NCBI GenBank assembly: GCA_013297985.1
Contig: JAAFIY010000006.1
Coordinates: forward strand, 1-64,000
Direction: 5' to 3'
DNA from: Comamonadaceae bacterium
GTDB taxonomy: Bacteria > Pseudomonadota > Gammaproteobacteria > Burkholderiales > Burkholderiaceae_C
DNA length: 64,000 bases
In this document: positions 1-64,000 of the stretch, in pieces
Numbering within the stretch: the first letter of the stretch is position 1
How the letters are laid out: each line of letters begins with the position of its first letter
Program-made: the position numbers and the translations under genes
The notes under the pieces: generated by a model
Databases searched by the model: none
Told to the model about the DNA's origin: nothing
What the model saw: only the letters and a program-made list of their open reading frames with translations

Positions 1-315
1 GATCGGGTCACCCCAGGGGATCAGCGTACGGGCCACATAGTTGGGGGGCACCACCACAGCGTCGGTGCCCGACGTGGGGATGCCGGTAAAGCCCAGCATG
101 GGCTCGCTGTCGCTGCCGCCGCAAGCAGCCAAACTGCCCAGGGCCGCCACGCCAGTCAAACCACTCAAAAAAGGCACTGCGGCAGCGCCCAGGCTGCCTT
201 GCAGAAAACGGCGACGTGCGGGGTTGACCTGGGCCGAACGCTCGGCCACATCCAGCAGGTGGGTGTTGGTGGTGGGATTGCTCACACCATCGTCGTCGCG
301 AAGAAACTGCGCCAT
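1..315 (-). CDS. phoX: PhoX-family alkaline phosphatase (N-terminal part, runs off left edge)
   Basis: The first 105 codons are visible; the C-terminus lies outside the window. The protein starts MAQFLRDDDGVSNP, followed by a twin-arginine stretch RRRFLQG (about residues 34-40), a hydrophobic segment and LAACGG, so export by the Tat route as a possible lipoprotein is likely. The early DDGVSNP segment and the later VVVPPNYVARTLIPWGDP segment are typical of the PhoX/DUF839 family, calcium-dependent periplasmic phosphatases that release phosphate from organic esters. The ATG at 315 has GGAG nine bases upstream. A Pho-box-like site lies about 80 bp upstream. The start is well supported; the exact PhoX subclass cannot be judged from the fragment. 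Confidence 0.8.
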   Translation of the reverse strand, partial: MAQFLRDDDGVSNPTTNTHLLDVAERSAQVNPARRRFLQGSLGAAAVPFLSGLTGVAALGSLAACGGSDSEPMLGFTGIPTSGTDAVVVPPNYVARTLIPWGDPI

Positions 316-393
316 ACATCGAACTCCGGTTGGGGTTGGGGGATCACAACCCACAAGTGTTCGATTGCCAGATGTCACACAGACGGCGCGGCC

Positions 394-411
394 GTGACAT
401 TTGAATGACAC
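394..411 (-). promoter_or_regulatory. Putative PhoB-binding site (Pho box) upstream of phoX
   Basis: On the minus strand this reads GTGTCATTCAAATGTCAC: two TGTCA(T/C) heptamers separated by four AT-rich bases, the 11-bp period of a Pho box (known consensus CTGTCATAWAWCTGTCAY). It lies about 80 bp upstream of the phoX start, so phosphate-starvation control is a reasonable inference. It could also serve the divergent TPR gene. Confidence 0.6.
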
Positions 412-509
412 TTCGGCATCTCTACTGGCGGCCTGGGCCGTTATGCTGAAACCATCGCTTCCGTCAGCAGCGCCACAGTGGCGCTTGTCCCCGCATTCAG
501 GAGAAGTTC

Positions 510-1010
510 ATGCACACACATTTGACTGCCGCTGCATTGGCCATCACCTTTGGGCTGAGTGTGGGCGCCGCCCAAGCCGCCGACACGCCCGACCCCGCTC
601 CTGCGCCCGCACGGCCTGCGGCGGCGGCGGACGCCAGCGCGCAGCTAGCCAGTGCGCGCACGGCGATTGAGGCCAAAGACTTCAGCCGCGCCATCCGCGA
701 ACTGCGCTCGGCCGAACGCATCGAGCCGCGCAATGCTGATGTGCACAACCTGCTGGGCTTTAGCTACCGCCAGCAGTCTCGGCCTGACCTAGAAGCGGCC
801 CTGCGCCACTACCAGACTGCATTGCAAATCGCGCCCAACCACCGTGGCGCTAACGAATACATCGGCGAAGCGTATTTGCTGTCGGGCAACCTGGCGCAGG
901 CCGAACACCACCTGGGCCGCCTGCGTGAGATTTGCGGCACGGCAGGCTGCAAAGAGGCCACCGATTTGGCCCAGTCGATTGATCGCTACAAGGCCCGTGG
1001 CGGGCGTTGA
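510..1010 (+). CDS. Exported tetratricopeptide-repeat protein
   Basis: 166 aa. Residues 1-23 form a Sec signal peptide ending VGAAQA, followed by a Pro/Ala-rich linker and then three TPR-like helical pairs (about residues 43-150; motifs NLLGFSYRQ, ALRHYQTALQIAPNH and GEAYLLSGNLAQAEHHL). Two cysteines, C-G-T-A-G-C, near residues 142-147 could form a disulfide in the periplasm. The start ATG has a good AGGAGA site. TPR proteins act as protein-binding scaffolds; the partner is unknown. It is divergent from phoX and shares its control region. Confidence 0.75.
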   Translation: MHTHLTAAALAITFGLSVGAAQAADTPDPAPAPARPAAAADASAQLASARTAIEAKDFSRAIRELRSAERIEPRNADVHNLLGFSYRQQSRPDLEAALRHYQTALQIAPNHRGANEYIGEAYLLSGNLAQAEHHLGRLREICGTAGCKEATDLAQSIDRYKARGGR

Positions 1011-1020
1011 TAGACCGCAG

Positions 1021-1040
1021 GCACCGCGTGGCAGCGGTGC
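1021..1040. terminator. Short GC hairpin between convergent genes
   Basis: GCACCGC and GCGGTGC form a perfect 7-bp stem with a 6-nt loop between the TPR gene and the convergent FecR-domain gene. No T-run follows on either strand, so intrinsic termination is uncertain. Confidence 0.3.
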
Positions 1041-1055
1041 CGCCACCAAGCCGCT

Positions 1056-1805
1056 TTAGTTGCGATCGGAGCCCGGCGGGCCGTAGGCCGGTGCACCGGG
1101 GCCGTAGCTGCCGCCACCGCGCACGCCACTGATTTGCCACGCGGTGCGCTGGTTCACCAAACGAGCCAAAAATTCCAACTCTTCGTCGGTGTGGTTGATG
1201 GCTGGGGACGACACCAATCGCATGGCGCCCGTGCCATCTGGCTCGGCAATCACCGAGTCGTGGTAGGTGGCTTCTGAGCGCTGCATGGCCGCACCCGCTG
1301 CCAAATCCACCACGCCATAGCAATTGCAGAAATAGCTGACATTGCCCCGCGCAGCCAGCACCTCGGCGTACACGCCGGTGCCGCGAATGCCTGCGGTCAA
1401 TGTGGGGGTGACGACTTGGCGGCTCTGCCCTTTGCCCCAGACGCTGGCCACGCCCCCGCTTACCAGCCGCAGCACGCTCACCACGCTCAAGGTGCCGCCG
1501 CGCTCGACTGTCATGCGCGAATCAGGCCGCACCAAAAACGACGCATTGCCAATGACAAAGGCCACGCTGGAATTAAGCCCGGTCTGGATTTCGTCACCGG
1601 TTTGAATGGTCTGGCTGCGCTGCAGGCGCTGGCCGTTGACCATCACGTCGCCTGTCATGCGCACCACGTTGCTGCGCTCTTGCGCCACGGCGCCCAGCCA
1701 GCCGCCGGCGGCCACAAAGGCCACTGCGGCTTGCATCACATCGCGTCGGGCAAACCAGCGCGCATCGGCCTCTTTGCGGCCCATGAAATGAACGTTTTCA
1801 GACAT
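1056..1805 (-). CDS. FecR-domain exported protein
   Basis: 249 aa. The N-terminus carries RRDVMQ followed by a hydrophobic stretch ending GAVAQ, a Tat- or Sec-type signal. Residues about 45-170 are FecR-like (NVVRMTGDVMVNGQRL, GDEIQTG, VFVIG-type strands, GIRGTGVYAE). Unlike true FecR it has no cytoplasmic anti-sigma domain and no neighbouring sigma factor, so iron sensing should not be assumed; periplasmic beta-strand proteins of this type have varied, mostly unknown roles. A conserved-looking FCNCYG cysteine pair lies near residue 154. The tail is Gly/Pro/Tyr-rich. It precedes or follows no obvious partner; a BPSS1780-type gene is upstream on the same strand. Confidence 0.7.
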   Translation of the reverse strand: MSENVHFMGRKEADARWFARRDVMQAAVAFVAAGGWLGAVAQERSNVVRMTGDVMVNGQRLQRSQTIQTGDEIQTGLNSSVAFVIGNASFLVRPDSRMTVERGGTLSVVSVLRLVSGGVASVWGKGQSRQVVTPTLTAGIRGTGVYAEVLAARGNVSYFCNCYGVVDLAAGAAMQRSEATYHDSVIAEPDGTGAMRLVSSPAINHTDEELEFLARLVNQRTAWQISGVRGGGSYGPGAPAYGPPGSDRN

Positions 1806-1852
1806 GTGGATTCCTTGGGTTGGCCTTGGGTGAAAGGTACGGGCAAGCCGCT

Positions 1853-2650
1853 TTAGCTGACTGCCGGCACAGCCGGGGTGGGCGCGTCATCGTCGCTGAA
1901 GGTGTCGCGAAAGCTGAAATAAAACGAGGTGAAAAACATGGTGGCCAACAGCAGCACCGTGGGCACGATGAGCACCTGCACCACGGCGGGCCCACCCAGC
2001 AAACCGGCCAGCACACTGATGAGCAGACCGCAGCCCACGAACACCGCCACCCAGGTCAGCCCAAACACCAGGTAAGCCTTCAGGTTACGAAAGCAGGCCA
2101 CAAAACTAAAGAACAAGCTCTTGGCAGCAGGCAGCCCATGCCAGTGCACCAGCGCGGGCGCATGCCAAAAGGCCAAGGACATCGGCACATACAGGGCCAG
2201 CGCAAACCAACCTGCGCGCTGAAAAGCGGGGTTTTGAAACAGTTCTGCCGACACCTTGCCGCCCAGCAAGTACCAGCGGGCAAACAGGCCGCCGTCGAGC
2301 AAGGTGGACGCGCCCATCACCAGCATGAAAGCCACCGCGTACATGGCGCCCAGCGCCAGCATTTGCTGGGTGCGGGCGCTGCCACCACGAAAAGCCGTGA
2401 TCAACACTGTGGGCATGGGAAATTCGCCCAAATCTGCCTGCCGGGTGGCGGCCATCAAACCCAAGGTAGCCGCAGGCAGCAAGGCCAGCGCAATCGCGGT
2501 GCCCAACACCGGAATTACGGCGGCCAGCGTCATGGTGGCCAAGAACATGAAGAACAGCCCGCCCATGGCCAGCGGCTGTCGGCCAAAGGTGCGAATGCCT
2601 TGGCGCACCCACAGGGCCCCGTGTGCAGCAGGAACTAAATTGAGCTTCAT
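1853..2650 (-). CDS. BPSS1780-family integral membrane protein
   Basis: 265 aa with about six hydrophobic segments (near residues 28-50, 52-70, 100-118, 145-165, 195-220 and 222-245) and an acidic/proline tail (DDDAPTP). It resembles the BPSS1780 family of betaproteobacterial membrane proteins, which in this order is often found next to homoserine kinase, as here. The function is unknown. The N-terminus MKLNLVPAAHG is typical of the family, supporting the start at 2650. Confidence 0.7.
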   Translation of the reverse strand: MKLNLVPAAHGALWVRQGIRTFGRQPLAMGGLFFMFLATMTLAAVIPVLGTAIALALLPAATLGLMAATRQADLGEFPMPTVLITAFRGGSARTQQMLALGAMYAVAFMLVMGASTLLDGGLFARWYLLGGKVSAELFQNPAFQRAGWFALALYVPMSLAFWHAPALVHWHGLPAAKSLFFSFVACFRNLKAYLVFGLTWVAVFVGCGLLISVLAGLLGGPAVVQVLIVPTVLLLATMFFTSFYFSFRDTFSDDDAPTPAVPAVS

Positions 2651-2744
2651 GAAAAAAGTGTCTCAGGGTGTAAGGACTCGGGGCACGCGCATGCGGTTCC
2701 GCCGCTGGGCAGCGCTTGCCAGCCCAGAGTGTGATCAATTTAAC

Positions 2745-2775
2745 GGTGCGGCGCTAAACAGGGCCAAGCCGCACC
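2745..2775 (-). terminator. Probable terminator of thrB
   Basis: GGTGCGGC at 2745-2752 pairs perfectly with GCCGCACC at 2768-2775. Read on the minus strand the hairpin comes 40 bp after the thrB stop and is followed by GTTAAATT, a weak T-tract. Confidence 0.4.
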
Positions 2776-2815
2776 AGGGCCGAGGGGGCAAAGCGATAAC
2801 GGCCAAGGGCCGCGC

Positions 2816-3799
2816 TCAAGTCAGCCACGCGCGGGCCAGCGCTGCGTGGGCGCTGCGGTGGCGCAGCACGCGCTCAAAGTGGGTGGGGTCGTGCGGGGTG
2901 AGCAAGCTGGCTTGGCGCGGCAAATACCAGTCCCACAAGCGGCTCACCCAAAAGCGCAGCGCACCGGCACGCAGCGCAGCGGGCAGAAAGTGGCGCTCAG
3001 GCGCCGAAAGCGGACGCACGGCTTGATAGGCGTCCAGCATGGCTTGGCTGCGCGGGCCGTGGCTGATGCCGCTGGCCCAGTCGATGCACCAATCGTTGAG
3101 GCACACCGCCAAGTCAAACACCCAGGTGTCGGTGCCCGCAAAATAAAAGTCGAAGAAGCCGCCCAGCGCCAGCGGCTGGTCGTCAGCGCCACCCGCAAAC
3201 AGCACGTTGTCGCGAAACAAATCGGCGTGGATGGGGCCGCTCGGCAGGCTGCGCCAGCCGGGCTGGGTGACGGCGTGGTTTTGGTAGGCCAGCTCGGCGT
3301 CGATCAAAGCGCGTTGTTCGGGCGACAGATGCGGGCGCACCAGAGGCACGGTGTCACGCCACCAGGCCAAGCCGCGCAGGTTGGGCTGGCGGCGGCCAAA
3401 GTCTCGGCCTGCTAGGTGCATGCGGGCCAGCATGTCGCCCACCAGTGCGCAGTGTTCGGCCTGTGGCTGCAGCACGCTGGCACCCGCCAGCCGGTTGACT
3501 ACGGCGGCGGGTTTGTCGGCCACGGTGTGCACGAGTTGGCCGCGGGCGTCGGCTTCGGGCTTGGGGCAGGGAATGCCCCGCTCGGCCAGGTGGCGCATCA
3601 GCTCCAGGTAAAAAGGCAATTGCTGGGCGTTGAGCCGCTCAAACAGCGTGAGCACATAGGCGCCGCTGTCGGTGGTGGCGAAATAGTTGGTGTTTTCAAT
3701 GCCGCCTGCAATGCCGCGCAGCTCGGTGAGGTGGCCCAGCTTTAAGCGCTGCAGCAAAGCGCTGGCTTCGGGCTCAGAAACTTCAGTGAATACAGCCAT
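2816..3799 (-). CDS. thrB: Homoserine kinase (aminoglycoside-phosphotransferase fold)
   Basis: 327 aa, the usual length of the ThrB type found in Pseudomonas and Burkholderiales, which belongs to the choline-kinase/APH fold and not the GHMP fold. It phosphorylates L-homoserine in threonine synthesis. Visible marks are MAVFTEVSEPEA at the N-terminus, GGIENTNYF in the nucleotide loop, the Brenner motif HADLFRDNVLF (catalytic Asp near residue 208) and the metal-binding DFYFAGTD. No other threonine gene is adjacent; the DUF2782 gene lies upstream on the same strand. Confidence 0.93.
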   Translation of the reverse strand: MAVFTEVSEPEASALLQRLKLGHLTELRGIAGGIENTNYFATTDSGAYVLTLFERLNAQQLPFYLELMRHLAERGIPCPKPEADARGQLVHTVADKPAAVVNRLAGASVLQPQAEHCALVGDMLARMHLAGRDFGRRQPNLRGLAWWRDTVPLVRPHLSPEQRALIDAELAYQNHAVTQPGWRSLPSGPIHADLFRDNVLFAGGADDQPLALGGFFDFYFAGTDTWVFDLAVCLNDWCIDWASGISHGPRSQAMLDAYQAVRPLSAPERHFLPAALRAGALRFWVSRLWDWYLPRQASLLTPHDPTHFERVLRHRSAHAALARAWLT

Positions 3800-3863
3800 A
3801 CGACGAGGGACGGGTGGGGTGCGTCGGCGTGAGTCCGGCGCTCGGCGCGCACCGCCGAATCAA

Positions 3864-4229
3864 TCAGAAACGCAGCACGTTCCACACCCGCTGGCCAGTG
3901 TTGCCAGCGGCCGCGTCACGCTCGCCCTGGGGACGGTTGCGTGCGCCATTGGCGGGCACCACCTCATAGGCGGGCATGTCGCTTTTGGGGGTGACGGTGA
4001 GGCGCTCTACCTGCCCACCCACGCGCACTTCCTCAATTCGGGCGGCGCGGTCTTGCCAGTCCATGCGGTCGATGCGGGGCTCAACCCCCTGGGCAGGCGC
4101 AGGGTTTGCCGCCGCAGATGGCGCCAAGCTGGCGCCAGGCGCAGCCGGGGTCTGCGCTTGCGCGCCACTGGCTGCCGCCCACAGCAGCGCCCCACAAAGA
4201 AAAGCCGACTTCAAGCTCATGTAGGCCAT
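3864..4229 (-). CDS. DUF2782 exported protein
   Basis: About 121 aa from ATG 4229 (or 118 aa from ATG 4220; neither has a clear ribosome site). A signal peptide (LKSAFLCGALLWAAASGAQAQ) is followed by an Ala/Pro-rich linker and a small C-terminal domain: RIEEVRVGGQVERLTVTPK, PAYEV and the closing WNVLRF. This end is typical of DUF2782, a family without assigned function that often sits between thrB and polA in Burkholderiales, as here. It is divergent from polA with only 24 bp between the starts. Confidence 0.8.
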   Translation of the reverse strand: MAYMSLKSAFLCGALLWAAASGAQAQTPAAPGASLAPSAAANPAPAQGVEPRIDRMDWQDRAARIEEVRVGGQVERLTVTPKSDMPAYEVVPANGARNRPQGERDAAAGNTGQRVWNVLRF

Positions 4230-4253
4230 TGTAGGAGCGCACACAATCTGCGG

Positions 4254-7079
4254 ATGAACGCGCCCACGCACGAACCCACACCATCCCCCCCGGACGCCCC
4301 CGCGGCCCCCGCCGCCGCCCGCCACAGGCTGCTGTTGGTGGATGGCTCGAGCTACTTGTATCGGGCGTTTCATGCTATGCCCGATTTGCGTGCGGTGCCG
4401 GGCGACTCCAGCAGCCAGCCCACGGGAGCCATTCGCGGCATGGTCAACATGCTGGCGTCATTGCGGGCAGCGGTGCCCAGCGCCTATGCGGTATGCGTGT
4501 TTGATGCCCACGGGCCCACGTTTCGCGATGCGATTTATCCGCAATACAAGGCCAACCGCAGCCCCATGCCCGAGGATTTGCGGGCGCAGATTGAACCCAT
4601 CCACCAAGTGGTGCGCGCCCTGGGCTGGCCGGTGCTGGCGGTGCCTGATGTGGAAGCCGACGACGTCATCGGCACCCTGGCGGTGCTGGCGGCGCAGCAG
4701 GGCTTTGAGGTGCACATCAGCAGCGGCGACAAAGATTTGTCGCAACTCGTGAACGCCCAGGTGACGGTGGTCGACAGCATGAACGGCAAGGTGCGCGATG
4801 TGGCAGGCGTCACCACCGAATTCGGCGTGCCGCCAGAGCGCATGGTGGACTACCAAACCTTGGTGGGCGACACGGTCGACAACGTGCCCGGCGTGGACAA
4901 AGTGGGCCCCAAAACGGCTGCCAAGTGGCTGAGCGAATACGGCAGCTTAGACGCCTTGGTGGCCCGCGCCCATGAGATCAAAGGCGTGGCGGGTGACAAC
5001 CTGCGCCGGTCTTTGGACTGGCTGCCTACGGGGCGCTCGCTGGTCACCATCAAGACCGATTGCGACTTGTCCACCTACATCCCCAGCCTGCCTGCTATGG
5101 ATTCCATAGCGCTATCGGCAGCAGACACGGCCGCACTGGCCGATTTGTATCAAGGTTTTGGCTTTAAAGGGCTGGCGGCGCGCGCCAAGGCGGCAGGCGT
5201 TGACGCGGCGGCCCTCGGGGAGGGCGTCGCATCGGCCGCTTTGGCTGAACCGCCAGCGCCCAAACCCGCCGCCCCCCACTTGCAATACGAAACGGTGCTG
5301 ACGCAAGCCGCGCTAGATCGGTGGCTGCAACGCATCCGCAGCGCGCCCTTGGTGGCGCTGGACACCGAAACCACCTCGCTGGACGCCATGCGCGCCGAGG
5401 TCGTGGGCATCAGCCTGTGCGACGCCCCAGGCCAAGCCTGCTACATCCCCCTGGCGCACGACTACCCCGGCGCGCCGGAACAGCTCCATCGCGACGCGGT
5501 GTTGGCCGCTTTGCGCGATTGGTTGCAAGACCCCGCCGCCCACAAGGTGGGCCAGCATGTCAAATACGACCGCCATGTGCTGGCCAACCACGGCATCGAG
5601 GTGCGCGGCTTTGTGCACGACACCTTGCTGCAAAGCTATGTGCTTGAAGTGCACAAGCCCCACGGCTTGAGCAGCCTGGCAGAGCGGCATCTGGGCCGCA
5701 GCGGCACCACTTACGAAGACCTGTGTGGCAAAGGCGCGCACCAGATCAGTTTTAGCCAAGTGGACATTGAGCGCGCCGCGCAGTATTCCTGCGAAGACGC
5801 CGAGCAAACCCTGGCGGTGCACCAAGTGCTGTGGCCGCAGGTGCAGGCGGATCCGGGCCTGGCTTTTGTGTATCAACTCGAGATTGAATCGTCCGAAACT
5901 CTGTACCGCATCGAGCGCCACGGCGTGCAGGTGGACGCGGCCGTGCTGGCGGCGCAAAGCCACCAACTCGGCCAGCGCATTGGCGAGTTAGAGCAAGAAG
6001 CCCATGCGCTGGCCGGGCAGCCCTTTAACTTGGGGAGCCCCAAACAAATCGGCGAGATCTTCTTTACCAAGCTGGGCCTGCCGGTGGTGAAAAAAACCGC
6101 CACCGGCGCCCCCAGCACCGATGAAGAAGTGCTGGAAAAGCTGGCCGAAGACTTCCCGCTTCCCGCTCGCATCCTGGAGCACCGGGGCTTGTCCAAACTC
6201 AAAGGCACCTACACCGACAAGTTGGCCGCCCTGGCGCACCCGCGCACGGGGCGCGTGCATACGCATTACGCGCAGGCGGTGGCGGTGACGGGGCGCTTGT
6301 CCAGCAATGATCCCAATTTGCAAAACATCCCTGTGCGCACCGCCGAAGGCCGCCGCGTGCGTGAGGCCTTTGTGGCCCCGCCTGGCCATGTCATCGCCAG
6401 CGCCGACTACAGCCAAATTGAGCTGCGCATCATGGCCCACTTGAGCGAAGACGACGCCTTGCTGCGCGCCTTTGCCAGCGGCTTGGATGTGCACCGAGCC
6501 ACCGCAGCTGAAGTGTTTGGCGTGGCGGTGGATGAGGTGTCAAGCGAGCAGCGCCGCTATGCCAAAACCATCAACTTCGGGCTGATCTACGGCATGAGCA
6601 GTTTTGGCCTGGCGCGCGCACTGGGTCTGGACAACACCGCAGCCAAAAACTACATCGACCGCTACTTTGCCCGCTACCCCGGCGTGAAGCGCTACATGGA
6701 TAACACCCGGGCCCAGGCCAAGGCGCAGGGCTATGTCAGCACCGTGTTTGGCCGCCGATTGGTGCTGCCCGAGATCAACAGTCCCAACGGCCCGCGCCGC
6801 GCCGGGGCCGAGCGCGCCGCCATCAACGCACCCATGCAAGGCACGGCGGCGGATTTGATCAAGCTGGCCATGAACGCGGTGCAGCGCCTGCTGGACGAGC
6901 AGCATCGCGGCACCTGCATGGTGATGCAGGTGCACGACGAATTGGTGTTTGAGGTGCCGCTGGCCGAAGTGGACTGGGTCAAAGCCACCATTCCGCAAGT
7001 GATGGCCGGTGTGGCCAGCCTGCGCGTGCCGCTCTTGGCCGAGGTGGGCGTGGGGCAGAACTGGGAGCAGGCGCACTAG
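4254..7079 (+). CDS. polA: DNA polymerase I
   Basis: 941 aa, all three domains. The 5' nuclease spans about residues 24-320 (LLLVDGSSYLYRAFHAMPD, EADDVIGTLA, SSGDKDLSQL). The 3'-5' proofreading domain spans about 350-530, with DTETTSLD at 370, KYDRHVLANHG and the Y-x3-D motif YSCEDAEQT, so it looks active. The polymerase domain has DYSQIELRIMAH (Asp718), KTINFGLIYGMSS and MQVHDELVFEV (Asp895). It fills gaps in replication and repair. The start at 4254 gives the normal N-terminus; upstream in-frame extension would cover the DUF2782 gene. A short stretch at 5094-5128 resembles the hairpin repeat of this genome (see findings). Confidence 0.97.
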   Translation: MNAPTHEPTPSPPDAPAAPAAARHRLLLVDGSSYLYRAFHAMPDLRAVPGDSSSQPTGAIRGMVNMLASLRAAVPSAYAVCVFDAHGPTFRDAIYPQYKANRSPMPEDLRAQIEPIHQVVRALGWPVLAVPDVEADDVIGTLAVLAAQQGFEVHISSGDKDLSQLVNAQVTVVDSMNGKVRDVAGVTTEFGVPPERMVDYQTLVGDTVDNVPGVDKVGPKTAAKWLSEYGSLDALVARAHEIKGVAGDNLRRSLDWLPTGRSLVTIKTDCDLSTYIPSLPAMDSIALSAADTAALADLYQGFGFKGLAARAKAAGVDAAALGEGVASAALAEPPAPKPAAPHLQYETVLTQAALDRWLQRIRSAPLVALDTETTSLDAMRAEVVGISLCDAPGQACYIPLAHDYPGAPEQLHRDAVLAALRDWLQDPAAHKVGQHVKYDRHVLANHGIEVRGFVHDTLLQSYVLEVHKPHGLSSLAERHLGRSGTTYEDLCGKGAHQISFSQVDIERAAQYSCEDAEQTLAVHQVLWPQVQADPGLAFVYQLEIESSETLYRIERHGVQVDAAVLAAQSHQLGQRIGELEQEAHALAGQPFNLGSPKQIGEIFFTKLGLPVVKKTATGAPSTDEEVLEKLAEDFPLPARILEHRGLSKLKGTYTDKLAALAHPRTGRVHTHYAQAVAVTGRLSSNDPNLQNIPVRTAEGRRVREAFVAPPGHVIASADYSQIELRIMAHLSEDDALLRAFASGLDVHRATAAEVFGVAVDEVSSEQRRYAKTINFGLIYGMSSFGLARALGLDNTAAKNYIDRYFARYPGVKRYMDNTRAQAKAQGYVSTVFGRRLVLPEINSPNGPRRAGAERAAINAPMQGTAADLIKLAMNAVQRLLDEQHRGTCMVMQVHDELVFEVPLAEVDWVKATIPQVMAGVASLRVPLLAEVGVGQNWEQAH

Positions 7080-7108
7080 GCTGGGCCGCCACCGGCACCG
7101 CTTAGGCT

Positions 7109-7172
7109 ATTTGCTACAAAAAACGTAGCTGCTTAGGCAGTTAAATAGGGCGCTGCAGCCCGATTTGTTTTA
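7109..7172 (+). repeat. Hairpin repeat, copy 1 (between convergent polA and lipoprotein genes)
   Basis: Contains the shared core TTGCTAC...GTAGCTGCTT followed by AGGCAG..ATAGGGCGC. GCTAC and GTAGC pair as a hairpin. It starts 29 bp after the polA stop. Confidence 0.8.
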
Positions 7173-7192
7173 AGCCTGCGGGCTCAGCGGGC

Positions 7193-7903
7193 TCAGCGGG
7201 CGCAGATGGTGCATTCGCTGATGAGCCGGGTGGTCAGCCCCATCGGGCGGGCAAAGTCGGGCCGCAGGCCCACCGAGCGTTCACAGGTGGCGCTGAGCAA
7301 CTGGCGCATGAATTCATTGGCCGGGTCCACCCCCAACATGGCCTGCAAGTAGCGTGACATCTGCTGGCTTTGCTGCGGGCTGATTTCAGTGGCGCAGGCA
7401 TTGCGGCGAAAGTCACTGTCAGGCGGCACTTGGGTCAGCACCACAAAAGTGGCGGGCACGGTGTCGGGCTGAATGCGCTCTAGCCCGGCAGCAAATACAA
7501 ACGCACACGGCGTGTTGCAGCGCGCGCTGGGCCTGATTTGGGTGTGGTACTGCCGGTTGCGCACCGCACTGCCAATGTTGATGGCCGCGCCAATGGTGCT
7601 GCCCGCGTCACTTGGGTCTAGCACCAGCCAGCGCTGCTGACAGTTGCTGCGCAGCAGGGCCTCAAAGGCTTGGTTGAGCTGCACCCCAGCGGCGCGGTTG
7701 ATGGCGCCTTCCAACGCAATGCTGCATTGGCCGCCTTGCGCGCGCACCACCAAGCGCCCGCCGTCGTAGGCCAGCACTTGCATCAGGCCCAATTGGCTGC
7801 GGGCGGGGGCGGGTTCGCCGCGTGGATAGATGCTGGGCGGCGCCGAACAGGCCCCCAGCAGCAGAACGGCGGCCAACAGCCACCAGACAAAATTGCGTCG
7901 CAT
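7193..7903 (-). CDS. Lipoprotein, possible ClpP-like (COG3904-type) fold
   Basis: 236 aa. Start ATG 7903 gives a lipoprotein signal peptide with lipobox LLGAC (Cys near residue 19); longer in-frame starts would bury it. The middle (GGQCSIALEGAINR, LVLDPSDAGSTIGAAINIGSAVRNR, then CNTPCAFVFAAGLERI) follows the pattern of periplasmic ClpP/crotonase-like proteins, where C-x-S-A-C-A carries the serine. Here the segment is CNTPC, so the serine appears replaced and activity is doubtful. Several further cysteines (including ISECTICAR at the end) suggest disulfides. The fold assignment is an inference from a short pattern. Confidence 0.6.
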   Translation of the reverse strand: MRRNFVWWLLAAVLLLGACSAPPSIYPRGEPAPARSQLGLMQVLAYDGGRLVVRAQGGQCSIALEGAINRAAGVQLNQAFEALLRSNCQQRWLVLDPSDAGSTIGAAINIGSAVRNRQYHTQIRPSARCNTPCAFVFAAGLERIQPDTVPATFVVLTQVPPDSDFRRNACATEISPQQSQQMSRYLQAMLGVDPANEFMRQLLSATCERSVGLRPDFARPMGLTTRLISECTICAR

Positions 7904-8048
7904 GGGAGCGCACTGTAGCGCCCAGCTTCGAATGCCTGCGCAGGTGGGGGTTGACAAGCTTGCTAGCATTTCCCAAGTGACTGGTTTTTGTGTGGGCACC
8001 CGGCCTTGCGCTAGAGGTGCCCGCTTCATTTGGAGCCTGGGTTTTCCT

Positions 8049-8888
8049 ATGTCTGCAACTCTTGCGGTGATTTTGCTCAGCACCCTGGTGGCGGGCATTG
8101 GCAGCGTGTGGCTGGCCGCGCTGCTGAGTTTTGGGGTGCTGGCGCGCCACGGCCCCAATCTGTTGAGCCTGGCCGCCGGGGCGCTGCTGGCCACGGCTTT
8201 TATGCATTTGGTGCCTGAGGCCGTCAATTCCGAAGCATCGGCCCACGATTTGTTTGCCGTGCTCTTAGGCGGCATCGTGTTTTTCTTTCTGTTGGACAAG
8301 GCCGAGCTGTGGCACCACGGGCATGAACACCACCACGCGCCAGTGGCCGCAGCGACGCCCGCCCACGACCACCATCACGGGCCCGGACACGCGCATGACC
8401 ATGATCATGACCACGCCCACCCCGCCCCACGCGGCGCAGGTGGCTGGGCGGTGCTGGCGGGCGATTCGGTGCACTGCTTTGGCGACGGCGTGTTGATTGC
8501 ATCGGCCTTTGTGGCCGATTGGCGCTTAGGGCTTCTGGCGGCGCTGTCGGTGATGGCGCACGAGGTGCCGCACCACATGGGCGATTTGGTGGTGCTGCGC
8601 CAGGCCGGTGGTTCGCGCCGGGCAGCCATCGTCAAGGTGTCATTGGCAGGGGCTGTCACGGCCCTGGGCGGCGCGGCAGGCTATGCGCTGGTGGCGCTGC
8701 TGCGCGACTGGCTGCCCTTCTTTTTGGTACTGGCCAGCTCCAGCTTTGTGTATGTGGCGCTGGCCGATCTGATTCCGCAACTGCAGCGGCGCCTGACGGT
8801 GCCGCAAACGGTGGCGCAGGTCACCTGGCTGCTGGCAGGCATTGGCTTGGTGACGGTGGTGAGCGCCTGGGCGCACGCCCACCACTGA
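8049..8888 (+). CDS. ZIP-family metal (zinc) transporter
   Basis: 279 aa, about eight membrane segments. The start ATG 8049 follows GGAG at 8032 and gives MSATLAVILLSTLVAGIGS. A long His-rich cytoplasmic loop (about residues 92-130; runs such as HHGHEHHH and HDHDHDHAH) and the motifs HCFGDGVLIASAF (TM4) and AHEVPHHMGD (TM5) carry the metal-site residues of ZIP permeases. These move Zn2+ or similar divalent ions into the cytoplasm. It is divergent from the lipoprotein gene (145 bp between starts) and convergent with the sulfurtransferase gene; no regulator is adjacent. Confidence 0.9.
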   Translation: MSATLAVILLSTLVAGIGSVWLAALLSFGVLARHGPNLLSLAAGALLATAFMHLVPEAVNSEASAHDLFAVLLGGIVFFFLLDKAELWHHGHEHHHAPVAAATPAHDHHHGPGHAHDHDHDHAHPAPRGAGGWAVLAGDSVHCFGDGVLIASAFVADWRLGLLAALSVMAHEVPHHMGDLVVLRQAGGSRRAAIVKVSLAGAVTALGGAAGYALVALLRDWLPFFLVLASSSFVYVALADLIPQLQRRLTVPQTVAQVTWLLAGIGLVTVVSAWAHAHH

Positions 8889-8909
8889 TCGCCAGCTAAG
8901 CGCTCGCTG

Positions 8910-9788
8910 TTAAGCCCCGGTGGCCACCGGCCGGCTGCGGTCTGATACCCATTCGCTCCAACTGCCGGCCATCAGCGCCGTGGGCTCAAAACCCGCCACT
9001 TCCATGGCCAGCAAGTTGGGCACGGCCGTCACGCCGCTGCCGCAGTGGTGCACCACGGCGCCCGCATCGTGGCCTTTTAGCAGGGCTTGCCAGCGCTGGC
9101 GCAGTTCAGCGGCGGGTTTGAAGCGGCCGTCGGGTTGCAGGTTGTCGCTAAACGGGTGATTGAGTGCGCCAGGGATGTGCCCGGCCACGGGGTCTAGTGG
9201 CTCGACTTCACCGCGGTAGCGGGGTGCGGCGCGGGCGTCGACCAAGGTTCCGTCCCACTGCGGGCCGATTTGCGCGGCAATGCGTGCCACGGCGGCCAGA
9301 TGGCGCAGCGCTTGGCGCTGGGGCATCGATACCGCCGTCGGTTTGCGGGCGCGGCCAGACTGCACCGTCGCGCCAGCCGCTTGCCAAGCAGCAAAGCCGC
9401 CGTCGAGCACCGCCACATTGGCGTGCCCAGCCCACTTGCACATCCACCACAGGCGACCGCAAAACTGCGGGCCGGTGCGGTCCATGGCCACCAGCTGCGT
9501 CTGCGGGCCCACACCCATGGCACCCAGCCAGCGGGTGAAGGCCGCGCGGTGGGGCAAGGGGTGGCGGCCGCCGCTGGCAGGCGGCTCGGCGCTGGAGGCT
9601 TGGCCGCTGTGGTCGCTTAAATCGGCATCCAAACTGGCATACAGCGCGCCCGGCACATGGCCGGCTTCAAACTGCTGGCGGCCCAGCTCGGGCTGGGCCA
9701 AGTCAAAGCTGCAGTCAATGACCACTGGCGGCGCCGCGCTGGCCAGCGCTTCTTGCAGTTGCGACACATTGATGAGGTGGGTGTACAT
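8910..9788 (-). CDS. sseA: Sulfurtransferase, two rhodanese domains (3-mercaptopyruvate type)
   Basis: 292 aa, two tandem rhodanese domains (about residues 5-140 and 165-285). The N-terminal domain has VVIDCSFDL and GHVPGAL; the C-terminal one has TLVDARAAPRYRGE, GHIPGALNHP and the active-site loop CGSGVTA, the form seen in 3-mercaptopyruvate and related sulfurtransferases. The catalytic cysteine is in HHCGSGVTAVPN. It transfers sulfane sulfur to thiols or cyanide. The upstream EamA gene is on the same strand 23 bp away and could be co-transcribed. Confidence 0.88.
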   Translation of the reverse strand: MYTHLINVSQLQEALASAAPPVVIDCSFDLAQPELGRQQFEAGHVPGALYASLDADLSDHSGQASSAEPPASGGRHPLPHRAAFTRWLGAMGVGPQTQLVAMDRTGPQFCGRLWWMCKWAGHANVAVLDGGFAAWQAAGATVQSGRARKPTAVSMPQRQALRHLAAVARIAAQIGPQWDGTLVDARAAPRYRGEVEPLDPVAGHIPGALNHPFSDNLQPDGRFKPAAELRQRWQALLKGHDAGAVVHHCGSGVTAVPNLLAMEVAGFEPTALMAGSWSEWVSDRSRPVATGA

Positions 9789-9811
9789 AGGGCGGGCAGT
9801 GCAGATCTGGG

Positions 9812-10702
9812 TCAGTGGTCATCAGCCGGGGCTTTGGGTGCGGCGCGCTGGCGCAGCGCGGTGGACACGATACCGCTGGTGATGATCAGCGCCATGCCGC
9901 TCCACGCCAATACGTCCAGCTTTTCACCAAACCAAAGCAGGCCCAGCAGGGCCGCAAAGATGATGCCGGAATACTGCAGGTTAGCCACCACCAGCGTGGC
10001 GCCTTGGCTGTAGGCGCGGGTCATGCACAACTGGCCCAACGAGGCCAGCAGCCCAATGGGCAGCAGCCACAGCGCGGCTTGCCAGTCCCAGGGTGAAACG
10101 CCCGCCACCGTCATACCCAAGCTACCCGCCACCACGGTGCCCACAGCGAAATAGAACACGGTGCGCGTCTCGGGTTCACCCGCTCGGCCCAGCGCCATCA
10201 CCTGCAAGTAGGCAAACGCCGCCGACATGCCCGACAGCAGCCCCACCAGCCCAGCCCACAGTTGGTCTTGCGCAATGGTGGGCCGCAGCATCAACACCAC
10301 GCCCGCAAAACCCGCCAGCACCGACAGCACCAGTGGCGCCTGAAACGCCGTGGATTCGCCGGGCCGCCAAGCCAGCAGGGTGCTGCCCACCAAAAACGCT
10401 GCCACCCACACGCTGCTCATGTAGTTCAGCGTCATGGCGGTGGCCAGCGGCAGGTGGCCGATGGCGTAGAACCACGCGCCCAATGACGCGGTGCCAATCG
10501 CACTGCGCCACAGATGCATGCCCGGTACGGCGGTGCGCAGGCTCACTTGGCGTGAACGTGCCAGCGCCCACATGAACAGCACCCCCACCACGCCACGCCA
10601 AAACACCAATTCAGCGGCATTGAAGTGCGCCGACGCGATCTTGACGCACACCCCCATCAAGGAAAACAAGGCCGAAGCCAACAACATCCAGGTGGCTTGC
10701 AT
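9812..10702 (-). CDS. EamA/DMT-family transporter
   Basis: 296 aa, ten predicted membrane helices in two EamA repeats (about residues 1-140 and 150-285), beginning MQATWMLLASALFSLMGVCVKIAS and with NYMSSVWVAAFLVG. The family exports small metabolites such as amino acids; the substrate cannot be read from sequence. A hairpin repeat lies directly upstream, between this gene and the Rieske oxygenase gene. Confidence 0.85.
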   Translation of the reverse strand: MQATWMLLASALFSLMGVCVKIASAHFNAAELVFWRGVVGVLFMWALARSRQVSLRTAVPGMHLWRSAIGTASLGAWFYAIGHLPLATAMTLNYMSSVWVAAFLVGSTLLAWRPGESTAFQAPLVLSVLAGFAGVVLMLRPTIAQDQLWAGLVGLLSGMSAAFAYLQVMALGRAGEPETRTVFYFAVGTVVAGSLGMTVAGVSPWDWQAALWLLPIGLLASLGQLCMTRAYSQGATLVVANLQYSGIIFAALLGLLWFGEKLDVLAWSGMALIITSGIVSTALRQRAAPKAPADDH

Positions 10703-10757
10703 CAGGCTTGGGGATGAGAGGGTGCCGTTAACTTCGCCAATGAACGGGGCTTAAAGG

Positions 10758-10816
10758 AAAAACGGCGCTTGCGCCCTAGGAATGGGCGTAAGCAGCTATA
10801 AAACATATAGCAATTG
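10758..10816 (-). repeat. Hairpin repeat, copy 2 (downstream of the Rieske oxygenase gene)
   Basis: Minus-strand orientation: TTGCTATATG...ATAGCTGCTTACGCCC then TAGGGCGCAAGCG. The second half is itself a hairpin (CTTGCGCCC against GGGCGTAAG, with a 7-nt loop). It begins about 25 bp after the Rieske gene stop. Confidence 0.85.
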
Positions 10817-10840
10817 CCGAGTGCGCTCGAGGTCAACAGC

Positions 10841-11953
10841 TCACCGCGTCATCTTGGCGCGATACCACTCATGAAAGTGCTGCATGCCGTCTTCCATCGG
10901 GCTTTGGTAGGGGCCGGCTTCGTTGTCGCCGCGCTGCCACAGGGCGCGGCGGCCCGCGTCCATGCGCAAGGCAATTTCATCGTCTTCCACGCAGGTTTCC
11001 ATGTAGGCGGCGCGCTGCGCTTCGACGAAATCGCGCTCAAACGCGGCGATTTCTTCGGGGTAGAAGAACTGCACCATGTTGAGTGTTTTTTGCGGACCGA
11101 TCGGGTGCACCGTAGACACCGTCAACACATGCGGATACCACTCCACCATGATGTGCGGGTAGTAGGTCAGCCAGATAGCGCCGTGCGCAGGCGGCTCGCC
11201 ACGGCGGTAGTCCAGCAGGGCGCGCTGCCAGCGGTGGTACACGTCGCTGCCTGCTCGGCCCAAGCGGTTGGCCACACCCACGGTTTGCACCGAATATTCG
11301 GGCGCAAACTGCCAGCGCAGGTCGTCACAGGCCACAAAGTTGCCCAACCCGGGGTGAAACGGGCCCACGTGGTAGTCCTCTAGATAGACCTCAATGAAGG
11401 TCTTCCAGTTGTAGTCGCAATGGTGCAGCTCGGTGTGGTCGAGCACATAGCCGTCAAAGCTCAGTTCTTGCGCCATGCCCAGGCCCGCCATATCGGCGGC
11501 CACGTCGCGGCCGTTGTCTTCAAACAGCAGGCCGTTCCATTCGCGCAGCTTGTAGCTATTGAGGTTAAGGCATGGGTCATGGCTGAAGTGCGGCGCACCC
11601 AGCAGTTGGCCTGATGGCGCATAGGTCCAGCGGTGCAAAGGGCACACGATGTTGCCGCCCTGGGCGGGGGTGTTCAGCGTGCCCCGGCCTTTGAGCATGA
11701 TGGCCTGTCGGTGGCGGCAGACGTTAGAGACCAGCTCTAGCCCGCCCGGGGCGTGGATCAGTGCCCGGCCTTCCCCTTCATGCGGCAAGGCTTGGTAGTC
11801 GCCGCGTTCGGGCACGGCCAGCTTGTGGCCCACGTAGCGCGGGCCGCCATCAAAGATGAGCTCCTTCTCGCGCTGAAACAGCGCTGGGTCAAAGTAGCTC
11901 GATACATGCAGTGGGCTAACCGCCTGCTTGAACTGAAGACTCAAATCAGACAT
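10841..11953 (-). CDS. Rieske-type aromatic-ring-hydroxylating oxygenase, alpha subunit
   Basis: 370 aa. The Rieske [2Fe-2S] site is CRHRQAI ... CPLHRW (about residues 79-105). The mononuclear iron site is formed by EDYHVGPFHPGL (two His) and a downstream Asp (EDDEIALRMD region). No separate beta subunit, ferredoxin or reductase gene is adjacent, so electrons must come from elsewhere. Such SRPBCC/Rieske proteins oxidise aromatic or quaternary-amine substrates; the substrate is unknown. It is divergent from xseB-ispA-dxs, an arrangement I associate with Comamonadaceae. Confidence 0.88.
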   Translation of the reverse strand: MSDLSLQFKQAVSPLHVSSYFDPALFQREKELIFDGGPRYVGHKLAVPERGDYQALPHEGEGRALIHAPGGLELVSNVCRHRQAIMLKGRGTLNTPAQGGNIVCPLHRWTYAPSGQLLGAPHFSHDPCLNLNSYKLREWNGLLFEDNGRDVAADMAGLGMAQELSFDGYVLDHTELHHCDYNWKTFIEVYLEDYHVGPFHPGLGNFVACDDLRWQFAPEYSVQTVGVANRLGRAGSDVYHRWQRALLDYRRGEPPAHGAIWLTYYPHIMVEWYPHVLTVSTVHPIGPQKTLNMVQFFYPEEIAAFERDFVEAQRAAYMETCVEDDEIALRMDAGRRALWQRGDNEAGPYQSPMEDGMQHFHEWYRAKMTR

Positions 11954-12340
11954 GGTGTCCTGACCTCAATCTCCCCCGATGAAGGGGCAGGGAGTGGCCG
12001 TGGCCTCGCTCGTGCGAAGTCGCGACCTGACGTGAAGAACCCGCAGGCGCCGGGGCATCCATTAGATCAAAAACAGAGAGCGCCGATGGGCCGCTGCCAC
12101 GTTTTTGGCCCATGCCGTCGGCAAAGCCGGTTGGGGGGCTGGATTCTACCCAGGCCCTTGGACGCATTTGCCGCAACTGGGGCAAAGACCTGTGCGGCGT
12201 GGGCCGCCAGCGTGTCTTTGGAGCGGCCACTCTACGCACGGGTGCCCCTGAGTGCCTGGCCGGGCGTGCCCGTCCCTACAATGGTCCGATGCGTGGTGCA
12301 AGCCGCACGACGACTCACTTTCAGCTCTTTTTTCCTGACC
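11954..12340. other. Divergent intergenic region (387 bp), no gene seen
   Basis: Lies between the Rieske oxygenase start and xseB and must hold promoters for both directions. TACAAT at 12275-12280 could be a -10 box for xseB-ispA-dxs, but no convincing -35 is placed. No convincing small gene or structured RNA was recognised. Confidence 0.4.
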
Positions 12341-12676
12341 ATGCCCCGCCGGGCCAACCCCAATCCTGATGAAGCCAGCGTGCTGACTGGCCCAGGCCTT
12401 TCTGCGCCCGCCGTTAATGCACGCTATGAAGACGCGGTGGCCGAGCTAGAAGGCATCGTGGCCCAGTTGGAGGCTGGTCGCATGCCATTGGACGAGTTGC
12501 TGGCGGCCTATCAGCGCGGCGCTGCGCTGCTCACCCACTGCCAAGGCTTGCTGGCGCAGGTGGAAGACCAGATCCGCGTGCTTGATGAAAACGGCATCGC
12601 CCGCCGCTGGAGCGCCAGCGCTGAGGGCGGCGACTTCTTGGCCGCATCCTCGGCGCCGCCTGCCAAAAGCCCATGA
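12341..12676 (+). CDS. xseB: Exodeoxyribonuclease VII small subunit
   Basis: 111 aa, slightly long for XseB because of a 25-residue Pro/Ala-rich N-terminus and a tail after residue 85. The core (about residues 28-85) is characteristic: YEDAVAELEGIVAQLEAGRMPLDELLAAYQRG, then LLAQVEDQIRVLDE, a helical hairpin that binds XseA for single-strand DNA degradation. The stop overlaps the ispA start (ATGA). The start ATG 12341 lacks a clear ribosome site. Confidence 0.92.
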   Translation: MPRRANPNPDEASVLTGPGLSAPAVNARYEDAVAELEGIVAQLEAGRMPLDELLAAYQRGAALLTHCQGLLAQVEDQIRVLDENGIARRWSASAEGGDFLAASSAPPAKSP

Positions 12677-13647
12677 ACGCCATGCTTCAAGCGGCGCGCC
12701 ACTCGCAGGCGCCCGGCCATTCAGGCTTTGACTTTGCGCTGTGGAGTCAGCAAGTGGCGCAGGCCGTCGAGGCCTTCTTGCAGCAGCATGTGGGCACGCA
12801 AGCGCCCGCTGATTTGGCCCAGGCCATGCGCTGGGCCACGCTGGGCGGTGGCAAGCGGCTGCGCCCGTTGTTGGTGATGGCAGCGGCGCGGCTGAGCGGC
12901 ATGGGCTTGGACAAACCCAACCCAGTGGCCCTGCGCGCGGCGGTGGGGGTGGAGCTGATCCACGCCTATTCGCTGGTGCATGACGACATGCCGTGCATGG
13001 ACAACGACGATTTGCGCCGAGGCAAACCCACGGTGCACAAGCAGTTTGGCCAAGCCGGTGCGCTTTTGGCGGGTGACGCCTTGCAGGCGCTGGCCTTTGA
13101 GGTGCTGACGCCGGCGCCTTCGCCGGAAGTGCCTGCCACCCTGCAAGCGCAGTGGTGCGCCACCTTGGCCCGCGCCGCCGGAGCGTCCGGCATGGCGGGT
13201 GGACAAGCCATTGACCTGGCCCACGTAGGCAAGGCCATGACCGAGCCCGAACTGCGGCAGATGCACCGGCTTAAAACCGGCGCACTGCTGCTGGCCAGCG
13301 TGCAAATGGGTGCCGCCTATGCCGCGGTGTCAGCGCCGCAAGTCCAGGCGGCTGCCGCGCCGCTTGAGCGCTATGGCCTAGCACTTGGGCTGGCGTTTCA
13401 GGTGGTGGACGATGTGTTGGACGTCACCGCCGACGCCGCCACACTGGGCAAGACACCGGGCAAAGACGCTGCGGCGGATAAGCCCACCTATGTGTCGCTC
13501 TTGGGCTTAGGCGGCGCGCAAGCCTTGGCGCAAGACCTGGCCCAGCAGGCGCTGGCCGCCTTGGACGACATTCAGCGCATTTGGCCCAGTGGCGACACCC
13601 AAGCCCTGAGCGCCCTGGTGCACCGCGTGGTGCATCGCAATTCTTGA
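12673..13647 (+). CDS. ispA: Farnesyl diphosphate synthase (polyprenyl synthetase)
   Basis: 324 aa. It carries the first Asp-rich motif [18 protein letters not shown] (Asp104) and the second DDVLDVT (Asp246), plus GGGKRLRP and GGQAIDL, so it is an active short-chain prenyltransferase joining IPP to DMAPP/GPP to give farnesyl diphosphate. It is coupled to xseB by a 4-bp overlap and followed 7 bp later by dxs, the usual xseB-ispA-dxs operon, which links the first and a late step of the isoprenoid pathway. Confidence 0.95.
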
Positions 13648-13654
13648 GCCTTGT

Positions 13655-15595
13655 ATGAGTCACACACCGCTGCTGGACACCATTGATTCGCCTGAAGACC
13701 TGCGCCGCCTGTCGCGCCAGCAGTTGCGGCCCTTGGCTGATGAGTTGCGCAGCTTTGTCTTGCACAGCGTGTCACGCACCGGTGGCCATCTAAGCAGCAA
13801 CCTGGGCACGGTGGAGCTCACGGTGGCGCTGCACCATGTCTTTAACACCCCGCATGACCGCATCGTGTGGGACGTGGGCCACCAAACCTATCCGCACAAG
13901 ATCCTTACCGGTCGGCGCGAGCGCATGCACACCTTGCGGCAGCTGGGCGGCATCAGCGGTTTTCCCAAGCGCGACGAAAGCGAATACGACACCTTTGGCA
14001 CCGCGCATTCGTCCACCAGCATCTCAGCCGCCTTGGGCATGGCGCTGGCCGCGCGCCTGAAGGGTGAAGAGCGCCGCGTGGTGGCCGTCATTGGTGACGG
14101 CGCCATGAGCGCAGGCATGGCCTTTGAAGCCTTGAACAACGCCGGTGTGGCCGATTGCGACCTCATCGTCATCCTGAACGACAACGACATGTCGATCAGC
14201 CCCCCCGTGGGTGCGCTGAATCGCTACCTGGCGCAGTTGATGAGCGGGCGCTTTTACGCCGCTGCCAAAGAAGTGGGCCGCAATGTGCTCAAAGCCGCCA
14301 CCCCGCCGCCTTTGTTTGAACTGGCGCGGCGCATGGAGCAAGGTGCCAAGGGCATGGTGGTGCCCGCCACTTTGTTTGAGAAGTTTGGCTTTAACTACAT
14401 CGGCCCCATTGATGGGCATGATTTAGATGCGCTCTTGCCCACGCTCGACAACTTAAAGGCCAGCAAAGGCCCGCAGTTTTTGCATGTGGTCACCAAAAAA
14501 GGCCAAGGCTACAAACTGGCCGAAGCCGACCCCATCGGCTACCACGGCCCCGGCAAGTTTGATCCTGCAGTGGGCATCATGGCCCCGAGCACACCGCCCA
14601 AAACCACCTTCACCCAGGTGTTTGGCCAGTGGCTGTGCGACATGGCGGCGGCCGATCCGCGCTTGGTGGGCATCACGCCAGCCATGCGCGAAGGCTCGGG
14701 CATGGTGGAGTTTGAGCGGCGCTTTCCCGACCGCTACTTTGACGTGGGCATTGCCGAGCAGCACGCGGTGACGTTTGCCGCTGGCCTGGCTTGCGAGGGG
14801 CTGAAGCCGGTGGTGGCGATTTACTCCACCTTCTTGCAGCGCGGCTATGACCAATTGGTGCACGACGTGGCCATTCAGCGCTTGCCGGTGGTGCTGGCCA
14901 TGGACCGCAGCGGCATCGTGGGTGCCGACGGCGCCACCCACTGCGGCGCGTTTGACATCGCCTATCTGCGCTGCTTGCCCAACGTCAGCGTGGCCTGCCC
15001 GGCGGATGAGGCCGAATGTCGCGCCTTGCTGAGCACCGCCTTTGAACAAGACCACCCCGTGGCCGTGCGCTATCCCCGTGGCGCGGGGGTGGGCGCGCAG
15101 CCCAGCGCTTCGCTGGCGGGCCTGCCCTTCGGGCGCGGTGAACTGCGTCGCCAAGGCCAAAGCGGTGTGCTGATTTGTGCCTTTGGCACGCTGCTGTACC
15201 CCAGCTTGGCCGCAGCTGAAAAGCTCGACGCCACAGTGCTCAACATGCGCTGGGCCAAGCCTTTGGATGTGGATCTGCTGCTCAAACACCTGCCCGAGCA
15301 CACCCTGGTGGTGACGGTCGAAGAGGGCTGCGCAATGGGCGGCGCTGGATCTGCGGTGGCCGAAGCGCTAGCGGCGGCGGGCCAGCGGCAGGCACCGCTG
15401 CTGCTGGGTTTGCCCGACCGCTTCATTGACCATGGCGACCCCGCCAAGCTCTTGTCCCATTGCGGGTTGGATGCGGCGGGCATTGAGCGCTCGGTGCGCG
15501 AACGGCTTGCTTCGCCCTTGGGCGTGGGCATGGGCTCGGACGCCGAAGCCGCTGCCGCCCAAGTGGCGCGGGCACATCTGCGTTCGGTGCGCTAA
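13655..15595 (+). CDS. dxs: 1-deoxy-D-xylulose-5-phosphate synthase
   Basis: 646 aa, full length. The thiamine-diphosphate motif is [18 protein letters not shown] (from Gly147) with NDNDMSIS; the catalytic Glu is in [15 protein letters not shown]. It condenses pyruvate and glyceraldehyde-3-phosphate, committing carbon to the MEP isoprenoid route. It is the last gene of the xseB-ispA-dxs unit. The start [19 protein letters not shown] matches the family. Confidence 0.97.
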
Positions 15596-15696
15596 ACCGG
15601 CCCATCTGCAGCCGGGCTTGCCTGCCGAGGCTGAACGCCCGCTGACGCGCCCCGGAAGATTTCGGGTTGGCGGTGTGAATTTCCGTCAGCCCCGAA

Positions 15697-15711
15697 AAGG
15701 GTAAATCCCTT
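15697..15711. promoter_or_regulatory. Inverted repeat in the leader of the TRAP binding-protein gene
   Basis: AAGGGTAAATCCCTT is a perfect 5-bp inverted repeat with a 5-bp centre, lying 126 bp upstream of the dctP-type start. TAGAAT at 15735-15740 is a possible -10 box. The surrounding 240-bp gap has no gene. Confidence 0.35.
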
Positions 15712-15836
15712 GTTCGCTGGGTGGCTGCTCTTTCTAGAATGTGGGGCTATTGATCGTGAGCTAAGCGCAGATTCGGCGCCCACGCTAGCGGTCAATTTTT
15801 TTGGCAGACCCTTTTTTCTCATTTAGGAGTCAATAC

Positions 15837-16919
15837 ATGGACCGTCGTCGTGTCATTCAAGGCGCAGGCATTGCTGGCGTGCTCGCAGCAGGCGTTGCGC
15901 CCGCCGTACATGCGCAGGGTGCTGCGATTCGCTGGCGTTTGGCGTCTAGCTTCCCCAAGTCGCTGGACACCATTTACGGCGCAGCTGAAATCATGGCCAC
16001 CAAAGTGCGCGAAATGACCAACGGTCGTTTCGTGATCACCGTGGCCGCCCCGGGTGAAATCGTGCCCGCCTTTGGCGTGGTCGATGCAGTGCAGGCCGCC
16101 ACCGTTGAGATGTCGCACACCGCGCCGTACTACTTCTTCGGTAAAGATCCCACGTTCGCCTTGGGCACCGCCATTCCGTTTGGCCTCAATTCACGCCAGA
16201 TCACCGCCTGGATGTTTGAGGGCAACGGCATGAAGCTCATGCGCGAGTTCTACGACCCGTACAACATCGTGAACTTCGTCGGCGGCAACACCGGCGCGCA
16301 AATGGGCGGCTGGTGGCGCAAAGAAATCAAATCGCTGGCTGATTTGAAGGGCTCCAAGTTCCGCGTGGGCGGCTTCGGTGGCCGCGTGATGGAGCGCATT
16401 GGCGCGGTGCCGCAAAACATTCCTGGTGGCGAGATTTATCAAGCCCTGGAAAAAGGCACCATTGACGCCGCCGAATGGGTGGGCCCGTATGACGACGAAA
16501 AACTGGGCTTCAACAAAGTGGCGCCCAACTACGCGTATCCCGGCTTCTGGGAAGGTGGCGCGCAGCTGGAGTTCTACATCAACAAGGCCGCCTTTAACGG
16601 CTTGTCGGCTGAGAACAAGGCCATCGTGGAGTGCGCTTGCACCTACGCCGCTACCGAAATGCAGGCCCGCTATGACGTGCGCAACCCGGCCGCGCTCAAG
16701 CGCCTGGTGGCCGCTGGCACCAAGCTGTTCCCCTTCCCCAAAGACGTGATGGACGCGGCCTTCAAAGAGTCGATGGCCCTCTACGCCGAAATCAGCGGCA
16801 CCAACCCGCGCTGGAAGAAGGTCTACGACGACTACAGCGCCTATCGCCGCGACGCCAACCTGTGGTTCCGCTTCACCGAAGCCACGTTTGACGACTTCAT
16901 GCAAAAGCAGCGCCTGTAA
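15837..16919 (+). CDS. TRAP transporter solute-binding protein (TakP/FcbT1 class)
   Basis: 360 aa from ATG 15837 (AGGAG 12 bp upstream); a longer in-frame start at 15801 would hide the signal peptide. MDRRRVIQGAGIAG is a twin-arginine-type signal. The mature protein has the DctP/COG4663 pattern: RWRLASSFPKSLDTIYGAAE, the substrate Arg segment SKFRVGGFGGRVMERIGA, and IPGGEIYQALEKGTIDAAEWVGPYDD. This class binds 2-oxo acids, mannitol-type or chloroaromatic acids in the periplasm. Its likely membrane subunits lie 285 bp away in convergent orientation. Confidence 0.9.
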   Translation: MDRRRVIQGAGIAGVLAAGVAPAVHAQGAAIRWRLASSFPKSLDTIYGAAEIMATKVREMTNGRFVITVAAPGEIVPAFGVVDAVQAATVEMSHTAPYYFFGKDPTFALGTAIPFGLNSRQITAWMFEGNGMKLMREFYDPYNIVNFVGGNTGAQMGGWWRKEIKSLADLKGSKFRVGGFGGRVMERIGAVPQNIPGGEIYQALEKGTIDAAEWVGPYDDEKLGFNKVAPNYAYPGFWEGGAQLEFYINKAAFNGLSAENKAIVECACTYAATEMQARYDVRNPAALKRLVAAGTKLFPFPKDVMDAAFKESMALYAEISGTNPRWKKVYDDYSAYRRDANLWFRFTEATFDDFMQKQRL

Positions 16920-16974
16920 GTGGGCTGAGCCCACAGAGCCCGGCCCGTCGCCGAGGCTCTTTGGCTGACCTAAA

Positions 16975-17008
16975 CCCCGGTTGCCGTGAGGCAGTCGGGG
17001 TTTTTTTT
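16975..17008 (+). terminator. Rho-independent terminator of the TRAP binding-protein gene
   Basis: An 11-bp stem (CCCCGGTTGCC with GGCAGTCGGGG, two G-T wobbles), a 4-nt loop and eight T residues, 55 bp after the stop codon. Strong. Confidence 0.9.
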
Positions 17009-17046
17009 ATGAGCGGCTGACGGGTTGATGACTAAGTGCAAAAACC

Positions 17047-17100
17047 GGCCAATCCGCCCTAAAAAACGGCGTATGCAGCTATAAAAAATATAGCAATTGG
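17047..17100 (-). repeat. Hairpin repeat, copy 3 (between convergent TRAP genes)
   Basis: Minus-strand orientation: AATTGCTATATTTT..ATAGCTGCATACGCC then TTTAGGGCGG. It lies between the two opposing terminators. Confidence 0.8.
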
Positions 17101-17155
17101 GCACTGCTGGCCTGCTGACCTGCTGAACTGGGTAAGCGGGTGGTGCGGCGCCCGC

Positions 17156-17183
17156 AAAAAAAAAGGGGCCCTTGCGGGCCCCT
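17156..17183 (-). terminator. Rho-independent terminator of the TRAP permease genes
   Basis: AGGGGCCC/GGGCCCCT (8-bp perfect stem, TTGC loop) followed, on the minus strand, by nine T residues. It sits 22 bp after the large permease stop. Confidence 0.92.
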
Positions 17184-17204
17184 GTGTGCGTGCCAACTGG
17201 CGCT

Positions 17205-18995
17205 TTACTTTTGCGCGTCTTGCTTGATGGCGTCCAGCAGGCCACGCATCGGGTCTTCTTTGCCGCCAGTGGCGCCTTCGGTGCTGCCCGGGGTGGGTGT
17301 GTTTTGCAGTGCGTCGCGGCCGGTCTGGATGTTTTGCAGCGCGGCGTCGGCGTCGATCTTGGGCGCGTCAGCATCCAGGCCGTCTGACACCAAGCCGGGG
17401 AAGGCAATCACCGCGGCCACCATCACCAACTGCAAGATGATGAAGGCAATCGAGCCCTTGTAAATCTGCGCCGTGGTGACGGCGGGGATTCGCTCATTGG
17501 TGATGCGGTCGTTGTAGTCGGCCTTGGGCGCCACGCTGCGCAGGTAGAACAGCGCAAAACCAAAGGGCGGTGTCAGAAAGGACGTCTGCAGGTTCATGGC
17601 AATGATCACGCCGAACCAGATCATGACTTGGTCTACTGGCACGCCGGGCAGCAATTCGGGCAGGATTTTCTCGGCCACTGGCGCCAGCATCGGAATCACG
17701 ATAAAGGCGATTTCAAAGAAGTCGATGAACATGCCCAAGATGAACACCAAGATGTTCACCACAATCAAAAAGCCCATCGCACCGCCGGGCAGGGCGTCAA
17801 ACAGGTGCTCTACCCACACGTGGCCGTCAGCGGCGTTAAAGGTGAAGCTGAACACGGTGGAGCCCACCAAGATGAACAGCACAAAGGTGGCTAGCCGCGC
17901 GGTGTTATCCAGCGCCTGGCGCATGAGCTTGAAGCCCAGGCGGCGGCGAGCCACCGCCATGATCAGCGCACCCAGGGCGCCCATGGCGCCGCCTTCGGTG
18001 GGCGTGGCCACGCCCAAGAAAATGGTGCCCAGCACCAAGAAGATCAGCACCAGCGGCGGAATCAGCACAAAGGTAAAGCGCTCGGCCAGCTTGGACAGCA
18101 GGCCCATCTTGGTGACGCTGTTCAGGATGGCCAGACCCAAGGCCACAAACGACGAGATGGTCAGCGACATGATCAGGACTTCGTCGCCCGGTGCGGGCCG
18201 GTCGCCACGCCCCACCAGTGGGTTGATGACGCCCTGGTGCACCATGCTCCAGGCATACCCCGCTGCGCCGCAGATCAGCAACAGCACCAGCAGCGACTTG
18301 TGACCCGACGCGCCGTTATCTTCCCGGTAAATGCGGGCTTCTGGGGGCAGCGCGGGCACCCAAGAGGGCTTGACGAAGGCCACCACGGCAATAAAGGCCA
18401 GGTACAGGCCCACCAACAGCAAGCCCGGGATCAGCGCCCCGGCATACATGTCGCCCACCGAGCGACCGAGTTGGTCGGCCAGCACGATCAGCACCAAGCT
18501 GGGTGGGATGGCCTGCGCCAGCGTGCCGCTGGCGGTGATGGTGCCGGTGGCAATGGTGCGGTTGTAGCCATAGCGCAGCATGATGGGCAGCGAAATCAGG
18601 CCCATGCTGATCACGGCTGCGGCCACCACGCCGGTGGTGGCGGCCAACAAGGCGCCCACCAAAATCACCGCCACCGCCAGGCCCCCGCGCAGCGGGCCAA
18701 ACACTTGGCCTACGGTTTCCAACAGGTCTTCGGCCATCCCGGATCGCTCCAAGATGATCCCCATGAAGGTAAAGAAGGGAATGGCCAGCAGCGTGTCGTT
18801 TTGCATGATGCCAAACACGCGCAAAGGCAGCGCCTGAAACATGTTGGGCGGGAACAGACCGGCTTCGATGCCGATAAAGCCGAACATCAGTCCGGTGGCG
18901 GCCAGCCCAAAAGCGACTGGAATGCCAGTGAGCAAGAAAAACAGCAGCCCCGCAAACATGAGCGGGACAAAGTTGGCAGTGATGAATTCGGTCAT
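17205..18995 (-). CDS. TRAP transporter large permease (DctM/FcbT3 class)
   Basis: 596 aa, longer than DctM of E. coli type (about 430 aa), as in the COG4664 class. About 12-14 membrane helices; signatures are FFTFMGIILERSGMAEDLLETVGQ and VAAAVISMGLISLPIMLRYGYN, then an extra central segment (about residues 205-300) and LGMFIDFFEIAFIVIPMLAPV. The last 60 residues are an Asp/Ala/Gly-rich soluble tail (DADAPKIDADAALQNI). It uses the sodium gradient to import the solute delivered by the binding protein. The small subunit gene is 70 bp upstream on the same strand. Confidence 0.92.
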   Translation of the reverse strand: MTEFITANFVPLMFAGLLFFLLTGIPVAFGLAATGLMFGFIGIEAGLFPPNMFQALPLRVFGIMQNDTLLAIPFFTFMGIILERSGMAEDLLETVGQVFGPLRGGLAVAVILVGALLAATTGVVAAAVISMGLISLPIMLRYGYNRTIATGTITASGTLAQAIPPSLVLIVLADQLGRSVGDMYAGALIPGLLLVGLYLAFIAVVAFVKPSWVPALPPEARIYREDNGASGHKSLLVLLLICGAAGYAWSMVHQGVINPLVGRGDRPAPGDEVLIMSLTISSFVALGLAILNSVTKMGLLSKLAERFTFVLIPPLVLIFLVLGTIFLGVATPTEGGAMGALGALIMAVARRRLGFKLMRQALDNTARLATFVLFILVGSTVFSFTFNAADGHVWVEHLFDALPGGAMGFLIVVNILVFILGMFIDFFEIAFIVIPMLAPVAEKILPELLPGVPVDQVMIWFGVIIAMNLQTSFLTPPFGFALFYLRSVAPKADYNDRITNERIPAVTTAQIYKGSIAFIILQLVMVAAVIAFPGLVSDGLDADAPKIDADAALQNIQTGRDALQNTPTPGSTEGATGGKEDPMRGLLDAIKQDAQK

Positions 18996-19065
18996 GGCGA
19001 AAGGCTTGGGACTAAATCGGGGGCAGGGCGCGGGGGCGGGCGGATGCGAACAGATCCGGGTGGCG

Positions 19066-19692
19066 CTAGCGCGCGGGGCTGGCGGCAGCGGCCTTTAGAG
19101 CGGCGTCGCGGGCGGCGGCTTCTTCGGCCACTTGGGTGGCCAGCGCCAGCTCATCGACCTTTTCGCTGTCGGGCGTGAAGGGCTCGGGCAGCAGGCCCTT
19201 GAGGTAGGCCACGCGCTTGATGAGCTCAGACAAGGCCTGCGCGGCCAAAATCGAAAAACCCACGGGAATCAGCAGCAGCACCGGCCAGCGAATCAAGCCA
19301 CCTGCGTTTTGGCTGACTTCGCCGCTGACCCATGCGCGGGAGAACACCGGCCAGCTCAGGTTAATGAGGATCAGCGCCAACGGGATGGTGAAGATCACCA
19401 GCCCCAAGATATCGATGATGGCGTTGGTGCGCGTCGACAGGCGCGAAGAGATGAAGTCAATGCGCACATGGGCGTTTTTCAGCAGCACATAGCCCACGCC
19501 CAGCATGAACACGCCAGCAAACAAATACCACTGGATTTCGAGCATGGCGTTAGAGCCAATGTTGAAGGCCTTGCGCACAATGGCGTTGCCTGCGCTGATG
19601 AGCACAGCGGCCAACACCAGCCACATGGTGAGGCGCCCAATCCATTCGTTGGTTCGATCAATCAGGCGGGACAGTGACAGCAAAGCACCCAT
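19066..19692 (-). CDS. TRAP transporter small permease (DctQ/FcbT2 class)
   Basis: 208 aa from ATG 19692, chosen because GGAG lies nine bases upstream (the 13-residue longer form lacks this). Four membrane helices: WIGRLTMWLVLAAVLISAGNAIVRK, EIQWYLFAGVFMLGVGYVLL, IIDILGLVIFTIPLALILIN-like and LLLIPVGFSILAAQALSE; NAHVRIDFIS is the conserved loop. The C-terminal 40 residues are charged/Ala-rich. It pairs with DctM; the binding protein is encoded on the opposite strand beyond two terminators, so expression is set independently. Confidence 0.9.
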   Translation of the reverse strand: MGALLSLSRLIDRTNEWIGRLTMWLVLAAVLISAGNAIVRKAFNIGSNAMLEIQWYLFAGVFMLGVGYVLLKNAHVRIDFISSRLSTRTNAIIDILGLVIFTIPLALILINLSWPVFSRAWVSGEVSQNAGGLIRWPVLLLIPVGFSILAAQALSELIKRVAYLKGLLPEPFTPDSEKVDELALATQVAEEAAARDAALKAAAASPAR

Positions 19693-19764
19693 GGCGACTC
19701 CGAAACAAACTGCGTAAAGCGAAGCAGACAATTATCCTGCTCTGGCATGGGGTTACTTGTCGGT

Positions 19765-19795
19765 GTTTTTCATAGGGCGTTGAGAGTTTTTCATA
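19765..19795. promoter_or_regulatory. Direct repeat TATGAAAAAC x2, 21-bp period (possible operator)
   Basis: GTTTTTCATA occurs at 19765-19774 and again at 19786-19795 on the plus strand. The 21-bp period places both copies on one face of the helix. It lies about 75 bp upstream of the DctQ start and 60 bp upstream of the SUMF1-family gene, so it could control either. Confidence 0.4.
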
Positions 19796-19853
19796 TGGCA
19801 AAAAAAGAAACCTGTAAGCCTGATCCGCTAGCGGCGGGCTGGCTGGCGCGGGA

Positions 19854-21209
19854 GTGCACCGTTTGACCTTGCAAGTTCATGACCCCAGCGGCCTCGCACA
19901 CGGCGGCGTGGATTGGCTGTCACTGGCCCTGATCGACGCGCGCAACCACACGCTGGCTTTGCTAGACGCGGTATTGACCGCTCACGCGCAGCGCAACGCC
20001 GCTCCCGCCCAGACACCCCCGGCCGCCCCTGAGCAAAGTGCCAATACGCGGGCTGCTGGGGCTGGGCTGGCCCCGCACGCGCTGCATGCCGAGCACGCAC
20101 TATGGCAAGCCGGGCGGCTGGGCTGGTGGGCCGAGCGCTGGATTGCGCGCAACACGCAGCGCGCGCTGGGGGCGGCGGGGCCCTCGCATCCCACCCGCTT
20201 GGCCTCGGTGGAGCCGCAAGCCGATGCCTGGTGGCAGTTGGCGCCCCTGCCGGTGTCGGGCGAATCCGCGCCGTCGTGGGGCGGCGGGCCGGCACCAGAT
20301 GCAGCCCACATCAAGGCCTATTTGCTCGACACCCTGGAAACCACCTTGGCCTTGCTAGAGAAGGTGGCCGATGGCGATGTGGCGGGCTTGTACTTCTTTC
20401 GCCAAGCCTTGGCGCGGGAAGACGAAGCCGCCTATGCCTTGTGGTGCCACGCGCAGCACGCGGGATTGCCGCTAGACGCGCCCGAAGCGCAAGCGCTACA
20501 GACTCGCAGCCTGGCGCGGGTGAATGTGGCCGCGCGCCGTGTAAGCGTGGGCGAGAGCCTGCCCACTGCGGACCTGGCCGCTGGTGGCTACGCCGCAAGC
20601 ACTTTCGCCTGCGATTTGGCACAACCTGCGCACCCTGTGGCACTGCCCGACTTTGATATTGATGCCCAACCCGTGTCCTGGGGCGCGTTTGCCGAGTTTG
20701 TGGCCGATGGGGGCTACGACGAACCGCGCTGGTGGTCGCAAGACGGCTGGCGCTGGCTGCAACTGGGGAGCGCCCATGTGCGTCGTGTGCCCGCGCATGT
20801 GGAGCAAATGGCGCGTGGCGCGGTGGTGCTGCACCGCTTTGGTCGCACGGTGCGGGTGCCCGCCCAAGCCGCAGCCTGTCACCTGAGCGCCTTTGAGGCG
20901 CAAGCCTGGTGCAACTGGGCGGGCCGCTACCTGCCTACTGAAGCCCAATGGGAACATGCCGCCCGCAGCGCCACCGCCTCTGGTTTTGTCTGGGGCCAGG
21001 TGGTGGAATGGACGGCCGACCGCCTGCACCCCTACCCGAACGCGCCCGTGGCGCCGTGGCGCAGCGACGACCCCGTGCCCTGGGGTCAGGCCCTGGCGCT
21101 GCGCGGCCAGTCATGGGCCCATTCGCTGCGTTTGCGCCAGCCGTCGTGGCGCCGCTGGGCGCTGGCGGGCGACACCCAGGGCTTCACGGGATTTCGCTCG
21201 TGCGGCTAG
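19854..21209 (+). CDS. EgtB/SenA-like (SUMF1-family) protein lacking iron ligands
   Basis: 451 aa from GTG 19854; upstream in-frame stops rule out a longer form. The architecture is that of EgtB/SenA sulfoxide or selenoneine synthases: an N-terminal DinB-like helical domain (about residues 20-215), then a formylglycine-enzyme-like domain (about 235-450) with DFDIDAQPVSWGAFAEFV, RYLPTEAQWEHAAR and the closing TGFRS. The expected iron-binding histidines are not seen: LWQAGRLGWWAERWIARN has Arg where family members have Gly-His, and AREDEAAY stands where HEDxHxE is expected. It may be a pseudoenzyme. No SenB/SenC or EgtD gene is adjacent. A 23-codon ORF (19795-19866) overlaps its start. Confidence 0.7.
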   Translation: MHRLTLQVHDPSGLAHGGVDWLSLALIDARNHTLALLDAVLTAHAQRNAAPAQTPPAAPEQSANTRAAGAGLAPHALHAEHALWQAGRLGWWAERWIARNTQRALGAAGPSHPTRLASVEPQADAWWQLAPLPVSGESAPSWGGGPAPDAAHIKAYLLDTLETTLALLEKVADGDVAGLYFFRQALAREDEAAYALWCHAQHAGLPLDAPEAQALQTRSLARVNVAARRVSVGESLPTADLAAGGYAASTFACDLAQPAHPVALPDFDIDAQPVSWGAFAEFVADGGYDEPRWWSQDGWRWLQLGSAHVRRVPAHVEQMARGAVVLHRFGRTVRVPAQAAACHLSAFEAQAWCNWAGRYLPTEAQWEHAARSATASGFVWGQVVEWTADRLHPYPNAPVAPWRSDDPVPWGQALALRGQSWAHSLRLRQPSWRRWALAGDTQGFTGFRSCG

Positions 21210-21234
21210 GTCGTGAAGGCGCCGACCGCCAAGC

Positions 21235-21298
21235 CATTTGCTATTTGTTTGATAGCTGCTTAGGCTGATTTCAAAAGCGCGAAAGCCCTATTTGGCTT
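21235..21298 (+). repeat. Hairpin repeat, copy 4 (between convergent genes)
   Basis: TTGCTATTTGTTTGATAGC is the first hairpin, followed by TGCTTAGGCTG and AAAGCGCGAAAGCCC. It starts 26 bp after the SUMF1-family stop and ends 6 bp before the stop of the opposing EAL gene. Confidence 0.8.
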
Positions 21299-21303
21299 GT
21301 GGG

Positions 21304-23361
21304 CTACTGTTCCAGAGACAAGCGCCGGTCTTCCCGCACCCACTGGGCAAAGGTCGGCGCGTCAAGCGGCTGACTAAACAGGTAGCCCTGCAGATGGTCG
21401 CATCCGAGTTCGCGCAAAAACGCCATCTGCTCGACAGATTCCACCCCTTCGGCCACCAGTTCTTGGCGCAATTGCTTGGCCATGGTGACGATGGCGCGCG
21501 CAATGGCGCAGTCGTGTTCGCCTTTGGGGATGCCCACCACAAAGCTGCGGTCGATCTTGAGGGTGTTGATCGGAAAGCGCTTGAGGTAAGCCAGGCTGCT
21601 GTAGCCGGTGCCAAAGTCGTCCAGCGCAATGCCAATGCCATGGGCCACCAGGTCATTCATGATGGGGATGACCACATCGTGGCCACGCACCATCAGGCTT
21701 TCGGTGATCTCCACCGACAGCGCCTGCGGGCTCAAGCCCTGGCGCGCCAAGGCGGCGCTGACACGCCCCGGCAAGCCCGCGTCAAACTGGCGGGCTGACA
21801 CATTGATGGCAATGGGTGGCGGCGTGAGGCCCTCGTCCATCCACTGCCGAATCTGCCGTGCCGCCTCTTCCAGCACCCACTGGCCCAAATCGAGAATCAG
21901 GCCACTTTCTTCAGCCACCGGCACAAACTCGGCGGGGGCAATGTGGCCCCGCTCGGGGTGAACCCAGCGCAGCAGCGCTTCTGCGCCGCTGATGCGCCCG
22001 CTGCGCAGGCTGGCCTTGGGCTGGTACACCAGGGTGAGCCCTTGGTTAGCCAGCGCGTGGCGCAAGCCGCTTTCAATGCTCAGGGTCTGGCTGACCCGAT
22101 GGTTCATCTCGGGGTTAAAAAACAAGAACGGTGCACCTGTGCTGTCAGCGCGCAATCGGGCCAGTTCTGCGTGGCGCAGCAAGTGCGTGGCCTCGGCACC
22201 GTCGTCGGGGAACAGTGCCACACCCAGGCGCGGCTGCAGGCGCACGCTGTGGCCCAACACCTCGATGGCATCGCTTAAGGCCGCTTCAATCTTGTGGGCC
22301 ACGCGGGCGGCCTCTTCGCGCCGGGTCATGCCCGGCAAGATCAGGCCCAGGCGGTCGCCGCGCAAGCGAGCCAGGGTGTCTTCGTCACGAATGGTGGCGC
22401 GCAGCCGGTGTGCCACTTGACGCATCAGCTCGTCGGCGGCTTCGTCGCCCATGCCTTCTCGGAATGCGGTGACGCGGTCTAGCCCCAACAGCAGCAGCGC
22501 GCCTTGCAGTTTGCGGCGCAGCACGCTGGCGCACTGTTGGCTGAGCAACTGCATGAACAGCGCGTCGTTGGGCAAGCCGGTGAGCTCGTCAAAGTGGCGC
22601 AGGCGATCAATGCGCTTTTCGTAGTCCTTGGCTTCTGAAATATCGGAAAAGATCGAAAACGCGTGGGTGACCTGGCCCTCGTCGTCCCGAACAGTGCCGA
22701 TGGTGACGCTTTGCGGAAAGAAAGTACCGTCGCGCCGCTTGCCAATGATTTCGCCCGACCACGGGCCCTGCCCCGACATGGCGGCACGCACCTGGGCGCG
22801 AAAGTCTTCGTCGTGCTGCCCCGAGCGCAGCAAATCAGGCGTGCGGCCAATCGCCTCATGCGCCCGGTAGCCGGTGATGCGGCAAAACGAGCGGTTCACA
22901 TAAACAATGCGCTCATTGCCATCCACGATCAGGATGCCTTGCTCGCTGCTTTCCACAATGCGCGCCTGCAAGCGATGCAGCTGGCCGGTGGTGAGTGGCT
23001 TGACCAGGTTGGCAAAGCGCGCCACCAGGCTTTCGGGCATGCCATCGTCGCCACGCTCCACGTCCATGGCCAAGCCAATGCGGATGACATCGCCGGTTTT
23101 GGTGCGACGTTGCACTTCAATGAAAGGCGCGCCGTCACCCAAATGCAGTTCGGGCATGCCCAGGTCGGCGTCGCTGCCATCGTCACCGTCGGCGCCAGTC
23201 GGCGCCAAAAACAAAATGTTCTGGCCCACCGCTTCGTTGGTGCTGTAGCCAAAGACCGCCTGGGCCGATTCATTCCAGTGCGTGATAAAGCCACCCAAAT
23301 CCATGCGCACCTCGGCCATGGGGAGTTGTGACTCCATCAGGTCGGCTATGGGTGAATTCAT
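21304..23361 (-). CDS. PAS-PAS-GGDEF-EAL protein, probable c-di-GMP phosphodiesterase
   Basis: 685 aa from ATG 23361. Two PAS domains (about residues 10-120 and 125-245; GNERIVYVNRSFCRITGY is in the second), a GGDEF domain (about 255-415) and an EAL domain (about 430-680). The GGDEF signature is degenerate (RGDRL, about 334-338), so no cyclase activity is expected. The EAL side is intact: GAEALLRW (461-463), NVSARQF, VEITESL, ALDDFGTGYSSLAYLKR and KIDRSFV. It probably degrades c-di-GMP in response to a PAS-sensed signal. The HDOD gene ends 36 bp upstream on the same strand, suggesting one unit. Confidence 0.88.
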   Translation of the reverse strand: MNSPIADLMESQLPMAEVRMDLGGFITHWNESAQAVFGYSTNEAVGQNILFLAPTGADGDDGSDADLGMPELHLGDGAPFIEVQRRTKTGDVIRIGLAMDVERGDDGMPESLVARFANLVKPLTTGQLHRLQARIVESSEQGILIVDGNERIVYVNRSFCRITGYRAHEAIGRTPDLLRSGQHDEDFRAQVRAAMSGQGPWSGEIIGKRRDGTFFPQSVTIGTVRDDEGQVTHAFSIFSDISEAKDYEKRIDRLRHFDELTGLPNDALFMQLLSQQCASVLRRKLQGALLLLGLDRVTAFREGMGDEAADELMRQVAHRLRATIRDEDTLARLRGDRLGLILPGMTRREEAARVAHKIEAALSDAIEVLGHSVRLQPRLGVALFPDDGAEATHLLRHAELARLRADSTGAPFLFFNPEMNHRVSQTLSIESGLRHALANQGLTLVYQPKASLRSGRISGAEALLRWVHPERGHIAPAEFVPVAEESGLILDLGQWVLEEAARQIRQWMDEGLTPPPIAINVSARQFDAGLPGRVSAALARQGLSPQALSVEITESLMVRGHDVVIPIMNDLVAHGIGIALDDFGTGYSSLAYLKRFPINTLKIDRSFVVGIPKGEHDCAIARAIVTMAKQLRQELVAEGVESVEQMAFLRELGCDHLQGYLFSQPLDAPTFAQWVREDRRLSLEQ

Positions 23362-23397
23362 GGGTGGCGGGGGCGGGTGTGGCAATGCGTTGGTCGT

Positions 23398-24414
23398 TCA
23401 GGTGCGGGGCAGGGCGCCTGGCACCCAAGCCAGTGCGTCCAGCGCCACTTGCTGCACCACTGCGCCGGTGAGTTCAAGTGTTTGCGCGCAGGTCTGGGCG
23501 GCGCTGGCTTCAAAGTGTTCTAGGGCTCGCGCCAACTGCAAGGCGTGCCCCAAGTCTCCGGTGCCTTGCAACACCGCCTGAGCGACTGGCTCGGGCAGCG
23601 CAAGTGGCTTCAGCACATCGGGCAGCGCCATGCCGAACAGCACGCCCAGCCATGACAACATTCCCACCATGAAGGCTTGGTCTTGAACGGCCCGGTCGCG
23701 ACCGGTGGCCTGCATGAGCTGCTCGAGCATGCGGCCGCGCCAAGCCGCACGCGCCAGCAGCATCGGCGCTCGGGCATCGGCAGGCCCCGACACAAACACC
23801 ACCAGATGGACCCAGCGCTTGAGCTGCTGGCGGCCAATCAACATCACCGCTTGGCCGATGCTGGACACCTCGCGCCCGCCCGCAAAGGCAGCCGAATTCA
23901 CCAGACGCAGCAATTGGTAGGTGAGGCCCGCATCACGGCGCAGAAGGTCTTCGATGTCGCGCACTTCGGCGTCTGCGTTCACCAACCGCAGCAGCTGCAG
24001 CGCCAAGCTGCGCGCAGCCGCTTGGGCGGCATTGGGTTTGCTGGGCGCCGCTTCGGCCCAGCGCCCGCTCACAAACCGAGTGCCCGCAGGCAGCGGCGTG
24101 GCCAGCGACTCAGCCTTAAAGACCATGCCGGGCCCTGTGGGCAAGACACCTGCGCTGGTCCAAGCCTGCGCCACGGCGGCAGCAGCCACCGGCCCCGCAG
24201 CGGCCGCCAGCACTTGCGCGTCCAGATACATCGGCCAAGACGCCGCGAGTTTTTTGAACGGTTCAGACTGCGCCGCAGCCAGCGCCACGGTGGGGTCACC
24301 TGCGCTTAGGCGCAAGGCCACGGCTTGAGGCTGACCTTTGGGGGTGGCCAGAAGCTCAAACAGCATCAAGGCGGGCCAGGCGGCAGCGGCAGTCATGGAA
24401 GTCGGGTGTCCCAT
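23398..24414 (-). CDS. HDOD-domain signalling protein
   Basis: 338 aa. The C-terminal half (about residues 130-325) is an HDOD domain: NADAEVRDIEDLLRRDAGLTYQLLRLVNSAAF, SSIGQAVMLIGRQQLKRW and VGMLSWLGVLFGM. HDOD resembles HD phosphohydrolases but lacks the catalytic HD pair, and acts as a regulatory module often paired with c-di-GMP proteins. The N-terminal 120 residues look like a shrunken EAL-type region, as in YuxH-like proteins, but this is weak. It lies directly upstream of the EAL gene. Confidence 0.8.
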   Translation of the reverse strand: MGHPTSMTAAAAWPALMLFELLATPKGQPQAVALRLSAGDPTVALAAAQSEPFKKLAASWPMYLDAQVLAAAAGPVAAAAVAQAWTSAGVLPTGPGMVFKAESLATPLPAGTRFVSGRWAEAAPSKPNAAQAAARSLALQLLRLVNADAEVRDIEDLLRRDAGLTYQLLRLVNSAAFAGGREVSSIGQAVMLIGRQQLKRWVHLVVFVSGPADARAPMLLARAAWRGRMLEQLMQATGRDRAVQDQAFMVGMLSWLGVLFGMALPDVLKPLALPEPVAQAVLQGTGDLGHALQLARALEHFEASAAQTCAQTLELTGAVVQQVALDALAWVPGALPRT

Positions 24415-24489
24415 TCAGGCGAGGATCAAGCCGCTGGCAATTGCGGCCTCACGCATGGTAGTGCAAGGGCGCGTGCGCCGTGGCGTGTA

Positions 24490-25647
24490 TCAGTGCGGCG
24501 ATTCAGGTGGCGTTTTGCCCAGCACCCGGTACACCGTGGCACGGCTGATACCCAAGCTGAGCGCGGCCGCGCTGACATTGCCCCGCGCTTGCGTGACCGC
24601 TTGACGAATCCATTCGCGCTGATGGGCCTTGAGTGGCTTGGCCGTAGTCTTGGCTACCGCTGCGGATGGTGCTGCTCGTGCGGGCGCGCGGCTGTCGCGG
24701 CTGTCATCAGCGCGCAGCCGCATGCGCAGGCCTGACCACAAGACGGCTTCATGCTCGACGCCGTCTAGCAGGGCCTCCCAGGGTTCGGCCAACACCGCTG
24801 ACAAATGACTGGGTGGGCGCTCGCCGTCGCTCAAGCCCAGCATGGTGCGGGCCTGGGTGTCAGCGCCAGTGACTTGGCCATCGTCATCGACCAACAGCAG
24901 CGCTGCGGTGGCTGCATCCACGGCGCTGGCGCCCGGCCAGGCCAAGCTCACACGCCAGCGATGGGGCTGAGCCAACAGCACTTGAGCTTCCACCCGCTGG
25001 GCGGCCTGCGCCACCAGGTGGGCCAGTTCGGGGCGTTCCTGCGCGTCGATGCCGGTGACGTCCAGCATGCCCAGCAGCTCGCCGCGCGGCCCAGCCAGTG
25101 GGGCCCCTGCGCAGCTGTAGCAGCCAGCTTCGGCATAGAAGTGCTCGGTGCGATGCAGCCACACCGCTTGGCGACTGGCCAGCGCCGCCCCAATGGCGGT
25201 GGTGCCCACCCGGCGTTCAGACAAATCCAGCCCAACGCGTCCGATAGCGCGTGCGCGCGGGTCGCGGGTATCGACCGCGCCGGCCACCTGCAGCACCACG
25301 CCTTGGGCATCGGTCAGCAAGACAAAAAAGCCCAGCGGCGCCACCGCGCGGGCGGTGTCGGCCAACACGCCATGCGCGGCAGCCAGCAGGCCGCGCTGGG
25401 CCTCCAGCAGGCGCTTGCGCTCGGGGCTGCTGACACTGTCAAACACCATGCGGCTGTGCGGCTGATGGCCGACGCTCAGCGAGCGTTGCCAGGATTGCTC
25501 CAGCCAGGCCCGACCGGCAGGCAGCACATTGTGTTCACCGTGCACCAACACCCGTCGCCGCAGATGATCAATTTGATGCAAGCGGACCGCAGCCGCACCC
25601 GATGCAGACACTGAAACGGCAGGTAAGGCGGCGCGGGGGGCAGACAT
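24490..25647 (-). CDS. AcoR-like regulator (GAF, PAS-like, Fis-type HTH) without AAA+ domain
   Basis: 385 aa. The N-terminal 200 residues match the acetoin-regulator AcoR class: a helical lead (LEQSWQRSL), then a GAF domain with GFFVLLTDAQGVVLQVAG, ERRVGTTAIGAAL and CYSCAGAPL. A PAS-like segment follows (about 220-285), and a Fis-type helix-turn-helix ends the protein (GNVSAAALSLGISRATVYRVLGK). The sigma-54 AAA+ domain (GAFTGA, Walker motifs) is absent, so it cannot activate sigma-54 promoters in the classical way. It is divergent from coxS (203 bp between starts) and is the obvious candidate regulator of the cox cluster. Confidence 0.82.
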   Translation of the reverse strand: MSAPRAALPAVSVSASGAAAVRLHQIDHLRRRVLVHGEHNVLPAGRAWLEQSWQRSLSVGHQPHSRMVFDSVSSPERKRLLEAQRGLLAAAHGVLADTARAVAPLGFFVLLTDAQGVVLQVAGAVDTRDPRARAIGRVGLDLSERRVGTTAIGAALASRQAVWLHRTEHFYAEAGCYSCAGAPLAGPRGELLGMLDVTGIDAQERPELAHLVAQAAQRVEAQVLLAQPHRWRVSLAWPGASAVDAATAALLLVDDDGQVTGADTQARTMLGLSDGERPPSHLSAVLAEPWEALLDGVEHEAVLWSGLRMRLRADDSRDSRAPARAAPSAAVAKTTAKPLKAHQREWIRQAVTQARGNVSAAALSLGISRATVYRVLGKTPPESPH

Positions 25648-25850
25648 GGCAGGGTGCGGCAGGCGATGAATGGGAGCAACCCGTCACACGCGGGCTGAAA
25701 TCAGTGTCGCATTTTGAGAAATTTGTGTGTCCATGATTTGCGGCTCAGGGTATTGCCTAGGAGCTGCGGGGCGGGCTGGTCAAAAAATGCAGGCGTCCTC
25801 GCAAGGCCCCTTGCGATGCGCAGCTCTAAAACCTAAGGAGACCACCCATC

Positions 25851-26315
25851 ATGCAAATTCGATTGACGGTCAACGGCCAGGCGCGCAGCCTGGACGTGGC
25901 ACCCAACACCTTGCTGGTGAGCGCATTGCGCCAGCACCTTGGTTTGACCGGCACGCACGTGGGTTGCGACACCGCGCAATGTGGCGCCTGCACGGTGCAT
26001 GTCAACGGCCAGGCCATCAAGTCGTGCAACACCTTGGCCGTGCAGCACAACGGCGCGGCGGTCACCACCATTGAAGGCATGGCCACTGCCGACGGCACCA
26101 TGCACCCCATGCAAGCGGCGTTCAAAGACTGCCACGGCCTGCAGTGCGGCTTTTGCACCCCCGGCATGGTGATGAGCGCGGTGGACATCTGCCAGCGCCA
26201 CCCGAACGCCAGCGAAAGCGAAATCCGCGAAGCACTCGAAGGCAACCTGTGCCGCTGCACCGGTTACCAAAACATCGTGCGCGCGGTGCAGCAGGGCCAG
26301 CAGGCCATGGCCTGA
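25851..26315 (+). CDS. coxS: Molybdenum hydroxylase small subunit, two [2Fe-2S] clusters
   Basis: 154 aa with the full CoxS pattern: plant-type ferredoxin ligands C-x4-C-x2-C (CDTAQCGAC) and a later Cys (IKSC), then the helical-bundle ligands CGFCTPGM and CRCTGY. It passes electrons from the molybdenum site to FAD. A strong AAGGAGA site precedes the ATG. It is first in the S-L-M order typical of form II CO-dehydrogenase-like clusters. A 125-bp gap with a hairpin repeat separates it from coxL. Confidence 0.93.
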
Positions 26316-26344
26316 GCACACAGCGGTCATTTGAACGTAATGGG

Positions 26345-26396
26345 CCTGCAGCGCCCTTAAATATTGCCTAAGCAGCTACAAAAAAAGTAGCAACCA
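26345..26396 (-). repeat. Hairpin repeat, copy 5 (between coxS and coxL)
   Basis: Minus-strand orientation: GTTGCTACTTTTT..GTAGCTGCTTAGGC, then AAGGGCGCTGCAGGCCC. It begins about 30 bp after the coxS stop, inside an otherwise continuous operon. Confidence 0.85.
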
Positions 26397-26439
26397 CCAG
26401 TTTTGTTGACCTTGTTTGATTTCCGCAGGAGACCTTGAA

Positions 26440-28815
26440 ATGGGTGCCTCAGATTTTTCTAAGTTGCCGCACATCGGCGAAGCCTTGAAGCGCAAGGAAG
26501 ACTATCGCTTCCTCACCGGCGCGGGCCAGTACACCGACGACGTCACCATGGCCAACCAGCGCATGGCGTACTTCGTGCGTTCGCCGCATGCCCATGCGCG
26601 CATCAAAAGCATCGACACGGCGGCGGCCAGCGCCATGCCCGGTGTGGTGCGCATCTTCACCGGCGCCGATGTCGAAGGAAAGATGGGCGGGCTGCCCTGC
26701 GGCTGGCTCATTACCAGCACCGACGGCACGCCCATGAAAGAGCCGCCACACCCCATCTTGGCCCAGGGCAAGGTGCGCTATGTGGGCGACCACGTGGCCA
26801 TGGTGGTCGCCGACACGCTTGAAAACGCCCGCAATGCAGGCGAAGCCGTGGTGGTGGACTACGAAGTGCTGCCCACGGTGACCACGCTCGCCCAAGCCAA
26901 AGCGGCCGGCGTGGCGCTGCACGACGCCGCCCCCAACAACCAGTGCTACAAGTGGGCCATTGGCGACAAAGCGGGCGTGGACGCCGCCTTTGCCACCGCG
27001 CACCACATCACCAAGCTCGATTTGGTCAATAACCGCTTGGTGCCCAACGCCATGGAGCCGCGCGCGGCCATCGGTTCATACAACCGCGCCAGCGACGAAT
27101 ACACGCTGTACGTCTCCAACCAAAACCCGCACGTTGAGCGGCTGCTCATGACGGCTTTTGTGCTGGGCTTGCCCGAACACAAAGTGCGCGTGATCGCGCC
27201 TGACGTGGGCGGCGGCTTTGGCAGCAAGATTTACTTGTATGCCGAAGATGTGGCGCTGACCTGGGGCGCCAAGCAGCTCAATTGCGCCATCAAATGGGTG
27301 GCCGATCGGTCAGAGGCTTTTTTAAGCGACGCCCATGGCCGTGACCACGTGAGCCAGGTCCAGCTAGCCATGGACAAAGACGGCAAATTCTTGGCGCTGC
27401 GGGTGCACACCGACGCCAATATGGGCGCCTATTTGTCCACCTTTGCCACGGCCGTGCCCACCATTCTTTACGCCACGCTGTTGGCGGGCCAATACACCAC
27501 GCCCCAGGTGTATTGCGAGGTGGACGCCTGGTTTACCAACACCGCACCGGTGGATGCCTATCGCGGCGCCGGCCGGCCAGAGGCCACCTATGCGCTGGAG
27601 CGCATCGTCACCCGCGCTGCGTGGGAGCTGGGACTGTCTCAAGACGAAATCCGCAAGCGCAACTTCATCACCACCTTCCCGTATCAGACGCCGGTGGCAC
27701 TGCAGTACGACATTGGTGACTACCACGCCTGCATGAACCAGGCCCAAGAACTCGCCGACGTGGCGGGTTTTGACGCACGCCGCAAAGCGTCTGAAGCCAA
27801 GGGCTTGAAGCGCGGTATTGGCTACAGCAGCTACATCGAAGCCTGCGGCATTGCACCCAGCAACATCGCCGGTGCCTTGGGTGCCCGGGCGGGCTTGTTT
27901 GAATGCGGCGAAATCCGCGTGCACCCCACCGGCAGCGTGACGGTGTTCACCGGCAGCCACAGCCACGGCCAAGGGCATGAGACCACCTTTGCGCAAGTGG
28001 TGGCAGCGCGTTTGGGCATCAGCCCTGATTCTGTCGATGTGGTGCACGGCGACACCGGCCGCGTGCCTTTTGGCATGGGCACCTATGGCAGCCGCAGCAT
28101 CAGCGTGGGCGGCGCAGCCATCATGAAGGCGCTGGACAAAATCGAAGCCAAGGCCAAGAAGATTGCCGCGCATTTGATGGAGGCCAGCGACGCCGACGTG
28201 GACTTTGCCAACGGCGAATTCACCGTACGCGGCACTGACAAAAAGATCCCGTTTGGCACCGTGGCCTTGACGGCCTATGTGCCGCACAACTACCCGCTCG
28301 ACAAGTTGGAGCCGGGCCTGAACGAGACGGCCTTTTACGACCCGACCAACTTTACGTTCCCCGCGGGCACCTACATCTGCGAAGTCGAAGTAGACCCCGC
28401 CACCGGCGTGGTGCGGGTGGATCGGTTTGCGGCCGTGGATGACTTCGGCACCATCATCAACCCCATGATTGTCGAAGGCCAAGTGCACGGCGGCCTGGTG
28501 CAAGGCATTGGCCAGGCACTGCTTGAAAACTGCGTGTATGACCCCGAATCGGGCCAGCTGCTCACCGGCAGCTTTATGGACTACGCCATGCCGCGCGCGG
28601 ATGATTTTCCGCAGTTCAAGCTGGGCCATGTGGTCACGCCCTGCACCCACAACCCGCTGGGTACCAAGGGCTGCGGCGAAGCCGGGGCTATTGGCTCACC
28701 GCCGGCGGTGATGAACGCCGTGCTCGACGCCTTGCGCCCCCTGGGCGTCAAAGACCTGGACATGCCCGCCAGCCCGCACCGCGTGTGGCAGGCCATCCAG
28801 TCGGCCAAGGCTTAA
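26440..28815 (+). CDS. coxL: Molybdenum hydroxylase large subunit, form II CoxL
   Basis: 791 aa from ATG 26440 (GGAG 12 bp upstream). The active-site loop is AYRGAGR (373-379), which marks form II; true aerobic CO dehydrogenases (form I) have AYXCSFR. So CO oxidation should not be assumed; the substrate may be another carbonyl or heterocycle. Other marks are [30 protein letters not shown] and the catalytic Glu in GCGEAGAIG (Glu747). It binds the Mo-molybdopterin-cytosine-dinucleotide cofactor and works as an (SLM)2 complex in the cytoplasm. Confidence 0.93.
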
Positions 28816-28845
28816 AGACGCCAGACCTCAAGGGAGACACACACC

Positions 28846-29637
28846 ATGTACGCATTCGACTACGAACGTCCCGCATCGCTGGCGGCAGCCAGCGCCCTGG
28901 CCAAAGGCGGCGCCCGTCCGCTGGCTGGTGGCCAAACCCTCATGCCCAGCCTAAAGCTGCGCTTGTCTAACCCCGACAAGCTGGCCGATCTGGCGGGCAT
29001 CAGTGCACTCACCGGCATCAGCCGCCAGGGCAACCACATCGTCATTGGCGCCATGACGCGCCATGCCGACGTGGCGGCCAGCGCCGAGGTGAAAGCGGCC
29101 ATTCCCGGCCTGGCCGCCTTGGCCGGTGGTATTGGTGACCGCGCGGTGCGGGCCATGGGCACCATTGGCGGATCGCTCGCCAACAACGACCCTGCTGCTT
29201 GCTATCCCAGTGCCGCGTTGGCCCTGGGGGCCACCATCGTCACTGACCAGCGTGAGATTGCGGCAGACGACTACTTCAAAGGCGTGTTCACCACCGCGCT
29301 GAATGACGGTGAACTGATCACCGCCGTGAAGTTCCCAGTGCCTACCCGCTCGGCCTACGGCAAGTTCAAACAGCCTGCATCGCGCTTCGCCTTAGTCGGC
29401 GTGTTTGTGGCGCAGACGGCTGCGGGCGTGCGGGTGGCCATAACCGGCGGCGGCAACGGCGTATTTCGCCACAAGGGGCTTGAAGCGGCGCTGTCGGCCA
29501 GCTTCACGCCGCAAGCCGCTGCGGCGGTGGCTGTCAGTGCCGACGGCTTGGCCTCTGATTTGCACGCCAGCGCCGCCTACCGCGCCAACTTGGTGGGGGT
29601 GATGACGCAACGCGCGGTGGCGCAGGCGCTGGGCTGA
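28846..29637 (+). CDS. coxM: Molybdenum hydroxylase medium (FAD) subunit
   Basis: 263 aa. The FAD-binding loops are AGGQTLMPSLKLRL (about residues 27-40) and TIGGSLANNDPA (about 106-117), with GDRAVRAMGTIGG between. It accepts electrons from CoxS and hands them to the respiratory chain or another acceptor. It starts 30 bp after coxL with GGAGA upstream and is followed by a strong terminator, ending the structural S-L-M unit. Confidence 0.93.
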   Translation: MYAFDYERPASLAAASALAKGGARPLAGGQTLMPSLKLRLSNPDKLADLAGISALTGISRQGNHIVIGAMTRHADVAASAEVKAAIPGLAALAGGIGDRAVRAMGTIGGSLANNDPAACYPSAALALGATIVTDQREIAADDYFKGVFTTALNDGELITAVKFPVPTRSAYGKFKQPASRFALVGVFVAQTAAGVRVAITGGGNGVFRHKGLEAALSASFTPQAAAAVAVSADGLASDLHASAAYRANLVGVMTQRAVAQALG

Positions 29638-29660
29638 TCCTTTCGCGGCGCAAACTGCAA

Positions 29661-29696
29661 CCCCGCCCGCGGCAAGGCCACGGTGCGGGGTTTTTT
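29661..29696 (+). terminator. Rho-independent terminator after coxM
   Basis: CCCCGC ... GCGGGG (with further partial inner pairing) followed by six T residues, 24 bp after the coxM stop. Confidence 0.85.
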
Positions 29697-29702
29697 GTCG
29701 GT

Positions 29703-29757
29703 CGCTACAAAAATAATAGCTGCTTGCGCTTATAAACAGGGCGCAATCGGCACTTTT
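29703..29757 (+). repeat. Hairpin repeat, copy 6 (between coxM and coxD)
   Basis: CGCTACAAAAATAATAGC forms an imperfect hairpin, followed by TGCTTGCGC and AGGGCGCAATCGGC. It follows immediately after the coxM terminator. Confidence 0.8.
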
Positions 29758-29774
29758 AGCTTGCAAGCATTTTC

Positions 29775-30719
29775 ATGAACGCCCCCGCAGACACCCCAGC
29801 GCCCGCCTTGGCTTCTATTGACGCGCTCAGCGCAGCTTTGCAAGCCGTGGGCTATTTGCCTGACCGTCGCTTGGCCACTGCGGCCTTTTTGGCTTTGACT
29901 TTGCAGCGCCCCTTGCTGCTCGAAGGCGAGCCCGGCGTGGGCAAGACCGAATTGGCCAAAGCGCTGGCGCAATCGCTGGGCCGCCCGCTGATCCGACTGC
30001 AGTGCTATGACGGGCTTGAGCTGCGCGAAGCCCTGTACGAATGGAACTACGCCGCGCAGCTGCTGCACATCCGCAGCGCCGAAGCCCGCGGTCAGGCCGC
30101 GAGCACGGACACCGGCGCCGCCCAAACGCTAGAGCGCGAGGTGTACCAAGACCGTTACCTGATTCGCCGCCCCTTGCTGCAAGCCTTGCGCACGCCCGCC
30201 CCCGGCGCGGTGCTGCTGATCGATGAAGTGGACCGCGCCGACGAGCCCTTTGAGGCCTTCTTGTTGGAGTATCTGGGCGAATACCAGGTAAGCATTCCCG
30301 AGCTGGGCACCGTACGCGCCTTGGTGCCGCCCATCACCATTCTGACCAGCAACCGCACCCGCGATTTGAACGACGCTGTCAAGCGCCGCTGCCTGTACCA
30401 CTGGCTGGATTACCCGGAGCGCGAACGCGAGCTGGCCATTGTCAAAAGCCGGGTGCCGCAGGCCAGCGCCGCGCTCACCGATCAGGTCACCCGCTTTGTC
30501 AGCCGCCTGCGCAGCCAGCCCTTTGCCGACGCCTTCAGCCGCGCCCCCGGCATTGCCGAAAGCGTGGAATGGGCCAAGGCCTTGGTGGCCTTGGACACCT
30601 TGCAGCTTGACCCCGAAGTGGTGTCTGACACCGCAGGTATTTTGTTCAAGCAGCGCGAAGACATCGCTGCGCTCGACGGCGATCGCATGGCCGCGCTCCT
30701 GAAGCCAGACGAGGCATGA
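29775..30719 (+). CDS. coxD: MoxR-type AAA+ ATPase, CoxD-like
   Basis: 314 aa. Walker A GEPGVGKTELAKAL (about residues 55-68), Walker B LLIDEVDRAD, sensor-1 TSNRTRDLNDAVKRRCL. It is a MoxR-family chaperone ATPase; in Oligotropha CoxD is needed to assemble the Cu/Mo-sulfur active site. Here it is encoded with the VWA partner CoxE (4-bp overlap). It lies after a terminator and a repeat, so it may have its own promoter. Confidence 0.9.
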   Translation: MNAPADTPAPALASIDALSAALQAVGYLPDRRLATAAFLALTLQRPLLLEGEPGVGKTELAKALAQSLGRPLIRLQCYDGLELREALYEWNYAAQLLHIRSAEARGQAASTDTGAAQTLEREVYQDRYLIRRPLLQALRTPAPGAVLLIDEVDRADEPFEAFLLEYLGEYQVSIPELGTVRALVPPITILTSNRTRDLNDAVKRRCLYHWLDYPERERELAIVKSRVPQASAALTDQVTRFVSRLRSQPFADAFSRAPGIAESVEWAKALVALDTLQLDPEVVSDTAGILFKQREDIAALDGDRMAALLKPDEA

Positions 30720-31945
30720 ACCCAGCGCCTGCGGCCCGCGCTGCCGCACCGGTCGTGAGCGCCTCTTTGTACGGCGACGCCCGCAGCGGCAAGCTCAGCA
30801 CCAATGTGGTGGCCTTTGGCCGCGCCCTGCGCCGCGCCGGGGTGCGCATTGATCCGGCACGCATGGCGCTGGCCCAGCAAGCGCTGCAGTGCATTGACTT
30901 AGGGCGCCGCGACGACGTGGCCTATGCGCTTGAATCGGTGTTGGTGCAGCAGGCAGCTGATCGCGCGGTGTTTCGCGAACTGTTCAACGCCTTCTTTCGC
31001 GACCCGGCGGTGGCCAATAAGCTGCTCAGCCAACTGCTGCCACCGGGTGGCAAGGCCGAGCCCACCAAGCAACGCGCCCGAGTGCGCGAAGCGCTCGCAC
31101 CCCAAAAAGCCTTTGGCCAAGAGGCACCCAAGCCGCAAGAAACTGAAGTCAAGCTAGACGCCGCCATGAGCGCCAGCAGCCAACAGGTGCTGCGCCAAGC
31201 CGACTTCAACGCCATGACGGCCAGCGAATTTGCCTTGATGCAGCGCCTGGTGCGCCAGGTGCCTTTGCCCGTACCCCAGCACCCATCACGCCGCCTGCGT
31301 CCCGCCGAGCGCGGTGCCCGCCTGCACTGGCCAGGCGCCTTGCAGCAAGCGGTGCGCCACGGTGGCGAACTGGCGGTATTGCCGCGCCTGCAACGCCGCA
31401 CCGAGCCCTTGCCGCTCTTGGTGCTGATTGATGTCAGCGGCAGCATGGAGCGCTATGCGCGCATGCTGCTGGCGTTTTTGCATGCCGCCACCCAAGAGCT
31501 GCGGCGGCGCGAGGTGTTTGCCTTTGGCACCCATTTAAGTCCGCTCAAACGCGCTTTTGACCAGCGCGACCCGGATGTGATGCTGGAGCACGCAGGCCGC
31601 GCCATCACCGACTTTGCAGGTGGCACGCGCTTGGGCGAAGCGCTGGCACAGTTGCGCGCCGCCCATCCGCGCAGCCTGGTGGGCCGCCGCACCCTGGTGC
31701 TGCTGGTGAGCGACGGGCTAGACACCGGTGACCCAGCCGAACTCAAGCGCGAGGTGCTTTGGCTCAAGCGCCACAGCCGCCGCTTGCTGTGGCTTAACCC
31801 CCTGTTGCGCTTTGCAGGCTACAAGCCCACCGCGCAAGGGGCGGCCTTGTTACATGGCCAAGCAGACGCCATGTTGGCTGTTCACAATCTTGAAAAACTA
31901 CACGACCTGGCCACCCATTTGGCCCAGGTCATGCGGCGCGGATAG
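30716..31945 (+). CDS. coxE: VWA-domain protein, CoxE-like
   Basis: 409 aa. The C-terminal half carries a von Willebrand A domain with the MIDAS motif DVSGSME (about residues 238-244), the Thr in FAGGTRLGEAL and the Asp in VSDGLDTGD. The N-terminal half is helical and charged. MoxR/VWA pairs act together in metal-centre maturation. The start overlaps coxD (ATGA). Confidence 0.9.
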   Translation: MNPAPAARAAAPVVSASLYGDARSGKLSTNVVAFGRALRRAGVRIDPARMALAQQALQCIDLGRRDDVAYALESVLVQQAADRAVFRELFNAFFRDPAVANKLLSQLLPPGGKAEPTKQRARVREALAPQKAFGQEAPKPQETEVKLDAAMSASSQQVLRQADFNAMTASEFALMQRLVRQVPLPVPQHPSRRLRPAERGARLHWPGALQQAVRHGGELAVLPRLQRRTEPLPLLVLIDVSGSMERYARMLLAFLHAATQELRRREVFAFGTHLSPLKRAFDQRDPDVMLEHAGRAITDFAGGTRLGEALAQLRAAHPRSLVGRRTLVLLVSDGLDTGDPAELKREVLWLKRHSRRLLWLNPLLRFAGYKPTAQGAALLHGQADAMLAVHNLEKLHDLATHLAQVMRRG

Positions 31946-31971
31946 CGCCGTCCTTGGGGAGAGACACGCCA

Positions 31972-33072
31972 ATGGAAAACCTCGACGTCGCTGTGCTGCG
32001 CGCTTTGCGCGACTGGCGCAAGAGCGGCAAACGCGCGCTGCTGGCCACGGTGGTGCGCACCTGGGGCAGCTCGCCCCGCCCGGTGGGCAGCATCATGGCG
32101 CTGCAAGAAGACGGCAGCGTGATTGGTTCGGTGTCGGGTGGTTGTATCGAAGACGATCTCATTCACCGCTTTACCCAGGCCTACGCCAGCGCAGGCGCGG
32201 CCCCCAGCGCTGACGCCCAAGCCATCCCCAGCGGCCCGCCGCAGTTTGTTAAATACGGCATCAGCGCCGACGAGGCGCACCGCTTCGGCCTGCCCTGCGG
32301 GGGCACGCTTGAGTTGCTGCTTGAATTTGACCCTGACGCCGCCTTGCTGGCCGCTTTGGTCAGCGCCCTGGAAGCTGGCCGCCTGATGCGCCGACGCACC
32401 CGCCTGGCCGACGGCGCCGTGGCGCTAGAAGGCGCTGACACCCCCACTGAACTCAGCATTGACGCCACTGAGCTGGTCAACACCTTTGGGCCGGAATACC
32501 GCATGCTGCTGATAGGTGCGGGCCAGCTCACCGAATACTTGGCCACCATGGCGCTGTTCAACGGCTTTGCGGTCACGGTGTGCGACCCGCGTGACGAATA
32601 CCGCAGCGCTTGGAGCGTGAGCGGTGTCACGCTGACCCGCGAGATGCCCGACGAAGTCACCCAAGCCTTCAAGGCCGACCGCCGCAGCGCCGTTATTGCC
32701 CTGACGCATGACCCCAAGCTAGACGACTTGGCCTTGCTCGAAGCCCTGGCCACCGAAGCCTTCTACGTGGGCGCCATCGGCAGCCGCCGCAACAACCTGG
32801 CGCGGCGTGAAAGGCTCATTGAGCACTTTGAGCAGACCGAACAATCCCTGCAACGCCTGCGTGGCCCCATCGGCCTGTACATCGGCAGCAAAACCCCAGC
32901 CGAGATCGCAGTCAGCGTGATGGCCGAAGTGCTGGCCGCCAAGAACGGCGTGGCCCTGCCCGAGGGCTTCGACGTCGCCCAAGCCAAAGCCGAGCGCGAA
33001 GCCGCAGGCCTTTTGGCACCCAGCGTGGATGCGCAGGATGTGCTGGTGTGTGGGGTGAGCCGCTCGCACTGA
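31972..33072 (+). CDS. coxI: XdhC/CoxI-family maturation factor
   Basis: 366 aa from ATG 31972 with GGGGAGAG upstream. The N-terminal XdhC_CoxI domain (about residues 10-100) has LLATVVRTWGSSPRPVGSIM and SGGCIEDDLI; the C-terminal Rossmann domain has LLIGAGQLTEYLA and AFYVGAIGSRRN. This family binds the molybdenum cofactor and inserts or sulfurates it in xanthine- and CO-dehydrogenase-type enzymes. It lies 26 bp after coxE, closing the cox accessory set. Confidence 0.9.
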   Translation: MENLDVAVLRALRDWRKSGKRALLATVVRTWGSSPRPVGSIMALQEDGSVIGSVSGGCIEDDLIHRFTQAYASAGAAPSADAQAIPSGPPQFVKYGISADEAHRFGLPCGGTLELLLEFDPDAALLAALVSALEAGRLMRRRTRLADGAVALEGADTPTELSIDATELVNTFGPEYRMLLIGAGQLTEYLATMALFNGFAVTVCDPRDEYRSAWSVSGVTLTREMPDEVTQAFKADRRSAVIALTHDPKLDDLALLEALATEAFYVGAIGSRRNNLARRERLIEHFEQTEQSLQRLRGPIGLYIGSKTPAEIAVSVMAEVLAAKNGVALPEGFDVAQAKAEREAAGLLAPSVDAQDVLVCGVSRSH

Positions 33073-33087
33073 GGTTGAGGCGTAAAA

Positions 33088-33142
33088 ATGGCCACTGCGC
33101 CCATAAATAGGCCGTAAGCAGCTATTTATTTGATAGCAAACG
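33088..33142 (-). repeat. Hairpin repeat, copy 7 (downstream of coxI)
   Basis: Minus-strand orientation: TTTGCTATCAAATAAATAGC, then TGCTTACGGCC and ATGGGCGCAGTGGCC. It begins 16 bp after the coxI stop. Confidence 0.85.
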
Positions 33143-33191
33143 GTTTGTTTGAGTCCGTGTTGGCTTCCTCGGCGAGCTTGCGCACAGCGCC

Positions 33192-33998
33192 ATGAAAGCC
33201 CAAATCAAAGTGCTGCCCACCCACTGGGCTGGTGTGACGGCGGTGCAGGCCGACACCGACCTCTCGTTCGCGCGCCACACCCACGAACAATTCGGCGTGG
33301 GGGTGATGGAGCGAGGTGCCCACAAATCGGCCAGTGGCCGCGGCGCCGTGGTGGCGCGGGCCGGTGACCTCATCACCGTCAACCCCGGTGAGGTGCACGA
33401 CGGCGCACCCATCGGAGACGGCGGCCGCAAGTGGCGCATGCTGTACTTTGATCCCAGTGTCATTGCCACTGCGCTGGCCGACATCGGCGAGCAGCCGCCG
33501 GTGGCCGCCGTGGAGTTCAGCCAGCCGCGATTGCGCCACCCAGCGCTGGCTGAAGCCATCCAAAGGCTCTTCGCCCAACTCTGTGCGCCGCAGGCCAATG
33601 CCCATACAGCCGATCCGCAGGAGCTGATGCTGCGCTGGGTGGCGCAACTGCTGGGCGTGCGGGCCCAGCCAAGGCTTGCCGCGTCCGCAGGCGTGCGCCG
33701 AGCCAAAGCGCGCATCGACGACGACCCGGCGGCCCCCGTTGGTCTGGGTGATCTCGCCGCCGAGGCCGACATCAGTCCCTACCAATTGCTGCGTGCGTTT
33801 ACCAAGATCACCGGCCTGACGCCGCACGCCTATGTGGTGCAACGCCGGGTTGACCTGGCCCGGCGGCTGATTGCGCGCGGCCTGCCCCTGGTGCAGGTGG
33901 CCGCGCAAAGCGGTTTTGCTGACCAAAGCCACATGAACCGACACTTTGTGCGCCGTTACGGCGCATCGCCTGGGGCTTTTGTCATCGCTCGGCGTTGA
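33192..33998 (+). CDS. AraC-family transcriptional regulator
   Basis: 268 aa. The N-terminal cupin-like ligand domain (about residues 10-100; SFARHTHEQFGVGVMERG, NPGEVHDG) is followed by two helix-turn-helix motifs (about 175-265): LAAEADISPYQLLRAFTKITGLTPHAYVVQRRV and VAAQSGFADQSHMNRHFVRRYGASPGAF. The downstream LysE-type exporter starts 62 bp later on the same strand, and AraC-LysE pairs are common, so it probably activates that exporter in response to its substrate. Confidence 0.88.
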   Translation: MKAQIKVLPTHWAGVTAVQADTDLSFARHTHEQFGVGVMERGAHKSASGRGAVVARAGDLITVNPGEVHDGAPIGDGGRKWRMLYFDPSVIATALADIGEQPPVAAVEFSQPRLRHPALAEAIQRLFAQLCAPQANAHTADPQELMLRWVAQLLGVRAQPRLAASAGVRRAKARIDDDPAAPVGLGDLAAEADISPYQLLRAFTKITGLTPHAYVVQRRVDLARRLIARGLPLVQVAAQSGFADQSHMNRHFVRRYGASPGAFVIARR

Positions 33999-34059
33999 CC
34001 CGTGGGTCTGCAATTTTGTTCAAGACCCGTGCGCGCTGACAGGGCAGGATGCGCGGACC

Positions 34060-34671
34060 ATGACATTCGAATTTCTGCTGACCTCATTGATCGTGATCGC
34101 GTCGCCTGGCACCGGCGCGCTGGTCACGATTGCCGCTGGCCTGGCCCGTGGGCCACGCGCGTCCTTGGCGGCGGCTTTGGGCTGCACGCTGGGCGTCGTG
34201 CCGCACATGCTGACGGCCATCACCGGCTTGGCAGCGGTGCTGCACGCCAGCGCAAGCGCTTTTGAGGCGATCAAGTATTTGGGCGTGGCCTATTTGCTCT
34301 ACATGGCCTGGGGGTCGCTGCAGGCAAAAGGGCCGCTGGAGTTTTCTGGCAATGCCAAAAATCAATCTGACGCCCAAGTGATCTGGGACGCCATTTTGGT
34401 GAACCTGCTCAACCCCAAGTTATCGATCTTCTTTGTGGCCTTTTTGCCGCAGTTCCTTACCCAAGATCAAGTGCAGCCTACGCTGCAGATGCTGCAACTT
34501 TCAGCGGTTTTCATGGCGATGAGCTTTGCGGTGTTTGCGCTGTACGGTGTGTTCGCGGCCAGCGTGCGAGACCGTGTGTTGCGCAGCGCCGCGATCATGG
34601 CTTGGACCCGGCGAATCTTTGCCGCCGCGTTCGCGGGCTTGGCGGTCAAGCTGGCTTTTGTTGAGCGCTGA
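34060..34671 (+). CDS. LysE-family amino-acid/metabolite exporter
   Basis: 203 aa from ATG 34060. Five to six membrane helices; the signature SPGTGALVTIAAGLARGPRASLAAALGCTLG (about residues 15-45) and NLLNPKLSIFFVAFLPQF are typical of LysE/RhtB proteins, which export amino acids or related compounds. The substrate is unknown. It sits directly after the AraC gene and is convergent with the LytTR regulator gene, 19 bp away. Confidence 0.88.
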   Translation: MTFEFLLTSLIVIASPGTGALVTIAAGLARGPRASLAAALGCTLGVVPHMLTAITGLAAVLHASASAFEAIKYLGVAYLLYMAWGSLQAKGPLEFSGNAKNQSDAQVIWDAILVNLLNPKLSIFFVAFLPQFLTQDQVQPTLQMLQLSAVFMAMSFAVFALYGVFAASVRDRVLRSAAIMAWTRRIFAAAFAGLAVKLAFVER

Positions 34672-34690
34672 AGGCGCTAGCGGCTTGGGC

Positions 34691-35542
34691 CTACGCGGGC
34701 CTAAACCGCCCCGCATACATGCGCCCCACCGCCAGCCGCTCGGGCCGCTGGCGCAGGTGCACATGCCAGCGGCCCGCTTCGTCGCGTGCGGCGTGCTCGA
34801 TGTGCGGGCTGTTGACGACAGTGCCGCGGTGAATTTGCCAAAACACCAGGGGGTCGAGTTGCGCCAGCAGGTCTTTGAGCGGGGTGCGCAGCAGGTATTC
34901 ATGCTCGGCAGTGAGCACCCGCACGTACTTGTCGGCGGCTTCTAGGTAGACCACTTCGTCAACCGCCACCGGGCGCACCACGGTGTCGCTGCCGTGGCCG
35001 ACGTTGCACATCAGGTGGCGCAGGGGTGTTTGGGGTGCGGGCTCGGCACGGGCTGGCCTGGCGGGCGCGGCAGCGGCGCCCAGGCCACCATGCGCATCCA
35101 GCAGGCCGCGCAGCGCGGCCAGCATGTCGGCGTCGCTGCGTTCGGGTGCTTGCTGGCGCTGCGCCAGCCGCTCTTGCAAGCGCGCCACCGTTTGCGCCAG
35201 GCGCTCGGGGCGCACCGGCTTCATCACATAGTCCACCGCCTGCTGCTCAAAGGCTTGCACCGCGTATTGGTCGTAGGCGGTCACAAACACCAGTAGCGGC
35301 AGGGGCTGCTGGGTGGGCCACGCGTCGGCCAATTCAGCGGCCGCATCCAGGCCCGACAAGGTGGGCATGCGGATGTCTAGAAACAGCACGGCCGGTTGCA
35401 GCGCCAAAGCTTGTTGCACGGCGGCGCGGCCATTGCCCACCACCGCCAGCACCTGCAGCTGCGGCCAGGCGCGCTTGAGCTCTGCTTGCAGCGCCTGGGC
35501 CAGCAGGGGTTCGTCTTCGGCAATGAGTGCGGTGGCCTTCAT
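34691..35542 (-). CDS. LytTR-family response regulator
   Basis: 283 aa. The receiver domain (1-125) has the acidic pair ED10-11, phosphoacceptor Asp56 (LFLDIRMP), a Thr in VTAYDQYAVQAF and Lys in YVMKPVRP. An Ala/Pro-rich linker leads to a LytTR DNA-binding domain (about 175-283; VYLEAADKYVRVL, FWQIHRGTVVN). It is the cognate regulator of the kinase encoded upstream, whose stop it overlaps by 4 bp. Confidence 0.92.
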   Translation of the reverse strand: MKATALIAEDEPLLAQALQAELKRAWPQLQVLAVVGNGRAAVQQALALQPAVLFLDIRMPTLSGLDAAAELADAWPTQQPLPLLVFVTAYDQYAVQAFEQQAVDYVMKPVRPERLAQTVARLQERLAQRQQAPERSDADMLAALRGLLDAHGGLGAAAAPARPARAEPAPQTPLRHLMCNVGHGSDTVVRPVAVDEVVYLEAADKYVRVLTAEHEYLLRTPLKDLLAQLDPLVFWQIHRGTVVNSPHIEHAARDEAGRWHVHLRQRPERLAVGRMYAGRFRPA

Positions 35543-36663
35543 GCTTGCAAAGGAAATCGCACGATTGCGCTGATTCCACCGGCCGAACCAGCTACAAATT
35601 CAATAGCAACAAGGTGCGGGGCGATGTTCGGCTGGTGATAGTGGTGCTGCAGCCTTTCGCGCACCTGCGCTACGCCAAAGCCGGTGTCGCCTTGGCTCAG
35701 CAGCCGCTGCACGGCGGCCGCGTCGCCCACGCCAGTGTCAGCCACTTGCAGCACCAATTGGTTGCCTTCGCGCCGGGCGGACACCTCAACGCGCCCGCCC
35801 GCGTCGGCTGGTTCCAGGCCGTGCTTGATGGCGTTTTCCACCAGGGGCTGCAGCAGCAGCGGCAGCACCGGGTGGCTTTGCAGATCAGCCGGCAAATCGA
35901 GTTGGTAGGCCAAGCGTGGGCCCATGCGCACGGCCATTAGTTCCAGGTAGTCGCGCAGGCGGTCAAACTCCGCGCGCAGGGTGTGGGTGGCGGCGCTGCT
36001 GCGGCTGGCGGCTAGCGTGGCGCGCAAAAAGTCGTTGAGATGATCCAGCATGGTGGTGGCGCGCGCTGGGTCTACCGCAATCAAGGCCCGCAGATTGGCC
36101 AGCGTGTTAAACAGCATGTGCGGCTCGAGCTGGCTTTGCAGCAAGGTGAGCTGGGCTTGGGTGGCTTGGCGCTGGGCGGCTTCGGCGCGTTCGCGCAATG
36201 CAGCCATGCGCGACTGCCCGACAAAGTACACGCTGCCAAGCAGGCCGCTGAGCAGCGACAGCACCACCAGCCCACCGGCAAAGTCAGGCCGCTTGCTCCA
36301 AAACGACAAGGGGGCGCGGCCAAACAGCACATCGGCCAGACTGGTGCCCACCACCAGCCCCAGCATGACGCCAAACGCGCTGACCAACACCACTTGAATG
36401 GTCGGCAGATCGGCATCGGGCCGCTGCAGCAGCCGCAGGCCGCCTTCGATGAACAACCATATGCTGGTGCCGATGGCAAAGGAGTACACCGCACGCCGGT
36501 ACAGCGGATCAAACCCCATCATGAAGAATTCCAAGGCCAGCGTGATGACCAAGTTGAACGCCATCACGATCAGCCCACGGCGAAACCAGCCGCGCTGCCA
36601 CAGCGGCGTTTGGGGCGCGTCGGTGAGGGTGTGCATGGGCGTCAGTATGCCGATGGGGTTCAT
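35539..36663 (-). CDS. LytS/YehU-type sensor histidine kinase
   Basis: 374 aa. Four hydrophobic segments within residues 25-150 form a membrane sensor; the His_kinase domain has LQSQLEPHMLFNTLANL (His182) and the ATPase domain LVENAIKHGLEP and DTGFGVAQVRERL. It phosphorylates the LytTR regulator. The last 20 codons coincide with a copy of the hairpin repeat (35559-35611), giving VAIEFVAGSAGGIS just before the terminal FPLQA. Confidence 0.9.
   Translation of the reverse strand: MNPIGILTPMHTLTDAPQTPLWQRGWFRRGLIVMAFNLVITLALEFFMMGFDPLYRRAVYSFAIGTSIWLFIEGGLRLLQRPDADLPTIQVVLVSAFGVMLGLVVGTSLADVLFGRAPLSFWSKRPDFAGGLVVLSLLSGLLGSVYFVGQSRMAALRERAEAAQRQATQAQLTLLQSQLEPHMLFNTLANLRALIAVDPARATTMLDHLNDFLRATLAASRSSAATHTLRAEFDRLRDYLELMAVRMGPRLAYQLDLPADLQSHPVLPLLLQPLVENAIKHGLEPADAGGRVEVSARREGNQLVLQVADTGVGDAAAVQRLLSQGDTGFGVAQVRERLQHHYHQPNIAPHLVAIEFVAGSAGGISAIVRFPLQA
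35559..35611 (-). repeat. Hairpin repeat-like copy inside the histidine kinase gene
   Basis: On the coding strand, GTTGCTATTGAATTTGTAGC, then TGGTTCGGCC and AGCGCAATCG. Left and right parts both match the intergenic copies (the right end matches copy 6), but the C-terminal protein sequence is also near the family norm, so chance resemblance is possible. Confidence 0.5.
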
Positions 36664-36672
36664 TGGAAAAGC

Positions 36673-37770
36673 TCAGCGGGCCAGTTGACGCACAAACCAG
36701 TCGCTCATCGCCGCGTAGGCGGGCACCAGGGTGGCGCGGTCGAAGTCGGCTGGGTCTTCTAACAGCCAGCGGGCGTAGTCGGGCAGGCCCAACTCGTTCA
36801 GCGGCCAGGGCGACATGGTGGAGGCGTGCCCGCCTTTGGGCAGGTGTGCCACGGTGACGCAAGCGGCGCAGGCGGCGGCCAGCGCGTCGCGATGCAGTTT
36901 GGGCGCCAGCCAACGGTCGGTGCCTGTGGTGAACAGGCCCACGGCTACGCCGCTGGCCTTTAAATCGTCGGCCAGCGTGGGCAGGCGGATGGGGGCCACC
37001 ATGGGCACAGCGGCGATCACAGCGGCAATGCGAGGGTCATGGTGGGTGTACCAGGTGGCGTCGTTGAAACGCTGGCGAATCACCCGTTGCGTCACCGCCA
37101 GTTTGATGCCGTCGAGCGACCCGCCCGTCAAGCGGGCGTTGAGCCCCGCACACGCGGGAAAGTCATCGGCGGCATGGGCGTCGCAGTGGCGCACAAACTG
37201 CGCCGGCGACCAATGCGCACCGGCCACGGTGAGCGCGGTCAACCCGCCTGCGGACGACCCATACACGCCCACCCGATCCAGTTTGAGCTTGGGGCCCCAG
37301 CGCGGGTCAGCGGCGATGGCATCGATGGTGCGGCTGATTTCACCGGGCCGGGTCTTCCAAGATTCGGGGCCGGAACTGCTGGCGTCTTCGTAGTCGTCGC
37401 CCCGGTGTGAAGTCATGGCCACCACAAAGCCCGCATTGACCAGGGTGCGTGCCAGATCCATTTGGACCCAGGGCGAGCCACCGGTGCCATGCGACATCAC
37501 CACCAAGCGACCCGCGCCGGGGCCGCTGGCTGCAGCGGGTGCGCCTTGCCAAGCGACATCTAACACAAAGGGGCCGCGCTTGACGGCAGCACTCGGGCTG
37601 CGACTGGGGTAGGCCACGGTGACGGTTTTGAGCTGCTCGGTGCCGGGCAGTTGGGCCAGGCCCATGCTGAAGCCGGTTTGGGCTTGGGCCTGGGCTGCGG
37701 GCATCCAGGCAGCCAGTGAGCAGGTGAGCCATGCGGCAGCGGCGCTGCGCCAGAACACGGCGCGGTTCAT
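36673..37770 (-). CDS. Exported alpha/beta hydrolase (dienelactone hydrolase-like)
   Basis: 365 aa with a signal peptide (AAAAWLTCSLAAWMPAAQAQAQ). The alpha/beta-hydrolase core has RLVVMSHGTGGSP (oxyanion strand), the nucleophile elbow GVYGSSAGG (Ser near residue 171) and a likely catalytic His in PKGGHASTM (about 313). It resembles large dienelactone/PAF-acetylhydrolase-like enzymes; the substrate is unknown. It overlaps the 2TM gene upstream by 4 bp and the kinase starts 9 bp downstream, so a secreted hydrolase and a two-component system share one transcript. Confidence 0.82.
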   Translation of the reverse strand: MNRAVFWRSAAAAWLTCSLAAWMPAAQAQAQTGFSMGLAQLPGTEQLKTVTVAYPSRSPSAAVKRGPFVLDVAWQGAPAAASGPGAGRLVVMSHGTGGSPWVQMDLARTLVNAGFVVAMTSHRGDDYEDASSSGPESWKTRPGEISRTIDAIAADPRWGPKLKLDRVGVYGSSAGGLTALTVAGAHWSPAQFVRHCDAHAADDFPACAGLNARLTGGSLDGIKLAVTQRVIRQRFNDATWYTHHDPRIAAVIAAVPMVAPIRLPTLADDLKASGVAVGLFTTGTDRWLAPKLHRDALAAACAACVTVAHLPKGGHASTMSPWPLNELGLPDYARWLLEDPADFDRATLVPAYAAMSDWFVRQLAR

Positions 37771-38063
37771 GCGCGGGGCTCCTGACCTTGCTGCGCTTGC
37801 AGGCGTTGCAGTTCAGCCGCTTCCATGCGCTGAGTGAAGCCACTGGTGGCCAGCCACACGGCCAGGCCGTGGGCGGCCAAGCCCACGCCCCAGCCCAGCA
37901 GTGGGTAGATAGCCCAGTGTTTGCCTGTCAGGGCTGATAGGCCGATCAATCCAGCGTTGAACACTACAAAAACGATAGCGTGAATCATCCAGCCAAAGCG
38001 CAGCGCCACATGGCGGCGGGCGCGGCGTTGCAGATCGGGCAGGGCGAGTTGGGTGGGGGTCAT
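37767..38063 (-). CDS. 2TM-domain small membrane protein
   Basis: 98 aa with two membrane helices (about residues 27-47 and 52-75; FGWMIHAIVFVVFNAGLIGL and the WAIYPLLGWGVGLAAHGLAVW stretch) and a charged C-terminus. This is the 2TM family, often fused to or encoded beside LytS-type kinases, as in this operon. Function unknown. Confidence 0.8.
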   Translation of the reverse strand: MTPTQLALPDLQRRARRHVALRFGWMIHAIVFVVFNAGLIGLSALTGKHWAIYPLLGWGVGLAAHGLAVWLATSGFTQRMEAAELQRLQAQQGQEPRA

Positions 38064-38088
38064 GAGGGATGCCTTGAAGGGTGAGGGA

Positions 38089-39036
38089 TTAGGCGGTGGC
38101 GCGCAATTCGCTGCTGGAGGCGCGCGCTGGACGGCTCAGGCGCCACAACTGCAGGCTGCGGGCGGCCAGCAGGCTGTTCACGCCCGCATAGAGCACAGCC
38201 ACGCCAAGTGCAAAGGGCGCATGGGCAGCCAACTGCGGCTGCATGGCCAAGGCCGAGCCCACGCTGAGCTTGACGCTGAAGATCACCAAGATGAAAGCCA
38301 GCGGTACCACGCTACCCGGCAGTTCGAACTGCTCGCGCCAGTCGTCCCAGCGCACACCGCGCACCAGCGGCAGGCGCATCCACAGCAGGGCAAAGCCCAA
38401 CGTGGCCGTCAGCCACACCGCACTGGCCAAGCCCAGGCCAAAGCTGCTCCACATGCCAATGGCAGACCCCATCAACAGGGCAAGTGGCATGGCCAAGGCG
38501 CGCGGCAGGCTCACCTTGCGGGGCTGCAACTGGGCGATTCCCAGCGCCAGCAGCGCCACCAGCAATACCCACACCCACAGGGGCACGTGGCCCAGCACCT
38601 GGCCTGCCATGGCCATCTGTGCGCTGCTCACACCCAAGAGGTCATGCCACAACCAGCCGCCAATCATTCGGCTGGGCAGCAAAGTGAAGGCACCAGCTGC
38701 TAAGCATGCGCCGACATACATCTGCACCATGATGCGGCGGTGGTGTTCAATGCGCCGATGGCGCAGGTGCCAAAACGAGCCGACTAGCCCGAACAAGGTG
38801 AACGGAATCAGCAAGTGAATAGGCGTGTAGCCCGCAATGTTGGGCAGCCGAAAGTCGCGAATAAAGATGGCCGACACCGCAGCCACCACCATCGCGACCA
38901 CGAACACATAGCCCGCAATGCGGTGCACGCTGGGGCGCTGGCGGCCTGACAAGCGTGCCCACAGGGCAAAGGGACCAACCACGGTGGCCAGGGTGGCCGC
39001 CGTGGCGTGCACTGCGATGGTGGGGGTGAGTTCCAT
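38089..39036 (-). CDS. DUF2306-type multi-pass membrane protein
   Basis: 315 aa, about eight membrane helices. The N-terminal half (VHATAATLATVVGPFALW, HRIAGYVFVVAMV, HHRRIMVQMYVGACLAAGAFTLLPSR) has the His-rich helices of the DUF2306 family; the second half (about residues 150-300) is a further membrane region. No enzymatic role is known. ATG 39036 has GGAG upstream and probably opens the operon DUF2306-2TM-hydrolase-kinase-regulator. Confidence 0.72.
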   Translation of the reverse strand: MELTPTIAVHATAATLATVVGPFALWARLSGRQRPSVHRIAGYVFVVAMVVAAVSAIFIRDFRLPNIAGYTPIHLLIPFTLFGLVGSFWHLRHRRIEHHRRIMVQMYVGACLAAGAFTLLPSRMIGGWLWHDLLGVSSAQMAMAGQVLGHVPLWVWVLLVALLALGIAQLQPRKVSLPRALAMPLALLMGSAIGMWSSFGLGLASAVWLTATLGFALLWMRLPLVRGVRWDDWREQFELPGSVVPLAFILVIFSVKLSVGSALAMQPQLAAHAPFALGVAVLYAGVNSLLAARSLQLWRLSRPARASSSELRATA

Positions 39037-39182
39037 GATCTGCTCCAGTCGAAAACATCGATGGAGCGCACTGTGCGCAAAGCCACGCCGCGCCGCGAGG
39101 AGATTGCGATCAAGGCCTGGGAACGCGGCGCGAACGGCAGCCTGACGGCGCGAATGGCGGGAGAGAAAGCGCTTGGAGCGCT

Positions 39183-40061
39183 TCAGACCACCGTGCGATG
39201 GCGCTCAATACAGGTGTCCAGCACCTCGGCGCCGTCACGCTGCCACCAGTTCGTGGCACTGAAAATTTCGACTTCGCTGTAGCCCGCAAAGCCCTGCGCT
39301 TCGACCGCGGCGCGGATGCGGCGCAGCTCAATGACGCCGTCACCCATCATGCCGCGATCGGTCAGCAAATCACGGGTGGGCACCAGCCAGTCGCACACGT
39401 GGTAGGCCAGCAGCCGCCAGCGGCCCGCGCGTTCAATCTGGCTGTAAAGCTTGGGATCCCACCAGACGTGGTACAGGTCCACTGCCACGCCCAAGGCGCC
39501 AGTACGGGTGGGGTCTAGCACATCACACACATCCAAGGCCTGCTCAAGCGTGTTGATGGCGGCACGGTCGGCGGCATACATCGGGTGCAGCGGCTCAATG
39601 GCCAGTGGCATGCGCACGCTGCGGGCGTAGTCCAGGGTGGCGGCAATGCCATCGGTGATTTGCTGGCGCGCCTGCACCAAGTCGCGGCTTTGCAGGGAAC
39701 CGGCCAAGGCACCGGGCAGGCCACCCACTACCAGCACCAGGCAAGGCGCTCCCAGGGCACAGGCTTCATCGACGGCGCGGCGGTTGTCGGCCAGCGCGGC
39801 TTGGAAGGCCTCGGCCGATGCAGCGGTGAACATGCCGCCGCGACAGTAGCCGCTTAACTCAAGACCCAGGGCTTTGATTTGGCGGGCGGTCTTGTCCAGG
39901 CCCAGCGCCGCGACTTGATCCCGCCAAGGCGAGACCGCACGAATGCCGCGTGCGGCGCATGCGTCCAAGATCTGATCGAGCGGCCAGTCTTGCCCACGCT
40001 GCTGGCGCACGGTGGCGGTGTTGATCGACAGCCAGCGGTGGTCTTGGGTGAAATCACGCAT
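39183..40061 (-). CDS. Sugar phosphate isomerase/epimerase-type TIM-barrel protein
   Basis: 292 aa from ATG 40061, which overlaps the previous gene by 8 bp. Xylose-isomerase-like TIM barrel: SINTATVRQ at the start, GLELSGYCRGGMFT, LAIEPLHPMY (metal Glu), VAVDLYHVWWDP (Asp, His), YHVCDWLVPT and a final YSEVEIF (Glu). The metal-binding set of this superfamily seems complete. Such proteins isomerise or epimerise sugars, keto-sugars or inosose-like intermediates. It is the last gene of the 11-gene operon. Confidence 0.85.
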   Translation of the reverse strand: MRDFTQDHRWLSINTATVRQQRGQDWPLDQILDACAARGIRAVSPWRDQVAALGLDKTARQIKALGLELSGYCRGGMFTAASAEAFQAALADNRRAVDEACALGAPCLVLVVGGLPGALAGSLQSRDLVQARQQITDGIAATLDYARSVRMPLAIEPLHPMYAADRAAINTLEQALDVCDVLDPTRTGALGVAVDLYHVWWDPKLYSQIERAGRWRLLAYHVCDWLVPTRDLLTDRGMMGDGVIELRRIRAAVEAQGFAGYSEVEIFSATNWWQRDGAEVLDTCIERHRTVV

Positions 40062-40998
40062 CGGGGAGGGTGGGGCTGGCAGGGGCCGTCCGCAGGCGGC
40101 ACAGTTGTTGAACGATGGCCGCGTTGTCGAGCTCACCGTCGCCTGCTGCGACAGCCTGTGCCAGCAGCGCGGCGTGGGTTTGGGTCAGGGGCAGGGGCTG
40201 CCCAGCGGTTTGGGCGGTCTGCAGCATCAGCCGCAAGTCTTTGAGGTGCTGGCCAATGCGCGATTGAGCGTCGGCAAAGTGCTGTGCGACCATGCGCGGG
40301 CCTTTGACCACGGCCGCCTCAGACCTTGCCGGAGTGGCCAGCACCAATTCCAAGAACTGTGCGCGATCAATGCCCACCGATTCAGCAAACGCAAAGCCTT
40401 CCGCCAAGGCGGCACGGTTGAGCCCCAACACTAGGTTGGTGGCCAGCTTGGCTTTGGAAGCGCTACCCAAGGCGCCTAGCTGGATCTGCTTCGGACTCAG
40501 CACCTTCAACACATGGACCCAACGCGCCCGGGCTGTGCCATCACCTGCCAGTAACAGCGTGGCTTCGCCGCGTTCAATTTGCTGGCTGGAGCCAGACAAA
40601 GGCGCTTCAATTAAATCGATCTGGGCCGAGCTGAGCCGGTCACCCAAAGCTTGCACTTGCGCGGGATCACCGGTGGAGCAGTCGATGACCGCCCGGGTCG
40701 GTGCCGCACGGCTGCCGCCCGCGCCCAGTAGCCCTGCGGCCGTCAACACTTGCACCACTTGCTCGGTGGTCATGAGCGCGGTGATGAGCACATCCGACTG
40801 CGCAGCCACAGACGTTGCATCAGCGCAGGCGCTGCCCCCCAGAGCGGCAAACTGGGCCCGCGCGGTCGCCCGCACATCGGTGCCGCAGCACGGGTAGCCA
40901 GCAGCCAGCAGTCGGCGCGCCAGCGCGGTGCCCACCAGGCCCAGACCCATCAAGCCAACGCGAGGCCGGGGCGCGGGCTGAGGTGCAGTGGCGCTCAT
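40054..40998 (-). CDS. Beta-hydroxyacid dehydrogenase family (3-hydroxyisobutyrate dehydrogenase-like)
   Basis: 314 aa. N-terminal Rossmann fold with GLMGLGLVGTALARRL (about residues 15-30); VIDCSTGDPAQV and LIEAPLSGSSQQIERGEATLL match the substrate loop of the family; the likely catalytic Lys is in LGSASKAKLATNLVLG. It reduces or oxidises a short beta-hydroxy acid such as tartronate semialdehyde using NAD(P). Its stop overlaps the isomerase start and its start overlaps the SDR stop (4 bp). Confidence 0.87.
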   Translation of the reverse strand: MSATAPQPAPRPRVGLMGLGLVGTALARRLLAAGYPCCGTDVRATARAQFAALGGSACADATSVAAQSDVLITALMTTEQVVQVLTAAGLLGAGGSRAAPTRAVIDCSTGDPAQVQALGDRLSSAQIDLIEAPLSGSSQQIERGEATLLLAGDGTARARWVHVLKVLSPKQIQLGALGSASKAKLATNLVLGLNRAALAEGFAFAESVGIDRAQFLELVLATPARSEAAVVKGPRMVAQHFADAQSRIGQHLKDLRLMLQTAQTAGQPLPLTQTHAALLAQAVAAGDGELDNAAIVQQLCRLRTAPASPTLPDA

Positions 40999-41717
40999 TG
41001 CGGCAACGACGCTCCACCACAGATCACCAAGTCCTGCCCGGTGATGGCCGCAGCTTCAGCAGAAAGAAAAAACAGCACGGCGCCTGCCACTTCGTCCGGG
41101 GTGATCAAGCGGCCCAAGGGCGGCACCACTGGCGCACTGCCCACGCGGGTGCTGGCCCGCAGCATCGGGGTGTCAGTGGCCGCCGGAGACACCACATTTA
41201 CTGTCACGCCCGAGCTAGCCACTTCGGCTGCCCAACTGCGCGCCAGCGCCAACAGCGCCGCCTTGGTGCCCGCATATTGGCTGCGCCCGGCCTTGCCAGC
41301 GGCCACCCGGCTGCCGATCAGCACCACGCGCCCACTGCCCCGCGCTGCCATGAGGGGCAGCACCGCGTTGGCCAGCGTGGTGGCGGCTTGTACATGCACT
41401 TGCCACATCTGCAGGCCGGGCCTGTCTGAAAGCTCGCCCAAGCGGGCGGTGTGCATGAGCCCGGCGCAGTGCACCAGCGCATCGGGCACCTCGTGTGCCA
41501 GCAAGGGGCCCAAGCACGCCGATAGGGCTTGGGCGTCTGCGAGGTCGACCAAGCTCAGCGCATACAGCCCAGGCGGCGGCTGGGTTGCGCGCACCTGGTC
41601 AAAGCCTTGCACCCGCCAACCTTGGGCTAGCAGCCTGTTGACAAGAGCCGCGCCAATGCCCGAGCTGCTGCCCGTCACCCAGGCCAGCGGGCCCGGCTGC
41701 GCGTGAGCTTGCGTCAC
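40995..41717 (-). CDS. Short-chain dehydrogenase/reductase
   Basis: 240 aa from GTG 41717, which has GGAG ten bases upstream; a longer ATG form (41798) would overlap the preceding gene by 74 bp and add a non-family leader. NAD(P) motif TGSSSGIGAAL, HCAG for NNAG, the Ser of VVLIGSR, catalytic YAGTK and the usual end GQDLVICGGASLPQ. It oxidises or reduces a hydroxyl or keto group of the pathway substrate. Confidence 0.88.
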   Translation of the reverse strand: MTQAHAQPGPLAWVTGSSSGIGAALVNRLLAQGWRVQGFDQVRATQPPPGLYALSLVDLADAQALSACLGPLLAHEVPDALVHCAGLMHTARLGELSDRPGLQMWQVHVQAATTLANAVLPLMAARGSGRVVLIGSRVAAGKAGRSQYAGTKAALLALARSWAAEVASSGVTVNVVSPAATDTPMLRASTRVGSAPVVPPLGRLITPDEVAGAVLFFLSAEAAAITGQDLVICGGASLPQ

Positions 41718-41724
41718 CGGCGGG

Positions 41725-42705
41725 TCACTCCAGGCGGATGTTCTTGTCGGTGATGATCTTTTGAGAGCGCGCCATGTCTTCGCGCTGAAAGCGCGCAAAG
41801 TCGTCGATGCTGCCCGGCGTGAAGACCAAGCCGAGTTGGACGAACCGGTCTTTCATGTCGGACCCGATGGCTTTATTGACCTCGGCATTGAGCCGGGCGG
41901 TGATGTCCGCCGAGGTTTTGGCCGGTGCCCATAAGCCATACCAGGTGTTGCATTCAAAGCCCGGCAAGGTTTCGGCCACGGTGGGCACCTCTGGCAAGTT
42001 GGGCAGGCGCGTTTTGGCCGTCACGCCCACCACTTTCAATTGACCGCCCCGGTGAAACTGCACCGAGCCCAGCACCGGATCAATAAAGCCTTCAATCTGA
42101 CCGCCCACCAAGTCCTGGAAAGCAGGCGCGGTGCCTCGATACGGGATGATCGACAAGCTGGTGCCTGTGGCCTGCTCAAAGCGCACGGTGCACAGGTGCC
42201 CTGCTGAACCTACCGAGCCCACCGCAAAATTCAGCTTGCCTGGTGCCGCCTTGGCGGCCGCCACCAGGCCCCGCACATCGCTCACGCCTAGTTTGTTGCT
42301 GATGGCCACCGACAGCGGTGCCAGGGCCACCAGGCTGATGGGTGCGAAGTCTTTCACCACGTCATAGGGCACCGAGCGCATCGTCATGGGCGCCGTCACG
42401 AAAGTGGAGGCGTTGAACAACAGCGTGTAGCCGTCTTCAGCCGCCTTGGCCACGGCATCGCCCCCGATGATGCCGTTGCCCCCAGCGCGGTTGTCCACGA
42501 TGACGGTCTGGCCCATTTGTTCGCTGAGCTTTTGCGCCAAGGCGCGGCCCACGGCGTCGAGCGTGCCGCCTGGGGGAAAGGGAATCACCATGCGAATGGG
42601 CCGCGCCGGGTAGGTCTGTGCGGCCACAGCGCCAGCCCACAGGCCCAGCACACAAGCCATGAGGGCGCGGCGCGCCGTGGGCATGAATCGAATGCAAACG
42701 CGCAT
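41725..42705 (-). CDS. Bug-family (TctC-like) solute-binding protein
   Basis: 326 aa from ATG 42705 (GGAGA upstream). A signal peptide (RRALMACVLGLWAGAVAAQ) is followed by YPARPIRMVIPFPPGGTLDAVGRALAQKL, the Bug hallmark, and VDNRAGGNGIIGGDAVAKAAEDGYTLL. Bug proteins bind carboxylates or aromatic acids. No TctA/TctB permease genes are adjacent, so this is an orphan that may work with another permease or as a sensor. It is the second binding protein in the operon, the other being of ABC type. Confidence 0.9.
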   Translation of the reverse strand: MRVCIRFMPTARRALMACVLGLWAGAVAAQTYPARPIRMVIPFPPGGTLDAVGRALAQKLSEQMGQTVIVDNRAGGNGIIGGDAVAKAAEDGYTLLFNASTFVTAPMTMRSVPYDVVKDFAPISLVALAPLSVAISNKLGVSDVRGLVAAAKAAPGKLNFAVGSVGSAGHLCTVRFEQATGTSLSIIPYRGTAPAFQDLVGGQIEGFIDPVLGSVQFHRGGQLKVVGVTAKTRLPNLPEVPTVAETLPGFECNTWYGLWAPAKTSADITARLNAEVNKAIGSDMKDRFVQLGLVFTPGSIDDFARFQREDMARSQKIITDKNIRLE

Positions 42706-42731
42706 GGTGCAGTCTCCGGTGGGGGGTGTGT

Positions 42732-43865
42732 TCAAGCGCCGTACAGGGCGCGCAGTTGGCCCATGCGGAACGTGGCCAGGTCAGGGTCACGCAGCACCTG
42801 GGCCTGCTGTGCCAAGGTGTACAGCGTCTCGAAATGCGGCAGGCTGCGTGCGCTTTGCTGGCCGCCCACCATCACAAAATGGCTTTGCAGCCCGTTGAGC
42901 CAGGCCATGAACACCACGCCGGTTTTGTAAAAGCGCGTGGGCGCAGCAAAGATGTGGCGCGACAGCGGCACGGTGGGCGCCAGGATGCGATGGAATGCGG
43001 CTTCGTCGCCTTCGGCCAGCGCTGCCAGCGCGCGGCTGGCTGCGGGCGCGATGGCGTCAAAAATGCCCAGCAAAGCGTCGCTCTTTTGGTGTGTAGCCAG
43101 CGTACCCACGCCGTCTCCTGCTATCAATTCAGCGTAGTTGAAGTCGTCGCCGGTGTACATGCGCACACCGCCTTGTGTGTTGGCGGGCAGGCGGCGGCGC
43201 ATGGCCACTTCCAGCTCTTTGCTGAGCAGCGAGATCTTGATGCCATCTACTTTGTCGGCGTTGGCGGCAATCACCTCCAAAGCGGTGTCCATGGCGGCTT
43301 GCACATCGTGGCTGCCCCAGTAGCCCGATAGGGCCGGGTCAAACATGTCGCCCAGCCAATGCAAGATGACGGGCTGGCGGGCTTGGCGCAGGATGCGGTC
43401 GTACACCCGCTGGTAGTCAGCGGGGCTTGTGGCCACCCGAGCCAGCGCGCGGCTGGCCATCAAAATCAGTTGGCCGCCATGTTGCTCAATGGCCTCCATT
43501 TGCTGTTCGTAGGCGGCGATCACCTCGTCCACGCTGCGGGCGTTCTCAGGCGGCAAATGGTCAGTGCCGCAGCCGCAGGCAATCAGGGGGGAGTCGCTGC
43601 GTGCTCGCGCCGCCTGCAGCGATCGGGTGATGAGCTCAAGCGATGTGGGCCAATCCAGCCCCATGCCGCGCTGGGCGGTGTCCATGGCCTCAGCCACACC
43701 CAGGCCCAAATCCCACAAGTAGTGGCGATAGGCCAGGGTGGCGTCCCAATCGATGGCGGCGCGGTCTGCTGCGCTGGCGGGCCAGGGGTTGTGCTCGGCA
43801 CGGGCGTCGGCCACGACATGCGCGGCCGAGAAGGCCACACGGTTGAAGACGGGCTTTGCGGGCAT
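42732..43865 (-). CDS. DUF993 family, dihydrodipicolinate synthase-like aldolase
   Basis: 377 aa from ATG 43865. A TIM-barrel protein of the DUF993/DHDPS-like group: LIACGCGTDHLPPENARSVDEVI, EQHGGQLILMASRALAR, PVILHWLGDMFDPALSGYWGS and the expected Schiff-base Lys within DKVDGIKISLLSKELE. Relatives act as aldolases or dehydratases on keto acids; the substrate is unknown. Genes of this family often accompany Gfo/Idh dehydrogenases and sugar isomerases, as here, which suggests carbon-carbon cleavage of an oxidised sugar. Confidence 0.82.
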   Translation of the reverse strand: MPAKPVFNRVAFSAAHVVADARAEHNPWPASAADRAAIDWDATLAYRHYLWDLGLGVAEAMDTAQRGMGLDWPTSLELITRSLQAARARSDSPLIACGCGTDHLPPENARSVDEVIAAYEQQMEAIEQHGGQLILMASRALARVATSPADYQRVYDRILRQARQPVILHWLGDMFDPALSGYWGSHDVQAAMDTALEVIAANADKVDGIKISLLSKELEVAMRRRLPANTQGGVRMYTGDDFNYAELIAGDGVGTLATHQKSDALLGIFDAIAPAASRALAALAEGDEAAFHRILAPTVPLSRHIFAAPTRFYKTGVVFMAWLNGLQSHFVMVGGQQSARSLPHFETLYTLAQQAQVLRDPDLATFRMGQLRALYGA

Positions 43866-43876
43866 GGCAGTGCCGC

Positions 43877-45040
43877 TCAAGCCGTCAGGGTGGGCACGTC
43901 GATCCATCGCCGCTCCTTCCAGCTTTGCAAGGCCAGCTCCACCAACTGCACGCCCTTGGCGCCTTCGGTGAGATCCCAGCGATAAGGCGCGCCTTCCACC
44001 ACATGGCGAATGAAGAGCTCCCACTGAGTCTTAAAGCCGTTGTCAAACACCTGGTAGTCGGGCACCAACTGCCAGTGGTCAAAGAAGTTCATCGGCTGCT
44101 TGACGTCGGGGTTCCACACCGGTTTGGGCGTGTTTACTCGGGCTTGGCTGCGCACGTCGCTCAAGCCCGCAACGGCCGAGCCGTGCGTGCCATCAACATG
44201 AAAAGTCACCAAGTCATCGCGGCGCACCCGGGTGGTCCAGCTGCTATTGATTTGCGCAATCACAGGCTCACCGTTGTGGCCTTCGAGCTCAAAGGTGGCA
44301 TAGCAGGCGTCATCAGCGGTGGCGGCGTAGCGCCGGCCGGCTTCATCCAGCCGTTCAGGGATGTGGGTGGCGCCCAGGCACGAGATGGACTTCACCTTGC
44401 CAAAGCAGTTGTCCAGCACGTAGCGCCAGTGGCAGATCATGTCCAAGATGATGCCGCCGCCGTCTTGGGCGCGGTAGTTCCAGCTGGGGCGCTGGATGGG
44501 CTGCAAATCGCCTTCGAACACCCAGTAGCCAAACTCGCCGCGCACGCTGAGCATGCGGCCAAAAAAGCCGCTGCGCCGCATCAGGTCGAGCTTGAGCAAG
44601 CCGGGCAAAAACAGCTTGTCTTGCACCACGCCGTGCTTGATGCCCGCAGCCTTGGCGGCGGCCACCAGATCCATCGCTTCAGCCAGATTGGTAGCCACCG
44701 GCTTTTCGCAATAGATGTGCTTGCCCGCCGCAATGGCGCGCTTGAGCAAGGTGGGCCGCATCTGGGTGGTAGCGGCGTCAAAGAAGACGGTGTCGGAAGG
44801 GTTGGCCAGGGCCGCGTCAAGGTCGGTGGTCCAGCGCAAATTGCCGTGCGCTTTGGCTAAGGCCTCGATCTTGTCAGCGTTGCGGCCCACCAAGATGGGG
44901 TCCGGCATGACCCGATCGCCATTGGCCAACGCCACGCCGCCTTGATTGCGAATGGCGACGATAGATCGAACCAGGTGCTGATTGAGCCCCATGCGACCGG
45001 TCACGCCGTGCATGATGAGGCCCAGACGATGAATGGTCAT
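43877..45040 (-). CDS. Gfo/Idh/MocA-family oxidoreductase
   Basis: 387 aa from ATG 45040, overlapping the enolase-like gene by 4 bp. N-terminal Rossmann fold with the dinucleotide loop LIMHGVTGRMGLNQH, then HIYCEKPVATNLAEAMD (Lys of the EKP motif) and the C-terminal sheet domain. The active-site-like segment GGGIILDMICHWRYV carries Asp and His of the family D-x3-H pattern. These enzymes oxidise sugars or cyclitols at a hydroxyl with NAD(P). Confidence 0.88.
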   Translation of the reverse strand: MTIHRLGLIMHGVTGRMGLNQHLVRSIVAIRNQGGVALANGDRVMPDPILVGRNADKIEALAKAHGNLRWTTDLDAALANPSDTVFFDAATTQMRPTLLKRAIAAGKHIYCEKPVATNLAEAMDLVAAAKAAGIKHGVVQDKLFLPGLLKLDLMRRSGFFGRMLSVRGEFGYWVFEGDLQPIQRPSWNYRAQDGGGIILDMICHWRYVLDNCFGKVKSISCLGATHIPERLDEAGRRYAATADDACYATFELEGHNGEPVIAQINSSWTTRVRRDDLVTFHVDGTHGSAVAGLSDVRSQARVNTPKPVWNPDVKQPMNFFDHWQLVPDYQVFDNGFKTQWELFIRHVVEGAPYRWDLTEGAKGVQLVELALQSWKERRWIDVPTLTA

Positions 45041-46494
45041 AGGGTGCGAGCCAGGGTTGGAGTAGAAGAAGCCGACGCCGACACAGGCATCGCTGCCAGG
45101 GACGACCAGTCGGGGTGGGCGGCGCTGGCAAAGCCTGGCGCCGCGCCAATCGTTTTCAGCGAAATCTGGCCTGCCACGCAGTAAAGACGTGGGCGATCTG
45201 CCGGGGTGTACAGATCTGCATGGGTGCGGGCAAAGGCGCGGGCCTCGTCCGCCGGGGCTGAGCCAAACCCATCCACGTAATGATGGCCGTTGCGCTCGAT
45301 ATGCGTGGCCCCCAGCAGGCCCACCAAGCACAGGTCTTGTTGCACGCCCAGGCCTGCTTGCGTGGTGAGGTCTTCGGCGCTGAGCACGCAGGATTGGCTG
45401 GGCTTTGATTGGTTGTGTCGGTCGATGCGGGCCGCGTTCACCAGCGACTTGTAAAGGCCCTTGCAGCATTTGCTGGACACACCGCGATAGCCCAACGCCT
45501 GTGCCTGCGGCCAACTGCCCCAGTCGGCGTCGGATTCGTCCATGACAAGTGGGGGCAGCCCCGGCGTGTCCACACGAGACGTCAGGGCGCTTTGGCGATG
45601 AATGGGTTGTTCAATCCAAGCCACCCGGGCGAGCAAGGCGCGCAGCTGCGGGCTCCCCTGTAACTCGGCCCAGAAAGCGGACACCGCCTGAACGTTGGCA
45701 AACTGTTCGTTGCCGTCCAGGGTGATTTGGCACCGCTCTGCGCCGGGTACGCGGGCGATGTGCTCCAGGCGCTGTTGATCAAACTCCACATCCCCTGTGA
45801 GCTTGATCTTGAGCCACTTGGGGGCCATGTGCTGCATCACGCCCACGAGCGTGCTGGGCAGGTCGTCGTCGGGTGCGTCGGCGGGTGGCTCGGTGAGTGC
45901 GTCCACGGCACCCACGGTGTGGCGCAATGCAATCGAAGCGGGCAGGGAGCGCTGACGCAGCCAAGTGGCCCAGTCGAAGTCATGCAAATCTGGCGCCACG
46001 GCGTGCGCCTTGAGCGCAGCGGCAAGCCCAAGGCTGTCGCGCTGAAGGGCTTGGGCGAAGGGCACAGCCAGGTGGCGACACACGCCGTCGGCAATGGCGC
46101 GGGCCAACAGCGCTGGGCCATAGTGGGCGGCCAACGGCTGCATCTGGCCATGCAGGAATTGCGTGGTGTGCAAATCAATTGCCAACGAAAGGCCGCAGGC
46201 GCTGTCGGGGTTAAGCGTGGTGACCACTTGGGCAGCGGTGTGGACGCTGGTGCGCAGGTGTTGCAGGTCTTGCTCGTGGCTTTGATCGGGCAGTTTTTCA
46301 AACCATTTGGGGACCAGCATTTCAGCGCCAGCGCCAACCGAGCTTCGCCCTTGGGCGTCGACCAACTCAACCCGTACGAAGGCTTGCGGCGCCTGGGTGA
46401 GCGTCATGACGCCAAAGCGAAATGGCAAGCGCAGCCGCACGGGGCGTTCGAACAGGTCCACGCGTGCCACACGCAGCTTGGGCGCATCAGGCAT
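45037..46494 (-). CDS. Enolase-superfamily protein (mandelate racemase/muconate lactonizing-like)
   Basis: 485 aa from ATG 46494, which overlaps the ABC ATPase gene by 8 bp; a longer in-frame start would overlap by 62 bp. The catalytic barrel carries KWLKIKLTGD (about 226-235, K-x-K base), the metal ligands TLDGNEQF and VAWIEQPIH, LVMDESDAD, and a second base candidate VSSKCCKGLYKSL. It would abstract a proton alpha to a carboxylate, for example in sugar-acid dehydration. The N-terminal capping domain (1-140) and a 50-residue tail make it long for the family. Confidence 0.78.
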   Translation of the reverse strand: MPDAPKLRVARVDLFERPVRLRLPFRFGVMTLTQAPQAFVRVELVDAQGRSSVGAGAEMLVPKWFEKLPDQSHEQDLQHLRTSVHTAAQVVTTLNPDSACGLSLAIDLHTTQFLHGQMQPLAAHYGPALLARAIADGVCRHLAVPFAQALQRDSLGLAAALKAHAVAPDLHDFDWATWLRQRSLPASIALRHTVGAVDALTEPPADAPDDDLPSTLVGVMQHMAPKWLKIKLTGDVEFDQQRLEHIARVPGAERCQITLDGNEQFANVQAVSAFWAELQGSPQLRALLARVAWIEQPIHRQSALTSRVDTPGLPPLVMDESDADWGSWPQAQALGYRGVSSKCCKGLYKSLVNAARIDRHNQSKPSQSCVLSAEDLTTQAGLGVQQDLCLVGLLGATHIERNGHHYVDGFGSAPADEARAFARTHADLYTPADRPRLYCVAGQISLKTIGAAPGFASAAHPDWSSLAAMPVSASASSTPTLARTL

Positions 46495-47260
46495 CGAGCT
46501 CGCCTTTTGAGAAAAAGTGCGCCCGAATTCGGCGCGCGTAGTCGGCAAACTCGGGCGAGCCCATCACGTCCAGATGGCGCGGGCGGGGCAGGTCAATGCG
46601 GTACTGGGCTGCGATTTGTCCAGGCCGCTCGCTCATCACCAGCACCCGATCCGCCAAGAAAATAGCTTCGGGAATGCTGTGCGTGATCAGCAACACCGTT
46701 TTTTGCGACTTAAGCACGATGTCTTGCAATGCAAGATTCATCTTTTCGCGCGTCATGGCGTCAAGTGCCCCAAACGGCTCATCCATCAACAACAAGGGCG
46801 GGTTGTGCAACAGGGCCCGACAAATCGACACCCGCTGCTGCATACCGCCTGAGAGCTGCCAGGGGTACTTATTTTCAAAGCCCTTCAGCCCGGCCAGCGC
46901 CACCAACTCGGCCGCGCGCGTGCGCGCCGCGTTCATGTCCAGGCCGCGCACTTCCGCTTGGAGCAAGATGTTGCCCAGGGCACGCTTCCACGGCAGCAGT
47001 ACCGCACTTTGAAAGACGATGCCCACCCCGGTTTGCGGGCCACGCACCTCTTGCCCTTGCAGGCGCAAAGCGCCCGAGGTAATCGGCAGCAGGCCCGCCA
47101 CCATCTTCATCAGCGTGCTTTTGCCGCAGCCCGAGGGGCCCACCACCGCAACGAACTCGCCAGCACAGATGTTGAAGCTCAAGGGCTTGAGCGACTCCAC
47201 TGGGCCGTCGGCGCTGGTGTACACCTTGGTGACGTCAACCGCTTCGATCAGCACTTTCAA
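46487..47260 (-). CDS. ABC transporter ATPase, NitT/TauT type
   Basis: About 257 aa from TTG 47260 (KVLIEAVDVTKVYTS), the usual start for the family; an ATG at 47350 in frame would overlap the binding-protein gene by 47 bp and add a 30-residue unrelated leader, so the start is uncertain. Walker A GPSGCGKSTL, Q-loop VFQSAVLLPW, signature LSGGMQQRV, Walker B LLLMDEPFGALDA and H-loop LLITHSIPEA are all intact. It powers import by the neighbouring permease. Confidence 0.9.
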   Translation of the reverse strand: MKVLIEAVDVTKVYTSADGPVESLKPLSFNICAGEFVAVVGPSGCGKSTLMKMVAGLLPITSGALRLQGQEVRGPQTGVGIVFQSAVLLPWKRALGNILLQAEVRGLDMNAARTRAAELVALAGLKGFENKYPWQLSGGMQQRVSICRALLHNPPLLLMDEPFGALDAMTREKMNLALQDIVLKSQKTVLLITHSIPEAIFLADRVLVMSERPGQIAAQYRIDLPRPRHLDVMGSPEFADYARRIRAHFFSKGELDA

Positions 47261-47303
47261 GCCGGTTTCTTGCGCGGGGGAGGGAGGATCTGCGCGCAAG
47301 GGC

Positions 47304-48302
47304 TTAGCTCGGTAGATGGGCCAGGGTGAAGTAGTCTTCAAAGCGCCCACGCTGAGCCGCTTCCAGGCCGCCCCATTCCACCAACATGTCCAGCGTGTCG
47401 TTGCCAGTTTTGGTGCTCATACGAAACGGGGGCAGGTTGCGCGTCTCGGGCGTGCGCCACAGCGGGATGGTGAGATTCAGACCCGCAATCAGACTGTCGC
47501 GCTGCCCCGATTTCGGATTGAGCTTGAGCATGGCGTCAATCGCCGCTTCTGGGCTGCGCTCAGTCTGCAAGGCCGCTTGGGTGGTCGCCCGCATGAAGCG
47601 GTTGGCCAATTCAGGCTGGCGCTGCAAGGTGTCGCGGTGGGCAATCACGCCGGTGGCCACCAAGTTGACGCCGTATTGGTGAAAGGCGATATGGCTGGTG
47701 GGCTTTTTGGTGGCATCGGTGATGCGAATGCCTTGGTCCATCAAGAAACCCAGCAGCGCATCGGCCTGCCCGTTGATCACCGCATTGAGCTTGGTTTGTG
47801 CATCACCCGCTACCGTACGGAATTCGCTTTCACGGATGCCCGTCTTGCGCAAAAACAGCGGCCAAATCTGGCTGAGCGCGTCGCCCGGCGTGGTGGCGAT
47901 CACCTTGCCGCGAATGTCTTCGGGTTTGGTGATGTTCTTCTCAGCCAGACTGATGACCGCCATGGGGCTGGTTTGCAGCATCACGCCAATGGATCGGATA
48001 GGTGCCCCGCGCGCCGCAGCCCGCACCACCGCACCGGTGTCGGCGTAGCCGAACTGCACCGAGTTGGCTGCCACTGCTTGCACCGTTGGCCCAGATCCGC
48101 GGCCTTCTTGGATTTCAATGTCGATGCCCTCGGCTTCATACAAACCACGCTCACGACCTAAGTAGAAGGGTGCGTGCTCGCTGTAGGTGTACCAGTTCAG
48201 CATCAGCGTGACCTTTTGGCGCGTCTGCGCATACAAGGCGGGGCTGCCCAATGTGGCTGCAGCAGCGCTGGCCAAAACTTGAAGGGTTGTGCGGCGTTTC
48301 AT
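47304..48302 (-). CDS. ABC transporter substrate-binding protein, NMT1/THI5-like
   Basis: 332 aa with a signal peptide (RTTLQVLASAAAATLGSPALYAQ). The mature part starts KVTLMLNWYTYSEHAPFYLGRERGLYEAEGIDIEIQEG, typical of NitT/TauT/THI5-like binding proteins, and continues VQFGYADTGAVVRAAARGAPIR. Relatives bind sulfonates, pyrimidines or aromatic acids; the ligand here is unknown. Confidence 0.9.
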   Translation of the reverse strand: MKRRTTLQVLASAAAATLGSPALYAQTRQKVTLMLNWYTYSEHAPFYLGRERGLYEAEGIDIEIQEGRGSGPTVQAVAANSVQFGYADTGAVVRAAARGAPIRSIGVMLQTSPMAVISLAEKNITKPEDIRGKVIATTPGDALSQIWPLFLRKTGIRESEFRTVAGDAQTKLNAVINGQADALLGFLMDQGIRITDATKKPTSHIAFHQYGVNLVATGVIAHRDTLQRQPELANRFMRATTQAALQTERSPEAAIDAMLKLNPKSGQRDSLIAGLNLTIPLWRTPETRNLPPFRMSTKTGNDTLDMLVEWGGLEAAQRGRFEDYFTLAHLPS

Positions 48303-48359
48303 GGTGTCTCCTCTTGGGTGGGTCTGGCGGGGCGAGAACTTGGAGATGGACTTGGCGCT

Positions 48360-49142
48360 TCAGGCCACTGGTTGCAGGTCGTGCCGTTGGGAGGCGTGCC
48401 ACGGCAGGGCATAGCGCTCGATGACTTCCAGTACCCAAAAGAGCACCACGCCCATCACCGACAACACCACCAGGGCAGCAAACATCAGCGGCAAATCAAA
48501 GGTGCCGTTGGCCTTTTGCAGCACATAGCCCAAGCCCGAGTTAGAGCCCACAAATTCACCCACCACGGCGCCCACAACGGCCAAGGTAATAGAGACCTTC
48601 AGGCCGCTGAAGATGGCAGGCAAGGCGTAGGGCAGCCGAAAACGCAGAAACACGCCGACGCGCGACGCGCCCATGGATCGCGCCAAATCAATGACATCTG
48701 GCTCGACGGACTTAAAGCCACTGACGGTGGCCACCACCACGGGGAAAAATCCCAGCAAAAACGCCGCAATCACCTTGGGCACCAGGCCAAAACCAAACCA
48801 CACCACAAACAGCGGCGCCACCGCCACCTTCGGAATCGATTGCGAAAACACCAGCAGCGGATACACAAAGCTTTCGACCAGTCGCGAATACGCGATCGCC
48901 ATGGCCACGGGCACACCCACCACCACAGACAGCGCAAATCCGCCAAGCGTGGCCGCCAGGGTAGGCGCAGCCTCTTTCATGAGCATCGGCCACTCTTTGA
49001 ACAATTGCCCCAGCACCGACTGCGGCGTGGGCACCAAGAACGGCTGGATGCCGAAGATGCGGATCACCAAATCCCACAGCACCAGCAAGATGGCCAGCGA
49101 CACCAAGGGTCGCAGCCAGGCCGCACTTAACAGGCGGCGCAT
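48360..49142 (-). CDS. ABC transporter permease, NitT/TauT type
   Basis: 260 aa, about six membrane helices. The BPD_transp_1 coupling loop (EAA motif) is SMGASRVGVFLRFRLPYALPAIFSGLKV. Its start and the stop of the dioxygenase gene share one base (TGATG), showing translational coupling to the oxygenase gene. Confidence 0.9.
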   Translation of the reverse strand: MRRLLSAAWLRPLVSLAILLVLWDLVIRIFGIQPFLVPTPQSVLGQLFKEWPMLMKEAAPTLAATLGGFALSVVVGVPVAMAIAYSRLVESFVYPLLVFSQSIPKVAVAPLFVVWFGFGLVPKVIAAFLLGFFPVVVATVSGFKSVEPDVIDLARSMGASRVGVFLRFRLPYALPAIFSGLKVSITLAVVGAVVGEFVGSNSGLGYVLQKANGTFDLPLMFAALVVLSVMGVVLFWVLEVIERYALPWHASQRHDLQPVA

Positions 49143-49936
49143 CAGGCCGTCACCTGGTGTTGGGGCGTGTCGGTCACGCGGTATTTCAGGCTATGGTCAT
49201 AGGGCAGCGCGGGGTGGGCAAACTCGACGTCGTTGCGCACAAAGTGCAGCGCGCAGGCGCGCCGCCAATGCGGCGAATGGTTGGGCCCCGACACATGGAA
49301 GGTGTTGCCATGGTGAAAGGACACACCCCCCTTGCGCACAGGCGCGGGGCTCATGGGCTGCTTGTCCAAAATAGGGGCACCTATCTGCAAGTTGTACGGT
49401 TCGCCTTCGGGCGCAAAGTGCGGATACACCGGCCCCAAATGGGTGCCATCGCCGTAGTACAGACAGCCGTTTTCAAGCGTGGAGTCGTCCAGCGCAATCC
49501 ACGCGGTCACGACACCTTCTGGGTCGGTCGGGCCAAAGTAGTAGTTGTCTTGGTGCGCAGGCTTCGGCCCGCCGCCTTCTGGTGGCTTGAAGAACACCTG
49601 ACTGAAATAAATCGACACGCCGGGCCCCACCAGCGCGTGCACCCAAGCGAGCAGCCTGGGGTTGTGGGCCAACTGGCGCACCAGCGGGCGGTGGTGATGC
49701 GGGTTGTCTAACTTGCGCAGCACGGTGCGCGCTTGCACGCCGGTGTCGATGTACCAAGCCCTGCGCTCGGGCGGCAGATCAGACAAGAACTGTTCGCCCC
49801 ACGCATGGATGTCGGCTACCACCGCGTCTACTGTGGCAGTGTCAAACACCCCGTTGACTGTGAGGTGCCCTTGCAAGCGGTAGTGGCCCACCGAATACGG
49901 ATCAACTGGCGACGAGGTGGTAGCGGCGATGTTCAT
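49142..49936 (-). CDS. Phytanoyl-CoA dioxygenase (PhyH)-family Fe(II)/2-oxoglutarate oxygenase
   Basis: 264 aa. A double-stranded beta-helix oxygenase: HQDNYYFGP supplies the H-x-D iron ligands (about residues 128-130), the distal His lies in HHGNTFHVSGPNHSPHWRRACALHF, and the Arg there can hold 2-oxoglutarate. Members hydroxylate lipids, phosphonates, ectoine or sugars. It is the first gene of the 11-gene operon and is translated together with the ABC permease, so its product or substrate probably enters by that transporter. A strong promoter lies just upstream. Confidence 0.88.
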   Translation of the reverse strand: MNIAATTSSPVDPYSVGHYRLQGHLTVNGVFDTATVDAVVADIHAWGEQFLSDLPPERRAWYIDTGVQARTVLRKLDNPHHHRPLVRQLAHNPRLLAWVHALVGPGVSIYFSQVFFKPPEGGGPKPAHQDNYYFGPTDPEGVVTAWIALDDSTLENGCLYYGDGTHLGPVYPHFAPEGEPYNLQIGAPILDKQPMSPAPVRKGGVSFHHGNTFHVSGPNHSPHWRRACALHFVRNDVEFAHPALPYDHSLKYRVTDTPQHQVTA

Positions 49937-49942
49937 GCGCGA

Positions 49943-49994
49943 CTCCTTTAATTCCCGTTTTGGTGAATTATTACGAGCACGCCCGTTCTGTCAA
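49943..49994 (-). promoter_or_regulatory. Promoter and ribosome site of the 11-gene operon
   Basis: On the minus strand: TTGACA (49989-49994, perfect -35), 16-bp spacer, AATAAT (49967-49972, 5 of 6 for -10), then AAAGGAG (49943-49949) six to seven bases before the ATG. A sigma-70-type promoter with a short leader of roughly 25 nt. Confidence 0.7.
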
Positions 49995-50111
49995 GCTAGG
50001 ACAAGCCGCAGCCGCGCAGGCTGAACTTTGTGCGCCGGGCTTTACCCAACTTCATGCGACCCCAAGCGCCCGGCGCAGCGGGGGCCAACACCATCCGACA
50101 CAATCCGTGAC

Positions 50112-52277
50112 ATGAAGCGTTCTGGCATTTTCAAAGTTGTGCTCACCCTGGCCATGGTGGCCGGGGTAGCGGGCAGCGGGTGGTGGTGGCAGCAGCGGGA
50201 TGACACCGATACGGCCAACTACCGCACCGGCAAAATTGAGCGGGGCACGCTGGCGGCCACGGTGTCGGCCAGCGGTGCAGTCAATCCGGTTTCTTTGGTG
50301 ACGGTGGGCACCCAGGTGTCGGGGCAAATCCGCGATTTGTTGGTGGATTTCAATACCGAAGTCAAAGCCGGGCAGTTGCTGGCGCAAATTGACCCTGAGA
50401 CCTTTGAATACCGGGTGCGCTCGGCCCAGGCAGATGTGGATTCGGCCCGCGCGGCGGTGCTGACATCGCAAGCCAACGCGCTAGCGGCACGCGCCAATGT
50501 GTCGCGTTCGCAAGCCGATGTGAACGAGGCCCGCCGCACCCACGACCGAAATGTGAGCCTGGTGGCGCAGAACTTCATTTCGCAAAGCGAAGCCGAACGC
50601 ACAGCCGCCGTGGTGATCCAAACCCAAGAAACGCTGCGCAGCATCCAAGCGCAGTTGCAGGTGGCCGAAGCACAGATCAAAACGGCCGAAGCCACTGTGG
50701 CCCAACGCCAAGCCACTTTGGCGCAGGCGCAGGTGGATTTAAGCCGCACCCGCATCGTCTCGCCCATCAATGGCATCGTGGTCAAACGCTCCATTGAGCG
50801 CGGCCAGACGGTGGCCGCCAGCTTGCAGGCACCTGAGCTGTTTGTGATTGCACAAAACCTGCAAGACATGCAGGTGGACGCCAGCGTGGACGAAGCCGAT
50901 GTGGGCCGTATCCGCACCGGCCAAAACGCCACCTTCACCATCGACGCTTTCCCCGGCCAAACCTTTGATGGCACGGTGCGCCAGGTGCGCAAAGCGGCGG
51001 TCAATGTGAACAACGTGGTGAGCTATGTGGTGGTGGTGGCGTTTTCCAACACCAGCGGGCGCTTGCTGCCGGGCATGACGGCCAACGTGCGGGTGGTCAC
51101 CGACCAGCGCGACAACGTGCTCAAGGTGCCCAATGCTGCCCTGCGGGTGCGCATTGCGGGCTTGGAACCCGAAAGCCTGCCCAACCCAGGATCGCCGCCG
51201 GGCGCAACACCGCCCGCGGCGGCACCTGCGACCGCACCGACAAATGGCCCCGCCGCAAGCCCGGCAGGGGCACCTGCTTCCGCTCCCGTCTCTACCCCAG
51301 CCTCCACCCCCCCGGCCACTTCCACCAGTTGGTTGCGCCAACTAGAGGCATGGCTGCCCAGTGCCCATGCGCAAACCCCACCGGGCGGGCAGATGGCGGC
51401 CATGCGCGACCGCTTAGTGGCTGATTTGCAATTGAGCCCAGCGCAGCAAACCAAGCTCGACCAGATCTTGGAGCAAATGCGCCCGCAGTTCGCCGCCCTG
51501 CGCGACATGAGCGACGAGCAGCGCGCCACCGAGCGCCCCAAGCTCATGGGCCAAATGCGTGAGCGCATCAACGCCATCTTGGAGCCAGCGCAGCGCGAGC
51601 ACTACGCGGCCATGCAAGCGCAGCGGGGCCCACAAGCCCGCACCGATGCGCCAGCGGGGGTTGCACCGTCCGCTACAAATTCTGTAGCTGCTTCGGCAGA
51701 TAAATCGGGCGGTACAGGCGCATCAGCCGCAAAACCCGCGGCCAGTGCCCGCGCAGCTGCCACGCCCATCGGCCCGCTCGCCAAGCCGCGTGAAGGCTCA
51801 GGCCCTGGGGTGGAATACCGCAACCGCCTGATCACCGAACTGCGCTTGACCGAAGAGCAAGCGGCCAAGGTGGACGATTTCTTTGCCGAAGCGCGCCCCA
51901 AGTTTGGCGCCCTGCGCGAACTGCCCGAAGAAGCCCGCCGCAAAGCGCGCGAAGCCATCATGGCCGACATCCGTGGCCGCATCAGCGATGTGCTGAGCGC
52001 CGAGCAAAAAACCCGCTTTGTCCAGATGCAGGCTGAGGCAGGCACGCGCCAGGTCACTCGCGGCCGCGTGCATGTGCTGGGCGCTGACAACAAACCCAAG
52101 GCCTATGCGGTGCGCTTAGGCATTACCGACGGCAACTTCACCGAACTGATCGTGCCGCCCGACAGTCCCGCAGGCCGCGTGCTGACAGAAGGCGCCACGG
52201 TGATCACGGGTGTACCTGCGGCGGCGGCTAGCAACAGGCCCGCAGGCGGCTCAGCCGCGCCGCGCCTGCCCTTCTGA
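50112..52277 (+). CDS. macA: MacA-like periplasmic adaptor with two Spy/CpxP-like modules
   Basis: 721 aa from ATG 50112, nearly twice the normal MacA length (about 370-390). Residues 8-26 are a membrane anchor; 55-98 and 210-255 form the lipoyl domain, 98-210 the helical hairpin, 250-345 the beta-barrel. Then comes an insertion of about 300 residues: a Pro/Ala linker (350-405), a helical module (about 428-505; LSPAQQTKLDQIL, LEPAQREHY), a second linker and a similar module (571-645; LTEEQAAKVDDFF, LSAEQKTRF). The membrane-proximal domain resumes at about 648-700 (VHVLGADNKPKAYAVRLGITDG). The L-T/S-x-x-Q pattern is that of Spy/CpxP. A hairpin repeat copy encodes residues 520-534. Confidence 0.85.
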   Translation: MKRSGIFKVVLTLAMVAGVAGSGWWWQQRDDTDTANYRTGKIERGTLAATVSASGAVNPVSLVTVGTQVSGQIRDLLVDFNTEVKAGQLLAQIDPETFEYRVRSAQADVDSARAAVLTSQANALAARANVSRSQADVNEARRTHDRNVSLVAQNFISQSEAERTAAVVIQTQETLRSIQAQLQVAEAQIKTAEATVAQRQATLAQAQVDLSRTRIVSPINGIVVKRSIERGQTVAASLQAPELFVIAQNLQDMQVDASVDEADVGRIRTGQNATFTIDAFPGQTFDGTVRQVRKAAVNVNNVVSYVVVVAFSNTSGRLLPGMTANVRVVTDQRDNVLKVPNAALRVRIAGLEPESLPNPGSPPGATPPAAAPATAPTNGPAASPAGAPASAPVSTPASTPPATSTSWLRQLEAWLPSAHAQTPPGGQMAAMRDRLVADLQLSPAQQTKLDQILEQMRPQFAALRDMSDEQRATERPKLMGQMRERINAILEPAQREHYAAMQAQRGPQARTDAPAGVAPSATNSVAASADKSGGTGASAAKPAASARAAATPIGPLAKPREGSGPGVEYRNRLITELRLTEEQAAKVDDFFAEARPKFGALRELPEEARRKAREAIMADIRGRISDVLSAEQKTRFVQMQAEAGTRQVTRGRVHVLGADNKPKAYAVRLGITDGNFTELIVPPDSPAGRVLTEGATVITGVPAAAASNRPAGGSAAPRLPF
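51671..51713 (+). repeat. Hairpin repeat copy inside macA
   Basis: CGCTACAAATTCTGTAGC then TGCTTCGGCAG and AATCGGGCGG closely follows intergenic copy 1. It is read in frame as ATNSVAASADKSGG in the linker between the two Spy-like modules. Confidence 0.8.
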
Positions 52278-52314
52278 CCTACTGCCCGCAACCGCCTCCC
52301 CAACCGCACGCTGT

Positions 52315-53058
52315 ATGGCGCTGATCGACGCCCGCGACCTGACCAAAACCTACGTGATGGGCGACCAAACCGTGCACGCCCTGCGCGGTGTGAGCCTGCA
52401 GGTGCAAGCAGGTGGGTTTGTGGCCATCATGGGGGCGTCGGGCTCGGGCAAAAGCACGCTGATGAACATCCTGGGCTGCTTGGATGTGCCCAGCGATGGT
52501 CAATACCAATTGGCCGGTGAAGCCGTGGAAAAAATGGACAGCGACGCCTTGGCGGCGGTGCGCAATCGGCACATTGGCTTTGTGTTTCAGCAGTTCAATT
52601 TGTTGCCCCGCACCTCGGCGCTAGAAAACGTCGAGCTACCCATGGTCTACGCCGGTGTGCGCTCGCAACAGCGGAGCGAACGCGCCCTGGCTGCGCTCAC
52701 CCAAGTGGGATTGGCCGACCGGGCTGAACACACCCCCACTGAGCTTTCAGGCGGCCAACAGCAGCGCGTGGCCATCGCACGCGCCTTGGTCAACAAGCCC
52801 AGCCTGATCTTGGCCGACGAGCCCACCGGCGCGCTCGACACCCAAACCAGCGAAGACATCATGCGGCTGCTGACTGATCTAAACGCCCAAGGCATGACGG
52901 TGGTGCTGGTCACTCACGAACACGACATTGCCGCTTGGGCCCAACGCACCGTGGTGTTTCGCGATGGCCGCATGGTGGAAGACCGCCTGAACCCGCCGCA
53001 CCCACGCGCTGGTGTTGCACCACCCGCAGCGGCTGAACCCCAAGGAGTTGCGCCATGA
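52315..53058 (+). CDS. ABC transporter ATPase of MacB/LolD type
   Basis: 247 aa from ATG 52315. Walker [12 protein letters not shown]-loop [10 protein letters not shown], signature LSGGQQQRV, Walker [14 protein letters not shown]-loop [12 protein letters not shown]. In E. coli MacB the ATPase and permease are fused; here they are separate genes overlapping by 4 bp. It drives export or mechanotransmission through the outer membrane with the MacA-like adaptor. Confidence 0.92.
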
Positions 53059-54284
53059 ACTTTCTGGCCGCACTGCGCTCCGCTTGGCGCGCGCTGGCTG
53101 CCAACACGCTGCGCAGCTTTTTAACGATGCTGGGCATCATCATTGGCGTGGCGGCCGTCATCACCATGATCGCCGTGGGCAAGGGTGCCACCGAGCGGGT
53201 GCAGGATCAGCTCAAAAGCCTGGGCACCAATGTCATGCTGGTCATGCCTGGCAGCCTGAGCGCTGCTGGCGTGCGCCAAGGCGCACAAACCCGGTCGCGC
53301 TTTACCGAAGACGACGCCGAAGCTGTGGCCCGCGAAGTGACTGAGGTGGCGGTGGTGGCCCCCGGCTCGCGCACCCAAGCCCAAGTGGTGGCGCAAAACG
53401 CCAACTGGAACACCCAGATTTTTGGCACCAGCAATGATTTTTTAGAGGTGCGCGAATGGCCTTTGCAAGCCGGGCGGCTGTTTGAAGCGTCTGAGATGAC
53501 CGGCTCGGGCAAAGTGGCCTGGATTGGTCAGACGGTGGCGCGTGAGTTGTTTGGCGACACCGACCCCATCGACCAGGTGGTGCGGGTGCGCGGCGTGCCT
53601 TTCACCATTGTGGGCGTGCTGGGCAAAAAGGGGCAAAACGCCAGCGGGGCGGATCAAGATGACATCGTCATCATGCCCATGGCCACCTTTCGCAACCGCA
53701 TCTGGAACGCGGGCGGCAACGTCAAACGCATCTGGAGCATGCACGTAAAGGTGCGCGAAGGCGCCGACATGAAAGTGGCCGAAGACAACATCCGCGAACT
53801 GCTGCGCCAGCGCCTGAAAGTGCCACCCGGGGGGGACGACACCTTCACCATTCGCAACCTGTCAGAGATCTTGCAAGCGCAAGAAGCGTCCAGCCGCATC
53901 ATGACCTTGCTGCTGGCGGCGGTGGCGGGCATCAGCTTGATCATTGGTGGCATCGGCATCATGAACATCATGCTGGTGAGCGTGACCGAACGCACCCGCG
54001 AAATTGGCCTGCGCATGGCGGTGGGCGCCAGGGGTCGCGACATCTTGGCGCAGTTCCTCATTGAAGCGGTGACGCTGTGCCTTGTGGGTGGCGCGATTGG
54101 CGTGGCGCTGGGTGCTGCAGCCACCTGGGGCGTGGCGCACTTTGCGGGCTGGCAGGTAAGTCTGACGGCCGCATCCATCGCGCTGGCGGCTGGTTTTGCG
54201 GCTTTTGTCGGCGTGTTCTTTGGCTTTTACCCCGCTAGGCGAGCTTCCAAGTTGCTGCCCATTCAGGCCTTGCGCTACGAATAA
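53055..54284 (+). CDS. ABC transporter permease of MacB type
   Basis: 409 aa. One membrane helix near residue 25, a large periplasmic MacB_PCD domain (about 45-265; IIIGVAAVITMIAVGKGA at its start), then three helices of the FtsX domain (about 285-400) with IIGGIGIMNIMLVSVTERTREIGLRMAVGARGRDI and the closing PARRASKLLPIQALRYE. It completes the macAB-like operon. The last codons and the stop lie in the left arm of a hairpin repeat. Confidence 0.92.
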   Translation: MNFLAALRSAWRALAANTLRSFLTMLGIIIGVAAVITMIAVGKGATERVQDQLKSLGTNVMLVMPGSLSAAGVRQGAQTRSRFTEDDAEAVAREVTEVAVVAPGSRTQAQVVAQNANWNTQIFGTSNDFLEVREWPLQAGRLFEASEMTGSGKVAWIGQTVARELFGDTDPIDQVVRVRGVPFTIVGVLGKKGQNASGADQDDIVIMPMATFRNRIWNAGGNVKRIWSMHVKVREGADMKVAEDNIRELLRQRLKVPPGGDDTFTIRNLSEILQAQEASSRIMTLLLAAVAGISLIIGGIGIMNIMLVSVTERTREIGLRMAVGARGRDILAQFLIEAVTLCLVGGAIGVALGAAATWGVAHFAGWQVSLTAASIALAAGFAAFVGVFFGFYPARRASKLLPIQALRYE

Positions 54285-54330
54285 GATAGCGGCCCGCGCC
54301 CATTTCTAGGGCGCAAGCGGCCGAAACGGC
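54275..54330 (+). repeat. Hairpin repeat, copy overlapping the permease stop codon
   Basis: GCTACGAATAAGATAGC overlaps the final Tyr-Glu-stop codons; CGCGCCC then TTTCTAGGGCGCAAGCGGCC matches copy 2 closely on the right. Confidence 0.75.
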
Positions 54331-54346
54331 TCAAAGGGTTCGCATC

Positions 54347-55168
54347 TTGGATATTCCGCTGCTGGCGAAGGCCGCCATCCTGGGGGTGGTTGAAGGCCTG
54401 ACCGAATTTTTGCCCATCTCGTCCACCGGCCACCTCATTTTGGTGGGCAGTCTATTGGGCTGGACCGATGAAAAAGCCAAGGTGTTTGACATCGCCATCC
54501 AGTCGGGCGCCATCTTGGCCGTCATCTTGGTGTATTGGCAGCGTCTGTGGCAAACCCTGCGTGATTTGCCCACGCAGGCGCAGGCTCAGCGATTTGCTTT
54601 GAATGTGACGATCGCGTTTTTCCCAGCGGTGGTACTGGGCTTGACGCTGGGCGCAGCTATCAAGGCGCATTTGTTCACCGCCACGGTCGTGGCCATTGCG
54701 CTCATCGTGGGCGGCTTCATCATTTTGTGGGCCGAGGCGCGGCAGTCCCGCCACGTGCGGGTGCAAAGCGTAGACGACATGAGCCCGCTAGACGCTTTGA
54801 AGGTGGGCCTGGTGCAATGCGTGGCCATGATCCCTGGCACCAGCCGCAGCGGCGCCACCATCATCGGCGGCATGTTGATGGGCTTGTCGCGCCAGACGGC
54901 CACTGATTTTTCGTTCTACCTGGCCATCCCCACCCTGGTGGGTGCGGGCGTGTACAGCCTGTACAAAGAACGCGCCCTCTTGAGCATGGGCGACATACCC
55001 ATGTTCGCCGTGGGCACAGTGTTTGCCTTCTTTAGCGCATGGGTCTGTGTGCGCTGGCTGCTGCGCTACATCGCCAGCCACAGCTTTGTGCCGTTTGCGT
55101 ACTACCGCATCGTGTTTGGTGCGCTGATTTTGATCACCGCGCAGCTGGGTTGGGTAGATTGGGGTTGA
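54347..55168 (+). CDS. uppP: Undecaprenyl-diphosphate phosphatase
   Basis: 273 aa from TTG 54347 (no in-frame ATG fits). About eight membrane helices; the catalytic motifs [15 protein letters not shown] (about residues 15-29) and [15 protein letters not shown] (about 160-175) are intact. It recycles the undecaprenyl carrier for cell-wall synthesis and gives bacitracin resistance. It follows the macAB-like genes on the same strand after a repeat; the opposing ParA-like gene ends 4 bp away. Confidence 0.94.
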
Positions 55169-55172
55169 ACCC

Positions 55173-55901
55173 TCAAACCCCCGCCGCTGCCATCTCCGCA
55201 TAGGCGTGGCCCAACCACATCTTCAGCCGCTGGCGCTCCATCAAGCCCAGCTTGGCGCTGCCGCCAGCGGCGCCGTTGGTAGCAGCCCAAAAGCTGCTGT
55301 CAGAGGCGTCAATCTTCTGCATCACGGTGTCGTGCAGGTGCTTGAGCTGCACCACTTTGGCACCCAAGGCCATCGCGCGATCCAGCTCACCTGACTTGGC
55401 CAATTGGCTGAAGTCGTCGCCGCGCATCTGGTTTTTCACCAGCACGTATTGCAGCCGCTGGCCAAAGCGGTCGAGCAGTTTTTTGAGCAGGTCTACCGAA
55501 TCTTTGCCGCTGTCCATCACATGCCAATAGTGCATGGCCACGCCGCTTTCGGCGGCCAGGTCCAGCACGCCGGATTCATCCATCCATTTGGCCAGCGGCT
55601 CGTGGGTTTGGGCGGCCAGATCTACCAGCACGCGGCGGCCGGGGTGGTCCACGCTGGCTTCAATGATGGCGTCTAGCGCCTCGTAGCGGTCCACCAGCGC
55701 GGGCGATGCGTAGCCTGCGTAAAAGCGCAGCAGCGCGCCGTGCGAACGGTCGGTATCGAAGCCTACAAAGGGCACGTCATGGTCAATGAAGTACTGGGCC
55801 AGCAGGCGCGACACCAGCGATTTGCCCACCCCGCCTTTTTCGCCGCCAATCAGGTGCACATGGGCCAGTGCGTCGGCGTGGGTGGGTGGGGTTTGGTGCA
55901 T
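55173..55901 (-). CDS. ParA/Mrp-like P-loop ATPase (deviant Walker A), solitary
   Basis: 242 aa from ATG 55901. GGEKGGVGKS (about 19-28) is a deviant Walker A with the extra Lys of the ParA/MinD/SIMIBI group; FVGFDTDRSHGALL and VLVDLAAQTHEPL are the switch and Walker B regions. No ParB or centromere-like repeat is adjacent, so plasmid or chromosome segregation is not supported. Similar proteins are sometimes labelled mobilisation protein, without evidence here. It lies at the end of the mutS operon, 95 bp after the hydrolase start. Confidence 0.75.
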   Translation of the reverse strand: MHQTPPTHADALAHVHLIGGEKGGVGKSLVSRLLAQYFIDHDVPFVGFDTDRSHGALLRFYAGYASPALVDRYEALDAIIEASVDHPGRRVLVDLAAQTHEPLAKWMDESGVLDLAAESGVAMHYWHVMDSGKDSVDLLKKLLDRFGQRLQYVLVKNQMRGDDFSQLAKSGELDRAMALGAKVVQLKHLHDTVMQKIDASDSSFWAATNGAAGGSAKLGLMERQRLKMWLGHAYAEMAAAGV

Positions 55902-55996
55902 AGCGCAGCTTTCAGTGAGGGACAAGGTTGGGCCATTGTGGACTGCCCTTACGACGCCACCCCAAGCGTTTGCGCGGGACGGGCCCGCAGGCGGGG

Positions 55997-56833
55997 TCAA
56001 GCGCCGCGCAAATTCAAAATGCTGGCCTCAATCGCCGCAGCGGTGGCCGCTGGCCGCTCCATCGGAAACAGATGGCTGCCGTCCAGCCAGGTGATGCGGC
56101 CTTTGGTGAGGCGCTGCGTCATTTCCATGCCCACCCGGGCCATCTCGGCCGAGCGGAGCCCGCCCACAAAGGCCACGGGGCACTTCAGCGGATGGCGGCG
56201 CAGCAAGGCGTCCAAGTTATCCGGCAAGGTGTTGTAGATGGCCGTTTCCACCGCGCGGTCAAACGGCAACCAAACGGCGCCGTCTCGCTCAGCAAAGGCA
56301 TCCACATAGTCGGCCAAGACCTCGGCTTGCCAACGGGCAAAGGCCTTTTTGCTTTGAAAGTGCGCGTGCGCCTCGGCGCGGCTGGGCCAATGGTCACGCC
56401 GTCGGTGGCTGATGCGCCCAGGGGACACCGATCCCACCAGCTGCGTGCGCTTGATCACCCCCAGCGTGGTGGCCTTCCAGCCCCCCAGCACTGGCGCATC
56501 TAGCAACACCACACCAGCCACCGCGTCGCCCAGCTGGCTGGCGGCCATCACGCTTAAATAGCCGCCCAATGAATGTCCCACCAGCCAGGGCTTTTGCGCC
56601 CATGCGTGGCTGCGGATGTGATCGCTGAGCTGCTGCACCAGATGCGGCCAGTTATTGCTGACGGGGTAGCGCTCGTCGTGGCCGAAGCGTTCGATGGCAG
56701 ACACCGCAAAGCCGCGGTCACGCAAATGTGCAAAAAGCCGCTGATAGGTGGCGGCTGGGAAGCTGTTGGCATGCGAAAAAACCATCACGGGCGCAGGCTG
56801 TGCGGCCGCCGCGGACAACTTCGAACGCGGCAT
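55997..56833 (-). CDS. Alpha/beta hydrolase
   Basis: 278 aa, no signal peptide. PVMVFSHANSFPAATYQRLF (oxyanion strand), nucleophile elbow VGHSLGG (Ser near 92), GGLRSAEMA and a likely catalytic His in DGSHLFPMERP (about 252). A cytoplasmic serine hydrolase of unknown substrate. It starts 3 bp after the Anbu-like gene stop, so it is in the mutS unit. Confidence 0.85.
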   Translation of the reverse strand: MPRSKLSAAAAQPAPVMVFSHANSFPAATYQRLFAHLRDRGFAVSAIERFGHDERYPVSNNWPHLVQQLSDHIRSHAWAQKPWLVGHSLGGYLSVMAASQLGDAVAGVVLLDAPVLGGWKATTLGVIKRTQLVGSVSPGRISHRRRDHWPSRAEAHAHFQSKKAFARWQAEVLADYVDAFAERDGAVWLPFDRAVETAIYNTLPDNLDALLRRHPLKCPVAFVGGLRSAEMARVGMEMTQRLTKGRITWLDGSHLFPMERPAATAAAIEASILNLRGA

Positions 56834-56836
56834 GGC

Positions 56837-57682
56837 TTAGATCAGTCGCACACTGGGGTCAGTGATCTTGCGCAGCGCCTGGCTGCGCCCGCGGGCTTCC
56901 ACCATCAGTGGCACTTCGGTGTGGCTGTGGTCCCAGGTGGGGTCTTCGATGCTGTCAAACACCTCGCGCAGCTTTTGGCCCCAGCTGGTGCGCACCATGC
57001 GGAAATAGGGGTTGTGCTCATCGATGCAGATGATTTTGTCGGTGGCCAAGCGGTCGGCGTGGTAGAGCGCCATGTCAAGCGGCAGGCCCACGCTCAAGTT
57101 GGATTTGAGGGTGCTGTCCATCGACACCAAGGCGCACTTGGCGGCTTCGTCCAGAGGCGTGTCGGGTGTGATGACGCGGTCGAGCACCGGTTTGCCGTAT
57201 TTGCTTTCGCCAATTTGAAAGTAGGGCGTCTCGGGCGTGGCTTCAATGAAGTTGCCGGCCGAATACACCTGAAACAGCCGCATGCCTTCGCCCTTGATCT
57301 GCCCGCCAAATATCAGTGACACATTGAAGTCCACCCCGTTTTGCTTTAAGGCTGCGCTGTCGCGGGCATGCACATGGCGCACAGCAGCGCCCAGCACCCG
57401 CACGGCGTCAAACATGCTGGTGGCGTTCCAGATGGTGACGGGCTGGGCTGACTCGCCGGTGTGCGCGTCTTTCTCGTGTAGTTGCTCCACCTGCAAGATT
57501 TCGCGCACCGACTGCGAGATGCTCAGGTTGCCCGCTGACAGCAGCACCATAAAACGGTCGCCGGGCTTTTCATACACGATCATTTTGTGAAAGGTGCTGA
57601 TCTGGTCCAGCCCCGCGTTGGTGCGCGAATCCGACAAAAACACCAAGCCCGCTTTGAGCTTGATGGCAACGCAGTAGGTCAT
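56837..57682 (-). CDS. Proteasome-type protease (Anbu/BPH-like, COG3484)
   Basis: 281 aa. An Ntn-hydrolase that starts [22 protein letters not shown]: removal of Met would expose catalytic Thr1, with Asp17 (LSDS) and Lys32 (FHKM) placed as in proteasome beta subunits and HslV. It is longer than HslV (about 180 aa), as Anbu and the betaproteobacterial homologues are. Anbu is usually encoded with a transglutaminase, an alpha-E protein and an ATP-grasp protein; none is present. Its start overlaps the mutS stop (ATGA). Substrate and any ATPase partner are unknown. Confidence 0.85.
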
Positions 57683-60408
57683 GGCGGTGTCTGTTTTGAG
57701 TGTGAGGAATGTGGGGGCGGCAGCAGTGCTTTGAGCTCATACAGCGCGGCCAGGGCGTCGCGCGGGCTCATTTGATCGGGCTGCAAGGCTTGTAGCGCCT
57801 GCTGTAGGGCCGTGTGGGCCGTGGTTACAGCGGAGTCTGTGGCAGATTCTAGAGAGGCCTCAAGCGGCAGCGGTGCAAACAAATCCACCTGGGTTTGCTG
57901 GGCCTGGGCTTGTTGTTCCAAGGCGGCCAGGGTGCGGTTGGCTTGCTGCAGCACCGCTGCAGGCACGCCCGCAAGTCGCGCCACCTGAATGCCGTGGCTG
58001 CGGCTGGCGGGGCCGCTTTGGAGTTCGTGCAAAAACACAATGTCGCGGCCCGATTCCACCGCGCTCACATGGCGGTTCACTGCACCTGCGTGGCGGGCTG
58101 GGAATTCGGTGAGCTCAAAGTAGTGGGTGGCAAACAGAGTGAAGCACTGGCTGCGCTCGTGCAAATGGGTGGCAATCGCACCAGCGAGCGCCAGGCCGTC
58201 AAAGGTACTGGTGCCGCGGCCAATTTCGTCCATCAAGACTAAGGACTGCGGCGTGGCGGCACGCAAAATTTGCGCGGCCTCGACCATCTCCAACATAAAG
58301 GTGGACTGCGCATTGGCCAAATCGTCGGCCGCGCCAATGCGGGTGTGGATGGCGTCAACCGGCCCGATGCGCGCGGCGGCCGCGGGCACGTCAGACCCGA
58401 TGCAAGCCAACAACACGATCAGCGCCACTTGGCGCATGTAGGTGCTTTTACCGCCCATGTTGGGGCCGGTGATGACCTGGGTGCGTTCTTTGACTGACAG
58501 GCGGCAGTCATTGGGTACAAAAGGTGTGGGCGCGTCTGGCCGCTCTGCCAAGCGCTGCTCTACCACCGGGTGCCGGCCCAGTGAGATGTCAATGCAAGGC
58601 TCGCGCACCAGCGCTGGGCGACACCATTTGAGGGTGATGGACCGCTCCGCCAGCGTACACAGCACATCCAGCTGCGCCAGGGCCGTGGCAATGCGGGTGA
58701 GGGCGGGCACTTCGGCGGCGAGTTGGTCTAGCAGTTGCTCAAACAGCAGCCGTTCGCGTTGCAAGGCACGCTCTTGGGCCGACAGGGCCTTGTCTTCAAA
58801 GGCTTTGAGCTCGGGGGTGATGAAGCGCTCGGCGTTTTTCAGCGTTTGGCGGCGGCGGTAGTCGCTTGGCACGCGGGCCAATTGGCCGGTGGTGACCTCA
58901 ATGTAGAAGCCGTGCACCCGGTTGAACTGCACCCGCAGGTTGGCGATGCCAGTGCGTTCGCGTTCGCGTTGCTCCATGGCCAGCAAATAGGCGTCGCAGT
59001 CGCGGTCAATGGCGCGCAAATCGTCTAGTTCAGCATCAAAACCCGGCGCGATCACACCGCCGTCGCGCACCAGGGTGGCGGGGTCCTCCGCCAAAGCCGT
59101 GCCCAGAAGTGCGGCGGCCCGGCTGGGGGTGCGCAAGCCGTCGAAGATATGGACCAAAAGTGCCGATTCCGCCCTATTGGTGGGCGTAAGTAGCTCACAT
59201 TTTTGTAGCGTTTGGCGTAGAGCAGCCAGTTCGCGCGGGCGCACTTGGCGCAGGCTGATGCGGGCGCTGATGCGTTGCACATCGCACACGCCGCGCAGCC
59301 AGTCGCGCCAGTGATGCGTGGGCGCGTCGGCATGTCCGGTCTGCTTGAGGGTGGCGACTGCGTCTTGCCGGGCCAGGGCCAGGGTGCGGTCTCGCGGTGG
59401 TTCTAGCAGCCAGCTGCGCAGCAGTCGGCTGCCCATGCCGGTGCGGCAGGTGTCCAACAAGGACAGCAAAGTGGGCTGCGTTTCGCCGCGCAAGGTTTGG
59501 GTCAGCTCTAGGTTGCGCTGGGTGATGGCGGACAAGCCCACGGTGCTGTCGTCACGCACCACCTCCAACTGGTTCCAGTGCGACAGCGCGCGGCCTTGGG
59601 TGTGCTGGGCATAGGCCAGCAAGGCGGCAGCGGCGGCGTGGGCGGGCCCCAGGTGCTGGGCGCCGAAGCCTTCCAACGTGGCGGTTTGCAATTGTTCGCA
59701 CAACTGGCGTTGGCCCAGGGGCCCGTCAAATTGCCAAGCCGGACGGCGGGTGAGCACGCTGCGCGCCCCGGCGGTGGGCGAGCCAACCAGGGCTTGCAAG
59801 GTGCGCCAACGCGCATCGCTCAATGCATCGCTGGCGATGACTTCTTGAGCGCCAATTCGCTGCAACCAAGGGGGCAAATCGGCGGCGTCACATTGCGCCA
59901 AGCGCACGCTGGGCTGCAGCACGCTCATCCAGGCCAAGCCGTAGCTGCCGCCCTGCGCCCGCTCAGGCGCGGGGGCATGCAGCGCCAGCACCACCGCGTC
60001 GGCGCGCTCGGGCAGCAGTTCGGTGTCAGTGAGCGTGCCGGGGGTGACCACCCGCACCACTTTGCGATCAACCGGGCCCTTGGCATTGACTTCGCCAACC
60101 TGCTCGCAAATGGCGACGGATTCACCGGCGCGAATCAGCCGTGCGAGATAGGACTCCATGGAATGCGCGGGCACGCCCGCCATCACCACAGGCTTGCCCG
60201 CCGATTGGCCGCGCTGGGTGAGGGTGATGTCCAGCAAGGCAGCAGCGCGAACGGCGTCTTCAAAAAACAGTTCGTAGAAGTCGCCCATGCGGTAGAACAC
60301 CAAGGTCTGCGCATACCCAGCTTTCACGCTCAGGTATTGCTGCATCATTGGCGTGTGAGATTCGGGCGAGGTCAAAACGGGGTTTTCCAAAAACGACAGA
60401 GGCTGCAC
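57679..60408 (-). CDS. mutS: DNA mismatch repair protein MutS
   Basis: 909 aa (E. coli MutS has 853). Mismatch-binding [14 protein letters not shown] (Phe-x-Glu segment), lever and core domains, Walker [13 protein letters not shown] (about 646-657), [16 protein letters not shown] and the [23 protein letters not shown] end are intact. It recognises mispairs and recruits MutL. The start is uncertain: GTG 60408 is used, but TTG codons 20-40 bp downstream would also fit. Codons about 398-416 coincide with a hairpin repeat copy. It opens the operon mutS-Anbu-hydrolase-ParA. Confidence 0.96.
59161..59216 (-). repeat. Hairpin repeat copy inside mutS
   Basis: On the coding strand ACGCTACAAAAATGTGAGC, then TACTTACGCCC and AATAGGGCGGAATCGG. 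It keeps the frame and encodes [16 protein letters not shown], in the lever/core region of MutS. Confidence 0.78.
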
Positions 60409-60591
60409 GCGAAGGGCGCAGGCCCGGCTTGTGCGCCCTTGCAGATGGCAAGATCAAGGCCAACTCAGGGTACGCGGCAGAGAGACACTATTTTTTCATG
60501 ACTCACGGTACAGGCATTCGATCTGTGTTTGGGCGTTGGCGCGTCGGGTCGCTAGGGCTGACCGTGGTCTGGGGGCTGGGGTCTTGATGTC

Positions 60592-63500
60592 ATGAACGCA
60601 TCCATCCCAGTGCCAGTCGCGGTAGACGCCGATTCTTCGCGTCGCGCCCTGGAGCGATACCAAGCGGTGCTAGACAGTTCAGCGCTGGGCAGTTGGGAGC
60701 GAAACCTCTTGACCGGCGCCGCCGATATCGACCCCGGCTGGATGCGCCGCTTGGGCTATGACCGCGAACAGGTCGACCGCTCCGTGGCGTTTTGGCAGTC
60801 GCTGACGCACCCCGAAGACCGAGCCACCGTGCAGTCAGCCGTGCTGGCGTATTTGCAAGGGGCCTCGCCCTTTTATGAATGCGAATACCGCATGCGCCAC
60901 CACGACGGCCATTGGGTATGGGTGCAAAGTCGGGGCCGGGTGGTTGAGCGAGATGCCCAGGGGCGCCCGGTGCGCTTGTTGGGCACCTTCATGGACATCA
61001 CCGCGCGTCGGGCTGAGCAAGAGGCCTTGGCGCGGCGCAACGCCTTGCTGATGGCGCTGCACCACACCCAACTGGCCTTCCTGGATTGGGACGCTGACCA
61101 GGGGCCCAGCGACAACGACCCCTGCGCTGAGCTATTGCGCAGGCTGGTGGAGCTCACCGGCAGTCAGGGCGGTTTTCTGGCCGAAGTGCAAGACGTCCAC
61201 GAGCACTTTTACACCTTGGTGGCGCGCGCTTTGCAAAACCTCAGTCTGGGCAGTCCGGATGCCCCGATGCGGGTGTGGCAAAACGCCCAGGCTGAAGGCG
61301 CGGCGACGTGTGCCACCACCCTGCAGGCGCTGGTGGATGCGGCGGTGTACAGCGCACAAGCCCAGGGCTTAGACGACAGCACCCCGCTGACGCAAGACGT
61401 GCACGCTGATGTGCCGATGGCCGGTTCCGGCCCGCTACCGGCCGGCGACGGCCTGCGCCGATTGGTGGTGTTGCCGGTATTGAGCGACGGCCGCCAGGTG
61501 GTGGCTGTGGTGGGGCTGGCTGAAGCTGAATCTCCCTACCACCCCGCGCAGTTGGAATTTTTGCAACCCTTGCTGTTGGCGTTTGGCCGAGTAGTCACCG
61601 CGCGGCGCATGCGCGCCGATGCGGACCGGGTGCGCAAAGAACTGGAACGGGCATCCTGGGAACTCACTGTCAAGTCCCATGCCCTGACCGCCACGCTCGA
61701 CAGCGTGGAGCAAGGCATTTACAAGGTCGACCCCGACGGCCGGGTGCGTGTGTTCAACCAACGCTTTCTGGAACTGTTGCGCCTGCCCGCCGAGGTGCTG
61801 GCCGACGCACCCACCCACCAATCGGTGGTGGCTTGGCAGAACGGGCGCGGTGACTTTGGCCCCGACGCGGCCTGGGTGGTCACCGAAGAAGGCCGTCGCT
61901 ATGTCAAGCGCCTAGAGCCCGGCGATCTGCCAGCGGTGTACTGGCGCCGCACGCGAGACGGCCGAACGCTCGAAGTTCGGTCTCGAGTGGGCGATGACGG
62001 CAGTCTCGTGCGCACCTTCTCTGACGTGTCCGACTACCTGCGGGTACAGGCTGAGCTACAAGCCAGCGAGGCGCGTTTTAAGAGCCTCACCTCGCTGTCA
62101 TCCGACTGGTTCTGGGAGCAAGACGAGACGTTTCGCTTTACCCGTGTAGATGGGGCAGGCCCAACCGGTCAGATGCCTTTAGAAGGGGCGATAGGCCGCA
62201 CCCTGGCCGAGCTGGGTGCCCGCAACATGGTGGGTGCCGACTGGGATGCGTTTCATGAGTTGTTGCGCGGCCGCCAAGTGTTTCGCGATCTGGAGATTGA
62301 GCGTGCCCGCCGCGATGGGTCCACCTACTGGGTATCCATCAGCGGTGCGCCGATCCTTGGTGATCTAGGCCAACTGGTGGGCTACCGCGGCGTGGGCCGC
62401 GACATCACCGAACGAAAGCGGGCTGAGCGCCGGGTGGAACGCTTGGCCTTCTTTGATCAACTTACCGGCCTGCCCAATCGGCGCTTGCTCACTGACCGGT
62501 TGCAACGCGCCATGGTCAAGTCAGCCCGCACCCACAGCCAGGGCGCGCTATTGTTCATTGACTTGGACAACTTCAAGGACATCAACGATACGCTGGGCCA
62601 CGACAAGGGTGATCAATTGCTGGAGCAGGTGGCCACCCGGCTGACGGCTGCGGTGCGTGAAAGCGATACCGTGGCCCGCTTTGGGGGCGACGAATTTGTG
62701 GTGATGCTCCATGAGCTAGGCATCAGCGCCCACGACGCCGCCCGCGAAGCCGAGGGCGTGGCACAGAAAATTTTGGCGGCTCTTAACCGCTCGTATTCCT
62801 TGGCGGGTAGCGCCCACTACAGCACACCCAGCATTGGCGTGGCCTTGTTTGAGGGCTACCAGCTCAGCGTGGATGACCTGCTCAAGCGCGCTGACCTGGC
62901 CATGTACCAAGCCAAATCAGCGGGGCGCAACACGGTGCGCTTCTTTGATCCAGACATGCAGTCGGCCGTGGCTGCGCGGCTGTCGCTAGAGGCTGACTTG
63001 CGCGGCTGTACAGAACGCGGCGAACTGCGGCTGGTGTATCAATCGGTGGTAGACGCTGAGGGCGCCACCACGGGTGTGGAGGCTCTGGTGCGCTGGGTAC
63101 ATGGGCAACGTGGCACCGTGTCGCCAGCGGCGTTTGTGCCGGTGGCCGAGCGCACGGGCCAAATCCTGGAAATCGGCCAGTGGGTTTTATTGCAAGCCTG
63201 TGCCCAGTTAAGGCACTGGCAAGCTGACCCGCTGCGCAGCCATTGGACGGTGGCCGTCAACGTGAGTGTGCGTCAGTTGCGCCACCCGAAGTTTGTCCCC
63301 GACGTGCTGGCCGCTCTCGCCCAACAGCAAGCCAACCCCAAGCGGCTGAAGCTTGAACTGACTGAAAGCATGCTGCTGGCTGACGTGGAAGACACGATTG
63401 AGAAGATGGCCCAACTCAAAGCCCATGGGGTGGGTTTCGCCTTGGACGATTTCGGCACGGGCTACTCGTCCCTGAGTTACCTCAAACGCCTGCCGCTGGA

Positions 63501-63744
63501 TCAGGTCAAGATTGACCGCAGTTTTGTCCGCGACATCTTGGTCGATGGCAACGATGCCGCCATTGCACGCACCATCTTGGCTTTGGCCCGCAGCCTGGAC
63601 TTGTCGGTAGTGGCCGAAGGTGTTGAGGAACTCGGCCAATTTCAGTTTTTGCGCGCCAGTGGCTGCATGGCCTTTCAGGGTTATCTGTTTGGCAAGCCCT
63701 GTGACCCTGATGTGCTGCAGTCGCAATGGGTGCATTCACCATGA
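60592..63744 (+). CDS. PAS-GAF-PAS-PAS-GGDEF-EAL c-di-GMP signalling protein
   Basis: 1050 aa, no clear membrane helix. PAS (about 20-145; ECEYRMRHHDGHWVWVQSRGRV), GAF-like (about 165-340), PAS (about 360-470), PAS (about 485-610; RGVGRDITERKRAE), GGDEF (about 615-775) and EAL (about 790-1045). Both catalytic motifs are intact: RFGGDEFVVML (Gly698-Phe702) and GVEALVRW (Glu830), with ELTESML, DDFGTGYSSLSYLKR and KIDRSFV. It could make and break c-di-GMP, with activity chosen by the sensory domains. It is divergent from mutS and its stop overlaps the next gene by 4 bp. Confidence 0.93.
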   Translation: MNASIPVPVAVDADSSRRALERYQAVLDSSALGSWERNLLTGAADIDPGWMRRLGYDREQVDRSVAFWQSLTHPEDRATVQSAVLAYLQGASPFYECEYRMRHHDGHWVWVQSRGRVVERDAQGRPVRLLGTFMDITARRAEQEALARRNALLMALHHTQLAFLDWDADQGPSDNDPCAELLRRLVELTGSQGGFLAEVQDVHEHFYTLVARALQNLSLGSPDAPMRVWQNAQAEGAATCATTLQALVDAAVYSAQAQGLDDSTPLTQDVHADVPMAGSGPLPAGDGLRRLVVLPVLSDGRQVVAVVGLAEAESPYHPAQLEFLQPLLLAFGRVVTARRMRADADRVRKELERASWELTVKSHALTATLDSVEQGIYKVDPDGRVRVFNQRFLELLRLPAEVLADAPTHQSVVAWQNGRGDFGPDAAWVVTEEGRRYVKRLEPGDLPAVYWRRTRDGRTLEVRSRVGDDGSLVRTFSDVSDYLRVQAELQASEARFKSLTSLSSDWFWEQDETFRFTRVDGAGPTGQMPLEGAIGRTLAELGARNMVGADWDAFHELLRGRQVFRDLEIERARRDGSTYWVSISGAPILGDLGQLVGYRGVGRDITERKRAERRVERLAFFDQLTGLPNRRLLTDRLQRAMVKSARTHSQGALLFIDLDNFKDINDTLGHDKGDQLLEQVATRLTAAVRESDTVARFGGDEFVVMLHELGISAHDAAREAEGVAQKILAALNRSYSLAGSAHYSTPSIGVALFEGYQLSVDDLLKRADLAMYQAKSAGRNTVRFFDPDMQSAVAARLSLEADLRGCTERGELRLVYQSVVDAEGATTGVEALVRWVHGQRGTVSPAAFVPVAERTGQILEIGQWVLLQACAQLRHWQADPLRSHWTVAVNVSVRQLRHPKFVPDVLAALAQQQANPKRLKLELTESMLLADVEDTIEKMAQLKAHGVGFALDDFGTGYSSLSYLKRLPLDQVKIDRSFVRDILVDGNDAAIARTILALARSLDLSVVAEGVEELGQFQFLRASGCMAFQGYLFGKPCDPDVLQSQWVHSP

Positions 63745-64000
63745 CAGACGGCAAGGTTTCGCCGCCACTCGACCCGAGCGCTCCAAGCTCCGCCGTAGGG
63801 GCCCAGGAGCCAGCCAACCTGTCGAAAGCGGCTGAGTCGCTTACGGGCTCTACCGGGGCGTTTTTGCAATCGGCCCGACTGCGCTGGGCCGTGATGGTCG
63901 GGGTCTTGATCTGGTCGCTGTTGTGGGGCTGGGCTGCCAGCCAAGTGGCGGTGTGGGTGGAGCGCACGGCCGTTTCTGAGCAAGAGCGTGCCACCGTTGA
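63741..64000 (+). CDS. Membrane protein, N-terminal part (runs off right edge)
   Basis: 86 codons visible. A soluble Pro/Ser/Ala-rich lead of about 50 residues precedes a membrane helix (WAVMVGVLIWSLLWGWAAS, about 51-69), then a periplasmic charged segment WVERTAVSEQERATV. The ATG overlaps the stop of the GGDEF-EAL gene (ATGA), so it is translated with it; a membrane sensor kinase or cyclase is likely but cannot be shown from the fragment. Confidence 0.7.
   Translation, partial: MTDGKVSPPLDPSAPSSAVGAQEPANLSKAAESLTGSTGAFLQSARLRWAVMVGVLIWSLLWGWAASQVAVWVERTAVSEQERATV

Follow-up and report, generated by a model that had tools for sequence, protein, structure and literature searches.

A MacA-type pump adaptor with two predicted Spy/CpxP-type modules in its membrane-proximal loop

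The window, a 64,000-nucleotide stretch of Comamonadaceae DNA, encodes on its plus strand (50112..52277) a 721-residue MacA/RND_mfp-type periplasmic adaptor. Its anatomy is almost certainly that of a MacAB-type adaptor with domains of the Spy/CpxP fold in the loop of the membrane-proximal (MP) domain. The identification draws on the ORF translation, Pfam, NCBIfam and a predicted model. Pfam placed HlyD_D23 at residues 49-324 and HlyD_3 at residues 215-321, and in Pfam and NCBIfam together the HlyD/MacA adaptor family accounts for the first 345 residues. The protein passed the NCBIfam model RND_mfp (TIGR01730) with 149.9 bits against a curated cut-off of 94.9, but did not reach the MacA equivalog NF008606 (PRK11578), scoring 159.3 bits against a curated cut-off of 342. 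Its top PDB sequence match is MacA.

The whole chain was modelled with AlphaFold2 from an alignment of 42 sequences, and the predicted model contains the lipoyl, hairpin and barrel domains as well as the MP strands, which is the RND_mfp/MacA-type layout. An N-terminal helix that includes a predicted membrane anchor (residues 3-32; 50118..50207, plus strand, as are all features of the adaptor) precedes the MacA core (residues 36-345; 50217..51146), which comprises the N-terminal strands of the MP domain, the lipoyl domain, the helical hairpin (helices at 95-152 and 158-211) and the barrel, with strands up to residue 340. About 300 additional residues lie between the barrel and the C-terminal strands of the MP domain (residues 649-701; 52056..52214), which were modelled at 649-656, 662-672, 676-680 and 696-701. 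These strands agree with the original prediction of a complete MacA fold whose MP domain resumes after residue 648. The insertion of some 300 residues that it described is likewise present as extra sequence, but consists of about 160 residues of folded modules and two disordered Pro/Ala-rich linkers (346-425 and 507-557). Linker 1, rich in Pro, Ala and Thr (residues 346-426; 51147..51389; pLDDT below 50 at 346-391 and 393-425), leads to module 1, which has four helices and was delimited by Pfam, the repeat alignment and the model (residues 427-505; 51390..51626). The mostly disordered linker 2 (residues 506-564; 51627..51803; pLDDT below 50 at 507-557) is followed by module 2, also of four helices, for which the repeat alignment, the PDB search and the models were used (residues 565-645; 51804..52046). 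The module bounds first proposed, 428-505 and 571-645, were thus nearly right, except that the second module had been started about six residues too late. Beyond the MP strands the modelled chain is a disordered tail. Its end, PRLPF (52260..52274), is conserved in the alignment as PR-x-x-F; P717, R718 and F721 are invariant in the 42 sequences, and the stretch preceding them is variable and disordered.

The two modules are similar to each other, as had been noted at the outset. They align without gaps with 27 of 75 residues identical (36%), and their alignment score of 143 was equalled by none of 2000 shuffles (mean 28.6, sd 5.3). Both sequence elements of the motif described there occur twice, as LSPAQ (441-445) and LEPAQR (490-495) in module 1 and as LTEEQ (579-583) and LSAEQK (628-633) in module 2. 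The Pfam family LTXXQ (PF07813) scored 27.2 bits in the adaptor against a gathering cut-off of 24.3, over two stretches of which 429-502 is the better, and was matched at E 0.01 or better by 15 of 18 module-plus-MP segments taken from the window's own protein and its relatives. In a search of all PDB sequences with the module profile, Spy of E. coli occupied the top four places (E 7.4e-4 to 0.016); the match to STV (5ihf) was weak (E 6.4).

Structure prediction, which could have returned something other than helices of the Spy type, pointed in the same direction. Module 2 modelled alone, from 64 module sequences, forms four helices (H3-15, H19-41, H44-65 and H68-85) with a mean pLDDT of 91, and this predicted single chain has the four-helix protomer of the Spy/CpxP fold. 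Spy itself acts as a homodimer with a concave client-binding face. Among the leading Foldseek matches to this model are STV, CpxP, Spy and CnrX, with weak E-values (best 0.058). VIA-align gave Z values of 10.4 for STV, 7.3 to 8.8 for Spy, up to 7.9 for CnrX and 6.9 for CpxP, a size of Z value that helical bundles generally can produce; spider-silk domains, another helical bundle, are interleaved in the same list at Z 6.5 to 7.7. The relation to Spy is convincing because the sequence match comes on top of these fold values. Taken together, the family profile, the blind PDB sequence search and the predicted fold support the assignment of the modules to the Spy/CpxP type, as originally predicted.

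The resemblance to CnrX and NccX would also fit a metal-sensing or metal-buffering role of the CnrX/NccX/ZraP type, and the Metal_resist family was weakly matched by two of the 18 module-plus-MP segments. However, cysteine occurs in none of 83 modules and histidine in two of them, at no conserved position. A metal-sensor role, and with it the metal-stress reading raised at the outset, was rejected because the modules have neither cysteine nor a conserved histidine as ligands, and we regard it as highly improbable.

The adaptor gene is adjoined by the two genes expected of a MacAB-type operon. A MacB/LolD-type ABC ATPase (52315..53058, plus strand; Pfam, NCBIfam) is followed by a MacB-type permease with MacB_PCD and FtsX matches (53055..54284, plus strand; Pfam, NCBIfam), and both are kept beside the adaptor across its relatives. 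The ATPase reading frame is open from 52210, inside the adaptor gene; homology and an ATG suggest a start at 52315. The uppP/bacA gene for undecaprenyl-diphosphate phosphatase (54347..55168, plus strand), a frequent operon neighbour among relatives, lies 3' of the permease in many of them, including some with module-free adaptors. The pump may be connected with the undecaprenyl-phosphate cycle or with bacitracin-like peptides. Farther along is mutS (57679-60408, minus strand), and upstream a minus-strand group (46487-49936) contains SsuABC/TauABC-type ABC importer genes (ATPase, NMT1 binding protein and permease) and a PhyH-family dioxygenase gene. As to a TolC-type outer-membrane channel, with which a MacAB-TolC-like pump would assemble, genes of the OEP family are present elsewhere in the source genome, which also has two other LTXXQ-family genes, L001 (G000:C128) and L002 (G000:C13), weakly matched by the adaptor modules. 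These two were considered as module donors and rejected, as the module profile barely recognises them (best domain 5.7 bits). An origin of the adaptor in a phage or plasmid was likewise rejected: the listed matches in both collections cover the MacA part only and none covers most of the protein. The viral contigs searched gave no match.

Two further features bear on how the modules might work. The junction between module 2 and the MP domain is eight residues long in 39 of 41 proteins, and the linkers range from 35 to 113 residues. Directly before module 1 stands a short motif that is conserved, W..(L)..A.AQ (WLRQLEAWLPSAHAQ, residues 407-421; 51330..51374); its fuller form is W.W(L/F)..A.AQ. 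The A.AQ element was found in all two-module relatives of sufficient length and is missing from most single-module relatives, with exceptions that include L053, L060, L061, L063, L065 and L116. A signal peptidase site at A.AQ was considered and rejected, the sequence having no preceding hydrophobic core.

The main rival to cargo holding, the role that we favour below, is a CpxP-like switch, in which the modules would dock on the pump or on a partner signalling protein and damp it until misfolded or amphipathic cargo released them, so that the pump would be on only under envelope stress. The sensory proteins CpxP and CnrX are among the structural matches, and the fixed junction ties module 2 to the MP domain, the part that contacts the transporter in other pumps (PMC5985334). 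The aromatic motif conserved before module 1 in two-module forms could serve as a built-in ligand. Against this, no two-component system or sigma factor is among the identified neighbourhood genes, several neighbours having no NCBIfam match, and no inhibitory contact was predicted. We consider such a switch unlikely.

Within the window's family, the module region was found at E 1e-8 or better in 34 of 301 genomes (about 11%) and 24 of 141 genera. Named genomes with modules are almost all Burkholderiales, mostly Comamonadaceae, and the genera with module-bearing adaptors include Curvibacter, Rhodoferax, Polaromonas, Hylemonella, Hydrogenophaga and Ramlibacter, among others. Module-bearing relatives have one or two modules, and the two-module form was seen only within the window's own family. 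Curvibacter delicatus NBRC 14919 (L096) is a natural carrier of the operon with a one-module adaptor. One-module adaptors with the same insertion site occur in other families of Burkholderiales, where the search matched five families. At the level of the phylum, one further family within the class gave matches, as did three families from outside it. In the loci inspected the adaptor has the ATPase and MacB permease as neighbours and contains, at the corresponding site, an LTXXQ-like stretch, with Pfam LTXXQ below cut-off or absent and the module profile at 7 to 37 bits. The presence of module-bearing adaptors across Pseudomonadota, as judged from these sequence scores, is less certain than in Burkholderiales. 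When genome contigs were searched with the insert alone, no match was obtained. Close orthologues free of modules retain the operon (L150 to L153 and L207), several with uppP adjoining, and it follows that the pump does not need the modules.

Copy number has changed repeatedly. When each adaptor is labelled by its number of modules (none, one or two), the tree of the adaptor core needs at least 15 changes, fewer than the mean of 27.7 for shuffled labels. All 26 two-module proteins have a first module of one type and a second module of another, and by score almost all of the 31 single modules belong with the second type. The single module of L066 is ambiguous. The one in L063 belongs to the first type but switches near residue 72, and the one in L060 switches type near residue 14; from their sequences both look like recombinants of modules 1 and 2, such as in-frame recombination would give. 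Recombination between modules is a likely route of copy-number change.

These changes, the recombinant-looking modules and the existence of module-free orthologues are what would be expected of a nearly neutral passenger, an insertion tolerated by the loop and lost and duplicated by chance. We nevertheless find this improbable. Seven residues are invariant across 64 modules, the same insertion site recurs in a number of other families within the phylum, and the median dN/dS of the modules (0.24) is close to that of the MacA core (0.20). By these ratios the modules are under purifying selection. The aligned columns of the linkers give 0.28, so that dN/dS alone fails to distinguish the modules; the fixed lengths do. 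Purifying selection and the fixed junction between module 2 and the MP domain would suit a structural role, in which the modules stiffen the ring of adaptors or anchor the pump in the peptidoglycan layer and leave cargo untouched. In the predicted model, however, they lie in or beside long disordered linkers, and the same operon occurs with module-free adaptors. We judge a structural role quite unlikely, if a little less so than a neutral passenger.

The most likely role of the modules, which we put forward tentatively and at somewhat less than even probability, is the holding or handling of cargo at the pump entrance. A review places substrate entry at a cavity of the MacB-MacA interface and states that MacB and its homologues have peptides among their substrates (PMC5985334). 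Spy is described as a periplasmic chaperone (PMC3910116, PMC8546600) that is ATP-independent and binds clients (PMC6811625, PMC3910116). The proposed machine is a MacAB-type tripartite ABC pump whose adaptor carries predicted Spy/CpxP-fold domains in the MP loop, two in this protein and a single one in many relatives. By analogy with the MacA hexamer, up to twelve modules per pump would ring the entrance that lies on the periplasmic side, where adaptor and permease meet, and, being joined to the MP domain, they would lie near the interface cavity. They may loosely bind unfolded or amphipathic peptides in the manner of Spy, and peptides so bound would be kept soluble and concentrated where the permease picks up periplasmic cargo. 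Module 2 is fixed to the MP domain by its constant junction, and module 1, on long flexible tethers, might extend the reach. Several points count against Spy-like holding. The charge of the modules is near neutral (mean +1.2 to +1.6), whereas Spy binds its clients with a basic face; Spy works as a dimer; the Foldseek E-values are weak; and module-free orthologues keep the operon.

Chaperone-like domains at the pump entrance would offer a genetic handle on the question of how periplasmic cargo is selected and gathered by MacB-type pumps, as natural orthologues with no, one or two modules can be compared directly in the same operon. If the proposal is true, it would show the Spy/CpxP fold in a new use, built into a transporter as one of its parts. 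A broader reading, that there is a widespread and as yet undescribed class of MacAB-type pumps with their own Spy-type chaperones, to which cargo is handed directly and whose capacity is tuned by gain and loss of modules, is more doubtful than cargo holding itself. The layout was not known at the outset to have been described. No description of a MacA adaptor with Spy-like modules was found in the open papers searched, but this protein does not stand alone in its layout, as versions with one module are common in Burkholderiales. A full-text search combining LTXXQ with membrane fusion protein returned a single paper, which concerns silver responses. Neither a chaperone nor Spy, CpxP or an insertion is mentioned in a review of periplasmic adaptors from 2026, and the portion examined of a large 2021 review names neither Spy nor CpxP. 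Domain databases may list the adaptor-plus-LTXXQ architecture without comment.

Among known systems, the closest structural match to the modules is STV, the Salmonella VirG-like protein (5io8; rmsd 1.9 over 78 residues), known here by its structure title and, as noted, weakly matched in sequence. CnrX and NccX resemble the modules in their helical fold (Z 7.0 to 7.9) but differ in their metal-binding residues, cysteine and conserved histidine being absent from the modules. CpxP, a member of the LTXXQ family, also has a similar fold, aligned over 79 residues, but is a free regulator of CpxA, and no such sensor was identified beside the adaptor operon. Spy resembles the modules in its four-helix fold, in the two LTxxQ-type elements and in giving the best PDB sequence matches; it is free and soluble, whereas the module here has 75 residues and about neutral charge and is tethered in a pump adaptor. 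The adaptor itself is most like MacA of MacAB-TolC, being membrane-anchored, built from lipoyl, hairpin, barrel and MP domains, encoded in an operon with an ABC ATPase and a MacB-type permease, and having MacA as its best PDB sequence match. It differs from that system in its score below the equivalog cut-off, in the separate genes for ATPase and permease, and in the roughly 300 extra residues that place two modules in the MP loop.

Follow-up and report, generated by a model that had tools for sequence, protein, structure and literature searches.

A REP-like palindromic repeat of about 60 bp has, very probably, entered the linker, predicted to be disordered, of a MacA-like protein and is now part of its reading frame. 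The stretch in macA is a member of a dispersed repeat family, has an open frame and rare codons, lies in the linker and recurs in orthologues, and a rule by which copies in genes keep largely to two reading frames is seen in three genomes. The original prediction, that a copied or mobile intergenic hairpin element had become protein-coding in macA as REP- and RPE-like elements do elsewhere, proved correct both for the copy and for the type of event, and is supported by the profile match, the codons and the orthologue linkers; we infer the mobility of the element and the direction from intergenic to coding DNA. In what follows, the window is the whole stretch of 64,000 nucleotides that was analysed, and positions are counted from its first letter.

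The repeat copy inside macA

The macA-like ORF (50112..52277, plus strand, 721 aa) encodes, by its Pfam matches, an HlyD/CusB-type periplasmic adaptor (PF16576, PF13437) with C-terminal Spy/LTXXQ-like modules; its start codon is uncertain, the gene finder preferring 50139 over 50112. A first Spy-like helical module spans residues 428-504 (51393..51623; LTXXQ PF07813, E 7.7e-6; pLDDT about 90 in the AlphaFold model) and a second, placed by orthologue alignment and the same model, residues 565-645 (51804..52046), with a low-complexity linker between them (51624..51803), of which residues 506-553 are predicted at pLDDT under 50. The model was made from a 12-sequence input and has a mean pLDDT of 57.7, with poor barrels, the two helical modules (mostly pLDDT 84-94) standing out from its otherwise low confidence. 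Within this model of low overall confidence, the repeat lies in a linker predicted to be disordered, between the two Spy-like modules, which is where it had been placed beforehand; its 20 residues in MacA are most likely a neutral spacer between the modules.

The copy occupies 51666..51727 on the plus strand and reads, in frame +0, PSATNSVAASADKSGGTGAS (residues about 519-539 from the ATG at 50112). The bases originally reported, GCTACAAATTCTGTAGCTGCTTCGGCAGATAAATCGGGCGGT at 51672-51713, translated in the macA frame as ATNSVAASADKSGG, are correct, but the extent given with them, 51671-51713, is too short, the alignable unit being 62 nt. Comparison with the intergenic copy at 7107..7168 (plus strand) likewise agrees with the earlier reading: GTAGCTGCTT is identical, and CGGCAG replaces AGGCAG and TAAATCGGGCG replaces TAAATAGGGCG. 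Both A-to-C changes between the two copies convert an in-frame TAG to TCG.

Because the covariance model of the family had included the macA copy, an HMM was built from the 86 non-genic copies sampled in the own genome, with no in-gene copy among them; with this HMM the macA copy reaches 46.8 bits, at E=4.5e-13. A BLAST search with the 101-nt macA region finds 35 places in the own genome at E≤1e-3, itself included. The 14 codons in the repeat have a GC3 of 21%, versus 74% for macA, and a codon adaptation of 0.251 versus 0.619, a value reached or undercut in 0.17% of 18,149 windows of 14 codons each. Since these rare codons are those of the repeat, it is the DNA repeat that determines the residues, not the other way round, and convergence in macA is very unlikely; the stretch is a member of the dispersed ~60-bp family and not a chance resemblance. 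An Rfam search of the 64-kb window gave no match at gathering score, and a plasmid search with the copy at 7105-7170 gave none.

The repeat family in its own genome and in relatives

The core pattern GCTAYN7RTAGCTRCTTNSGC, with up to two mismatches, occurs at 580 places (283 + 297) in the 3.76-Mb genome, and the reversed-pattern control at five (3 + 2); a covariance model search finds at least 150 places. The own-genome consensus is about 60 bp long with roughly 40-45% G+C, and the constant palindrome of the element is GCTAY-N7-RTAGC, the 5-bp stem of which is itself part of the search pattern; past this stem, two inner loop pairs were tested and showed no excess pairing.

The window holds 11 core-pattern places, macA included. 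Intergenic copies lie, besides that at 7107..7168, at 29698..29759 on the plus strand and at 10756..10817, 17039..17100, 26336..26397 and 33082..33143 on the minus strand; the copy at 21234..21295 (plus) partly overlaps a small predicted ORF, and that at 35552..35613 (minus) belongs to the 3' end of a histidine kinase gene, where it is read in frame +0. A repeat-like stretch in frame +1 inside mutS (domain III; 59154..59215, minus) shows no inserted block when set against the solved MutS 5yk4, and the place at 44369-44430 (two mismatches, frame +2) looks like a chance match. At 54286-54319, just downstream of the gene after the ATPase gene, the second half of the repeat is partly matched in inverted orientation; the core pattern misses this stretch.

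The own genome was sampled by 40 stretches of 20 kb together with the window, 864 kb in all, in which a small hexamer gene finder called 782 genes. This sample holds 125 copies, 56 of them intergenic, 30 partly overlapping genes and 39 inside genes. Two relatives, G030 and G034, were sampled at 400 kb each, the G030 stretches being picked where copies were already known, and gave 90 copies (22 in genes) and 81 copies (26 in genes), respectively. Across the three genomes, non-genic copies are scarce in divergent spacers (4/56, 5/47 and 3/37, versus 29%, 26% and 16% of spacer bases), weakly so in the third, and copies that partly overlap genes do so mostly at 3' ends (24/30, 17/20 and 15/18); with the reversed control, each genome has 5 to 8 places. 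The same pattern is found at 41 or more places in 12 of 35 other genomes of the bacterial family, and none of 24 genomes from other families of the order has more than seven. The repeat appears to belong to this bacterial family, which named orthologues indicate to be Comamonadaceae.

Two reading frames and a critical codon

With frames counted from the G of GCTAY, 77 of the 87 in-gene copies in the three genomes sit in two of the six reading frames, +0 and -0, namely 35 of 39 in the own genome (+0 15, -0 20, +1 2, +2 1, -2 1), 19 of 22 in G030 (+0 10, -0 9, +2 3) and 23 of 26 in G034 (-0 13, +0 10, -2 2, +1 1); overall, the two are used about equally in genes (35 versus 42). The two-frame shares expected from stop-free non-genic copies are 36%, 23% and 47% in the own genome, G030 and G034, so that the excess over stop avoidance has p values of 5.7e-12, 7.1e-10 and 1.1e-5. 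Read in +0 or -0, non-genic copies encode 38-48% Ala, Gly, Ser, Thr or Val and under 2.5% Cys. Frame -2 is the one most often free of stops in the own genome and G030, yet it is little used in genes; it has 7-8% Cys, and in the own genome and G034 its content of Ala, Gly, Ser, Thr and Val is about equal to that of frame -0. The off-frame in-gene copies (10/87) may include chance matches, and some of the in-gene matches with two mismatches may also be due to chance.

Frame +0 contains a stop in 68/86 non-genic copies of the own genome, 57/68 of G030 and 50/55 of G034, and the codon at +21 in non-genic copies is TAG in 34/86, TAG in 55/68 and TGA in 47/55, respectively. In genic +0 copies the same codon is TCG (8/15) or TCC (3/15) in the own genome, CAG (7/10) in G030 and TCA (6/10) or CCA (2/10) in G034; that genic copies lack a stop in the gene frame is given by the definition of gene calls, but the replacement base is not. 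At position 22, C is present in 12 of 15 genic versus 5 of 18 stop-free non-genic copies of the own genome (p 0.004) and in 8 of 10 versus 0 of 5 in G034 (p 0.007); in G030, C at position 21 is not enriched (7/10 genic versus 7/11 stop-free non-genic). The G034 genic allele, C at position 22, is absent from all 55 non-genic copies, and G030 has nine genic antisense-frame copies versus three stop-free non-genic ones; genic copies therefore cannot be treated as just a sample of the non-genic copies seen. A separate genic subfamily defined by overall identity was considered and rejected, identity within genic +0 copies being 0.539 in the own genome, versus 0.542 between genic and non-genic copies, and 0.621 versus 0.625 in G030; G034 shows a slight genic grouping (0.611 versus 0.578).

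The MacA linker across genera

Wherever it could be scored, the MacA linker is in step with the repeat of its own genus. A C-terminal query matched 71 of 399 family genomes at E≤1e-3, the own genome included, many by the last module only, and 26 two-module MacA rows were scored with repeat profiles. Nine of these, from five genera (the own genus g1; g35; g31, with four genomes; g88; and g137, with two) and the own row included, carry a copy in the same linker in frame +0. Four profiles were used, that of G136 from all 24 of its sampled copies and those of the own genome, G030 and G034 from non-genic copies, with no macA copy in any, and each gives its top raw bit score to the macA copy of the genus from which it was built: 58.3 versus 7.0-28.2 with the other profiles for the own genome, 46.9 versus 15.9-33.1 for G034, 41.2 versus -3.8 to 30.2 for G030 and 48.5 versus 10.0-22.6 for G136. 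The G030 profile is also the best for its congeners G180, G262 and G330 (59.0, 49.8 and 37.6, the last nearly tied with the 36.8 of the G136 profile), as is the G136 profile for its congener G230 (42.6), and G087, a genome without a profile of its own, scores best with that of the own genome (35.2). When the linkers of G030 and G034 were compared by BLAST with their own genomes, each had at least 40 matches, self included.

Fourteen of the 26 rows have no copy in the linker and, as judged by eye, also lack the residues, and in the eight orthologues with similar residues the linker DNA fits the repeat profiles, both as expected for a copied element that turned coding. Three further rows (L231, L229 and L228) are ambiguous: their genomes are nearly free of the family, yet their linkers are reminiscent of the repeat. 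With some profiles, two of the three score 3-6 sd above shuffles, again at this site and in this frame, and one does not, and the linkers of L231 (G073) and L229 (G086) are reminiscent at the same site although these genomes are almost without the family. Genome-wide, carriers have 55-850 places, the ambiguous genomes 5-11 and non-carriers, of which 7 of the 14 were counted, 1-4. A match of L029 with the own profile, 5 sd above shuffles, lies in a conserved module and not in the linker, and we read it as chance. An alignment of orthologues had been proposed as the way to see whether the 43 bp come and go as a block; no clean presence or absence is demonstrable in macA, because linker length varies freely, but clean extra blocks were found in some other hosts.

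Other host genes

macA is one of many genic copies of the family. Thirty-seven host proteins were scanned, a 32-aa one being omitted, and 34 have a Pfam match, one of them only to a short N_methyl motif. The hosts include UvrA, TruB, IF-2 and GuaA; in UvrA, RecQ, dihydrolipoamide dehydrogenase and E2 acyltransferase the copy has an interdomain position, and in TruB, RibD, PurK, EarP and others it falls inside the envelope of the family match. The 1054-aa DUF349 protein at L158:7392-10553 has two copies, one in each preferred frame.

When UvrA is aligned to 2r6f, a gap of ~24 residues falls where the copy lies, and clean extra blocks are present at the copies in UvrA, RibD, an RNase E/G family protein and IF-2; TruB has about 8 extra residues relative to 1r3f, and GuaA about 8 more than most of the family orthologues aligned, L199 and L215 being likewise longer there. 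Comparison of 20 element sites with an orthologue without a called copy gave at least 11 extra residues in 6 and fewer than 8 in 14, two of the latter being strongly negative, and 3% of random positions have 8 or more. The idea that every in-gene match is an insertion was rejected on the basis of these 14 sites and of the mutS match, which shows none; overwriting in place of insertion is possible for mutS. The own genome and G034 share copy sites in TruB and KDO transferase.

Origin of the macA copy

The repeat is most likely a REP-like element that copies itself, and its entry into the MacA linker can be understood if most landings in genes are lost; the survivors would be those read without a stop in one of two Ala/Ser/Thr-rich, Cys-poor frames, often in loops or linkers, and the element would be tolerated where it is read as a soft linker, as Rickettsia palindromic elements (RPEs) are. 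Simple insertion is not seen everywhere, because only 6 of the 20 compared sites show 11 or more extra residues. Ala/Ser/Thr-rich linkers are common in these proteins, but that chance or convergence produced the match is scarcely credible given its E value, the rare codons and the 14 orthologous linkers without the repeat. It is also improbable that MacA benefits from the element, for instance through a set spacing of the Spy-like modules or through an mRNA hairpin that slows translation between domains; presence in nine MacA genes and the predicted fold of the copy (MFE -20.5 kcal/mol, z -2.3, with 3 of 200 shuffles equally stable) would fit such a benefit, whereas the widely varying linker length among orthologues, the 14 rows without the repeat and the lack of excess inner pairing argue against it.

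The recurrence of the copy across genera may go back to one ancient insertion into the macA linker in an ancestor of these genera, followed by repeated overwriting with the version of the repeat found in each genome, either by short-patch gene conversion or by annealing of single strands of the element, while patches that brought in a stop were purged; we regard this as tenable, if short of probable. It would explain why the linker and frame are the same in 9/9 repeat-bearing MacA genes although two frames are used about equally overall, and it is consistent with the reminiscent same-site linkers of L231 and L229, with the shared sites in TruB and KDO transferase, and with a MacA tree built without the linker columns, which does not reject one clade of repeat-bearing macA (AU p=0.081, the window row being on a long branch). 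The same tree is, however, poorly resolved and requires at least three changes of carrier label, and overwriting requires putative conversion over about 60 bp of imperfect identity. Independent insertions, genus by genus, into the same permissive linker, with only the +0 frame kept, are a serious possibility that we would likewise not call the probable one: in the four genera for which a profile exists, no other subfamily fits the macA copy as well as that of the genus itself, four congeners agree, and the linker copy follows the presence of the family (found in the nine genomes with 55-850 places, absent from the seven two-module genomes with 1-4), but the frame would have to be the same every time, and reminiscent linkers occur in genomes nearly without the family.

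A coding-adapted branch, in which genic copies are more than fortunate landings of the spacer form and either derive from stop-free versions passing from gene to gene or are rewritten by them again and again, seems to us rather unlikely. It fits because the critical-codon alleles differ between genomes (TCG/TCC, CAG, TCA/CCA), because the G034 allele is found in 8/10 genic and 0/55 non-genic copies, and because MacA, TruB and KDO transferase carry copies at the same sites; genic copies of the own genome and G030 are overall no closer to each other than to non-genic copies, which speaks against a single young branch. If true, it would amount to concerted evolution, with orthologous linkers kept in step with each genome's non-coding repeat.

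With a repeat having entered the MacA linker as the preferred reading, the family offers, in a widespread bacterial group and with hundreds of copies in several genomes, a setting for studying how selfish DNA becomes protein; useful features include a clear rule for the two surviving frames, single-codon differences between spacer and coding copies, and sites in orthologues that can be traced from genus to genus. The family also carries a warning, in that linker residues common to Comamonadaceae proteins can stem from the repeat and not from shared function.

Relation to known repeats

In-frame palindromic repeats are already known from Rickettsia, Wolbachia and REP-bearing bacteria, and the present family is a new variety, no description of which was found in the open-access literature. 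The protein-coding palindromes of Wolbachia, known to us from the title of a reference, are reportedly comparable in-frame palindromic repeats. The RPEs of Rickettsia are, in the portions of PMC2229807 and PMC3733652 drawn on here, dispersed palindromic repeats that occur between genes and in frame within conserved genes, including truB, and the present copies share this twofold distribution. The RPE unit is described there as 105-146 bp, versus about 60 bp for the present repeat, with terminal inverted repeats of about 12 bp (PMC2229807); the present repeat, likened to RPEs by description only, differs further in its host family, its two preferred frames on opposite strands and its about 580 places. 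In the Correia/NEMIS repeats of Neisseria, as outlined in PMC2229807, coding-competent and stop-bearing forms are similarly split between genes and spacers, but differ by length (107 and 155 bp), whereas the present forms differ mainly by the base in one codon. The BREs (Beta-proteobacterial repeat elements) of Hot et al. (2011), dispersed in Bordetella and Comamonadaceae and with some copies wholly within CDS, are a possible relative, compared by description only; from what the consulted part of that paper gives (PMC3110155), those of Bordetella are 75-91 bp long with 69% G+C and some are tandem, versus ~60 bp and roughly 40-45% G+C here.

REP and GTAG-REP elements with RAYT share with the present repeat, as far as these sources describe them, high copy number, a small palindrome, rarity in divergent spacers and frequent overlap with gene 3' ends, and the relevant part of PMC3733652 describes uvrA, UvrD/recB-type, ligase and truB genes in other bacteria that contain REPs; the present repeat likewise has copies in uvrA, UvrD-type, ligase and truB genes. 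For truB of unrelated bacteria, the same part reports REPs or RPEs. GTAG-REPs have a constant GTAG tag at one end, whereas the present repeat mostly has ATAG, with A in 62/86, 65/68 and 45/55 non-genic copies of the three genomes. A search of the own genome for a mobilising enzyme of the repeat found none; a RAYT was rejected in that role, the sole Y1 transposase gene (PF01797, L191) being flanked by a different inverted repeat, and its 3.3-kb locus contains no copy of the repeat at three or fewer mismatches (genome 90% complete). This Y1-family, RAYT-like gene (L191:1389-2166) is flanked by an inverted repeat of the GGGGTC(A/T)GACCCC type and resembles the TIR-flanked kind presented in the section of PMC3733652 consulted.
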